Positions 1 to 37,498 of a stretch of 37,498 nucleotides of DNA are shown here, piece after piece. The stretch's first letter is position 1, and every line of letters starts with the position of its first letter. The stretch comes from a virus, in IMG/VR virus record IMGVR_UViG_3300035183_000116, positions 1-37,498 of that record, one strand, 5' to 3'. Both the position numbers and the translations under genes were made by a program. The notes under the pieces are model-generated. The model had not been told where the DNA came from. It saw nothing but the letters and a program-made list of their open reading frames with translations, and searched no databases.

Positions 1-223
1 TCAGGATCAGGGAGCGGCCGGGCACCGCAGCATTCATCGAGGCATACAACGAAGCCATCCGCCGCCTTCCGGCGCCATCCCGGCCCAATGCTCCGATGGT
101 CACGCCAGCGCGCCGCGGCACCTTTGGCTGGCTGGCTGCGCAGTATTTCAGTTCCTCAGAGTTTCGCGCCTTCAACGGCCGTTCGCAAGCCACCCGACGC
201 GGCGTGATCGAGGGGTGCCTGAT
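1..223. repeat. Left copy of terminal direct repeat (circular overlap)
   Basis: These 223 bases recur at the right end of the window. The only difference I see is C at 128 against A at 37403, a silent change (GGC/GGA, Gly) in the integrase reading frame. The repeat joins the two halves of integrase in frame, because the unit length of 37,275 is divisible by 3. The simplest reading is that a circular or circularly permuted molecule was assembled past its own start, not that this is a biological long terminal repeat. Confidence 0.95.
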
Positions 224-992
224 CGAACCGCGCTCGCCCGACGCACCGAACGATCTCATGCGCGACTGCCCGTGTGCGGCACTATCCGCCGCACATATTC
301 GGATGCTGCGGGATCGTAAGGCGGGCACGCCAGGGGCGGCCAACAATCGAAAAAAATACTTATCTTCGATGTTCTCTTGGGCAGTCGAGGCCGGATACAT
401 GACCGCGAATCCGTGCCGTGACGTGCGGCGCGTCCGCTATGCCAGCGAAGGATTCCACACCTGGACGATTGAAGAAGTGGCCCAATTCGTCAGGGTGCAT
501 CCGCGTGGCACCAAGGCGCATCTTGCGCTGGCGCTTCTCCTATTCACAGGCGCTCGGCCAAGCGACGCCGCGAAGCTCGGCCGACAGCACGTCAGGGGCA
601 ACGAAATCGGATTTGTGCCGGGCAAGGCCCGCCACCTTCGGCGTGACGTAACATACAAGCCGCTGCTCCCGATCTTGCAAGAGATCATTGCCGCCAGTCC
701 ATGCGGCGCACTGACGTTTCTTGAGACCGAATATGGCCGGCCATTCAGCGACAAGGGTTTCGGCAACAAGATGCGGCAATGGTGCAACGAGGCCGGGTTG
801 CCGCATTGCACCGCTCACGGTTTGCGAAAAGCAGGAGCAACGATCGCGGCGGAAAACGGCGCGACGGTGCATGTACTGATGGCAATTTACGATTGGCGGA
901 CCACTCGCCAAGCAGAGGTCTACACCCGCTCTGCCGACCGCAAACGCTTAGCGGCATCCGGGATGCCGCTGCTCGCATTAGGGATGAAATAG
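3..992 (+). CDS. int: Tyrosine recombinase integrase (3' part; starts at the right end of the window)
   Basis: Site-specific recombinase that would integrate the phage chromosome at attB and, with a directionality factor, excise it. The gene is split by the linear cut: its first 94 bases lie at 37182-37275 and the whole protein is 361 aa. The catalytic set is visible in full-length numbering: box I Arg217 in TGARPSD, the HGLR motif with His304 and Arg307, Trp330 in place of the usual second His, and nucleophile Tyr339 in AEVYTRSAD. Residues 1-70 hold a basic N-terminal arm-binding-type region. The gene ends just before a region with arm-site-like repeats, the usual place for attP. A later ATG at 96 would drop the arm-binding region, so it is unlikely to be the start. 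Confidence 0.96.
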   Translation, partial: RIRERPGTAAFIEAYNEAIRRLPAPSRPNAPMVTPARRGTFGWLAAQYFSSSEFRAFNGRSQATRRGVIEGCLIEPRSPDAPNDLMRDCPCAALSAAHIRMLRDRKAGTPGAANNRKKYLSSMFSWAVEAGYMTANPCRDVRRVRYASEGFHTWTIEEVAQFVRVHPRGTKAHLALALLLFTGARPSDAAKLGRQHVRGNEIGFVPGKARHLRRDVTYKPLLPILQEIIAASPCGALTFLETEYGRPFSDKGFGNKMRQWCNEAGLPHCTAHGLRKAGATIAAENGATVHVLMAIYDWRTTRQAEVYTRSADRKRLAASGMPLLALGMK

Positions 993-1237
993 GAACATGG
1001 AATGTCTCACGCGAGACATCCGCATTGTCTCACCGCAACGAAATCAGTGGGTTAGCGCCATGGCTGGCAGGAGTGGAGGGACTGCAACAAGTCAGCAAAA
1101 TCAATCGGTTGGCTTGGATTTTGTCTCACAAAAGCCCGTCAAAATAAAGGGAAAACCCGAAGCTTTGTCTCACTCTGAGCCGCCTCCGCGGCGCCGACGG
1201 CTCATGGCTCGGAGCGTAGAGGGATTTGAGTGAAGCA
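993..1237. other. Candidate attP region downstream of integrase
   Basis: No gene is seen in these 245 bases. Four direct copies of TGTCTCAC (1003, 1026, 1122, 1166) and one inverted GAGACAT (1013-1019) flank a central block on both sides, as arm-type sites flank a core in attP. The central block at 1065-1088, read on the minus strand, looks like a tRNA 3' end: G-TTGCAGT (T-loop-like), CCCTC, CACTCCT, G, CCA. Pairing of the T-stem is lost upstream of this block, as expected if host homology ends in the T-arm. The geometry is seen in the sequence; the attP role is inferred. Confidence 0.6.
1003..1173. repeat. TGTCTCAC repeats (putative integrase arm sites)
   Basis: Direct copies lie at 1003-1010, 1026-1033, 1122-1129 and 1166-1173. 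The first copy also forms the inverted repeat ATGTCTC-ACGC-GAGACAT at 1002-1019. I did not notice the 8-mer clustered elsewhere in the window. Position right after int suggests binding by the integrase N-terminal domain. Confidence 0.6.
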
Positions 1238-1369
1238 ATGACGGATCGACCGAAGCGCATCCAGCGCAAGCGGACCAAGGGCTGGAAAATGCCCGAAAAC
1301 ACGCCTAACCGCAGAGGATCAGATGGAAAACGAAGCCAAGCAAAACACCGACCGAGAGCTTTGGCGTGA
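1238..1369 (+). pseudogene. N-terminal remnant of a DUF4326-like protein
   Basis: A 43-residue frame begins MTDRPKRIQRKRTKGWKMPE and continues NT before leaving the family pattern. DUF4326 proteins of phages and bacteria open with a similar K-R-I-Q...K-G-W-x-M-P-x-N-T stretch followed by V-x-V-x-R-x-T-x-W-G-N-P. Here the second half is missing and the frame runs into unrelated Arg/Lys-rich residues to TGA at 1367-1369. I read it as a decayed 5' fragment. The family match comes from memory of the pattern and not from a search. It overlaps the start of the next small gene at 1323. Confidence 0.55.
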
Positions 1370-1505
1370 TGAGCCCAAAGACTTTTACGCCGCGCGCCTA
1401 TTCGTCACTGAGGGCGGAGGCATAGGCATTGATGTCGGCGGCACGGTTTATGTGAAGCCGATCCGGGAGTGGTGGCGCCTGGCCGCTAACGCTCACGATC
1501 GTTAA
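1323..1505 (+). CDS. Small conserved phage protein, unknown function
   Basis: A 60-residue acidic protein, with AGAGGATCAG just upstream of the ATG as a plausible ribosome binding site. The C-terminal half, around residues 26-52, has FVTEGGGIGIDVGG then a hydrophobic strand and PIREWWRLAA. This looks like a small folded beta domain and resembles small proteins I associate with rhizobial phages. No catalytic motif is seen. It stands among gene remnants, so it may be the only intact survivor of an older small-gene cluster. Confidence 0.65.
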   Translation: MENEAKQNTDRELWRDEPKDFYAARLFVTEGGGIGIDVGGTVYVKPIREWWRLAANAHDR

Positions 1506-1564
1506 CCGCCGTCACCACAACAGAAGGGCAAAGACCTTCGAGGAGCCGTCTAACCGTGGCCAGA

Positions 1565-1727
1565 ATGTCGAAAGTTAAGAACACCCACGGCCTTCTATGT
1601 TCCGAGCCTGCCGCAAGGCTAGACCGATAAGGAGAAAGCCCGCTACCAGGTCACGGTGATCTTCCCGAAGGGCGCCGATCTCGCGCTCCTCAACGAGGAG
1701 GCCAAGGCCAAGGCCGTCGCCGGTTGA
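1565..1727 (+). pseudogene. Broken DUF2815-like single-strand DNA-binding protein
   Basis: The pieces of one short phage gene sit in two frames. The ATG at 1565 gives MSKVKNTHG. After a one-base frame change near 1590 the second frame reads FYVPSLPQG, meets an in-frame TAG at 1620-1622, and resumes with ARYQVTVIFPKGADL and a helical tail ending at TGA 1725-1727. The pattern 'start, strand, then Y-x-V-T-x-x-F-P-K-G-x-D-L' is typical of DUF2815 phage SSB-like proteins, which are normally far longer. So the gene is frameshifted, has a nonsense codon, and is truncated. GGAG upstream of the ATG survives. The genome's working SSB is probably the DUF669-like gene at 28687-29265. Confidence 0.6.
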
Positions 1728-1802
1728 GATGGGTTTTGGCCTCGCTGGCAGTGGTTATGGTGCCTACCAGTATTGCCCAAAATTCAAGGAGGTCGTTCAG
1801 AC

Positions 1803-1988
1803 ATGGCCAAAGCGATGGATATTGAGCAAATTGACGCGGAAGCTAGACGGCTTGCAGGCCCGGCATGGGTTGCGATGGACGAACGAGATCGCCTGCCATA
1901 CCGGATTCAGGCGGTTAACAAGCTACGCGAGAATCCCAATCCTTCAGTTCCTGTGGACGAACATTGTGCTTCTGAGCCGCCGCGATAG
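1803..1988 (+). CDS. Small hypothetical protein
   Basis: A 61-residue protein starting MAKAMDIEQIDAEARRLAG, chosen because AAGGAGGTCG lies at ideal distance before this ATG. A start at 1773 would put the ribosome site inside the gene. It is mostly helical and charged with a Pro-rich tail and no recognised domain. The tail overlaps the opposite-strand gene 1915-2112 by 74 bases, so the two genes are convergent and overlapping. It is the last plus-strand gene of the left arm. Confidence 0.6.
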   Translation: MAKAMDIEQIDAEARRLAGPAWVAMDERDRLPYRIQAVNKLRENPNPSVPVDEHCASEPPR

Positions 1989-2112
1989 ATTCAAGAAGTC
2001 CCCACACCGCCATTTCCGTCATGTGCCTCTCGAACAACTTGCCGTCCACAACTCCAGTCAGCTTCCAGCCGTCTTTTCCAAAATAGACCTTGGGAAATTC
2101 TATTGTCAGCAT
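1915..2112 (-). CDS. Small hypothetical protein at the end of the late operon
   Basis: A 65-residue protein beginning MLTIEFPKVYFGKDGWKL, with GGGAG before the ATG at 2112. An in-frame ATG at 2172 would add 20 atypical residues. It is predicted beta-strand at the N-terminus and helical after about residue 30. The family is not recognised. It is the last gene of the leftward late block, downstream of the HExxH protein, and its 3' end overlaps the convergent plus-strand gene at 1803-1988. Confidence 0.6.
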   Translation of the reverse strand: MLTIEFPKVYFGKDGWKLTGVVDGKLFERHMTEMAVWGLLESIAAAQKHNVRPQELKDWDSRVAC

Positions 2113-2176
2113 CACGCGGCTAGCTCCCTGCTTGTAATAGGCGCGATCAGTATGACCGGCAGCGCATCCCATGGGA

Positions 2177-2497
2177 TCATTTCAGGGCTTTCAGGATCGT
2201 GCGGAACAGTGTCTTGTTGTCCTTGAGAATTTGGGCGAGCGCGGTTTCAAGCTTTCGCACCGTCGCCTCGTCATCCGGCAAACCATAGATCATGTTGATA
2301 CCGTGGATCATTTCGTGAAGCACGGTGCTTGCGATCAGCGTCTCGTCATTGAAGCAATCGGATTCGGCAATCTCAATTTCGAATGTGTCCGTGTCGAAGG
2401 TGCCCCACGCGGCAAAGCCCTCCGCGTCGTATTCCGGCCGGTGCCGCGTCACCTTGCAGCGATAGGGGCCGATGCGAATCGTGGCCGGAAGTTTCAT
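2177..2497 (-). CDS. SprT-like HExxH zinc metalloprotease-like protein
   Basis: A 106-residue protein starting MKLPATIRIGPYRCKV; the ATG at 2497 overlaps the stop of the upstream metallophosphoesterase (ATGA coupling). The centre carries HEMIHGIN, a zincin HExxH motif with a helix around it and two hydrophobic strands ahead of it. Short proteins of this kind occur in many phages and are compared with SprT or ImmA/IrrE-type minigluzincins. A third zinc ligand is not obvious. Substrate is unknown; the role could be host protein cleavage late in infection, or only a structural zinc domain. Confidence 0.7.
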   Translation of the reverse strand: MKLPATIRIGPYRCKVTRHRPEYDAEGFAAWGTFDTDTFEIEIAESDCFNDETLIASTVLHEMIHGINMIYGLPDDEATVRKLETALAQILKDNKTLFRTILKALK

Positions 2498-3456
2498 ACC
2501 TTCACCAGCGTCCCGCGAAATTGAACGTGGTTGTCGTCGAACATAGTGGCGAGTTCGGGGAAAAGCAGCGCGCCTTTGTGGAAGGTCAGGACAGCAAAAC
2601 CCGAACGCCAATCTTTCGGGCTATCCTCAGTATAATCTATGAACGCCGGATGCGATGGATTGGCCAAGCATCCTGTATCGACGCCGTAGCGCGTTCCGCC
2701 GTAATCGGTTAGCGGCGTCACTTTTGCAGAGTGAAGATGGCCCGTTACAATTGAACGGCCAGCATTCAGTGTATTGTTGCGCGTGGCGTGGACGCCGCCC
2801 TTGTAACGGTGCTTGACGACAACATCGCCGTCATTGATCCATGCCGACCAACAGCAAGACCACGCTGGGAAATGGTCTTTCAAATGCACGCCGTGAATTT
2901 TTGCGTATTCCGGTGCGACGGTTGCAAGCCGCGTTTCAAATCGCGCGTCATGATTGCCCAAAGTCCAGATTAGCTTGCATGACTTGCGCGCGGCCAATTC
3001 CAGCTTGTGCAATTGCTTCTGAGCCGCCTCTATTTCATCGGCAACTGTCGGGTGCCTTTCCCATCCTATCGGGGGATGGCGAGAGACTTGTGGAAGATCA
3101 ACGACATCGCCATTAAGAATGATGACATCGGGCGCCATGTCCTTGGCGAATTTCAGAAACGCCCGCATGGCGGTTGACGGCGGACCCGGCCAGATATGAG
3201 CATCGGAGCCGACCAAAACAACGCCGTCATGTACTTTCAGGTGAATGCGCGCGGCATGGTCGGAAGCAATTCGCGTGGTCTGCGGGCCTATGCGGTTTCT
3301 CGGCGGTACTAATGACCGCCCCGTCCTTTCTTCTATGCCCTTTCGGCGCAGATAAACAGCGCGCTCCTTAATGCCTAAAGTGCGGGCTGTCTCTGCGGCG
3401 CCAAGCGATTCAAATAGCCGGATAAATTCGGCCTCTGAAATCTTGGATGGATACAT
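2494..3456 (-). CDS. Calcineurin-like metallophosphoesterase with N-terminal HTH
   Basis: A 320-residue protein. Residues 1-45 (AEFIRLFESLGAAETARTLG, then Arg-rich) form a helix-turn-helix-like module. The metallophosphoesterase core follows: GSDAH (Asp85, His87), NGDVVD (about 115-120), GNHD (167-170), a conserved His about 216, and GHLH (239-242), so both metal sites look complete. This HTH plus phosphoesterase pairing recurs in alphaproteobacterial phages. The substrate is not known; DNA ends, cyclic nucleotides or a phosphoprotein are possible. Located in the late operon after the lysis genes and coupled to the HExxH gene downstream. Confidence 0.88.
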   Translation of the reverse strand: MYPSKISEAEFIRLFESLGAAETARTLGIKERAVYLRRKGIEERTGRSLVPPRNRIGPQTTRIASDHAARIHLKVHDGVVLVGSDAHIWPGPPSTAMRAFLKFAKDMAPDVIILNGDVVDLPQVSRHPPIGWERHPTVADEIEAAQKQLHKLELAARKSCKLIWTLGNHDARFETRLATVAPEYAKIHGVHLKDHFPAWSCCWSAWINDGDVVVKHRYKGGVHATRNNTLNAGRSIVTGHLHSAKVTPLTDYGGTRYGVDTGCLANPSHPAFIDYTEDSPKDWRSGFAVLTFHKGALLFPELATMFDDNHVQFRGTLVKV

Positions 3457-3459
3457 GCA

Positions 3460-3888
3460 TCACCTGGACAGTGGTGACAATTGCCCGCGCAAGAAATCAA
3501 GCTGCGATCGCGTTTGCCGCAATTGCTCCCACATGAGCTTGTCGCGATTGTGCAACTCACTTAACTCCCGGAGACGATCCTCTTTCGCCTCCCGTATGTA
3601 TCCGCGAAGCGTTTCCTGATCGCTCCGAATCGGAAGCAAAGCCATCGTACCGAGACCGCCAACCATCGTCAGGATGAACATCAGGAAGCCGACGGCGGGC
3701 GCGAGCATCCATTTGCGGTCGTCACGGTTATCGAGCTTCTGATTGACGCGCTCGAACGATGCGGCAAAGTCCTGCCGGAGCGCAGTCAGGCCGCTATCGA
3801 GCCGCTGGCCAAGAGCCTGGACATCGCTCTCAAGCCCGAGAACCTTCTGGTTCAAGGCCGCGATATTCGTTCCGCGCTCGTCGCTCAT
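3460..3888 (-). CDS. Membrane-anchored coiled-coil protein, spanin- or holin-region type
   Basis: A 142-residue protein starting MSDERGTNIAALNQKV. Its start codon overlaps the stop of the upstream gene (TAATG). Residues 5-50 form a heptad-like helix, about residues 63-85 (APAVGFLMFILTMVGGLG) form one transmembrane segment, and the rest is a long charged coiled coil. One membrane span with coiled coils next to endolysin and holin genes is what an inner-membrane spanin or a lysis accessory protein would look like. No family is recognised, so the function is inferred from topology and context. Confidence 0.65.
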   Translation of the reverse strand: MSDERGTNIAALNQKVLGLESDVQALGQRLDSGLTALRQDFAASFERVNQKLDNRDDRKWMLAPAVGFLMFILTMVGGLGTMALLPIRSDQETLRGYIREAKEDRLRELSELHNRDKLMWEQLRQTRSQLDFLRGQLSPLSR

Positions 3889-4088
3889 TACCGGCATTCC
3901 TTGTCATGCGCCGCCCGCAGGCGGTTCATGTATCGTGCCGATTCCGGCGTGTCCTTGCGCGACGGCCGGAGCACACCGCCAGCTTGCCGTATTACCTCAC
4001 AGAACGGAGCCTTACCTGTCGGCGCAGGCTGAATCGGCTGTGTGCAGGTAAGATAAGCGAAGCCAATGGCGAAGCCGATGCAGGTCAT
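3888..4088 (-). CDS. Small exported protein, possible lipoprotein or outer-membrane spanin
   Basis: A 66-residue protein with a short hydrophobic N-terminus (CIGFAIGFAYLTCTQP). The LTC site could be a weak lipobox, since Thr before Cys is unusual. The mature part is short, carries Pro residues and two further Cys, and ends KECR. It is directly upstream of, and stop-start overlapped with, the coiled-coil membrane protein gene. The pair could be an o-spanin/i-spanin set, though this cannot be proved from sequence alone. Confidence 0.55.
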   Translation of the reverse strand: MTCIGFAIGFAYLTCTQPIQPAPTGKAPFCEVIRQAGGVLRPSRKDTPESARYMNRLRAAHDKECR

Positions 4089-4109
4089 TTATCATCGTCC
4101 TCTTTGTCT

Positions 4110-4316
4110 CTAATCTCTGTATTTAATCGGCTTCCTGTCCGCCTCGTCCATTGCGGCCTGCGTGCGCTTGAGGGCTTGGTCCTCTTGCGCACGGCCTGCA
4201 TTGATCGCAGCATCGGCCCCGGCCTTGCGGTCATCCGCAGACTTCTTCCATAAGAAGAAGTCGCGTATCAGACCGACAAGGCCGGTGATGGCCGAAATGA
4301 TCGCGGACCAGCTCAT
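4110..4316 (-). CDS. Small membrane protein of the lysis cassette
   Basis: A 68-residue protein beginning MSWSAIISAITGLVGLIRDF, chosen because its ATG overlaps the stop of the upstream holin-like gene (ATGA). One N-terminal transmembrane helix is followed by a highly charged Lys/Asp/Ala-rich helix. A longer frame from 4496 reads through the holin gene in another frame and is a shadow. The topology could suit an antiholin or a holin partner. Confidence 0.6.
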   Translation of the reverse strand: MSWSAIISAITGLVGLIRDFFLWKKSADDRKAGADAAINAGRAQEDQALKRTQAAMDEADRKPIKYRD

Positions 4317-4489
4317 GACGTGACGCGATGACGCTGCCAAAGCGCCCACCACAGGACCGAACTGACTGAGAGAACACCACCGACCAGCGTCGGCACCATG
4401 TCCTCCGTCACAACGCCCTTGCCGACAAGAAACGCACCGAGCGCATTGAGCACAATGCGGAGCACCTGCTGGATTGAATCCCAAGTCAT
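4313..4489 (-). CDS. Putative phage holin, Pam3-gp28-like
   Basis: A 58-residue protein starting MTWDSIQQVLRIVLNALGAF with AAAAGGTGAACT ahead of the ATG. Helix 1 covers about residues 8-24, a short loop with GVVTEDM follows, and helix 2 about 34-50 ends in WWALWQRHR. The opening T-W-D-S-I-Q-Q, two spans and size match what I know of the Pam3-gp28 holin family. Holins form inner-membrane lesions that release endolysin. It lies four genes after the muralytic genes and is coupled to the next membrane protein. Confidence 0.75.
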   Translation of the reverse strand: MTWDSIQQVLRIVLNALGAFLVGKGVVTEDMVPTLVGGVLSVSSVLWWALWQRHRVTS

Positions 4490-4530
4490 AGTTCACCTTT
4501 TAAGTTGATGCTGCGAGCCGCGCAGCGCGG

Positions 4531-5046
4531 TTACACTTTCGCGATTTCGGCGATGGCCCGGTTGTGGACCACGGGCGCGTCGTCGAGCCACGTATGCCCG
4601 CCGTCCATAAGCAGATCTGTGATGCGCGGCGTGCCCGTAGGCTTAAGCTGCCCCCGGCCGATGACGCCCTGAGCCTGCCGGATGCCGACGGCGCGCTGGA
4701 TATTGCCCGGCACGGTCAAGTCGTATTGCGCGGCCGGATCGATCGCGATCAGAAGAGCGATCTTGATGCCCGGAATGAGCCGCGCGGCCATCAGGAGCAC
4801 GTTCGCGCCGAACGAATGCCCAACCAGCACGACGGTCTGGCCCTTGTCCCGCAGGCGCTGGATTTCGTCGGCAATCGCGCCCTTGTTCGCAAACCACGCG
4901 ATGAAGAGCGGCGAATGATTCCAGACCTGCGTGTTATAGCCGAGATTGCGGAGCTTCTTCGCTAGCGTGTCCATCCCGCGCGAATAGATCATGCCGAGCA
5001 GGCCGCGCACGAGGATGACGGTGACTTGCTTTGCCGGAGTCGTCAT
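4531..5046 (-). CDS. Alpha/beta hydrolase (serine esterase/lipase-like)
   Basis: A 171-residue protein starting MTTPAKQVTVILVRGL; the ATG at 5046 overlaps the endolysin stop by ATGA. The nucleophile elbow is GHSFG (Ser78). Asp103 in IAIDPAA and His151 in GGHTW are good candidates for the rest of the triad. There is no signal peptide and the fold is small, with a lid region reduced. It is translationally coupled to GH108, so it may act at lysis on outer-membrane lipid or another ester. LysB enzymes of mycobacteriophages do this on mycolate, but homology to LysB is not claimed. Confidence 0.82.
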   Translation of the reverse strand: MTTPAKQVTVILVRGLLGMIYSRGMDTLAKKLRNLGYNTQVWNHSPLFIAWFANKGAIADEIQRLRDKGQTVVLVGHSFGANVLLMAARLIPGIKIALLIAIDPAAQYDLTVPGNIQRAVGIRQAQGVIGRGQLKPTGTPRITDLLMDGGHTWLDDAPVVHNRAIAEIAKV

Positions 5047-5564
5047 GCGCGTGCTGCCCATTTCAATGCCGTTGCCTTCACGTCAGCAATGCGGCGTTCC
5101 CATCCCTTGCCGAACACGGGCCATGTGCGCAGCGATTGGACAAAGGCGAGCCGCGCATCGCAGAGTTGCGTCACCACGTTCTCTGCTTTCCGGGCGCGGA
5201 CAGCTTTCAGCGTGGCCGGGCCGATCTTGCCGTCCTGAACCGCCCCAACGACGCGTTGCAGATACTTGGTGGCGCGCGATGGGCCGGAGTTCACTGCGAA
5301 GTCGAGCACTGCGTAATCGACGCCGGACGGAAGCTCGGCACCGAGCACTGCGTCCCAGTAGTGCCTTCGGTACACCACAGCGATCTGCGCATCCGTGATC
5401 TTGCGCAAATCGGACTTGGTTGCGTCCGGCTTCACAAAGCGGCGGAAGTTTGCGAGCGTGACGCCTTTCATGGTCGCACCGCCCGGATCGGACGGGTGAT
5501 CGGACCAGCCGCCTTCATGCTTTAGAACGAGCTTGAGCGCGGCGTCGAAATTCTCCGATGCCAT
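5043..5564 (-). CDS. Endolysin, glycoside hydrolase family 108 (lysozyme-like)
   Basis: A 173-residue peptidoglycan hydrolase. The N-terminal GH108 signature is plain: KHEGGWSDHPSDPGGATMKG with catalytic Glu17, followed by YWDAVLGAELPSGVDYAVLD and the DFAVNSG segment. The C-terminal half carries a peptidoglycan-binding domain pattern (KIGPATLKAV, then a helical repeat to WERRIADV). No signal peptide is seen, so export would depend on the holin. It cleaves glycan strands during lysis. Its stop overlaps the start of the alpha/beta hydrolase. Confidence 0.95.
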   Translation of the reverse strand: MASENFDAALKLVLKHEGGWSDHPSDPGGATMKGVTLANFRRFVKPDATKSDLRKITDAQIAVVYRRHYWDAVLGAELPSGVDYAVLDFAVNSGPSRATKYLQRVVGAVQDGKIGPATLKAVRARKAENVVTQLCDARLAFVQSLRTWPVFGKGWERRIADVKATALKWAARA

Positions 5565-5587
5565 TCAGACCTCCGGTTTGTCAGAAA

Positions 5588-6004
5588 TTACGACCCCGAT
5601 GGAACAGGAAAGACGCACCGCGTGTTCGCGTGCGGATGAACGTCCCAATGCTTCGTTGCATTGTTCCAGTCGCAGGTGCATCGCCAAGTCTGGCCGTCCT
5701 GCGACCAGCCGGTGCGCGGCAAGACCTGACCCGTAGTGACAACGCGAACCTGATTGTCCGGAAGCTGGATCAATGCGCCTTCATGCACCTTGCGGCAGCA
5801 ATTGTTCGTGCGGCAGCAATATTGCGGAATCCATCGCTGAATATCGGACGCTTCCTGCGGCGTCGGCTCGATCAGTTCCTCGGACAGTGCATATCCGATC
5901 AGAAGCCACGCCGCGAAGGCAAAGGCCGCAGGCCATGCCAGCAAGCGAACAAGAACTGACAATGCGCCGAGGATCACCGCGAGATACAGAAGCGGCTTGC
6001 TCAC
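5588..6004 (-). CDS. Membrane protein with Cys-rich periplasmic domain
   Basis: A 138-residue protein. I place the start at the GTG of 6004 because it overlaps the upstream stop (GTGA) and gives a clean opening SKPLLYLAVIL. Hydrophobic segments span about residues 3-22 and 24-42. The rest is a soluble domain with paired cysteines (CCRTNNCC, TCDW, TRCVFPV) suited to disulfide bonds in the periplasm. It is part of the coupled lysis series between M15 peptidase and GH108. Function is unknown; envelope stress or superinfection exclusion are options. Confidence 0.65.
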   Translation of the reverse strand: MSKPLLYLAVILGALSVLVRLLAWPAAFAFAAWLLIGYALSEELIEPTPQEASDIQRWIPQYCCRTNNCCRKVHEGALIQLPDNQVRVVTTGQVLPRTGWSQDGQTWRCTCDWNNATKHWDVHPHANTRCVFPVPSGS

Positions 6005-6225
6005 GACGGCTCGCCCGCAGGTTCGCATTTCCATGCGATCGCCACCTTGTCAGACCAGTCAAGCTTTGCGATGCCGCGCGTATAATCCGCGACGCGCTCT
6101 TGCATCACCTTGCCGAAGGCTTGGCACATCGCTTCGTCGCGGAAGGCCGTTGTTTCGCCAATTGTGATGACCTGCGGCCCGGCATGCATGTGAACGAAGG
6201 CCGCGAACCAGAGAAGCTTGATCAT
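6001..6225 (-). CDS. Small secreted protein
   Basis: A 74-residue protein with a short signal-like N-terminus (MIKLLWFAAFVHMHAGPQ). The mature part is a mixed helical domain with two cysteines and an AKLDWSDKVAIAW segment. It overlaps the M15 peptidase stop and the GTG start of the following membrane protein, so all three are translationally coupled. This size and position fit an accessory lysis protein. No family is recognised. Confidence 0.65.
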   Translation of the reverse strand: MIKLLWFAAFVHMHAGPQVITIGETTAFRDEAMCQAFGKVMQERVADYTRGIAKLDWSDKVAIAWKCEPAGEPS

Positions 6226-6665
6226 CGCCGCCTCTTTCGCGCCGACACGTAGCCCTTACCGCAGAACGATGCGCCGGACTGGCCAGTGTTGAAATGCACA
6301 TGCTGCATGCCGCAATACGTCATCACAAAGACGCCCTGCGATCGCAGGAATGCAATCGCCTCGGTCTTGCGGCTGGTGTTGAAATCGACCGCGCGGCCTA
6401 CCGCGTGCTTGCTCTGGCGGTTCGTTCCGGCAATCCGCGCGCCCGGACGGCAGGTCGAGACGATCTGCACCGCACCGAAGCGTGCCTCCAGACGGCTCAG
6501 CACCGCCCGCGTATCGCTTGTCAGGCATGACCGGCTTGTGGATGCCTTGGCATAGCCCTGCACCGTGCCGTGCTGAGCGTTTACGTTCCACGGCCCTTGG
6601 AAAAAGGCCATGGCTGGAGAGGCCGCGCTCGCCAAAGCGAGCGCAGCCGCAATCAATCGCAGCAT
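6222..6665 (-). CDS. Exported peptidase M15-like protein (D-Ala-D-Ala carboxypeptidase fold)
   Basis: A 147-residue protein. Residues 1-20 are a classic signal peptide ending in PAMA. The domain has a Cys-rich body and the M15 zinc-site pattern: His87 and Asp94 in SKHAVGRAVDF, and His124 in HVHFN. This arrangement is typical of M15/DUF882-type peptidoglycan peptidases that cut peptide cross-links. Export by Sec would put it in the periplasm without the holin. It heads the lysis block and is coupled to the next two genes, giving the phage two different muralytic enzymes (M15 and GH108). Confidence 0.85.
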   Translation of the reverse strand: MLRLIAAALALASAASPAMAFFQGPWNVNAQHGTVQGYAKASTSRSCLTSDTRAVLSRLEARFGAVQIVSTCRPGARIAGTNRQSKHAVGRAVDFNTSRKTEAIAFLRSQGVFVMTYCGMQHVHFNTGQSGASFCGKGYVSARKRRR

Positions 6666-6697
6666 AGTAGACCTGTCAGTTGCGGGAGGATTCTGTC

Positions 6698-7744
6698 TTA
6701 AGCAAATGCCATGTAAAAATATGTAGAACCGCTACTGTTTAATAACGTCGCGCTTTTGATCTGAAAATCTGTGTCGTTAATATCTAAATTAACATTACTT
6801 GTGCTTTCGGCATCTGTGCTATTGAGTTGAAGACTTGCCGTTACTGGATTACTGGGCGAACGAACTGAGTTTACAATAAACCATCCGCCACTTCCGTTGA
6901 CTGTAATCATGATAAATTTCGCTTTGAAACCGAGACTAACTGTCGGTCCTGTAGCGCTTCCGTTGCCGGTGTAACTTCCTATTTTTGAATACCCAGCAAG
7001 GTCACCAAAAACATAGCCCATGCAGTTAGCTGCGGATGATGTGTTATCATACGCAGGATTTGCAGTTCTAAATTGTGTGCTGGAATGTGTTCCTGTCGTA
7101 TATGTGCTTGTATTTGTATAGCCACCACTTATAAATTTCGCTGTTGTTGCTGCCCAAACGTTTCCGTTTGTATTTGTACATTTTTCGAACGATGCTCCCA
7201 AATCTCCATTTATTGAAAAACCAGGGGTCACGCCAAGACCATGATTTACCATTCTCCCTGATACACCATCGCCAGTGTATTTAACAACGTCATGTTGTGC
7301 AGAGCCCTTGCGCCAGCAAAATGCAATATAATTTGCTCCATTAGATGAATGGCTTGTGCCTACTGTAAAGCCATCTGCTCCGAATGCAGTCAAACCGTTC
7401 GTGTCAGTGCTTTGCGCGCTCGTTGTGTTTATCGGCCATTTATTCTGGACTCCGCGCTGACTATCGTACAAAGCCCAGTCCTCGGAGGTTTCAGTGCGTT
7501 TAATAAGTACAGTATCAGGCTGGAAGCCTACGCCAGTAACATTGACGGACGAGCCCGTTCCAGTCCACTGAACGATGTTGAAATATTTGTTTCCAGTGCT
7601 GATCGCAGGAGACCGAAGTCCTCGCACAGCCGCCGCCGCAAATGTCCCCGTAAGCGGCATTGCAATTTCCACATCGCGCATTGACGCAGCGCGGATAATA
7701 GCTGGCTTTTGAGGAAGCCAGATCTTTGGAGGAAGGTCATGCAT
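6698..7744 (-). CDS. Tail fibre or receptor-binding protein, AT-rich
   Basis: A 348-residue protein, rich in Ser, Thr, Asn and Gly. Two copies of a related strand pattern are visible: TGVGFQPDTVLIKRT around residues 70-85 and SLGFKAKFIMITVNG around 265-280. Each is followed by an 'S-x-R...' segment, and DGFTVGTSHSSNGANYIAFCW resembles the repeated domain of DUF7483-type phage fibres. The family name is a recollection. GC is about 38% in the 3' part against about 60% in the lysis genes, suggesting transfer from another source. It likely binds the host receptor. The start overlaps the upstream gene's end by eight bases. Confidence 0.75.
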   Translation of the reverse strand: MHDLPPKIWLPQKPAIIRAASMRDVEIAMPLTGTFAAAAVRGLRSPAISTGNKYFNIVQWTGTGSSVNVTGVGFQPDTVLIKRTETSEDWALYDSQRGVQNKWPINTTSAQSTDTNGLTAFGADGFTVGTSHSSNGANYIAFCWRKGSAQHDVVKYTGDGVSGRMVNHGLGVTPGFSINGDLGASFEKCTNTNGNVWAATTAKFISGGYTNTSTYTTGTHSSTQFRTANPAYDNTSSAANCMGYVFGDLAGYSKIGSYTGNGSATGPTVSLGFKAKFIMITVNGSGGWFIVNSVRSPSNPVTASLQLNSTDAESTSNVNLDINDTDFQIKSATLLNSSGSTYFYMAFA

Positions 7745-8231
7745 GACTGAAAATCACTTCCGCACGCTCCAGTGTGAGAAGCCCAGCAGCAACAAGCCCA
7801 GCCTTCGCCGCTAATGCAGTGGAACCAGCAACGTCTATCTCGCCACGCAGCCGGAAAATATCGATCCAGCGACCAATCTTAGGATTGGTAAGAGCTGCAC
7901 CTATAATCGCCGCGTATTCATCATCCGTCACGCGCGCAAGGAACGTAGCGCCGTCAATCACAGTGATAGGCTGGGCTCGCTCGTAAACGCGATTCACTGT
8001 CACCACATTGCCGTCGAAATACCGCGATACGTTCGCTTCGATATGCGGATAGTCTGGCTGCTTTGACACATCAACTTCCTCTACGCACCGAAAACGCGGT
8101 GCGTGGTCCGGCCTTTCATCGTCAATAGCGGTAAATTCTGTAAGCCCGCCGTCTGGCAATGTCATCCGGTACGGAAGCCCCACGCCGAAAGCAACAATAT
8201 TGCTATTTTCAAGATCAACAATCGCAGCCAT
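7737..8231 (-). CDS. Tail-fibre-associated protein
   Basis: A 164-residue protein starting MAAIVDLENSNIVAFGVGLP just after the stop of the upstream fibre. A longer frame to 8435 would overlap that fibre by 200 bases and shows non-protein-like sequence. The C-terminal half (DDEYAAIIGAALTNPKIGRW, then helices) resembles phage fibre assembly or tail proteins that carry a helical tail. It may be a fibre chaperone or a structural tail component. There is no firm family assignment. Confidence 0.65.
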   Translation of the reverse strand: MAAIVDLENSNIVAFGVGLPYRMTLPDGGLTEFTAIDDERPDHAPRFRCVEEVDVSKQPDYPHIEANVSRYFDGNVVTVNRVYERAQPITVIDGATFLARVTDDEYAAIIGAALTNPKIGRWIDIFRLRGEIDVAGSTALAAKAGLVAAGLLTLERAEVIFSHA

Positions 8232-8232
8232 A

Positions 8233-9621
8233 TCAGTTGCCCGCCGCAAATGATGCTTGCACGATAAAGGTTGATGCCGCAGTCTTGATAATGGTAAATG
8301 TATATGTATCGCGCTTGTTGACTGTACCGGCAGACGGCGCGGCAGCGCCAAGCCATTGCGGAGTAACAGCCGATCCATCAATATGCATTGCGGTCTGGCG
8401 GTAAGCGGTCGTGCCGTTTGTAACGATAACAGCAATAGTAATCGCTTCTCCGACAGCCATCAGACTATCGAGCGAATTTGACCCGTCTCCCCGAACGTTC
8501 AGCGTCCAGTTTGTCGTCGTGTTGCTAGAGAAATACTGGATCGCCTGTGTTAGAACGTCGAAATTCTGTGTAGAAGCTGGCGCGCTCACAGTAATCGTGA
8601 CCTTTTCCAGCGAAGCTTGTAATTTCAAGCCGAGGGCAGATAACGTTTGCCTCGCAGTCCATGTCTGCGCAACATTCAACTTAGCGGTATTAGCGTCATA
8701 GGCTTGGACATCAGTACCGATGACTAGGCCAAGGTTTGTGCGCGCTCCTGCGGCTGTAGATGCCCCTGTACCACCATCAGCAATAGCAACATCTGTTCCG
8801 CCCGGATTGTAATAGTCCGTTCCGGACACGGCAGCTGCAATGACGCCGCTTGTCGCCTTTAACAATCCAGTCGTGGTTGCACGCTTGAGCAGCTTGCCGG
8901 TTGTACCGGCAAACAGTGCAATTTCGTTATCAACTGAACTTGATGGACCTACAACATCGCCAGTGCCGATACCATCCGCTCCACGATCGCCAGAACGTAT
9001 AAACGAGATTCTGAACGTGTCTCCATTTACAAATGTACCGTTTGCAGATCCAGCCGAAAGTGTCAGCTTGCGATAGCCTGTCCCATCCACAACGGGACCA
9101 GAGATCGTGAACTCTGCCCAAATAGAAGAATCTTTTTCATTTTCGATCCTCAAATATCCCTTTTCGTTCGAGGTCGAATTATCCCACTTATCAATAATGC
9201 TGGATACAGTACCTCCGTTAGCATCGAGATTATCGAAATAGCCTTCCGTCGCACTCGCAATCGTCGCGTTATTAAGCCGGAACGTTCCGTTCCCTGGGTC
9301 GCCATCTGTAAGTGTAGTTGAATATACCTGCCGGATACCTGCAACAGGACCAGCGGCTCCCTGTGGACCAGCTGGCAGATTATTCAAGAGATACTGAACA
9401 GAAAGGCGCGTATAAACACCTGTAATCGGATTGTAGACCCAGAGATTGCGCTGTGATGCATCCGCAATATTCGTTTCCAGATCGAGCGCAGACCAATCCG
9501 GCTTAATCGTCCAAACTCCGTTGCTTTTGGAAACGCGAATACCGCCGACACCTTCGACATTCGAAGGGAACGATGCGAGGATGCGGCCCTTGATTGAGCC
9601 GCCAGCAGGAAAAAGCGCCAT
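8233..9621 (-). CDS. Tail fibre protein
   Basis: A 462-residue structural protein. It contains a short collagen-like stretch (PAGPQGAAGP, about residues 84-93) and, around 285-305, IADGGTGASTAAGARTNLGL, a motif repeated in many phage fibres ahead of a trimeric distal domain. The C-terminus is Thr/Ser-rich beta. It probably forms a trimeric fibre attached to the short tail. It overlaps the upstream gene start by one base and is followed by the fibre-associated protein. Confidence 0.85.
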   Translation of the reverse strand: MALFPAGGSIKGRILASFPSNVEGVGGIRVSKSNGVWTIKPDWSALDLETNIADASQRNLWVYNPITGVYTRLSVQYLLNNLPAGPQGAAGPVAGIRQVYSTTLTDGDPGNGTFRLNNATIASATEGYFDNLDANGGTVSSIIDKWDNSTSNEKGYLRIENEKDSSIWAEFTISGPVVDGTGYRKLTLSAGSANGTFVNGDTFRISFIRSGDRGADGIGTGDVVGPSSSVDNEIALFAGTTGKLLKRATTTGLLKATSGVIAAAVSGTDYYNPGGTDVAIADGGTGASTAAGARTNLGLVIGTDVQAYDANTAKLNVAQTWTARQTLSALGLKLQASLEKVTITVSAPASTQNFDVLTQAIQYFSSNTTTNWTLNVRGDGSNSLDSLMAVGEAITIAVIVTNGTTAYRQTAMHIDGSAVTPQWLGAAAPSAGTVNKRDTYTFTIIKTAASTFIVQASFAAGN

Positions 9622-9965
9622 TATCTTACGATCCCGTCAATAACCGGAAGGGTTCCGATGATAATTTGCACTATCTCGCCGTTCTGCTCAATCGTGCATC
9701 CGATTTCATAATTGTCAGCACGTAACGTGCTCATCTGCGATGCAGAGAACGTCCAGCGGAATATGCCGATATCAACATGCGCGACTTCACCATTGGACAG
9801 TGTGCCAGTCAACACCGCTGAATTGGTACGTGGGTCGCGAACGTGAATTGTTATTTCGTTAACCCCGGAAATGTCGATGGCTTCGTCTGTATCGGCATCT
9901 GAAATTTCGTACAGAACGGACCACGTTGCGCGGTTTGATGCTGGTGAAAGAGCGCCAATGAACAT
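9621..9965 (-). CDS. Baseplate- or fibre-associated beta protein
   Basis: A 114-residue protein, nearly all beta. It opens FIGALSPASNRATWSVLYEI and ends TLPVIDGIVR, with the pattern I-D-I-S-G-V-N-E-I-T-I-H-V-R-D in the middle. Such small beta-sandwich proteins often precede fibre genes in alphaproteobacterial phages and may be fibre-joining or baseplate-like subunits. Its ATG is directly upstream of the main fibre gene's end, in the coupled fibre operon. Confidence 0.65.
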   Translation of the reverse strand: MFIGALSPASNRATWSVLYEISDADTDEAIDISGVNEITIHVRDPRTNSAVLTGTLSNGEVAHVDIGIFRWTFSASQMSTLRADNYEIGCTIEQNGEIVQIIIGTLPVIDGIVR

Positions 9966-9976
9966 GTGTGCGCCCT

Positions 9977-10963
9977 CTATAGCTTGATATACCAGGTACC
10001 GAGCATGAACGGCGGCATGTTGTTGTGAGCTGCGCCGCTACCAGTATTGTTGATCGTTAATATATGCGTATGCTCGCCACCGGGGGCGATGCTCCATGCG
10101 TTACCGCTTGAAGGAGCAAGGCGTTGTGCGCCAGTGCCCGATTGAGTATCGGAAAAATTCGTAACTGATCCGGTGTATTGATTCGTGCCGTGTGTATGCA
10201 AGCCACCAGAATTAGCTGTGCCTGTGTGGGTATGTGCTGCGAGCTCAGCTTCGGTAAGAACGTGCATTGCAGCGCCGCCTTGTGCGCCGGGCGTAGTCGC
10301 ATTGCCAACCGCAAATGTAACGCCGTTGAATCCGTTCGCCGCGCTGTTGCCCATATTATCAAGGCCAAACGGGCCTTTGTTGCGCATGTCAAGCAGCGTG
10401 ATCGGCTTGTTTGCGGCAAAATCAGCAGCAGGACTCGACCCGCGCCCGCCAATCACCGGGCAGATCGTGTCGGGATACGTTTGATAAATGAACATATAAA
10501 GAGCTTCTGTGTCCGCATTCGCACGTTCGCTCGCACCTGACACCGCCGATCCGATCGTGCGGCCGTTCATTCGAACGAAGCCGGATAGCGTACCAGTCCT
10601 TGGGATCCAAATCGGAAATCCAGTCTTAAACAGAGCATCCGGATCAACCGGCACTTCTGAACCACCTCCGCCGCCAGACGGGCCGATCACAGGGAGCGTC
10701 AAAAGGTCTGTTAATGTCGTTCCGTCAGCCGTAGTGATCCGCATCCGGTAGAATTGAATAGCTTCGTCTATGTAAATGGCCGGAAACACACCATAGGCAT
10801 CAGCCACGACTGGATGCGGATGAGGCGATCCAAGACTGTAATCGCGATAGGTATTAATCGGTGTAAGCGTTTCGGCTGCATAAAAAAAGGCCCTCGCATT
10901 CGGAAAGGGCCTTCCATCAATGCCGCAACGCTGTTGCAGGCTGATCGGAGCAAGTCCGGCCAT
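9977..10963 (-). CDS. Tail-collar-domain fibre protein
   Basis: A 328-residue fibre. The N-terminus is the attachment domain (DGRPFPNARAFFYAAETLTP, NTYRDYSLG, HPHPVVADAYGVFP), common in short-tailed phages of Proteobacteria. A Gly-rich hinge (GPSGGGGGSE) at about 94-104 leads to a collar-like region with PDLRN-type DMRNKGPFGLDNMG and a His-rich distal end (LTEAELAAHTHTGTAN, GGEHTH, NNMPPFMLGTWYIKL). The last part is the classic phage collar/short fibre tip. A terminator-like hairpin lies inside codons 17-26; see 10887-10913. Confidence 0.88.
   Translation of the reverse strand: MAGLAPISLQQRCGIDGRPFPNARAFFYAAETLTPINTYRDYSLGSPHPHPVVADAYGVFPAIYIDEAIQFYRMRITTADGTTLTDLLTLPVIGPSGGGGGSEVPVDPDALFKTGFPIWIPRTGTLSGFVRMNGRTIGSAVSGASERANADTEALYMFIYQTYPDTICPVIGGRGSSPAADFAANKPITLLDMRNKGPFGLDNMGNSAANGFNGVTFAVGNATTPGAQGGAAMHVLTEAELAAHTHTGTANSGGLHTHGTNQYTGSVTNFSDTQSGTGAQRLAPSSGNAWSIAPGGEHTHILTINNTGSGAAHNNMPPFMLGTWYIKL
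10887..10913 (-). terminator. Terminator-like hairpin within the 5' end of the collar-fibre gene
   Basis: In the transcript direction (minus strand) the stem is AAGGCCCT, an 11-base loop, then AGGGCCTT followed at once by a run of T (plus strand 10882-10888 is seven A). The structure starts about 50 bases after the fibre ATG and codes for GRPFPNARAFFY. It has all marks of an intrinsic terminator yet lies within a coding region. It could be an attenuator, read through when ribosomes follow closely, or a slippery T7 run. Confidence 0.6.
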
Positions 10964-10992
10964 TGGCTAATCCATTGATTTTGGTAAAGAAA

Positions 10993-11017
10993 AAGCCGCC
11001 CTTTGCGGTGGCGGCTT
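10993..11017 (-). terminator. Intrinsic terminator for leftward transcription
   Basis: Minus-strand stem AAGCCGCC (11017-11010), 9-base loop, GGCGGCTT (11000-10993), then T-rich TTTCTTT. It lies between the end of the 678-aa injection protein and the collar fibre, so it would end or limit the head-injection transcript before the fibre genes. Confidence 0.7.
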
Positions 11018-11040
11018 CAGGTATGGTAGTTATTCAAGGT

Positions 11041-11124
11041 ATGACCCGCCTTGAACGGATCGGCCTTCAGACATTCATTGCGATGGTTGCGCTCGCCATC
11101 GCCGCATTTGTGATGGTGAACTGA
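11041..11124 (+). CDS. Very small membrane peptide
   Basis: A 27-residue frame, MTRLERIGLQTF then IAMVALAIAAFVMVN, with one transmembrane helix. Its TGA abuts the ATG of the next membrane ORF. An in-frame ATG at 11023 would add six residues. The ribosome site is weak (CAAGGT too close to ATG). Support is the clean positive-inside topology and the coupling with the next ORF. It may be a toxin-like, holin-like or exclusion peptide. Confidence 0.4.
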   Translation: MTRLERIGLQTFIAMVALAIAAFVMVN

Positions 11125-11448
11125 ATGCAACAGTTTGGCTGGTACGCTTTTCAGATCGCGGTGTTCGGCCTTTCCGCGTGGTTTTTCATCACCGTCCGAC
11201 CGCCAGAACCGGGCGAGCGATATGTGCTTGGCCTATTCCTCATCTGCCTGGGCATCACAGCTATCGCGACCGCGCTAGTTTTTTGGACTGGACGCTTGCT
11301 GGCCTTGATTGGCCGTACCTTGCATCGCGCTGCGTTCCCCCAATCCAACGATACGGATCACGGACGAATTGATGGCCGCAGGATTGCGGCTCGTTGCGAG
11401 CCGGGCGAACTCCCGCCCAGCCGTAGGATCGGTAAGCAATCGCGCTAG
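11125..11448 (+). CDS. Two-helix membrane protein on the strand opposite to the late genes
   Basis: A 107-residue frame on the plus strand inside an otherwise leftward late region. Residues 3-22 (FGWYAFQIAVFGLSAWFFIT) and 32-55 (YVLGLFLICLGITAIATALV) are strong membrane helices, split by a short PPEPGE turn. The C-terminal part, after about residue 50, overlaps the antisense end of the 678-aa injection protein gene by 174 bases and may be low-quality tail. With the peptide just upstream it could be a moron-type unit (superinfection exclusion, or a lysis partner). The function is not known. Confidence 0.55.
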   Translation: MQQFGWYAFQIAVFGLSAWFFITVRPPEPGERYVLGLFLICLGITAIATALVFWTGRLLALIGRTLHRAAFPQSNDTDHGRIDGRRIAARCEPGELPPSRRIGKQSR

Positions 11449-13311
11449 CGCATCCACATTTCCGCCCATACGCCAGCGCTCGATGCCGTCCTTGATCCGC
11501 TGCGGCCACTTGATGCCGAGGCCCAGAATCATTGTCCCAGCTTCGCTTGTGAAGTTGCCGCGCCGCAAATCCTGCAAGACTTCCTGATTGAAAGCAGTCT
11601 GCGACCCGATAGCCTGACGCTGCCCCTGCGCTTCAAGGATCGTCAGAAAGCGATCAAAGCCTTCCCAGATTTTATCGCCATTTGGCAACGCGCGTATTGA
11701 TGCTTCAAGGTTAGCAGCCTGCTGAGGATTCCCACGAAGTGCCGCCGCAAACTTGGCGCCGCCATATGAATTGACGCCGGACGCAAGGTTACGCGTTGCG
11801 TCATTGAATACGGATTCGACGTGAGCGCGAACAAGCTGGCGGGCAGCATACGGATTGCGCTGCGCTACGGCCCCTACCGCTGTTGCGATTTCATCCGCGC
11901 TGTTCGGCAGCGGGTTTCTTGGAAACAGAACATCAATTGCCTTTTGCGTCGTTATATCGCGAGCGGCGATTTTCCCAAGTGGACCATCAAGAAGCGGTTG
12001 CAGGAATTTTTCGCGAGCTTGAGATTGAATATTGAGCGCGGTTTCGTATGGATTGCCAGGACTTCGCCGCGATGCATTCACGGCCGCGTCGCGAACCGCC
12101 GTTGCATCCATTCCGTAACCGGCCGGAATCTGCATGTTCGGATTTTGCGCCATAGGCCCACGAGCCGCCTGCGCAGAAGCATCCAATTGCTTTTTGACCT
12201 CATTCAGGAACCCGACACTATCCTCAGGCAATCCTTGCACGTAACGCGCAAGCTGTGGATTGTTGAGGACAGTATTGCGCGCCTCATCATAACCCGGCAG
12301 CGCTCGGACTTGTGCCATTTCCTGCGGTGTAAGCCTAATATTGGCGGCTGACTGATAGAACGGGTCGGACGCGCGATTGATGACGCCGCGCACATCGTCA
12401 AGTGTTCGTTCCGCCGCCGCGCCAACAGAAGGACCGATTGCATATGGATTTGGCGCTGCCGGAGTAATGGCATCAAAAGCGCGCCCCGCTGCTACCTCAT
12501 TCTGCGCCGCGCGTTCGGCAAAGAATGGCTTAAGCCCTCCCTGCCCTTCAACAACCCGTTGTAGATTGCCCATGCCGGTTGCGCCGTTCGTTACGTGCTG
12601 GAGTGCTTCGGCGCGCGTGATCGGCTGGCCTGCCGCATACGCTTCCTGAAACAGCGCCTCGGCCCGCTGTAGCGCAGACTGATCAATACCGTTCGTGGCC
12701 CGCGCAACAGCGCCGCCGGCCGTTCTGGGAGCGGTAAGAGCAGCCGCACCAATCCCGGTGCCAAGAGCAGCGATGCCACGCGCCCATGGCTCAAGATCTG
12801 TGCCCTTGATGCCGGGCATACCGCCAGCGGCTTCGCTGGCAACGCCTGGCACAACAGCAAACGCCGCAACATTACGAACAGCGCCGCCCGGCCCCATGAG
12901 AGCGCCCGGAACGAACGACGCTACAGTGCGCGCATACTCTCCGGAGCGCGTCTGCGGTTTTGGCAATTCGCCGGTAACGGATTCAATACCGGCCCGCACT
13001 TGATCCGCAGACGGCAATAAGGATGGCTCCATTGCAGGCCCCGGCTTTAGCCCAACTGCCTTTCCAGCAGCGGCAACGCCACGATCAATCCAATCGGAAG
13101 CAAAGCGCGGCAACCCAACAAGCCCGGCAACGCCTTCCACAATACCGCCTGGAATTGAGCGAACGGCATCCATAACTGGGGACGGCTGTTGCGGTTTACG
13201 CGCTGACGATGCGATTTCCTGCACCGTTGCGTTTTGCTGTTCAGGCGACAACGAAAGAAATTCGTTGCCGACCTCAACGCGCCCTATGCCGTCAATCTCG
13301 ATAATGGGCAT
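11275..13311 (-). CDS. Large DNA-injection/ejection protein (P22 gp16/gp20-type position)
   Basis: A 678-residue protein. The N-terminus is short and ordered (MPIIEIDGIGRVEVGNEFL, 'SPEQQNATVQEIA'), typical of phage internal ejection proteins. Around residues 55-190 it has amphipathic Gly/Ala-rich segments that may insert into membranes. The rest is mostly helical with Gln/Ala-rich stretches. It follows two other injection-type proteins in the gp7-gp20-gp16 position of P22-like operons, abutting the gene upstream. Such proteins leave the capsid with the DNA and form a channel through the envelope. No lytic enzyme motif was found. Confidence 0.7.
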   Translation of the reverse strand: MPIIEIDGIGRVEVGNEFLSLSPEQQNATVQEIASSARKPQQPSPVMDAVRSIPGGIVEGVAGLVGLPRFASDWIDRGVAAAGKAVGLKPGPAMEPSLLPSADQVRAGIESVTGELPKPQTRSGEYARTVASFVPGALMGPGGAVRNVAAFAVVPGVASEAAGGMPGIKGTDLEPWARGIAALGTGIGAAALTAPRTAGGAVARATNGIDQSALQRAEALFQEAYAAGQPITRAEALQHVTNGATGMGNLQRVVEGQGGLKPFFAERAAQNEVAAGRAFDAITPAAPNPYAIGPSVGAAAERTLDDVRGVINRASDPFYQSAANIRLTPQEMAQVRALPGYDEARNTVLNNPQLARYVQGLPEDSVGFLNEVKKQLDASAQAARGPMAQNPNMQIPAGYGMDATAVRDAAVNASRRSPGNPYETALNIQSQAREKFLQPLLDGPLGKIAARDITTQKAIDVLFPRNPLPNSADEIATAVGAVAQRNPYAARQLVRAHVESVFNDATRNLASGVNSYGGAKFAAALRGNPQQAANLEASIRALPNGDKIWEGFDRFLTILEAQGQRQAIGSQTAFNQEVLQDLRRGNFTSEAGTMILGLGIKWPQRIKDGIERWRMGGNVDALARLLTDPTAGREFARLATSRNPAAINSSVIRIVGLGERSAMQGTANQGQQASSPKN

Positions 13312-14268
13312 CTATTGCACAATCCGCCAAGGAACGCCCGTACCGGTGCGATTGCCGTTCTGTTGTGCTGGTGATGCGGGGATGGACTGCCTGGGCTCAT
13401 CCTTGAACAGCGGGTTCTTTTCAGCGTATGCCGCAAGTTCAGCATCAAACCCCGCATCAAGCCGCCCTTTGTTGCGCGCCGCATAGTCACGCGCCATTCG
13501 CGCAATTTCAATCTCACGCTGGCGAACCTTGCGCGCAACCCCGATCAATTGCCTGTTTCCTTCCGGCGTATTGGCAAGGTTTGGCACTTGATTGAGCACA
13601 AAATCACGATCTGCATTCGAGAATCCTGCTCCAAGCGAACCGCCCATCGCATCCAGCGCGGCCTTGCTTGCCGTCGCCCGGAATGTCTCCATGGCGGCCG
13701 CAGCCTTCGGATCACCTCCGAATGCAGCCTGCGCTTGACGCAAAGGCAACGCGAACCGCTCGGCCCCTGGACCAGAATAGAAATTCGGATCTTTCATCGC
13801 ATTCTCAAGCACGTCAAGCGACTGCAATGCAGTCTGCGCCCCTTGTCCGCCCTTCTGATAATTAATAAACCGTTCCGCATCGGATTTACCGATGGCTTTC
13901 GAATATTCGTTCTCACCAAGCGAAACAGCATTGTTAATTTTCGTCGCCCCAGCTTGCTTCAGCTTGGTTTTGAAATCGAAAAATGATCCTTGGAAGCCTT
14001 GCTGCTTTGCAAGGTTGTATTCCTTAATTTCGTCTGTTGATTCCGGCGCCGCAAGATTCTTTGACAAGGCCGCGATCTGACCTGCGCCAGCTACGTTACC
14101 CATGCGGGCAAGATTGAGCGCCACGGCATTCAGATCATTACCGCTCGCTCCTTGCCCAAGATTAGCAAGCGCAAGGCGCGTCTGCTCATCCTGTAAATTT
14201 TTCCGATAAATCTGCGGCAATGTTCCAAGCGCAGATAAATCCAGTTCGGGGACTTGAAGTTCTGCCAT
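13312..14268 (-). CDS. Internal virion (DNA-injection) protein
   Basis: A 318-residue helical protein. It begins MAELQVPELDLSALGTLPQI and is rich in Gln, Ala and Asn (ALNLARMGNVAGAGQIAAL at about 47-65). Around 167-200 there is QAQAAFGGDPKAAAAMETFR, and a helix bundle follows. It lies between the gp7-like protein and the large ejection protein, so by position it resembles P22 gp20 or gp16. The domain family is not certain. Its last codon abuts the ATG of the next gene. Confidence 0.65.
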   Translation of the reverse strand: MAELQVPELDLSALGTLPQIYRKNLQDEQTRLALANLGQGASGNDLNAVALNLARMGNVAGAGQIAALSKNLAAPESTDEIKEYNLAKQQGFQGSFFDFKTKLKQAGATKINNAVSLGENEYSKAIGKSDAERFINYQKGGQGAQTALQSLDVLENAMKDPNFYSGPGAERFALPLRQAQAAFGGDPKAAAAMETFRATASKAALDAMGGSLGAGFSNADRDFVLNQVPNLANTPEGNRQLIGVARKVRQREIEIARMARDYAARNKGRLDAGFDAELAAYAEKNPLFKDEPRQSIPASPAQQNGNRTGTGVPWRIVQ

Positions 14269-14279
14269 CTGTCAGCCAC

Positions 14280-15011
14280 TCACCGATACATTGGATATTG
14301 CTGCCCGCCCCATGTGAATGAGGTATTCGGAACTGAATTTCCGCTGCCAAGCATGCTGGTCCATGGCAAACCGGCGCCAAGCTGCGCCAAGTTCAGTCCA
14401 AGACCAAGCATATTCTTTGACGCGGCCATCTGCGCATTCGCACCCTGGTTTTGCACAGAGTTCATATTGCCAGCAATATTGCTCGCAAGGTTCACGCGGT
14501 TCTGAGCATCTGTCTGCCACAGGTTCGCAATATTGCCCGCAACACCGGCTTGGCCTCCAGCCGCCGTTATTTCAGGCGAGATCAGACCGGCGAGCCTGTT
14601 CTGCCAGTTGCCGTATTCCTGATTGGCGAGGCCCGTCACCGTATTAAGCGTATCAATCGTGTTATTGCCGCTCGCCAGCATGCCACGCGATGCGGCGCGC
14701 CTGTCCAAAGCGTCAAGCGCCTGATTCTTAATGAACTCATAACCTGGTCCAGATTGAAACGCGTTAAAAGCGCGTGCATTGCCGTCCGCACCGTTCACGC
14801 CAAGGCTATCGAGATAGAGATTTGTGCCTGCGCCGTACTTTTGCTGCAAAGGCTGATAGATGCCGCCTGCCTGATTAAGCGCATTCAGCGCTTCGGTTCG
14901 GCCACTGTCGTAATAACCCATGCCCTCATTTTTGAGGGCGCCGAGACGGGCAAGATTAAGGGCAGTGGCTTCTTTCGCCGGCTTTCCGGTCAGTGAATCA
15001 AACAGGCCCAT
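14280..15011 (-). CDS. DNA-injection (transfer) protein, P22 gp7-like position
   Basis: A 243-residue protein starting MGLFDSLTGKPAKEAT. It has the 'GALKNEGMGYYDSGRTEALN...' opening that I associate with rhizobial P22-like injection proteins, then a low-complexity helix with Gln/Asn-rich stretches (NIANLWQTDAQNRVNLAS, about 170-190). The C-terminus (SFTWGGQQYPMYR) is a short exposed tail. The role would be in DNA transfer through the cell envelope after ejection. The family is inferred from position and composition. Confidence 0.7.
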   Translation of the reverse strand: MGLFDSLTGKPAKEATALNLARLGALKNEGMGYYDSGRTEALNALNQAGGIYQPLQQKYGAGTNLYLDSLGVNGADGNARAFNAFQSGPGYEFIKNQALDALDRRAASRGMLASGNNTIDTLNTVTGLANQEYGNWQNRLAGLISPEITAAGGQAGVAGNIANLWQTDAQNRVNLASNIAGNMNSVQNQGANAQMAASKNMLGLGLNLAQLGAGLPWTSMLGSGNSVPNTSFTWGGQQYPMYR

Positions 15012-15020
15012 ATCTTTTTC

Positions 15021-15653
15021 CTAGTTTGGAGCCAAAAGAACAACTCGTTGCAGACTTGCTGATGAGGCTGAGATAAACCGTCCTGTTTCACCTAATGTGC
15101 TTTCATAAGATGCACCGGAACAAACTCCCTGATATGCATCTTGCGTCAGTCCTGTCCATGATGGGGCTGGGTACGTCTGAGACAACCCAATTGCTATTGA
15201 TCCAACTGGGAAATCATAACTACCGTATGCCCCGTTAGCATATGGTGTATTAGCACTCAGCCCATAAACTTTATAGATTAGTATCCCCTTGTTAACGGTC
15301 GACAACGTGCCGCCTTGGTTAAACGAAGCTGTCACCGAAATCCCGCCCGTTCCTGTCGGGACATGCGCTATACCGATAGCAGCGCTCCGCCCAATAATCC
15401 CATCCAAAATGCCCGCCGAGTAAAGCGTATCGATAGTTGGCGAGCCGGTCATCGAGAAGCCTGAAAAGGCCATTGCATTCGCTGGTGACGAAGCGCTTTG
15501 CGCGCCGCACACGATTACAACCCGCCGATCGCTCGATTCTGTCCCGAGATTGATAGTTACAGTTATTGAAAGCGTTGCGTCACTGAGCGACGCACCACCG
15601 ACATAGGATCGCGTCACCAGGCCCCCGAATCCACCTGGGATAAGATTGAACAT
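15021..15653 (-). CDS. Structural protein of the head-tail region, unknown
   Basis: A 210-residue beta-rich protein: LIPGGFGGLVTRSYVGGA, then ATLSITVTINLGTESSDRR, and a series of alternating strands rich in Gly and Ser. No domain is recognised. It shares a TAATG overlap with the next upstream gene and precedes the injection proteins. By position it may be a tail-needle or plug-like part, or a capsid-linked fibre. Confidence 0.6.
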   Translation of the reverse strand: MFNLIPGGFGGLVTRSYVGGASLSDATLSITVTINLGTESSDRRVVIVCGAQSASSPANAMAFSGFSMTGSPTIDTLYSAGILDGIIGRSAAIGIAHVPTGTGGISVTASFNQGGTLSTVNKGILIYKVYGLSANTPYANGAYGSYDFPVGSIAIGLSQTYPAPSWTGLTQDAYQGVCSGASYESTLGETGRFISASSASLQRVVLLAPN

Positions 15654-16204
15654 TACTGCCTCGGCTGAATGGCGTAATCGACGCCGAGCGAGCCGTAGAA
15701 ATAGATAAATACCGAAAACTTATAAGTGTTGGTCGTATTAAGCGAGCCGCTCGGATATTTCTTGTTAAACCCAGTGAACGTCACCGTTCCAGCTGACGAT
15801 CCATTCGTAATATGAAGCAGAACTGTTGCATATTTCGTAGTGCTCGCCGGTGATAGCGTAAATGCACCATTGCATGTCACGATTTGATATTGGCCGTTCA
15901 ACGGATCAATCGTCAGTGCCCCGCTTGATTTTGTGCCATGGTCGTAAGGCGTGGTGTCAAAACCAGCTGCAAGCGTTTGCCGTCCGGCTTCCGTCAGAAC
16001 ACGGTTTCCGTTATCGTACAATTCTTCCGCGTTGATCGTCCCTTCGCCCTTATTGCCGCCTGACGGATCGCCAACAACCTGCGATTCCGTCATGGCTTTA
16101 AGGTCACGCGATACGCTTTTCTGCCAACGAAAACTTTCCGCGCTCGACCGGCCCTTACCGTCGACTGACGGATTCTGATAGCCTGGAACCGGAAGCCTGC
16201 TCAT
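15653..16204 (-). CDS. Probable tail accessory protein (tail tip or needle region)
   Basis: A 183-residue protein starting MSRLPVPGYQNPSVDGKGRS. The first 60 residues are hydrophilic and include an Arg/Lys-rich segment, the centre is a helix (NAEELYDNGNRVLTEAGRQT), and the end is beta (ITNGSSAGTVTFTGFNKKYP). Its ATG overlaps the stop of the gp10-like gene (ATGA). In P22 the genes after gp10 are the needle gp26 and the injection proteins, so a needle or plug role is plausible, though not shown by sequence. Confidence 0.6.
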   Translation of the reverse strand: MSRLPVPGYQNPSVDGKGRSSAESFRWQKSVSRDLKAMTESQVVGDPSGGNKGEGTINAEELYDNGNRVLTEAGRQTLAAGFDTTPYDHGTKSSGALTIDPLNGQYQIVTCNGAFTLSPASTTKYATVLLHITNGSSAGTVTFTGFNKKYPSGSLNTTNTYKFSVFIYFYGSLGVDYAIQPRQ

Positions 16205-17616
16205 GTCACCACCGGCTGCGCCGTCATGTCGCCCGCCATCAGGGCAAACGGACGCGGATCAGACATGCGAACCTTCCAGATGCGGCCCTGTGCACCAGTC
16301 ATGCCGCAATTAAACAGCGTAATCCTTGACTTGAATTTGCCGACGCGGCCAAGCACTCGCGCTCGTGGTACAGAAAATGTGTTACCGCCGTCGTCTGAAT
16401 AGGAAATTTCGACAACAGGATCGACTTCATTTGGATCGCCGCCAGACACTGCGCCGACGCCAGTTGAAAAATCAAAATCGACCCGCGCGCAACGAATGCG
16501 CGACGGGAAATTATGCACCGGAGCGGACCAAACTTCCGCAATCAGCGGCTTTCCCAATTCGTCATGCTCTTTGGACGTAATCTCGCAGAGATTGCCACTT
16601 TGCGTATCGCCGCAAAGCCACTTGCCAAAGGCATTGAAAGACCTGAACCCGCGCCATCGCGATTGCTGATAGCTTTTGCGCTCATTCCACTTCTGAGTAT
16701 TAAGATCGAACTCCCATGTCCAGTCATTGCAGGACAGAACCCACTTCGGATGCCCGCTGACCGTATAAACACATGCTTCGAGCGTTTCCTTGTCAGCAAC
16801 CTGTTCGATGAGACGATCAAGATCAGGCGAGCTGACTTTCTCAGGTGCATAGCCGACAAGCCTATGCACTGCGCAATCATCGCCAACGAACATCAAGCCA
16901 GCGCCGAATCCGTCTTCCTGCCCTGCGATTGCCTTGCTGCCGATAATACCGCGCTGAATGACCGTTGTGCGATTGTAGGGAAAGCCTGTTGCGTTCGGCT
17001 GATCGCCATCCCAAACTTCGATTGTTTTTGCGCCGCAAAGCAGTAGCACGCCATTCCATCCGATCGGACGATACAACGGATCATTCTTTGCTTCTGCCGT
17101 GATGAAATCGTTCGAATTGAATGTAATATCGTTAATGCCGGACGCAAAGCATCGACCGTCAAGTGTCGTAACAAAAAAATACCCGTTTTGAAATTCAAGA
17201 CCATTCGCAGAAGGTACGTCAGGATCGCCCAATGAAGCGATAGCGCCTCCCGAAAGCGTATATAGATAGCCATTGGCAAGGATCAGGATTTGATTCGTTG
17301 GCCGCCTATTGTTCCGCGCGAAATACACTGGTCCTGTTCCGTTCAAAGCATCAACTGTCGACACAGTCCCGGCAGAATTGAAACTGACAACTATATTGTT
17401 ATAGGCGCAATAAAGCGTATTGCCATTTAGATGATGGCCCCTGAATCCAGTTTGCCCAGAATTGCCGAACATGCGCAAACCGGGTACACGATGCCGTACC
17501 GCAGGTGCTCGTGCATTATCTCCAAGAACTTCAGCATAGCAATTGATGAGCCGTCCAGCTCCTTCCGATGGCGAGCGACCAGGAAAAGTAGATACCGGCA
17601 ACGGGATCGCGACCAT
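16201..17616 (-). CDS. Packaged-DNA stabilisation protein, P22 gp10-like tail hub
   Basis: A 471-residue protein, almost the length of P22 gp10 (472). It opens with VAIPLPVSTFPGRSPSEGAG and RLINCYAEVLGD. In the body are repeated WD-like beta blades (NGNTLYCAYNNIVVSFN, NQILILANGYLYTLSG, VFVTTLDGRCFASGI-type). This is the family that closes the portal channel after packaging and joins the tail. It lies directly downstream of the gp4-like adaptor, exactly the P22 order. Confidence 0.88.
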   Translation of the reverse strand: MVAIPLPVSTFPGRSPSEGAGRLINCYAEVLGDNARAPAVRHRVPGLRMFGNSGQTGFRGHHLNGNTLYCAYNNIVVSFNSAGTVSTVDALNGTGPVYFARNNRRPTNQILILANGYLYTLSGGAIASLGDPDVPSANGLEFQNGYFFVTTLDGRCFASGINDITFNSNDFITAEAKNDPLYRPIGWNGVLLLCGAKTIEVWDGDQPNATGFPYNRTTVIQRGIIGSKAIAGQEDGFGAGLMFVGDDCAVHRLVGYAPEKVSSPDLDRLIEQVADKETLEACVYTVSGHPKWVLSCNDWTWEFDLNTQKWNERKSYQQSRWRGFRSFNAFGKWLCGDTQSGNLCEITSKEHDELGKPLIAEVWSAPVHNFPSRIRCARVDFDFSTGVGAVSGGDPNEVDPVVEISYSDDGGNTFSVPRARVLGRVGKFKSRITLFNCGMTGAQGRIWKVRMSDPRPFALMAGDMTAQPVVT

Positions 17617-17618
17617 CG

Positions 17619-17957
17619 CTAGAAGTACTGCCCCTGCATTGGCTCATAAACCGGGATAGATGCAGCAATGCGGCGCAGGGCCATTTCGTCAGCCACTCGC
17701 GCCTCCTGGTTCATCGGAGAACCGAAACGTGGACCGCACACATTTGCCAACAACCTTGCCAGCGGCAGAAAAACCGCATCAGGAATGTCATTGCGATCAG
17801 CGATATAGATGATCCGGTCAGCCGCAAGCTGTTCCAACAACGGATCAACATAGGTATCAATGACCGCCAAATCTTCAGCTGCAGGAGACGAAGAAGGATC
17901 CATCCCTGTCAGGATAGCGAACGCCTCGGTCTCAAGTTCTTGCAGCGTTTTAGGCAT
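17619..17957 (-). CDS. Head-to-tail adaptor, P22 gp4-like
   Basis: A 112-residue helical protein. It begins MPKTLQELETEAFAILTGMD and contains LADDR-type surface helices with LEQLAADRIIYIADRNDIPD at about 60-79. Size and place, between capsid genes and gp10-like protein, match P22 gp4, the adaptor that docks on the portal. It sits just downstream of the hairpin at 17981-18011. P22 gp4 has muralytic activity, but no such motif can be seen here. Confidence 0.75.
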   Translation of the reverse strand: MPKTLQELETEAFAILTGMDPSSSPAAEDLAVIDTYVDPLLEQLAADRIIYIADRNDIPDAVFLPLARLLANVCGPRFGSPMNQEARVADEMALRRIAASIPVYEPMQGQYF

Positions 17958-17980
17958 TTGGCACCATGCAAGAGAGATGA

Positions 17981-18011
17981 TGGGGAGCCAATGCTTTACA
18001 TTGGCTCCCCA
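17981..18011 (-). terminator. Perfect hairpin between capsid and adaptor genes
   Basis: A 13-bp perfect stem, TGGGGAGCCAATG (17981-17993), loop CTTTA, CATTGGCTCCCCA (17999-18011). It lies 11 bases after the stop of the capsid accessory gene and 24 bases before the adaptor gene start. On the minus strand it is followed by TCATCTCTCTT, so the T tract is poor. It may be a partial terminator, an RNase-processing site, or a stabiliser of the abundant capsid mRNA. Confidence 0.7.
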
Positions 18012-18021
18012 CTCCGGTTTG

Positions 18022-18444
18022 TCACGAGTTAACGAACCCTGTCATGTAGCACGTTGCCGTACCCGCCGCAGGCGTTGCGGACTGAGTGGCGAACGTCAGC
18101 AAGACATCGGTATCGTCCGTGAACTCGTAGTAGAGACCGGTTGACGCCAATGTCGTGGTCGAACCGCCAGCCTGTCCAATGTTGGACGAAGTGACAAAGC
18201 GGTTTGTCGAACCAGAATCGCCCAATGTCACAAGAACAGTAGGCGAGCCACCAGTGTCAATGTCGGTCAGGGCGAGATAGATGCCCGTCACAACAAACCC
18301 TCTTGGAGCACGGAACAACGCCACGGAATTGCCCGTGACATTCATTGCAGTAGTTATGGCAATCGCATCGCCAAGAACCTTGACAGTGCGAGCAAAGCCC
18401 TGCGCCCCGACTTGAGGCTGTTTATAGGCCGTAATAGTAGCCAT
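18022..18444 (-). CDS. Capsid accessory or decoration protein
   Basis: A 140-residue beta-rich protein starting MATITAYKQPQVGAQGFART. It has strong alternating strands with Thr/Gly turns (PTVLVTLGDSGSTNRFVTSS) and no charged clusters, suited to a capsid decoration or head fibre. It directly follows the major capsid gene and is ended by the hairpin at 17981-18011. No specific family is recognised. Confidence 0.65.
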   Translation of the reverse strand: MATITAYKQPQVGAQGFARTVKVLGDAIAITTAMNVTGNSVALFRAPRGFVVTGIYLALTDIDTGGSPTVLVTLGDSGSTNRFVTSSNIGQAGGSTTTLASTGLYYEFTDDTDVLLTFATQSATPAAGTATCYMTGFVNS

Positions 18445-18467
18445 TGATTTCCCTCCTTAGCCAGGCG

Positions 18468-19670
18468 TTACGCGTTCGGGACACCAGCAACGAAGCCGGT
18501 GACCATGCCCCAATCGACAAGGCTGCCCACACCAGCATTCGCCACATTAAGTGGAGCCTTGGCGATCTTGGCAACACCATATTGGGCTTCGATGCCTATG
18601 CCTTTGATGAAGTCGTAATCGCCGTCCTCGAGCTCGGTAACGCGAGGCATTTGACCGACTGCATAAGCCAATGCGGCCTGCCCAAGCAGAAATACAGGCT
18701 CGACGTCAATTGACGAATTACCGATACCTTTCAACAAAAGGCGCTGCGTAATTTCTGGAATCTCCAGATACAGCACACCATCATAGACAAGACAGCCACC
18801 TGTGAAGATCGGATTGTTGCTTCCAGTCCCGACCTTCGCTTCACGCTCGCGCGCCTCGCGATTGGCTTGGGCCATAACAGGATCGGCCTTCAAGTCACGG
18901 AAGGCGCGGCTTCCGAGCAGGCACAGATACCATTCTTGATCTGACTCTTGCGTCATCCACGGATTGATTTTCGGACGACCATTATAGACACCGGGGTTGT
19001 TTGGATCGACACCAGTCTGTTTGGCAATATCCTTAAGCAAGGAGCCGATCGCTGCCGACATTTTGTCGTTGATCGAATCGACGTTTGCCGCTGCGGTCGA
19101 AAATGTCGCGTTGTAATTCGACAATGCATTGCCGAACAGTACGCGATCATAGTTTGCCGCCGTCCAAGCGTTCTTGTTAGCGGCTGATGCAGCTGACCAC
19201 TTGATGCCATTCACACGGTTGCCGGGCTTGGAAAACCGGCCAGACTGAACCGACGCAGTCGGGATCGACAACAGCGCATCGACAAGATCATCGCGCACCA
19301 CTCGCTTAACCCACCCACGCAGCAATTGCCGTGCGGTGGACCGGACGCTAAACGACGATTCCTTTTCCGCTGCACGATTGTTAGCAACACCATTGCGTAG
19401 CCAATCTGCCCAGACCGGGAAGCCATAGCTATCGATCATTTCCTCATAGCCACGCAGCGTTCCGGCGCCGACACCATCGCCAGACAACTGATTAACAAGA
19501 GGAATACGGATTTCCTTGCCATCCGCCTCAAGGTCTCTGAGACGAACGATTGGGCTTGTCGCCGCATCGCCCATATACGGATCGAGACGATTGGCGCGCA
19601 GGAAGTCGTATGCGACTTCTTTGCGAAATTTAATGACTTCATTGTTTGGATGATTAGGCGTAAGTGCCAT
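18468..19670 (-). CDS. Major capsid protein, N4-gp56/DUF4043-like
   Basis: A 400-residue protein. N-terminal MALTPNHPNNEVIKFRKEVA leads to PYMGDAATSPIVRLRDLEAD, NQLSGDGVGAGTLRGYEEMI, 'ARQLLRGWVKRVVRDDLVDA' and DAALLS-type helices. The centre has NPWMTQESDQEWYLCLLGSR, and the C-terminus has the VFLLGQAALAYAVGQ segment. These elements fit the HK97-fold capsids of the N4-gp56 family that accompany P22-like portals. It follows the scaffold gene, as expected. Each virion contains hundreds of copies. Confidence 0.85.
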   Translation of the reverse strand: MALTPNHPNNEVIKFRKEVAYDFLRANRLDPYMGDAATSPIVRLRDLEADGKEIRIPLVNQLSGDGVGAGTLRGYEEMIDSYGFPVWADWLRNGVANNRAAEKESSFSVRSTARQLLRGWVKRVVRDDLVDALLSIPTASVQSGRFSKPGNRVNGIKWSAASAANKNAWTAANYDRVLFGNALSNYNATFSTAAANVDSINDKMSAAIGSLLKDIAKQTGVDPNNPGVYNGRPKINPWMTQESDQEWYLCLLGSRAFRDLKADPVMAQANREAREREAKVGTGSNNPIFTGGCLVYDGVLYLEIPEITQRLLLKGIGNSSIDVEPVFLLGQAALAYAVGQMPRVTELEDGDYDFIKGIGIEAQYGVAKIAKAPLNVANAGVGSLVDWGMVTGFVAGVPNA

Positions 19671-19703
19671 TTCTATTGCCTCCTAATCAGCCGCACGTTT
19701 GCA

Positions 19704-20564
19704 CTAGGCTCTTTTACGGCTGACAATTTTTTCAAACAGGTCGTCGTCGGAAGCATCGTCCGCCTGCCCTTCCGGCAGCGCGATCGCGCCAACGCGACCA
19801 AGCGATGGGGTTTTCGAGACTGGTGGACGCATGGACACCACTGCGCCGGACGATACGGCCTGCCGTAACAGGTCCGCATATTGCTTCCGGCTTTCCGGGT
19901 CTTTCAGAGTTTCCTCCACGATCCGCCGCTTGAATGCGTCTAGATCGTCTCCAACCTGACTGACAATGGTTTGCCTTTGGTGCCAGCGCACAATGTCCCC
20001 GTAGGGATCAAGTGATTGCGTCTTGATGCGCTCGACAAACATGCGAGCGTCATGATCGCCAGCCTTTGCCGCGTCGTCCAAGGCACGGTACGCCGCAACA
20101 ACCTTGTCCTGTCCATACTTGTCTACTGCACGCGCCTGCGAGTAGTACTCGCGCAGCGCCTGCACTTCTTTCTGGATCGGATCAACAAGCGGCTTAGCCT
20201 CTTCCTGAATAAATTGCGACGGATCGTCGAAAATGTTCAGTTCGGGCTTTTGCTGCTTCTGTTGTTGTTGCGCAATTTGCTGTTCGAACCACGCAAGCCG
20301 AGCCTCAAGTTCGGCAGCACGGCGCTCAGCCGCCCGCCTCGCCTCTTTCTCCTCACGCAATACGCCTGGAGGAATTGATGGCTCACGCTTCTGATCTTGA
20401 TCTGCATCCCTGGAAACGGCTGGCGTCTCTTTGGATACAGAATCAGCAGCACTGTCAGCCGTTGCCAATGCATCGGCCTGAGTATCGGCAGATTGATCAG
20501 TTACACTTTCGAACAACGAATTGTCATCATCCGGCGTTGCCGCGCCGGAAGTCAGATTATCCAT
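19704..20564 (-). CDS. Scaffold-like protein
   Basis: A 286-residue, highly charged, helical protein. It begins MDNLTSGAATPDDDNSLFES, goes through a disordered Asp/Ala region, and reaches a coiled coil (REEKEARRAAERRAAELEAR, about 71-90; then QQIAQQQQKQQKPELN). The C-terminus is basic. This position, between portal and major capsid, and this composition fit a capsid scaffold that drives procapsid assembly and is then lost. The gene is preceded by the hairpin-rich spacer at 20565-20675. Confidence 0.78.
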   Translation of the reverse strand: MDNLTSGAATPDDDNSLFESVTDQSADTQADALATADSAADSVSKETPAVSRDADQDQKREPSIPPGVLREEKEARRAAERRAAELEARLAWFEQQIAQQQQKQQKPELNIFDDPSQFIQEEAKPLVDPIQKEVQALREYYSQARAVDKYGQDKVVAAYRALDDAAKAGDHDARMFVERIKTQSLDPYGDIVRWHQRQTIVSQVGDDLDAFKRRIVEETLKDPESRKQYADLLRQAVSSGAVVSMRPPVSKTPSLGRVGAIALPEGQADDASDDDLFEKIVSRKRA

Positions 20565-20578
20565 GGTCGGTCGTCTCC

Positions 20579-20675
20579 CTGACTATCGCGTCAGATTGCG
20601 TGGCTAGGCTATCGCGCCTAGCGGCGTGGCCGCATGCAAAAGGTTTGCGGCGAACCTTGCTCCGTATCGTGGAGC
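20579..20675 (-). promoter_or_regulatory. Array of RNA hairpins with a shared loop between portal and scaffold genes
   Basis: The 111-base spacer (20565-20675) holds no gene. Reading plus strand: CTGAC-TATCGC-GTCAG (20579-20594), GCTAGGC-TATCGC-GCCTAGC (20603-20622), GGTT...AACC (20642-20656) and GCTCC-GTATCGT-GGAGC (20659-20675). Different stems enclose the same loop core TATCG, i.e. GCGATA or ACGATAC in the minus-strand transcript. The stems differ while the loops agree, so selection may act on the loop. It could bind a protein, set mRNA stability, or adjust scaffold translation. Confidence 0.6.
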
Positions 20676-22496
20676 CTACGAAACCGTGACAAGCAATGGC
20701 GCACTATTTTGCGCAATCTCTGAATCCATATGGATCTTTTTAGCCTGCGCCATTTTGTGCGCAATATCGGCATTTGTCTTTTGAATGCCTGTTATCGCTT
20801 GTGCAATCTTGATATCTGGCGGCAAATCGCCTTGAGGCACGCGAGCGGTATGCGTTTGCGCCTTAGCGATATTCAGAATCGTGCGCGATTGCGTTTCTTC
20901 AGTTTTCGCCTGCTTATCCTGCAATTCAATCTGCTTGGCCGCATCGGCTGCCGGGTCAGGTTGCGATAGAAGATCGACAATCCGTTTCTTCGTGTCTTGC
21001 GGCAACGCCGACATTTCAATCAAAGCTGCGGGTGGCACCGGCACTCCATTTTGCGCCAGCGCCGAGAGCGTATCGAATACGTCGCCCATAACGGTTTCAG
21101 TATCCGGCCCTTCCGAAAACCGAATATCAACGTCAATTGCCCCGATGGGATTGACCTGCACTGGCATCCCGTATTCATCAATGTCGATGCCGTTCACTTG
21201 CATGAATTGCACGGCATTATCGTTATCCGTGACGCGGAGTTTGCGCTCATTGGTCCAATAGCGTTTCGCCGCAAACCATCCAGCTTTCCATAGCGCAAGC
21301 TTCCATGACCTATAATTTTTCAGGAATGGCCCAAGCTCGGCCAATCCGGCTTGTTGCGCTATCGCATACGCCCGGCCAGAAGCCGACGCCCCCATATCGC
21401 CAAGCAAGGCCGGATTTGGCCCAAATGCCTCAATTTCCTTCTTAGCGTCCTCGAAATACTGTGTTTGCTGCAAAAACTCCTGCGCAGGCTGGATGATCTC
21501 AAATTCATCCGGAGAACCATCATATTCGAGAACGCCATCGGGCTTTTTAGCTTCGCGCCGCAACGCATTCACATCAATGACCGATCCACGGCGCAACTTG
21601 ATCTGCCGTGTGTTCATGATGTGGATGGCTTTTGAGCGATGCTGATTGATTGCGTCCTGCGGCCCCTTTAGCCGCCTCACAAACCCGTATCGCGTGCCGT
21701 CCTGATCCACCTGATTGGAGAATGCATAAAACTTGCAAAGCGAACGGCCTCGCTCATCGAAAAAAGGCGATATTCCAGATAATAGTTCGACCGTACCGGC
21801 ATGCAGGCACCAATGCCACATGCCATTCTTGATATACCAATGATCGACAAGATAGACGCGGTCTTTCTCATCAATCCAGTTTATTTCGCGATCGCCGCTG
21901 AATGCAGTCGTGTAGCCAGCGTCCGCAGCGCCGCGAACCATATCACCGCCGCCCGGAACAATCTCGTCAATCTCATCCAGCGTGGCCAGCTTGTACGTTC
22001 CCATGTACCTGCAATCGGCGAAATCCTGCCGCATCGAACGAGGGTCGTAAAAAAACGTGCGCGGATCGATCCATTGATACGTAATATCAGGGTCGCCCTG
22101 ATCGCCGTCACCGAGCAAAACTTCTGCAACGCCGATGCCATGGACTGCCGCATCGCGAATGCATTCCGTCTCGATATCCTCGAAATCCGATTGATCGCAG
22201 ATTGTACGGATGACCTGCGTTGCAATATCAGCCGCTTGTTGTTCTTGATCCGTGTTCGGATAGACCTTTGGATCAGTGCGAAGCCTGCGCGCCGTGCCGA
22301 CGACACCGTCGATCTTGCGGCTTGTGCGATCAAAGACAATCGCAGGCTGATTCCGGTCACGCAAGATTTTTAGTTGTTCGGGCGTATACTGCAACGAATG
22401 ATAGTAGCGCCACGCCAGCCGCTGCTCATCGATTTCGTTAGCCTTGGCTGATGCGTAATGCTCGAACTCCTTTTTGCGCTTGGCAAGGTCTGTCAT
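20676..22496 (-). CDS. Portal protein, P22-like
   Basis: A 606-residue protein. The N-terminus is helical (MTDLAKRKKEFEHYASAKAN), followed by QLKILRDRNQPAIVFDRTS, DGVVGTARRLRTDPKVYP and WIDPRTFFYDPRSMRQDFAD, a set that is typical of the P22 portal family. A Gln/Lys-rich helix near the C-terminus (EETQSRTILNIAKAQTHTAR) is the barrel-like part. Portal dodecamers form the DNA entry vertex and bind terminase. It lies downstream of TerL and upstream of scaffold. Confidence 0.92.
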   Translation of the reverse strand: MTDLAKRKKEFEHYASAKANEIDEQRLAWRYYHSLQYTPEQLKILRDRNQPAIVFDRTSRKIDGVVGTARRLRTDPKVYPNTDQEQQAADIATQVIRTICDQSDFEDIETECIRDAAVHGIGVAEVLLGDGDQGDPDITYQWIDPRTFFYDPRSMRQDFADCRYMGTYKLATLDEIDEIVPGGGDMVRGAADAGYTTAFSGDREINWIDEKDRVYLVDHWYIKNGMWHWCLHAGTVELLSGISPFFDERGRSLCKFYAFSNQVDQDGTRYGFVRRLKGPQDAINQHRSKAIHIMNTRQIKLRRGSVIDVNALRREAKKPDGVLEYDGSPDEFEIIQPAQEFLQQTQYFEDAKKEIEAFGPNPALLGDMGASASGRAYAIAQQAGLAELGPFLKNYRSWKLALWKAGWFAAKRYWTNERKLRVTDNDNAVQFMQVNGIDIDEYGMPVQVNPIGAIDVDIRFSEGPDTETVMGDVFDTLSALAQNGVPVPPAALIEMSALPQDTKKRIVDLLSQPDPAADAAKQIELQDKQAKTEETQSRTILNIAKAQTHTARVPQGDLPPDIKIAQAITGIQKTNADIAHKMAQAKKIHMDSEIAQNSAPLLVTVS

Positions 22497-22518
22497 TGTC
22501 TTTGATCTTTCAGACCAG

Positions 22519-23997
22519 TTAGAGCGTCAGCACATCGACCGCCTGCGGCTTCCGCCATCCGGACAAGTGATAATCATCATCACGTGACATGACTGGCTTT
22601 TGCGGTTTCGTGCCGCTTGTCATCTTATCGAGCAACTGCCCGACTAAACCTAATGCATCCACCTGGTCATCATGCTTCCCGGCGGGAAAAGATAAAAGCT
22701 CAGATCGGAAAGTTGGATACCAGGGCTCGAACTCAGGAACATATAAACCAACGCTTCCCATTCGGCCTCGGATCGACTGCGCCCGTACAGCTTTATCTCC
22801 GCGCGTCGGGAAAGACTCGCGATGACAAAAAGCTCTTCGTTCTCTTGATCGCTTATCGATGTAAGGTCCAAGACCGGCTCTGATCTGACCTTGTTCTTCT
22901 GCCCAGCCAATCGGCCTCCATTTTAGGACAAGGTCACAATAGGCATCGACCCAAACATCGGACGATGCTTGCTTGCGCCAAAGATCAAGCAAATACATCC
23001 GGCCTTCTGGATCAATTCCGACTATGACATGTACGGTATAGTCGCCACCGTCCGCAGTGACTGCATAATCTGACGCACCGTAAACACGCAGCGTATTACT
23101 ATCCGGCAAGTTATAAACCGGCCTGAACCACTCTGCTTTAAAATAATCGCCATCTTCTGGCGCTGGTCTTTGCTGATACAGCGCAGACCATGTGCGCGCC
23201 GGTGTTGTCTTGCGCAACTCGATAAGTTGTTGGCCGTAGCCGTATTGATCATCATCCCATAGCGGCTCGCCTGGCGCTCGTCCAAGCAAGTCGTTATCTT
23301 CGGCGATCGCGGGCAGGCACAGCACATCCCACTCAAAATGATTGAGTGCCCGACCGGCCAGATCATCCTCATGCCAGCGCGTTTGGATCAACACCTCACG
23401 TGCTCCTGGAACAAGTCGTGTTCGAAAGTCATTGATATACCAATCCCAGATGCGATCGCGGATCAATTCCGAATCGGCATCCTGCCGTGACCGTATCGGA
23501 TCGTCGATAATGCCAAGATTTGCGCGAAATCCGGCGATACCGGTCCCGACACCCGCTGCATAATACTCGCCTCCACTTGACAGCGCCCACCGGCCAGCTG
23601 CCTGGCTATCCTGCGATAGAGATATACCGAGCACATTGGAGTGCTCAGCGATCAGATTGCGGACACGACGCCCCCATTTTTCAGCAAGTTCCGTCGTATG
23701 CGAAGCCGCGAGCACATTAATATGTGGCTGATTAGCTAGCAGCCACGGCGCAAACAGTACGCTCGCATACGTGCTTTTGGCCGAGCCCGGCGGCATAAAG
23801 ATCGCCAGCCGGGGAATATCTCGGCGCGCTACAGCCTCCAGCTTATCGATTAGCAGCCGATGATGCGCCGCAGGCAAATAACCGCAGAATTTGCACCACT
23901 CAATGAGTGAGCGGCGAATCGATCGCCTCGTTAGCAGCTCCTTCGCTGCCTCCGAGCGCGATATGTGCGAGTTCATCGTCAGCGAGATCGCGTGCAA
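22519..23997 (-). CDS. Terminase large subunit
   Basis: A 492-residue packaging motor. The ATPase has Walker A PPGSAKST (about 69-76) and Walker B with GIIDDP (Asp165-Asp166). The C-terminal RNase H-like nuclease shows ASDYAVTADGGDYTV with metal-binding Asp (about 313-325), EEQGQIRAG, and HDDQVDAL near residue 445. It cuts and threads DNA through the portal. The start overlaps the TerS-like gene by about 98 bases; a second ATG at 23976 would reduce that to 77. Confidence 0.94.
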   Translation of the reverse strand: MHAISLTMNSHISRSEAAKELLTRRSIRRSLIEWCKFCGYLPAAHHRLLIDKLEAVARRDIPRLAIFMPPGSAKSTYASVLFAPWLLANQPHINVLAASHTTELAEKWGRRVRNLIAEHSNVLGISLSQDSQAAGRWALSSGGEYYAAGVGTGIAGFRANLGIIDDPIRSRQDADSELIRDRIWDWYINDFRTRLVPGAREVLIQTRWHEDDLAGRALNHFEWDVLCLPAIAEDNDLLGRAPGEPLWDDDQYGYGQQLIELRKTTPARTWSALYQQRPAPEDGDYFKAEWFRPVYNLPDSNTLRVYGASDYAVTADGGDYTVHVIVGIDPEGRMYLLDLWRKQASSDVWVDAYCDLVLKWRPIGWAEEQGQIRAGLGPYIDKRSRERRAFCHRESFPTRGDKAVRAQSIRGRMGSVGLYVPEFEPWYPTFRSELLSFPAGKHDDQVDALGLVGQLLDKMTSGTKPQKPVMSRDDDYHLSGWRKPQAVDVLTL

Positions 23998-24187
23998 TCG
24001 CGCGCCTAACTGTCATGTCTACTGTCTGCGACGGTTTGCCCCATCCGCGGTCGAGTAGAGCTGTTGCTGCGGACACGCGCGCGGCTGCTGGTGCATCCGG
24101 CTGTTCCATGATGCCGGCAAGCACCCGGATTGCTGTGGCCGTGTGAGAGCGCGCCAAAGACCGAATATCTGTTGGTGTTTTGGCCAT
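23900..24187 (-). CDS. Terminase small subunit-like protein
   Basis: A 95-residue protein: MAKTPTDIRSLARSHTATAI leads to a helical body (PAAARVSAATALLDRGWGKP) found in many small proteins beside rhizobial terminases. No classical HTH is identified, but DNA-binding helices and place directly upstream of TerL make TerS the best reading. It overlaps the TerL start, so translation is coupled. It would recognise the pac site; headful packaging fits the circular permutation suggested by the terminal repeat. Confidence 0.65.
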   Translation of the reverse strand: MAKTPTDIRSLARSHTATAIRVLAGIMEQPDAPAAARVSAATALLDRGWGKPSQTVDMTVRRAIARDLADDELAHIALGGSEGAANEAIDSPLTH

Positions 24188-24348
24188 TTATGTTTTGTGA
24201 GGTATCTCTGAACCCGGTCTGCAGTTCCGGCCGGATTTTCCCATTTGCACTAACATGGGTGATTTGCCCGCGACCTGCAAGCGATTTTAGCTCGCGAGTC
24301 ATCGCTCTGCCTGTCCGGTCATTGCGCGCTCGCGGGCAAGCGTCACAA
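24188..24348. other. Short gap upstream of the packaging genes
   Basis: 161 bases between the small subunit-like gene and the next upstream gene. I see no convincing ORF, hairpin or repeat. The frames crossing it are Arg/Ser/Cys-rich shadows. It could contain a promoter or the pac site, but no recognisable boxes are visible. Confidence 0.4.
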
Positions 24349-24549
24349 TCACCGATGGCGCATGCTCCCATCCCGCTCGACCTGATACTCATCGGCATAC
24401 CGTCCATTGTGCCAATAGTCCTGCGATAGGTCGGTGTCGTTGATCAATCCGCAATAGATCACACGGCCATCCTTGATGATGCGCACTATGCGGTTGCCAT
24501 TCCAGTGGCCGAGATATTTGCGGATTTGCTTAGGGGTCATGGTGGTCAT
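24349..24549 (-). CDS. Small hypothetical protein
   Basis: A 66-residue protein starting MTTMTPKQIRKYLGHWNGNR, with CGGAG before the ATG. The pattern is strand-helix-strand and mixed in charge (DLSQDYWHNGRYADEY), and no domain is recognised. It stands alone in the leftward run between the regulatory gene at 24638-25189 and the packaging genes. It may be a small late regulator or DNA-binding protein. Confidence 0.6.
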   Translation of the reverse strand: MTTMTPKQIRKYLGHWNGNRIVRIIKDGRVIYCGLINDTDLSQDYWHNGRYADEYQVERDGSMRHR

Positions 24550-24637
24550 GGTCTTGGCTCCGTTTGCTTGGGCGAGCGTCGATTGCCCTGTATGTGGACA
24601 TATTAGCCTCTAGGCTAACTACGTCATCGGGCGTGGT

Positions 24638-25189
24638 TTATCGGGTGCCTCGCCCAGCCAAATTCCAAAATACCGCCAGCTCATCCAAGCATTCGCGAAA
24701 CTGACGGCGCACGAATGCGATATCTCGCTCGGCCTGCGACGCGGCGATATCACGGAATTTTTCGCGATTAACCAATATCCTGCGGATCACTATCTCACCG
24801 CGACGGCCAAGGACACGGCCTGCCTCCGACAGGTGACGCACCGCAGCAATCTGCCGGTCAGTGATGGCTTCGTAGAATTCGCCGCCGCCGTCCACAGGCT
24901 CTTTTGTCGTGTCCATGCCCTTGACGCTGCCGATCTGTGAGGCTTCGGCGTATTGCTCGTACAGGCGGCCGGCTCGAAATTGCGCTTCGTCGATGTCACC
25001 ACGAACCCGAAGGTGCCGCAGGATATCGTCGCGGAGCGTGACGGTAACTTCCAGCCGTTTTCCCGGCTCGATTGGATCATCAACGATTGCTGATGCGGTG
25101 ACCGCATTAACTGGGACGATAGCTGCCCTCCGGTCGTAGTCCGCCGCGCCCCGGTCGTAGGCGTTTCTGCGTTTGGATGCGCCGTTCAT
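24638..25189 (-). CDS. Putative regulatory protein, DUF6456/HTH-like
   Basis: A 183-residue protein starting MNGASKRRNAYDRGAADYDR. The ATG at 25189 has an excellent AGGAGGG ahead. A longer frame to 25315 would translate the hairpin and is rejected. The C-terminal half (DRQIAAVRHLSEAGRVLGRR, then EIVIRRILVNREKF and a helical end) looks like a helix-turn-helix fold of the type seen in DUF6456 and TerS-neighbour proteins. It is the first gene after the early/late boundary and could be a late activator, but this is inference. Confidence 0.55.
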   Translation of the reverse strand: MNGASKRRNAYDRGAADYDRRAAIVPVNAVTASAIVDDPIEPGKRLEVTVTLRDDILRHLRVRGDIDEAQFRAGRLYEQYAEASQIGSVKGMDTTKEPVDGGGEFYEAITDRQIAAVRHLSEAGRVLGRRGEIVIRRILVNREKFRDIAASQAERDIAFVRRQFRECLDELAVFWNLAGRGTR

Positions 25190-25206
25190 TCCGCCCTCCT
25201 GTTCCG

Positions 25207-25242
25207 GGCGGGCTGCGTTAGCGCCCGCCGCGCCAAGCGGCG
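25207..25242. repeat. GC-rich inverted repeats in the boundary region
   Basis: Two nearby inverted repeats: GGCGGGC-TGCGTTAGC-GCCCGCC (25207-25229) and CGCCGC-GCCAA-GCGGCG (25226-25231 with 25237-25242), the second sharing bases with the first. They lie in the 5' leader of the putative regulatory gene, whose AGGAGGG follows. They may be mutually exclusive RNA folds. Confidence 0.5.
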
Positions 25243-25256
25243 GCGCGCGCGACCTG

Positions 25257-25293
25257 CTACGTATGGGGCGACGAAAGTCGCCCCTATACGTAG
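25257..25293. repeat. Long near-perfect hairpin with GAAA loop at the early/late boundary
   Basis: A 16-bp stem with one bulged base: CTACGTAT-GGGGCGAC, loop GAAA (plus strand), GTCGCCCC-T-ATACGTAG. Beside it, AGTATA on the plus strand (25292-25297) is TATACT for leftward transcription, a possible -10 box. The stem would sit at the start of the resulting RNA. No U tract follows on either strand, so it is not a simple intrinsic terminator. Confidence 0.75.
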
Positions 25294-25301
25294 TATAGCT
25301 G

Positions 25302-25424
25302 ACTTTCGCCGCCAACCTTCGCCAATGATTTCAATCACTTACACCCCCGACTTTCGCCACTTTCGCCAACCTTCGCCACTAGCAAAATCAATGACTTACA
25401 CCCCCGACTTTCGCCACTTTCGCC
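25302..25424. repeat. Seven 9-bp iterons ACYTTCGCC
   Basis: Copies start at 25302, 25315, 25350, 25359, 25369, 25407 and 25416. The sequence is ACTTTCGCC or ACCTTCGCC. A larger direct repeat covers 25331-25367 and 25388-25424 with one mismatch (57-base spacing, 19 codons). The right half lies in the last codons of primase, the rest downstream of its stop. This could be a replication origin, since it is adjacent to the replicative primase-helicase, or a binding array for a late activator. Confidence 0.65.
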
Positions 25425-27436
25425 GGGTCTTGTACGTTCTGGACGACCTTCAGGCCCCTCAAGTTGGCTTTCCGGTCCCTGTATTCTGTTACCAGTACCC
25501 CATTGATGATCCATGTCTCGACCATGTGTTCCGCGGTTTGTATTGCGATGTTGAAATTGACGCTGATGTTCTTTGGAGCGTATCGCCCTTCCCCTCTGGT
25601 CTGCGGCGCGTTGCTCCATGGGCGCCCTGAATCCCACGCTTCTGCGATGGCATTCAGGATTTGCTGGCACACCCCTCTGGATGGCCAGCCGTTGGCATTG
25701 GCCTCTGCCATGCCGGTAATAACAAGACTGCTTTTGGGCTTGTTGAGGTCGATTTGTTCGCTTGGTCCAGTGATCTGAATTTTTTCGATCGTCAGGGTTC
25801 GTTGCCAGCCATCTTCTTCGTCTTTGAGTTTTTCGCAGGTCAGTGTGATCGGGTTTACGCCTTTTTCCTTTTCCAGTTTGAATACGAAGTCACCGGCCCC
25901 TCTGAGCACGGTCGAACCTCGCATGTCACCGCTTTTGCCGGCATGGTGTACGCCGATAACGCCTGCCTCTGTGGCCCTTCTGAGCCTGTCACAAGCCGAG
26001 ATGAAGATGGTCATCTCCTTCTGGAGATTTTCATCTGCACCGGGCAGGACGCGGGACACGGTATCGACAACGATCAGCCGGTAGTTTTTGCTGCGCGCCG
26101 TTACGGTCGAGGTTAGTGCTTCGACACAAGCCTCATCCATGAATGACAGCGCAGCGGTTATGATCTCAAACCCTTCTGGGTCATTGACCAATCCGTGGTG
26201 TTTTTTGAAAGCGTCTACGCGGTCAATTATGCCGCGTCCGCCCTCTTGCAAGATGTAAAGAATAGGCCCTGTTCGCTTGATCGGGATGCCGTGCCATTCG
26301 TTCATCCTATAAGCAAGGTGCAGGCACCAATCGAGGACCGTGAACGATTTTCCGCAGCCGGGATCGCCGTATATGAAGCCTAACGAATCGGCCGGTATCC
26401 AGCCGTCGATCACCCATTCAAGCGGAGGCATGCCGCGAAGGTCACTGAGCTGGATAACCTGGATCGGTGTTGCGGCTGGTTTTGCTGGTTCGGTTGCCGC
26501 CGCGATGACAGCGTGCGGGTCGCCGCCTTCGGCTATACAGTCGGCCGCATCCCATTTGTCTGGCTTGCCAGCGGTTGGGACGATGGTGACGCGGCAATTG
26601 ATAGCGTTAAGATTAGTACGCACCCGCTCCATTAGCTGATGGCCTGGCGCATCATTGTCCGGCCATAGCGTGACGCTTTTGCCTGCAAGCGGTGTCCAGT
26701 CAACCTTGTCAAGCGGAGCGTTGGCCCCGCCCATGATCGTGGTGGCCTCGATACCGCATGAGGCCAGTGCATCGGCGCATTTCTCGCCCTCGCACAGGAC
26801 GACGTGCGATGCCTCAATGATTGCCTTGAGGCGGTACAGGGGACGGACGGCTGGTGCGTGCGGCCGGATTCGGAATGTCTTGCGGATTTGACCATTGACA
26901 TTGTTTTCGAACCGCTGGACTACGGCGGCAATATTCCCGTCCCGATCGTAGTAATGATAATTGTTTGTCGGGATGCCGAGTTCAGCATCTTCCTTGCGTG
27001 GCTTATCGCCCAGCTTTTCCTTTTTTTCGGCTATGCGCTCGGTTGCTGATCGTTCCCAAGCGGGCCGGGATAGCGGGACAGTTTGATCGCCAAAAAATTC
27101 GTTTGCGATCTCTTTAAGTGCAAGGCCGAACTTGCCTTTGCCATAGCCCATATATTCCTGATAGAGGCGGATAAGATCGCCGCCTTCGTTGGTGGCGAAA
27201 TCGTGCCAGAGGCCGATATCTGGCCCGGCGAGCGAAATGCGCAGCGACATGCCGGGATTGCCGTATTTGTCACCGATACGGGCTTCGTATTTACCGATGA
27301 TCGCGCGGCCCGAGAAAAGCCATTCGACAAAGGACGCAGCATTGGCATTCAGGCGATGGCGGATGTCGTCCGCCTCGACCTGGCCGGGCTTGTGTTCGCC
27401 CTGACGTGCTGCGCTATTGAAATCGATGACGGTCAA
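25388..27436 (-). CDS. Primase-helicase fusion (TOPRIM plus RecA-like ATPase)
   Basis: A 682-residue replication protein. The N-terminal domain has WHDFATNEGGDLIRLYQEYM. TOPRIM follows, with VVLCEGEKCADAL (Glu216) and the acidic LWPDNDAPG (Asp260, Asp262). The RecA-like C-terminal half has Walker A GDPGCGKS (357-364) and Walker B LIVVDTVSR (about 463-471), then a motif with HHAGKSG. It would prime and unwind at the phage fork, like T7 gp4-type or AAA_25 prophage enzymes. It is the last gene of the early operon. The C-terminal tail (AKVAKVGGVSH) is encoded by the iterons. Confidence 0.9.
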   Translation of the reverse strand: MTVIDFNSAARQGEHKPGQVEADDIRHRLNANAASFVEWLFSGRAIIGKYEARIGDKYGNPGMSLRISLAGPDIGLWHDFATNEGGDLIRLYQEYMGYGKGKFGLALKEIANEFFGDQTVPLSRPAWERSATERIAEKKEKLGDKPRKEDAELGIPTNNYHYYDRDGNIAAVVQRFENNVNGQIRKTFRIRPHAPAVRPLYRLKAIIEASHVVLCEGEKCADALASCGIEATTIMGGANAPLDKVDWTPLAGKSVTLWPDNDAPGHQLMERVRTNLNAINCRVTIVPTAGKPDKWDAADCIAEGGDPHAVIAAATEPAKPAATPIQVIQLSDLRGMPPLEWVIDGWIPADSLGFIYGDPGCGKSFTVLDWCLHLAYRMNEWHGIPIKRTGPILYILQEGGRGIIDRVDAFKKHHGLVNDPEGFEIITAALSFMDEACVEALTSTVTARSKNYRLIVVDTVSRVLPGADENLQKEMTIFISACDRLRRATEAGVIGVHHAGKSGDMRGSTVLRGAGDFVFKLEKEKGVNPITLTCEKLKDEEDGWQRTLTIEKIQITGPSEQIDLNKPKSSLVITGMAEANANGWPSRGVCQQILNAIAEAWDSGRPWSNAPQTRGEGRYAPKNISVNFNIAIQTAEHMVETWIINGVLVTEYRDRKANLRGLKVVQNVQDPAKVAKVGGVSH

Positions 27437-27457
27437 GGTCTGTGACCTTCTGCTGTT

Positions 27458-28180
27458 CTATTCTTGGAACCAACACCGCTCTTTGTGCGCACAGACCTTG
27501 CATCGCCAATCCGTTGGCTCCTTTGCGATGCGTTCAAGCAATTCTCCGGCTTTCGTGGCCTTGATGACGAGCACAGCCCGGTCTGATGCAGCCTGTGCGG
27601 CCTCGGCATCGAAGGGCACTTGCAAGTGTAGAATTTCGCAATTGTCCGAATTGACCGCTGTAAAGATCGCTGGGTTATCGGTCAGGTCAAGGTAAGCCAT
27701 GTAAAGCTGGCACTGATCGAAATACTGCGGGTATGCGGTGCGCAGTCCGTCCTTTTCAAGCTTGCGCCAGCCGGACGATCCGAGTGCCTTGTGCTCCCAA
27801 AGGCATGGGTATGACATGACGGGCGGACCATCACGGATGATGCCATCGGCGTGACCGCGAAAGTCGCCGTTGACCGCTTCGAATTTCGTAGCCTCGGTGT
27901 TGCGCTCAATGTGGAAGCCTGCGGCGATGAGTGCCTTAGCCGTAATATCCTCAAAGGCATGACCGCGTGCAAATATGCGCTTGGTGCGCGCCGGGTGTGT
28001 GGAATCGCACTGCCAATCATATTGAATGCGTCTTAAGCACTCAGAACCGATGCTGGACGCGCCGAGATAATCCCGGCGCGCATCGCGCTGTTCTTCCAGC
28101 GCTGCCTTGTCCAGCAGTTGGTTTATGGCGGCGTTGAAATCCGATGCAGCGAGATTGGCGCGGTTGAGGTCGATAGTCAA
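27458..28180 (-). CDS. Cas4-like PD-(D/E)XK nuclease with Fe-S cysteines
   Basis: A 240-residue nuclease. The catalytic core shows His74-x2-Glu77, Asp112 in GHADG, and Glu129-x-Lys131 in WEHKALG, the PD-(D/E)XK set. Four cysteines, one early (Cys49) and three near the end (Cys227, Cys230, Cys236 in WRCKVCAHKERCW), match the 4Fe-4S arrangement of Cas4 and AddB nucleases. It would resect DNA ends, giving a 3' single strand for the annealing system next door. There is no CRISPR locus here. Confidence 0.85.
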   Translation of the reverse strand: MTIDLNRANLAASDFNAAINQLLDKAALEEQRDARRDYLGASSIGSECLRRIQYDWQCDSTHPARTKRIFARGHAFEDITAKALIAAGFHIERNTEATKFEAVNGDFRGHADGIIRDGPPVMSYPCLWEHKALGSSGWRKLEKDGLRTAYPQYFDQCQLYMAYLDLTDNPAIFTAVNSDNCEILHLQVPFDAEAAQAASDRAVLVIKATKAGELLERIAKEPTDWRCKVCAHKERCWFQE

Positions 28181-28686
28181 AACGCATCCTCCATTTCATC
28201 CGCCGTCATCAGCGAGCCGCCATGAGCTGCATTAAACTCGCGTTCGGTTTCGTCCAGAGAGCGGCGAACGACATTCGGCATATTGTCTTGCATCTCTGCC
28301 ATTGCCGCACTGACAAGCTTGTGTGCAGCCCATGCAAGGCGCATCATTTCCTCCTTGGTCCAGTCGGTGACAGGCTTTTCCCATGGGCAATCTGTTTCAG
28401 CGAGTTTTCCCATGATCGAACTAATGGCGCCTGCTTCGTGCGGTTCGGGATTTTTATTCATGGTGCGGATTGCTTGCTCGACTGCCAAAACTCCGTATCG
28501 CATGTAGGCTTCGGACTTGGCCTTGATCCACGCGAACACCGCAGACGTGACAATCAATCCAAGCTCGCTGTCTGAAAGCGTCCAGACCATCGCGCGCGGG
28601 TTGATGCCGTTGTTGAACAGCGAACGCACGGAAGCAATCGCTGCCTCCGTGGCGTCGCGGATGGCCTGATCGTCCTCCTTGGCCAC
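28177..28686 (-). CDS. Conserved early-operon protein, unknown function
   Basis: A 169-residue helical protein, starting at GTG (28686), just after the stop of the DUF669-like gene. It begins AKEDDQAIRDATEAAIASVR. Its stop overlaps the start of the nuclease gene by ATGA. It holds a Trp/Met-rich middle (DWTKEEMMRLAWAAHKLVSA) and no known motif. By position between SSB-like protein and nuclease it may belong to recombination or replication. Confidence 0.6.
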   Translation of the reverse strand: MAKEDDQAIRDATEAAIASVRSLFNNGINPRAMVWTLSDSELGLIVTSAVFAWIKAKSEAYMRYGVLAVEQAIRTMNKNPEPHEAGAISSIMGKLAETDCPWEKPVTDWTKEEMMRLAWAAHKLVSAAMAEMQDNMPNVVRRSLDETEREFNAAHGGSLMTADEMEDAF

Positions 28687-29265
28687 TTATGCCGCCCAGC
28701 TCGGTTTGCTGCCTGCGGGCTTGGCGCTTTGTGCCGCTTGCGCAGCGGCAGCACCGATGGACACCGCAGGTGACGCGACCTGTTCAACCTTCACCCACTC
28801 CCTGCGGTCTGGCGTGATAGCGGCCCAAAGCGTGTTTTTGTCCTTGTAGCCATCCTTGCCTTTCTCGATGCCGATCTTTCCGATGAAGCGCATCCCATCC
28901 AGATCGCCCCAATTATTCAGTCTGCGGGCTTGCTTTGCGGCGTCTGAGTCATCATCCGGCCGGATACCGCGCGCGGACTCCACGATGGCGCGGATTTGTG
29001 AAGCACTGATCGCGGCTGCCTTCTGGTGGCCTTCAGCCGCGCCTTCGACCGTGTATAGCTTCCAGAACTTACGCTTGGCGTATGGCCCTTCGACAATCGT
29101 AAATTCGGCGTCGATTGCAAGTGACAATCCGTCTTTGCTGTGCTTGAGCCAGCCACCTTCACCAGCACCACCAGGGCGGATGGTGAGATGGCAGACGGCA
29201 ATAGTGTTTTCTGGAATCAGTCCGCCTTCGCGTTGCGGTTCCGCGTTATTGAGTTCAATTGGCAT
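28687..29265 (-). CDS. Single-strand DNA-binding protein, DUF669-like
   Basis: A 192-residue protein. It opens MPIELNNAEPQREGGLIPEN, then AVCHLTIRPGGAGEGGWLKH, AEFTIVEGPYAKRKFWKLYT and ISASQIRAIVESARGI. This order is that of DUF669 phage proteins, which have an OB-like fold and accompany Sak4-type recombination ATPases. The C-terminal tail is Ala/Lys-rich, ending in KPSWAA. It would coat single-stranded DNA at the fork or at resected ends and work with the ATPase at 29278-30126 and the Cas4-like nuclease. Confidence 0.82.
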   Translation of the reverse strand: MPIELNNAEPQREGGLIPENTIAVCHLTIRPGGAGEGGWLKHSKDGLSLAIDAEFTIVEGPYAKRKFWKLYTVEGAAEGHQKAAAISASQIRAIVESARGIRPDDDSDAAKQARRLNNWGDLDGMRFIGKIGIEKGKDGYKDKNTLWAAITPDRREWVKVEQVASPAVSIGAAAAQAAQSAKPAGSKPSWAA

Positions 29266-29277
29266 TTGGTTTTCTCC

Positions 29278-30126
29278 TTAAGCTGCCTTGGTTTCATTCG
29301 GGATGGTATGAGTGAGCGCCTTACGTTCTCCTTTGCTTGTGAGCTTGGCTAGCAACTTCCCAAGATGCGGCTCCTCATACATTTCGAGACGGCCTGAACG
29401 ATCCTTAGCTGGATAGCTGTGCGGATTCGGCTGCTGGCAGACGAAGGCGCGATGCAATTGCCCGTCAAAATCGACATGCTGCATCGTGATGACCTGATCG
29501 ACGATGCCGGGCAGTTCATTGCCGGTCTTTGAGCCTTCGATTTGCAATTCCCACGAGACGCGATTGAAGTCGTCGATCTGCTTTTGCAGGATGCCAACGA
29601 AGATTACGTTTTTGTTCCTCGCGTGTTGAAGTTGTGTGAGCCATGAAATCATTTCGCGGCCCATCAAGCCGTAAGTGCCGCGCGTATCTTTCTTGCCGTC
29701 CTTGGTGAAGGATTCCGGTTGCTGTTCGGCCCACTTGAAGCACAAGCGGCCCGCCACGGTAATCGAGTCAATGAAGATAGTTTCGTATTTGTCGAGCGCA
29801 TCAGGCGCGCCCATGGACTCAACCACTGAATCGTAATGCGCCTGCGAATAACAAGCGGTCGGCGGCAGCGCCGGGTTCGGGCCTGAGATATAGGCCGCGA
29901 TGTGCTGACATTCCTCCCATGTGCGGGGGCGCAGTGAATCGACGCGCACGTCTTGCACGGCGAGGTCGCCCGCTTCCAGGTCGATAAACAGCGTTGTCTT
30001 TGGATCGAGTGTGCGTAAAAGGCTGGTCTTACCCACGCCAGCAGGCCCGACAATAAGTGCCTTAACGCCCTTGTCCTGCCGCATCCTTTCGTCGGCGGAT
30101 ATAATTTTCAATTTTCGCTCGGTCAT
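29278..30126 (-). CDS. RecA-like ATPase, Sak4-type recombination protein
   Basis: A 282-residue ATPase. Walker A is GPAGVGKTS (27-35), Walker B is ETIFIDSIT (Asp120). The core lies near LFIDLEAGDLAVQDV, and the C-terminal half has helices followed by basic residues. This is the AAA_24 or Sak4 group, single-strand annealing proteins that use ATP. In phages they pair with DUF669 SSB and a Cas4 nuclease, as here. They promote recombination between phage genomes and probably help headful packaging through concatemers. Confidence 0.85.
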   Translation of the reverse strand: MTERKLKIISADERMRQDKGVKALIVGPAGVGKTSLLRTLDPKTTLFIDLEAGDLAVQDVRVDSLRPRTWEECQHIAAYISGPNPALPPTACYSQAHYDSVVESMGAPDALDKYETIFIDSITVAGRLCFKWAEQQPESFTKDGKKDTRGTYGLMGREMISWLTQLQHARNKNVIFVGILQKQIDDFNRVSWELQIEGSKTGNELPGIVDQVITMQHVDFDGQLHRAFVCQQPNPHSYPAKDRSGRLEMYEEPHLGKLLAKLTSKGERKALTHTIPNETKAA

Positions 30127-30171
30127 TTGGCTTGCTCCTTTGGTTGCTTTGCTTCTCTCAGTCCAAAACTT

Positions 30172-30612
30172 TCATGCCGCCTTGCCTTCCAATATCCCGT
30201 GCCGTTCGAGCCACGACAACGCTTCGGTCAAGCCGTATGCGACGCCAATAATTGCGCCTGCGGATTCCATGTCTGCCATGGTTTTGATTTGCGCACCTGA
30301 TGGCTTGCGCGAACTGAATGGCTTCAATTCCAGCGCATAGCAGCGCCCGTCCCTGATCGCGATCACGTCGGGAACACCGGCCAGCACGCCCATGCGTTTG
30401 AAAGCGACCGCCTCGCGAATGCTGCGCTTGCCGCCGTTTGGTACGTGGAAAGCAACGACACCGGCCGCGCCGCGATGCCGGATATGGCCGAACACTGCGC
30501 GCTGTAATTCACCCTCAGGATCGTTACGACGGCGCTTGCTTGCTGCGATTTTTATGCCGTGCATGATGTTGTCCCGGTCATTTGGATTTAGCCAAGGATT
30601 TACGCGCGTCAT
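30172..30612 (-). CDS. VRR-NUC nuclease
   Basis: A 146-residue protein. I choose the ATG at 30612 (MTRVNPWLNPNDRDN) because GGAGGC precedes it and it overlaps the stop of the small gene upstream. The VRR-NUC core is plain: GELQRAVFGHI, PNGGKRS, GVLAGVPDVIAI, then YALELKP with Glu and Lys. The domain is a PD-(D/E)XK variant and often acts on branched DNA. Here it could work as a Holliday-junction or flap nuclease in recombination. Confidence 0.88.
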   Translation of the reverse strand: MTRVNPWLNPNDRDNIMHGIKIAASKRRRNDPEGELQRAVFGHIRHRGAAGVVAFHVPNGGKRSIREAVAFKRMGVLAGVPDVIAIRDGRCYALELKPFSSRKPSGAQIKTMADMESAGAIIGVAYGLTEALSWLERHGILEGKAA

Positions 30613-30767
30613 AGCCTCGCCTCCAAGCATGACAGAGCGCATAGCCACATAAGCAGGCTATATTCGTTGTGTGGCAGCCCAAGATCGGCAACGGGAATCC
30701 AGCCCGCGCGGATGTATGTCTCGCGGTCCATATGGCGGACGTATTTGTATTTGCCGGTGCGTGTCAT
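30609..30767 (-). CDS. Small early-operon protein
   Basis: A 52-residue frame, MTRTGKYKYVRHMDRETYIR then AGWIPVADLGLPHNEYS and a helix. Its ATG overlaps the stop of the methyltransferase-like gene (ATGA) and its stop overlaps the VRR-NUC start by ATGA. Such double overlap supports a real gene. It is basic at the start; the short Trp/Ile segment is typical of small phage proteins in this position. Function unknown. Confidence 0.65.
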   Translation of the reverse strand: MTRTGKYKYVRHMDRETYIRAGWIPVADLGLPHNEYSLLMWLCALSCLEARL

Positions 30768-31363
30768 AGCCATCCAAGTCTAGGTTCGCCGTTGTACTGA
30801 TGGTCACAAACGAACCACGCAAACGCGATCATCCCGCCGCCACCGGCCATCATCTGGTCACCGTTGCGCAACATCGGAATGCGTTCGCTGAAAACCCAAA
30901 CTCTTGACAGGGGCGATGTCTCAAACAGAGATTTGCGGCTTTTGCCCTCAAGCCATGCCAGCCGAAACAACATCGCAACCTTACCCGTTGTCAGAGCCAG
31001 CGACTTCTCGACAAACTGATGAGCGAATTTGAATGGGGGATTAGTAATGATGTTTGGGGCGCGCGGCTGCCACTCCATAAGAAAATCGACGCGCGACGAA
31101 CCAAAGCCGCGATCTATAAGGTCTGTACTGATAACCGTGTGCCCGTGCTTTTCCAGAACCTTGCTAATGGCCCCATCGCCGCAGGCGCACTCCCAGATCG
31201 GCCCCTCAAAACGCTCTACAGACAAAAGCTTTTCCGTCGCTACGGGCGGCGTTGGGTAAAAATCGTCCCTCTCTCGATTTTCTGAATCCGGGATGTTGCC
31301 GCGAACATATGCGTAGCCCACGCCCCTTCTGATAGTCTGATTGATGGACGATTCCGCTGTCAT
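30764..31363 (-). CDS. N6-adenine DNA methyltransferase-like protein
   Basis: A 199-residue protein starting MTAESSINQTIRRGVGYAYV. It carries DFYPTPP (34-40), an S-adenosylmethionine site ECACGDGAI (58-66), and the N6-adenine motif NPPF (108-111). These are a plausible methyltransferase set. The target recognition domain is small. It may modify phage DNA against host restriction or act in gene control; a free-standing phage methylase is common. The ATG overlaps the stop of the upstream gene. Confidence 0.85.
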   Translation of the reverse strand: MTAESSINQTIRRGVGYAYVRGNIPDSENRERDDFYPTPPVATEKLLSVERFEGPIWECACGDGAISKVLEKHGHTVISTDLIDRGFGSSRVDFLMEWQPRAPNIITNPPFKFAHQFVEKSLALTTGKVAMLFRLAWLEGKSRKSLFETSPLSRVWVFSERIPMLRNGDQMMAGGGGMIAFAWFVCDHQYNGEPRLGWL

Positions 31364-31803
31364 GCACGCCCCAGCCACTGACTGAGCGCACTATTGATCG
31401 CAGCCCTGACGCTGGTATGCGTGCGTTTCGCAATCGCCTGAAATTCATCAAACGTATTGCGGTCGATCTCGACCATGCGCTGCGCAGGATTGGGCGCGCA
31501 GCCAAGGTCATTCGCCAACGGTTCCATGTCAGGACGGACAGTCATGCGCTTAATCGCAATTGAGCCGTTATGCGCATTGATAGAAACGACCGGCCAAATA
31601 TTTTTGTTAATCTCGGCCACAAGAGTTTCGATCATTTTTGCGGCCTCAAAGTCTTTCACTGTCAATAGATTCGCGCCGCATTTCGGGCACGGCCTACCGA
31701 TATGACCCGCCGAAATTTCCTGAACAGGCTCGATATAGTCGCATCCGGCCGCATCACACTTTAGCTCGCAACTGGCAAATTCTATTGCGATGCGTTTTGT
31801 CAT
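31360..31803 (-). CDS. Zinc-finger protein with a C-terminal helix-rich DNA-binding-like region
   Basis: A 147-residue protein. Cysteines at 12, 16, 21, 39 and 42 (with CPKCG) form a zinc-ribbon-like N-terminus. A long middle helix follows. The C-terminal RNTFDEFQAIAKRTHTSVRA and then NSALSQWLGRA resembles ribbon-helix-helix or other small DNA-binding folds. It is coupled by ATGA to both its neighbours. It may be a regulator of the early operon. Confidence 0.65.
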   Translation of the reverse strand: MTKRIAIEFASCELKCDAAGCDYIEPVQEISAGHIGRPCPKCGANLLTVKDFEAAKMIETLVAEINKNIWPVVSINAHNGSIAIKRMTVRPDMEPLANDLGCAPNPAQRMVEIDRNTFDEFQAIAKRTHTSVRAAINSALSQWLGRA

Positions 31804-32024
31804 GCGCCGCTCGGCAAGAAAACGCTTGCCGCCCCGTCCGCCAGTTCCTGGTGCAGATCGTAGGCAGCGCGCGCCCCAACCTTCTCAAACACATAATCGC
31901 GCGCGGCCCATGCGTGGCCGTTTGCATAAGCTATGGCAACATCAACGCCGTATGCAGCTTCAATTACATCAAGATGCGCCCGCGCAAAGGCATTCCTCGC
32001 AGCCTGTGCTTGTGTGATATTCAT
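31800..32024 (-). CDS. Small hypothetical protein
   Basis: A 74-residue Ala-rich helical protein: MNITQAQAARNAFARAHLDV, then GVDVAIAYANGHAWAARDYV. No domain is recognised. It overlaps the zinc-finger gene by ATGA and follows the clamp-like gene by 57 bases. It is a typical small early phage gene with no known role. Confidence 0.6.
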   Translation of the reverse strand: MNITQAQAARNAFARAHLDVIEAAYGVDVAIAYANGHAWAARDYVFEKVGARAAYDLHQELADGAASVFLPSGA

Positions 32025-32081
32025 CGCCAGTCCCCTTCATGCTGGCGGTTTGAGGTAACGCGGCGGCTACTACAGACGCTC

Positions 32082-32732
32082 TTACTTGTTGGCTAAGCGG
32101 CTTTTTTTCTCTTGTGCCGCTTTCTCTTGCTTCGGCTTGGCTGGCCCTGCGATAAACCAGTCGTACTTTTCCGGCGGCGCGTCCGCCAGCATTGGCATGA
32201 CGAGCCCGAATGCATTCGCAACCCCCAATGAGACCAAGGCAGGATCGCCTTTCGCGCCATAGATGATCCGCAAAGGGACGCTTTGGTTCTGCAGCCCCTT
32301 CAGGATCGCGGCAACCTTGCCGAAACAAGACAGATGCTTCGCATCGATTGCGGGCGCCGTACCGTGGCCAAATCCTTCTCGCTGGGCCTCAACAACGATC
32401 TTCCGATAGTCCGGGTAGTAGCGTCCACCGATCACTACAGGCTTTTGACTGATAAATTCCCCGTGCCGGAACAGGCCATCGTCTTTGACAACGATATGGC
32501 CTTCGGGGATGCTGTCTTTCAGCGCGCCTTTGGGCGGGCCAACGATTGCAGGATCATCGCACTCGCCGTCTTTGTCGTGGATGCAGACCAGCTTACAGCT
32601 ATCAGTAGCCGTTAAGATTACGCCACCGGCCGCGCACGGCTCGATAAAAACACCATTGAGATAGTAGCGCTCCGCATTGGTGGACATGCATATGGACGCC
32701 GCCTTGAAGTAGCTTGCCTTCACCTTGATCAT
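32082..32732 (-). CDS. Sliding-clamp (DnaN)-like protein
   Basis: A 216-residue protein. RYYLNGVFIEP then GGVILTATDSCKLVCIHD matches the first strands of DNA polymerase III beta-subunit domains. It is shorter than DnaN (about 370), so it would hold two clamp domains or fewer. The C-terminus is Lys-rich (GPAKPKQEKAAQEKKSRL). It could form a phage processivity clamp or bind the host polymerase. The gene lies in the early operon near primase-helicase. The match rests on sequence pattern alone. Confidence 0.6.
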   Translation of the reverse strand: MIKVKASYFKAASICMSTNAERYYLNGVFIEPCAAGGVILTATDSCKLVCIHDKDGECDDPAIVGPPKGALKDSIPEGHIVVKDDGLFRHGEFISQKPVVIGGRYYPDYRKIVVEAQREGFGHGTAPAIDAKHLSCFGKVAAILKGLQNQSVPLRIIYGAKGDPALVSLGVANAFGLVMPMLADAPPEKYDWFIAGPAKPKQEKAAQEKKSRLANK

Positions 32733-32744
32733 TGGAAGTATCCC

Positions 32745-33137
32745 CTATTCCCGCGTTGTGATGTCGTCCACGAGCCTGCGCAGCAATTCGGAATCGAGAC
32801 GGGCGCGCTGGATGTCCCGCCACCATTGTGGGTCCGCGCCATCCATGAGCGCGGCAAGCCATTGCCAGCCGCCATCCGAACGCAACAATGCTCGCAGGAA
32901 ATACGCCGGAGGCTTGATGCTGCCGGCCGCGTATCGCTGACACGCGCGTTCGTCGAAGCCTGTCGCGTAATGCAGCGCCGTCCCGGCTTTGTGCGGGAGC
33001 AAGGCTTGTGCCGCTTTCGCAAACCAGTCGCCATCATCGGCGGCAGATTTGCCGTCTGACGGAAGTCCTGCGGCAGATATGCCGCCGTGATTGTTGGCGG
33101 GCGCAGCCACAGTGGCGCATCTTGTACGCATGACAAA
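32745..33137 (-). CDS. Small early protein with a helix-turn-helix-like region
   Basis: A 130-residue protein starting MRTRCATVAAPANNHGGISA, chosen because GCAGGAG precedes the ATG at 33137. A longer frame to 33356 overlaps the upstream gene and shows poor composition. The region ATGFDERACQRYAAGSIKPP and then a Trp-rich helix (SDGGWQWLAALMDG) looks like a small HTH. It may be a regulator. There is no family match. Confidence 0.55.
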   Translation of the reverse strand, partial: FVMRTRCATVAAPANNHGGISAAGLPSDGKSAADDGDWFAKAAQALLPHKAGTALHYATGFDERACQRYAAGSIKPPAYFLRALLRSDGGWQWLAALMDGADPQWWRDIQRARLDSELLRRLVDDITTRE

Positions 33138-33174
33138 CACTCCTGCACACAACACACAAACCGGATTCGGATCG

Positions 33175-33534
33175 TCATGGCGCCCTCCGCTCCGCATCGC
33201 GGATGGCCTTAAAATTGAAGACGGCTCTGGCAACACGCTCGCTTGGGCTGGAGCCGGTGATGGACAGTCCGCATTCGCGGCGCACCTGCCGCACGCGGCT
33301 TTCAGAACACCCGGCCAGCTGCGCAATCTCGCGAATGCGCAATCCAGACGATGCAAGTGCTATAATCCGCTGCTTTGCTGTTGTGCGCGGCCTCAGAACG
33401 CCAGCTTGGATGACAATGCTTCGTGCGGATTGGGGGCTAATCTTGTGCCGGTCGGCAATGCTGCGAATGTCATTCCCGGCGAGATAGTCCCGCACGATGC
33501 GGCGTTTGAAAAATTGCGAATATTTCCAGCTCAT
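33175..33534 (-). CDS. Helix-turn-helix DNA-binding protein
   Basis: A 119-residue basic protein: MSWKYSQFFKRRIVRDYLAG, then DIRSIADRHKISPQSARSIV and a second unit RIREIAQLAGCSESRVRQVR. These are two tandem HTH modules of the type seen in transposase N-termini and phage replication initiators. It binds DNA with high likelihood. Its target is unknown; the iterons at 25302-25424 or the early promoter are candidates. GAGGCG lies ahead of the ATG. Confidence 0.75.
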   Translation of the reverse strand: MSWKYSQFFKRRIVRDYLAGNDIRSIADRHKISPQSARSIVIQAGVLRPRTTAKQRIIALASSGLRIREIAQLAGCSESRVRQVRRECGLSITGSSPSERVARAVFNFKAIRDAERRAP

Positions 33535-33543
33535 CGTGACGCC

Positions 33544-33735
33544 TCACACGATGAGAAGGGACGGCCGGAGGTTTTGTGCCTCGTACCTCCGGCCGTCAGG
33601 TGCCGCCGCCCCGTGGTCATGCTTCGGGTGGGAGGAAATGCGGTGGGGGAAATTGTGACCGGCGGCGGCGCTGGAGCATCGCCGCCGGTCGTGCGCGCGC
33701 TTTCGGGGGACTCTCGTATTGCGCGCGTAATTCAT
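33544..33735 (-). CDS. Doubtful small basic ORF in the early operon
   Basis: A 63-residue frame starting MNYARNTRVPRKRAHDRRRC whose ATG overlaps the upstream stop (ATGA), the operon's usual coupling. The composition is Arg/His-rich with no fold pattern, so it may be only a chance frame. If it is not translated, 33544-33731 is a gene-free spacer. Confidence 0.25.
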   Translation of the reverse strand: MNYARNTRVPRKRAHDRRRCSSAAAGHNFPHRISSHPKHDHGAAAPDGRRYEAQNLRPSLLIV

Positions 33736-34244
33736 GATGGCCTCCGGTCAAGGAAGGCCGGGAGATCGAGGGCATCGGTCATGGCTATCGAGGCTTGAAG
33801 CTGTTGCCGAAGCTTTTCTGTGCCTGATGCTGAAACGGATGATTGATAAGATTCTGGATCGTGATGCTCGCGCTTGCCACTCTCGGACTCGCGCTTTATC
33901 TCGCGCCCTGGTGCGGGCCTGACGATGCCAGTGTCAGGATCAGCGGCGTTCTGGTTTATGGATGCAGATGAACGGATTTGCGAAATCTGTTCATCTTTAC
34001 TCCCCGCCAGTATCTCGGCATACGCTGACGCAAAGTTAGCCTTCTCAACGATCTTGCCGACACGGTGCCCGCCGTCCCGCGCGTCGGCGGCTTCGGCATC
34101 CACAAGCGCGCGAAGCTGCGTCCAAGCAATTCCTTCTTCGCGGCATAGATCGGAAAAGCCTTTGCAAAGCTCCTTGTCGTCAAGCTTGCGCTCGGCAACG
34201 AGGCGATATTCGCGGGCGATCTTGCGGAGCGTTTCGACCTTCAT
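33732..34244 (-). CDS. GapR/DUF2312-like nucleoid-type protein
   Basis: A 170-residue protein. The first 80 residues are helical and contain MKVETLRKIAREYRLVAERK, then EEGIAWTQLRALVDAEAADA, in the style of GapR/DUF2312 coiled-coil proteins of alphaproteobacteria. The rest is Ser/Glu-rich and likely flexible. GapR binds overtwisted AT-rich DNA near replication forks. This gene opens the main early operon, with AGGAGA before the ATG, and could help phage replication. The similarity is limited, so confidence is modest. Confidence 0.5.
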   Translation of the reverse strand: MKVETLRKIAREYRLVAERKLDDKELCKGFSDLCREEGIAWTQLRALVDAEAADARDGGHRVGKIVEKANFASAYAEILAGSKDEQISQIRSSASINQNAADPDTGIVRPAPGREIKRESESGKREHHDPESYQSSVSASGTEKLRQQLQASIAMTDALDLPAFLDRRPS

Positions 34245-34282
34245 GCCGCGCTCTCCTGATTGGATTGCGCATTCACGGCGTG

Positions 34283-34296
34283 GTAATCATGATTAC
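34283..34296. promoter_or_regulatory. Perfect 14-bp palindrome in the early-operon leader
   Basis: GTAATCATGATTAC lies 39 bases upstream of the gene at 33732-34244, and on the other side upstream of the plus-strand gene at 34373. It differs from the GTTRCCA operators. It may be the binding site of a second regulator, such as one of the HTH proteins or a host factor. Confidence 0.5.
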
Positions 34297-34372
34297 GGAA
34301 CGCATGCGCTAAATTGCGCGGCCGCCGATAAATTTTCCCGTCACGGGCCGGAACAGCCCAAAGGGAGAAACC

Positions 34373-34594
34373 ATGCGCATACTGGACATCGACGTGCCGA
34401 AATATTTCGTGACGCATATCGGCAAGGCCGATCAGCTCGCCGGAAACTGTATACGGCTCACTATGTGCGTGCAGCGCGGGGACGCGCTGGAACCGCGCTA
34501 TGCTTGTATCTGGCCGATCATCCAATTGCCGACACGCAACGAGATTGTCGCGCTGGTCGGCAACGGGGTCTTGAGCGAACTGGCGACGCATTAG
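34373..34594 (+). CDS. Small phage protein, unknown function, antisense to the leftward transcript
   Basis: A 73-residue protein: MRILDIDVPKYFVTHIGKAD then LTMCVQRGDALEPRYACIWP. AAAGGGAGAAACC before ATG is a strong ribosome site. It looks like a single beta-alpha domain with no catalytic motif. It sits on the plus strand while genes on both sides of it are leftward, so it must have its own promoter and may be expressed from the prophage. Its stop overlaps the convergent XRE gene. Confidence 0.65.
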   Translation: MRILDIDVPKYFVTHIGKADQLAGNCIRLTMCVQRGDALEPRYACIWPIIQLPTRNEIVALVGNGVLSELATH

Positions 34595-34857
34595 GACGCC
34601 TCCAGAATCTCTGCGAGATCGGGGCGAAACAATTTCACCGGGATTCCCGTTCGCTCACTCAGCTTGACGGCCAGAGTGAGCGACGGCATCCGCCGGCCCT
34701 TTTCCAGACGAGATACGGTCGGTTTGGAGATGCCAAGGCGCGCGGCCGCGTCCTCCTGACGGAGACCCTCGCGCTTGCGCCATTCTTTGAGCGGGTGACC
34801 TTCCATGTCAGCGAGGTTGCCATAGTGGCAACCATTGCGCAAGAGGGAAGTTTCCAC
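34591..34857 (-). CDS. XRE/Cro-like transcriptional regulator (leftward)
   Basis: A lambda Cro/CI-type HTH protein. The HTH is clear: PLKEWRKREGLRQEDAAARLG, then SKPTVSRLEKGRRMPSLTLA. Two starts are possible: GTG at 34857 (88 aa) or ATG at 34806 (71 aa, MEGHPLKEW). The shorter one begins at the HTH and lies just past the palindromic operator 34816-34832, which I prefer. No good ribosome site precedes either. It is divergent from the other XRE gene, as Cro is from CI, and may switch on or moderate the early operon. Confidence 0.82.
   Translation of the reverse strand: METSLLRNGCHYGNLADMEGHPLKEWRKREGLRQEDAAARLGISKPTVSRLEKGRRMPSLTLAVKLSERTGIPVKLFRPDLAEILEAS
34816..34832. promoter_or_regulatory. 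Operator O1: GTTGCCATAGTGGCAAC
   Basis: A perfect 17-bp palindrome with 7-base arms and a 3-base spacer. It lies between the two divergent XRE genes, upstream of the ATG at 34806. The consensus shared with two other sites is GTTRCCA-N3-TGGYAAC. It likely controls the leftward promoter. Confidence 0.8.
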
Positions 34858-34886
34858 AATGGGTAATTATTTTTGCCCATTGGTCG

Positions 34887-34903
34887 GTTACCATGTTGGT
34901 AAT
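34887..34903. promoter_or_regulatory. Operator O2: GTTACCATGTTGGTAAT
   Basis: A 17-bp palindrome with one mismatch (last base). It covers the ATG (34893) and the second ATG (34902) of the rightward XRE gene. Binding here would block that gene's own translation start region or promoter, so it suggests autoregulation. Confidence 0.75.
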
Positions 34904-35243
34904 GGCCGGTGACCGAATAGGGCCCAGGAGGCCCATAAAAATATACCTCCGGGAGTGGCGGGAGCACTTGGGAATGACCCAAGAGCTGGTCGGCACCCGG
35001 TTTGCGAATCCGATTTCGAAGGGCCAGGTATCCAAGATCGAAGCGAAGGGCGCGACCGGCCGGATCGGCGCGGAAACCGTTGCCGCTTATGCTGAGGCCA
35101 TTAATCGGCACCCCAAAGAACTGTATGGGCCGCCGCCTCAGCCTGATGAACGCCCCACCCTCGACCAAACGGCCGCCGATCTGAATGTCAATTACGACGA
35201 CGCCGTTCGCGCGCTGCGAATCATGGCTGGCCGAGCCGCTTAA
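34893..35243 (+). CDS. XRE-family repressor (CI-like candidate)
   Basis: A 116-residue HTH protein: YLREWREHLGMTQELVGTRF, then ISKGQVSKIEAKG, EAINRHPKELYG. The short C-terminus (about 75-116) has no peptidase domain, so it would not self-cleave like lambda CI. It is divergent from the other XRE gene. No ribosome site precedes the ATG at 34893, and AGGAGG is found only inside (34926-34931), so translation may be leaderless as for lambda cI from PRM. Other starts at 34902 are possible. It would keep lysogeny by binding the GTTRCCA operators. Confidence 0.8.
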   Translation: MLVMAGDRIGPRRPIKIYLREWREHLGMTQELVGTRFANPISKGQVSKIEAKGATGRIGAETVAAYAEAINRHPKELYGPPPQPDERPTLDQTAADLNVNYDDAVRALRIMAGRAA

Positions 35244-35282
35244 GTTTCCACAGAGACTAATATCAAGATTCCACTAGGCTTT

Positions 35283-35311
35283 TTGTCACAATAAAAAGTT
35301 GCCAATATAGA
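35283..35311 (+). promoter_or_regulatory. Sigma-70-type promoter, repressor-controlled
   Basis: TTGTCA (35283-35288), 17 bases, TATAGA (35306-35311). A half-operator GTTGCCA (35298-35304) lies in the spacer and a full operator (35331-35347) lies just downstream. Transcription would start near 35318 and read into 35389-36997 and integrase. Confidence 0.7.
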
Positions 35312-35330
35312 AACTTTTCTCTTGCGTTTG

Positions 35331-35347
35331 GTTGCCACTGTGGTAAC
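35331..35347. promoter_or_regulatory. Operator O3: GTTGCCACTGTGGTAAC
   Basis: A 17-bp palindrome with one arm mismatch, flanked by G and C to give 19 bases. It matches O1 and O2 and sits about 15-30 bases after the expected start of transcription, so a bound repressor would block elongation. Confidence 0.8.
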
Positions 35348-35353
35348 CTCTGT

Positions 35354-35380
35354 CCCATCCTACAGCGCCGCCAGGATGGG
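35354..35380 (+). promoter_or_regulatory. 5' leader hairpin covering part of the Shine-Dalgarno
   Basis: CCCATCCT, 11-base loop, AGGATGGG. The right arm carries GGATGGG which runs directly into the ribosome site GGGAG and the ATG at 35389. Pairing could mask translation initiation. Confidence 0.55.
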
Positions 35381-35388
35381 AGAACCGG

Positions 35389-35754
35389 ATGGTTATCACC
35401 GCATACAAGGGCCTCGCAGATCGAGCTGTGCTCGAACGCGCCGTGATGGATGCCGTCAAGGCCATCGCTAATTTCCAGCCGACAGAAATTATCGGAATGC
35501 GCGCCGATGCCGCCGATGCCGCCAATCTCGCGAACGATATGCGCACGGTCGCCGACATTGCGGATGGTCTCATCCACGCCCTCGCCGTTTATGCGAGGGG
35601 GTATATGGACGGGATCGATCCAGCGGATTGCAAAAACATCTGCCGCAACGCAATCGACGACAACGGCGCCATCTTTCTTGATTGCGCAGCCAATCGCCTT
35701 CGCGAAGATCAATACGGCGCCCATCACGACTTCCAGCGCAGCGCGAGGGCGTGA
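35389..35754 (+). CDS. Accessory protein downstream of the repressor-controlled promoter
   Basis: A 121-residue Ala-rich helical protein: MVITAYKGLADRAVLERAVM, then ADAADAANLANDMRTVADIA and a Cys/Asn-containing end. GGGAG precedes the ATG. No recognised domain or membrane helix. It is the first gene of the rightward operon controlled by O3, and so would be expressed when the repressor is inactive. It may be an anti-host or delayed-early protein. Confidence 0.65.
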   Translation: MVITAYKGLADRAVLERAVMDAVKAIANFQPTEIIGMRADAADAANLANDMRTVADIADGLIHALAVYARGYMDGIDPADCKNICRNAIDDNGAIFLDCAANRLREDQYGAHHDFQRSARA

Positions 35755-35798
35755 AGCGGTCGCTCGTATTCGTGGATTAATCAAGAGGGAGGCTCGCA

Positions 35799-35978
35799 AT
35801 GCCGGATGATGTTGACGGCGCGCTGTACGCTTTGCGCCACGCGGTGTCCGACCTGATCGAATACCGGCACGGCGCGCTTGCAGACCGCGTTATGCAAGAA
35901 CGCAAAGCAATTCATGCGGCGGCTGCCGAGCTGCAAAACCTTCTCCGCGATCTTGAGCTGACGGAGATTGCGGCCTGA
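35799..35978 (+). CDS. Small helical protein
   Basis: A 59-residue frame: MPDDVDGALYALRHAVSDLI, then a charged helix ending LRDLELTEIAA. GGGAGG lies at good distance before the ATG. It consists of two helices, probably a hairpin. The gene starts 45 bases after its upstream neighbour's stop and is a typical small early phage gene. No family assigned. Confidence 0.7.
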   Translation: MPDDVDGALYALRHAVSDLIEYRHGALADRVMQERKAIHAAAAELQNLLRDLELTEIAA

Positions 35979-36087
35979 TACAGATAACAGGGCCTACTAC
36001 CAGCGCCTCGGGGCTTTCAGGGGCACGAGAAATAGCAAATGGAAAATAATCGCCTCCGTCGCGGAGCAACACAGACAGGGAAATAAG

Positions 36088-36876
36088 ATGACCGACATCA
36101 CGCCACTTTCTGACATGTTAAATTGGAAGTTGCTTCCTGGACCACATGATTGTCCTGGACCGGATGGCGGAACTTGCATCAATGAGGCAGCTATCATCGC
36201 GGCTGGCTTTGAGTACCGCAAGGTTGACGGATCAAATGATTGCCCGCCATGTTTTTCGCGGCCCATCGCGCAATACGCCATCGGCCTGAATGATCAGATG
36301 CCGGATGATCTGCGGCAATTGCTTCTCATGCCGTTTGTGGTGCGGCTGGCTGGCACGGCAGATACCGACGCGGTTGAGATTAAACGCGCCAAATATATGG
36401 TTATAGAAACAGTGCGGCGCATCCTGCCGCTTGTGCTGACACGGTGGCCGAAATTGGCTGAACAATGTCGGCGAGTGCGGACGTTAGATCAAGCGCGCAG
36501 GGCTTCTGCTGCCGCTGAAGCTGCCAATACCGCCGCCTTCTATGCCGCCGATGCAGCTGATGCTTCCAATGCCGCCTATGCCGCCTATGCTGCCGAAGCC
36601 GCCGCCTATGCTGCCTATGCTGCCGAAACTGCCGCCTATGCCGTTGCAGATGCCGCCACCTATACCGCCGATGCCACCGCCGATGCCGTCGCCGTAGCTC
36701 AAGCCGCCACCTATGCCGCCGCCGAAGCTGCCGTCGCTGAAGCCACCGTTTGGCAAGAAGCGGTTTCGATTCTCGATGAGGCTATCGCACTCGGCAAGCA
36801 AGCGGAGCCGTTAGATATGGCATTGGTCGTGCATCGCATGGCACAAGCGCGCGAAATGGCAACGCAAGCGCGGTAA
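36088..36876 (+). CDS. Conserved prophage protein with Ala-Tyr-Ala repeat tail
   Basis: A 262-residue protein. I choose MTDITPLSDMLNWKLLPGPH at 36088 (CAGGGA before it); an ATG at 35968 would add 40 atypical residues. Residues about 17-110 carry PGPDGGTCINEAAIIAAG, CFSRPIAQYAIGLNDQMPDD and IVRRILP-type pieces, a conserved domain of unknown function I know from alphaproteobacterial prophages. Residues about 140-225 are a low-complexity tract of A-A-Y and A-A-E/D repeats (AAYAAYAAEAAAYAAYAA), likely a long helix. Function is unknown. Confidence 0.75.
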   Translation: MTDITPLSDMLNWKLLPGPHDCPGPDGGTCINEAAIIAAGFEYRKVDGSNDCPPCFSRPIAQYAIGLNDQMPDDLRQLLLMPFVVRLAGTADTDAVEIKRAKYMVIETVRRILPLVLTRWPKLAEQCRRVRTLDQARRASAAAEAANTAAFYAADAADASNAAYAAYAAEAAAYAAYAAETAAYAVADAATYTADATADAVAVAQAATYAAAEAAVAEATVWQEAVSILDEAIALGKQAEPLDMALVVHRMAQAREMATQAR

Positions 36877-36892
36877 TAGCGAAACACGTTCC

Positions 36893-36997
36893 ATGATTGC
36901 AGCCCTCTACGTCAAGACAAACGGCTCCTACTACGGCCTGCCAGGCGTTGACCCGTGGAACGAAGCGTGGGACGCGAGGCTGTACGATCCAGCCTAA
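36893..36997 (+). pseudogene. N-terminal fragment of a phage 'YVxTNGxYxGLPxVDPW' family protein
   Basis: A 34-residue frame: MIAALYVKTNGSYYGLPGVD then PWNEAWDARLYDPA and TAA. Phages of Proteobacteria often carry proteins that begin this way and continue with G-P-x-P-V-V-A-H-P-P-C, about 200 residues in all. Only the opening is present here. The stop overlaps the next gene's ATG (TAATG), so it may now serve as a coupling leader. Family memory, not a search result. Confidence 0.5.
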
Positions 36998-37185
36998 TGA
37001 CCGCCCGCGCCCAATGCACCCAGGCAGAGCTTCAGCGCCGCATCCGCGCGGCGAAGGCCGAGGGCTTGCGGGTGCGCGGCATCGCGCCGGACGGCACCAT
37101 TCTTGTGGACGAGCCGGGGCTCGAACCCGAGCAAAATGCTACATTGGCGCCAGACGCCTCCAAATGGTTGGAGGTCAAGGTATGA
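36997..37185 (+). CDS. Small integrase-partner protein (possible excision or directionality role)
   Basis: A 62-residue protein: MTARAQCTQAELQRRIRAAK, then AEGLRVRGIAPDGTILVDEP. It matches the short 'A-E-L-x-R-x-I-x-A-A-K...I-x-P-D-G-T-I' proteins often found before rhizobial prophage integrases. Its TGA overlaps the integrase ATG (ATGA), so the two are co-translated. It may act as an excisionase or as an accessory DNA-binding protein, though no HTH is clear. Confidence 0.7.
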   Translation: MTARAQCTQAELQRRIRAAKAEGLRVRGIAPDGTILVDEPGLEPEQNATLAPDASKWLEVKV

Positions 37186-37498
37186 CGCCGATGAAGATCG
37201 ACCTTCCCTATCTCTATAATGAGCCGGACCATCGGGGAAATCCGAGGCTGTACGTCCGCAAGGGTGGACGGCGGATCAGGATCAGGGAGCGGCCGGGCAC
37301 CGCAGCATTCATCGAGGCATACAACGAAGCCATCCGCCGCCTTCCGGCGCCATCCCGGCCCAATGCTCCGATGGTCACGCCAGCGCGCCGCGGCACCTTT
37401 GGATGGCTGGCTGCGCAGTATTTCAGTTCCTCAGAGTTTCGCGCCTTCAACGGCCGTTCGCAAGCCACCCGACGCGGCGTGATCGAGGGGTGCCTGAT
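37182..37498 (+). CDS. int: Tyrosine integrase, 5' part (continues at base 1 of the circle)
   Basis: The gene begins MTPMKIDLPYLYNEPDHRGN and runs off the end of the window in frame with the part at 3-992. This end supplies the true N-terminus. From 37276 on it repeats the left end with one silent base change. Its start overlaps the stop of the small partner gene. Confidence 0.95.
   Translation, partial: MTPMKIDLPYLYNEPDHRGNPRLYVRKGGRRIRIRERPGTAAFIEAYNEAIRRLPAPSRPNAPMVTPARRGTFGWLAAQYFSSSEFRAFNGRSQATRRGVIEGCL
37276..37498. repeat. Right copy of terminal direct repeat
   Basis: Matches 1-223 except A at 37403 for C at 128. Removing one copy closes the circle at about 37,275 bp. Headful-packaged P22-like phages have circularly permuted genomes and often give such ends in assemblies. 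Confidence 0.95.

Follow-up and report, generated by a model that had tools for sequence, protein, structure and literature searches.

What function is served by the short direct repeats that lie between a primase-helicase gene and its next gene in a linear 37,498-bp virus record of IMG/VR (the window, meaning the whole of this stretch)? An earlier note, made from the sequence alone, had proposed either a replication origin or the array of a late activator. The comparative evidence supports the origin beside the primase and speaks against the late activator.

The repeat array and its primase-helicase gene

All seven of the reported ACYTTCGCC iterons were found, each on the + strand and within 123 bp (25302–25424) at the 3′ end of the primase-helicase gene. 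The motif is absent elsewhere in the window, and seven copies were found against an expected 0.69, a number reached in 0 of 100 shuffles. Two of the seven sit in the codons of the primase tail (PAKVAKVGGVSH before the stop) as AKVAKV, and the other five lie past the stop codon. The previously noted direct repeat with 57-base spacing was exact in position. Both array spacers also hold candidate IHF-type sites that the earlier note had missed. The structure reported after the array was recovered as a strong hairpin (25293–25257), and the whole array/hairpin region folds with z −3.55. An Rfam search returned nothing, and the DNA of the array region alone had no match in the phage collection. The features are as follows.

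25388..27436, − strand: primase-helicase gene, with a Toprim_3-like primase part, an AAA_25/RSF1010 RepA-like helicase and a C-terminal winged helix
25445..25678, − strand: C-terminal winged-helix domain, proposed iteron reader (AlphaFold model m6479f5b6f6b7, pLDDT 82)
25416..25424, + strand: iteron 1, inside codons AKV
25407..25415, + strand: iteron 2, inside codons AKV
25369..25377, + strand: iteron 3
25359..25367, + strand: iteron 4
25350..25358, + strand: iteron 5
25315..25323, + strand: iteron 6
25302..25310, + strand: iteron 7
25388..25424: direct repeat copy A, two iterons plus spacer
25331..25367: direct repeat copy B, 37 nt, 97% identical to copy A, offset 57 nt
25386..25398, + strand: candidate IHF-type site 1, AATCAATGACTTA, a perfect WATCAANNNNTTR, overlapping the primase stop codon
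25331..25341, + strand: candidate IHF-type site 2, TCAATCACTTA, core TCAAN4TTR
25284..25298, − strand: distal palindrome CTATACTACGTATAG, at the end of the array, recurring in many relatives; a possible melting or cruciform site
25257..25293, − strand: strong GC-rich hairpin CTACGTATAGGGGCGAC-TTTC-GTCGCCCCATACGTAG, without a T-run; a possible primase start structure
25221..25250, − strand: second GC-rich inverted repeat ahead of the next gene, seen by eye and in the fold
24638..25189, − strand: downstream gene, phrog_21451, kept behind the array in the relative L003

Toprim, helicase and winged helix are all carried by one ORF (25388–27436). Its Toprim_3 match (E 6e-5) is weaker than the Pfam cut-off, the AAA_25 match (PF13481) has E 7e-34, and its PHROG match is a primase/helicase. 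The helicase core of the AlphaFold models is RepA-like, with RSF1010 RepA (1nlf, 1olo, 1g8y) as the best PDB matches and also the sole solved relative by sequence. The C-terminal domain is not covered by Pfam or PHROGs, its weak matches being to further winged helices, FtsK gamma among them. Its best structural match is the SAMD1 WH–DNA complex (Z 8.5, 71 residues, 2.5 Å), and a Foldseek search of the domain against the PDB gave none with E < 0.001. The C-terminal domain of P4 alpha is not among the PDB matches listed, which proves nothing either way.

Directly upstream of the primase-helicase gene are a Cas4-like exonuclease (27458–28180) and a Sak4-like annealing ATPase (29278–30126, − strand), and a RusA-like resolvase lies at 32082–32732. 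A DNA methyltransferase match in ORF 30764–31378 (− strand) spans only profile positions 206–379 of 458, and the overlapping ORF 31360–31803 (− strand) is without any match; a methyltransferase may thus be split or frameshifted across 30764–31803 (− strand).

The same architecture recurs behind homologous helicases

The same architecture follows helicase homologues of dozens of phages, prophages and phage-plasmids, with units that are lineage-specific and in one orientation (among relatives, GCGGARGT, GGCGAARGT, GCGTAGGT, GCGAGGGT, ACGGAACT, GGCGGAGC and CGGGAGTA). When IMG/VR was searched for exact copies of just the 19-nt spacer, 97 stretches were retrieved, more than 20 of which lie downstream of a helicase homologue, many directly behind its stop and each with its own repeated unit. 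To avoid circularity, placement statistics were restricted to loci retrieved through protein similarity, 86 after dereplication. In these loci, TAAGN3TTGA is found between −50 and +300 of the helicase stop 34 times in gene orientation versus once in reverse, and 0 times in 316 kb upstream on both strands; the density of repeated 8-mers peaks in the same interval. At least four copies of one 8-mer occur within 3 kb downstream in 44 of the 86 loci, although a few of these arrays are probably spurious (e.g., L118 and L153). About half of the homologues are without an array in the DNA covered, where many contigs end early and some may lack one. Placement ranges from overlap with the stop codon to ~2 kb downstream of the helicase.

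The geometry of the arrays is conserved as well. Start-to-start spacings in 39 arrays, a set that includes some spacer-fetched loci, cluster at 8–15 (peak 9–10), 34–38, 43–48 and 54–57, with none at 27–32, 39–42 or 49–53, and such classes with empty intervals between the longer ones are what helical phasing of the sites would produce. The motif YAAN4TTGA was present in 34 of 44 long gaps (shuffles 0.25, reverse strand 0); read on the other strand it is TCAAN4TTR, the core of WATCAANNNNTTR, which is the established consensus for IHF, and on the strength of this consensus the array spacers are putative IHF-type sites. Strong hairpins after the arrays are modestly enriched (43% of 40 reach the 10th percentile of the locus concerned or lie below it), and a universal strong hairpin behind every array was rejected on that account.

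As a mark of tRNA genes or att sites the spacer motif was likewise rejected, with a complete tRNA nearby in only 2 of 78 distinct contexts. In other viral contigs, L032 and L089 (also L027, L030 and L066 by eye), the 19-nt IHF-type spacer directly adjoins tRNA genes, possibly at attachment sites.

More distant RepA-like helicases were surveyed in one bacterial family, where a homologue occurs in 19 of 200 species, in some cases with other 8-mer arrays behind it. The prophage helicases L250, L258, L254 and L240 have differing arrays directly downstream (units TTGTCCCG in L250 and ACCGCACA in L258, besides AGCGTTAC and ACTCTCAC), a hint that the class may be far broader. L028, whose helicase has a different C-terminus, is followed by GTCGGGTT repeats and one GTAAGTCATTGAAATCATT.

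Iteron units diverge with the winged helix

The nearest different relative (L003/L004) has a protein ~80% identical to that of the window and shares both the arrangement and the next gene. The earlier note had named absence of the iterons from close relatives with the same genes as a refutation of its proposal, a condition that calls for refinement. The exact iteron is indeed absent in L003, but a variant replaces each unit in the same geometry: the units read TGCGGAAGT/TGCGGAGGT versus GGCGAAAGT/GGCGAAGGT in the window (GCGGARGT versus GCGAARGT), all having changed together, while the spacers GTAAGTSATTGAAATCATT and the terminal palindrome are shared. Between the two proteins the ATPase (helicase) domain is 89% identical and the winged helix only 66%. 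Across 39 arrays, a partial Mantel test associated iteron similarity with winged-helix identity given the ATPase (0.275, p 0.004) and not with the ATPase given the winged helix (0.11, p 0.17), a test that is weakened because the lineages share ancestry and are not independent. The iterons are apparently read by the tail of the same helicase.

Named carriers and GC skew

Among named elements, the circular extrachromosomal 38-kb phage-plasmid p1 of Caenibius sp. WL carries a helicase gene immediately followed by eleven units, and no named replication initiator is among its other annotated genes. In the phage collection, matches to 80% or more of the helicase plus winged helix are limited to two, Rhizobium phage RHph_N65 and EBPR siphovirus 5, and both have the array; in the cultured RHph_N65, positions 34,935–35,099 hold eleven GCGGAGAT units together with two IHF-type sites.

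The detrended GC skew of the window reaches its minimum at about 25,523, ~100 bp from the array, although the flanking genes run in the same direction. By block permutation a minimum falls within 200 bp of the array by chance in 0.9% of cases, and the amplitude has p 0.0045. The minimum lies at most 2 kb from the array in five of eight records and does not point to it in RHph_N65, G013 and G014, so that GC skew was rejected as general proof of an origin.

Alternative explanations for the array

The array lies between the primase and the terminase/structural genes, all leftward, and ends in TATACT with a conserved CTATACTWCGTATAG palindrome, a setting that would suit an operator array for a late-promoter activator, with TATACT starting leftward late transcription. 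We nevertheless regard this explanation as very improbable. The units track the helicase gene across phages with differing downstream genes, and an array that stays with its helicase while those genes change is better explained as an origin than as a promoter. The TATACT that had been proposed as a −10 element exists as a hexamer (25297–25292, minus strand), but a scan of the array region for sigma-70 promoters and intrinsic terminators gave none, leaving it without a −35 partner, and many distal palindromes of relatives differ from it (e.g., TTACTAACATTAGTAAG). Nor did the two suggested HTH binders hold up: the protein encoded at 33175–33534 is confined to the window phage and, weakly, L004, its homologue being absent from 16 of 18 array-bearing records (including those of 44–65 kb), and gene 24638–25189 has no recognisable HTH or DNA-binding domain.

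In iteron plasmids, a repeat-bound initiator can titrate or handcuff. Repeats of the same kind could accordingly form a copy-control, incompatibility or partition site that is bound by the initiator while initiation takes place elsewhere, as with one of the two P4 sites or P1 incA. This we consider very improbable, given that neither the window nor Caenibius p1, in which three single matches lie scattered, has a second array of this kind, and that the GC-skew minimum is located at the array.

Two further explanations are hardly credible. A functionless coding or simple tandem duplication of AKV codons at the protein tail would account for the two units in AKVAKV, yet five of seven lie outside the gene, all do so in most relatives, and spacing and orientation are kept while the sequence changes, so that the comparative data already disfavour it. 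A DNA packaging or recombination site would fit the terminase gene ~1.2 kb downstream, but in relatives with other neighbours the array is linked to the helicase and not to the terminase.

Relation to known replication origins

In common with iteron origins in general, the array has several direct repeats in a single orientation that are helix-phased and linked to a cognate initiator gene. In PICI/SaPI, short iterons just 3′ of the gene for the initiator helicase make up the origin, and their lineage-specific sequences are read by the C-terminus of that helicase (PMC6092414, PMC7581432). The window iterons likewise follow their helicase gene immediately, as in pri-rep-ori, but here a RecA-fold RepA-like helicase is fused to a Toprim-type primase, the units are of 8–9 bp with IHF-type spacers, and the carriers are tailed phages and phage-plasmids, not satellites. 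In PICI/SaPI rep-ori two iteron sets flank one AT-rich melting region; those of the window flank AT-rich IHF-type spacers, and its likely melting site is the distal palindrome. A PICI is a satellite island without the full virion gene set, whereas genes for terminase, portal and major head protein are present in the window.

The P4 helicase belongs to superfamily 3. According to the summary in PMC4234260, P4 alpha unites a Toprim-type primase, a helicase and a C-terminal winged helix that binds origin repeats in one polypeptide. The window protein resembles it in its predicted C-terminal winged helix; it differs in having an AAA_25 helicase of RSF1010 RepA fold, not of superfamily 3, and in unit sequences and layout. 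In RSF1010 (IncQ), helicase, primase and iteron binder are split over three proteins (PMC4234260). Its oriV shares the RepA hexameric helicase fold and the iteron logic with the window, and the hairpins beyond the window iterons may parallel ssiA/ssiB; unlike RSF1010, the window is without a separate RepB′ primase and RepC iteron binder, and its iterons are short with IHF-type spacers. The SCCmec helicase Cch2 binds, through its C-terminal domain, direct repeats that immediately follow its gene and form a putative origin (PMC7581432). Cch2 is of a different helicase family and element and has a separate partner primase. The initiators of pSC101 and R6K gamma, which are not themselves helicases, load DnaB, the helicase of the host. 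In these iteron plasmids phased iterons and IHF assist opening (PMC5043065), and the window array similarly pairs phased iterons with IHF-type sites.

With virion genes present, a helicase outside superfamily 3 and no separate RepB′ or RepC, the window phage is a member of none of PICI, P4 alpha or IncQ. Its origin logic is known from PICI/SaPI, P4 alpha and RSF1010, while the combination of different parts is new; we found no earlier description of this array type in the literature searched, coverage of which was incomplete, especially for subscription papers.

A proposed initiation mechanism and its meaning

The repeats, their conserved geometry and placement, the divergence of the units along with the winged helix and the IHF-type consensus are direct results of the computation. 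We consider it very probable that the array is the replication origin of the phage, at which iteron binding by the winged helix, IHF-type bending, helicase loading or melting and Toprim priming would follow one another. The protein–DNA contacts, the use of IHF and the sites of melting and priming are those that we infer. Each protomer would bind one 9-bp iteron through its C-terminal winged helix, with the occupied faces of the DNA helix in phase, and IHF or a similar protein would bend the two conserved spacers and so fold the array. The bound helicase ring could then load on, or melt, the adjoining palindrome/hairpin region and engage single strands, the distal palindrome being the likely melting site, and the Toprim part would prime near the opened palindrome, perhaps at the GC hairpin.

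We would put at even chances the broader proposal of an undescribed, widespread replicon class, in which the winged helix of a RepA-like helicase and a downstream IHF-spaced iteron array co-diversify into a lineage-specific origin code and perhaps an incompatibility group. If this is true, each phage lineage perhaps has its own group for superinfection or coexistence. The origins of most environmental phages are unknown, and the array type offers a recognisable origin grammar, consisting of a helicase stop, lineage-specific 8–9 bp units about one helical turn apart, an IHF-type spacer, a palindrome and a hairpin, by which origins can be predicted in phages that are uncultivated, in prophages and in phage-plasmids. 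The natural series of winged-helix/DNA-word pairs would also be material for learning how initiators change their recognition code.
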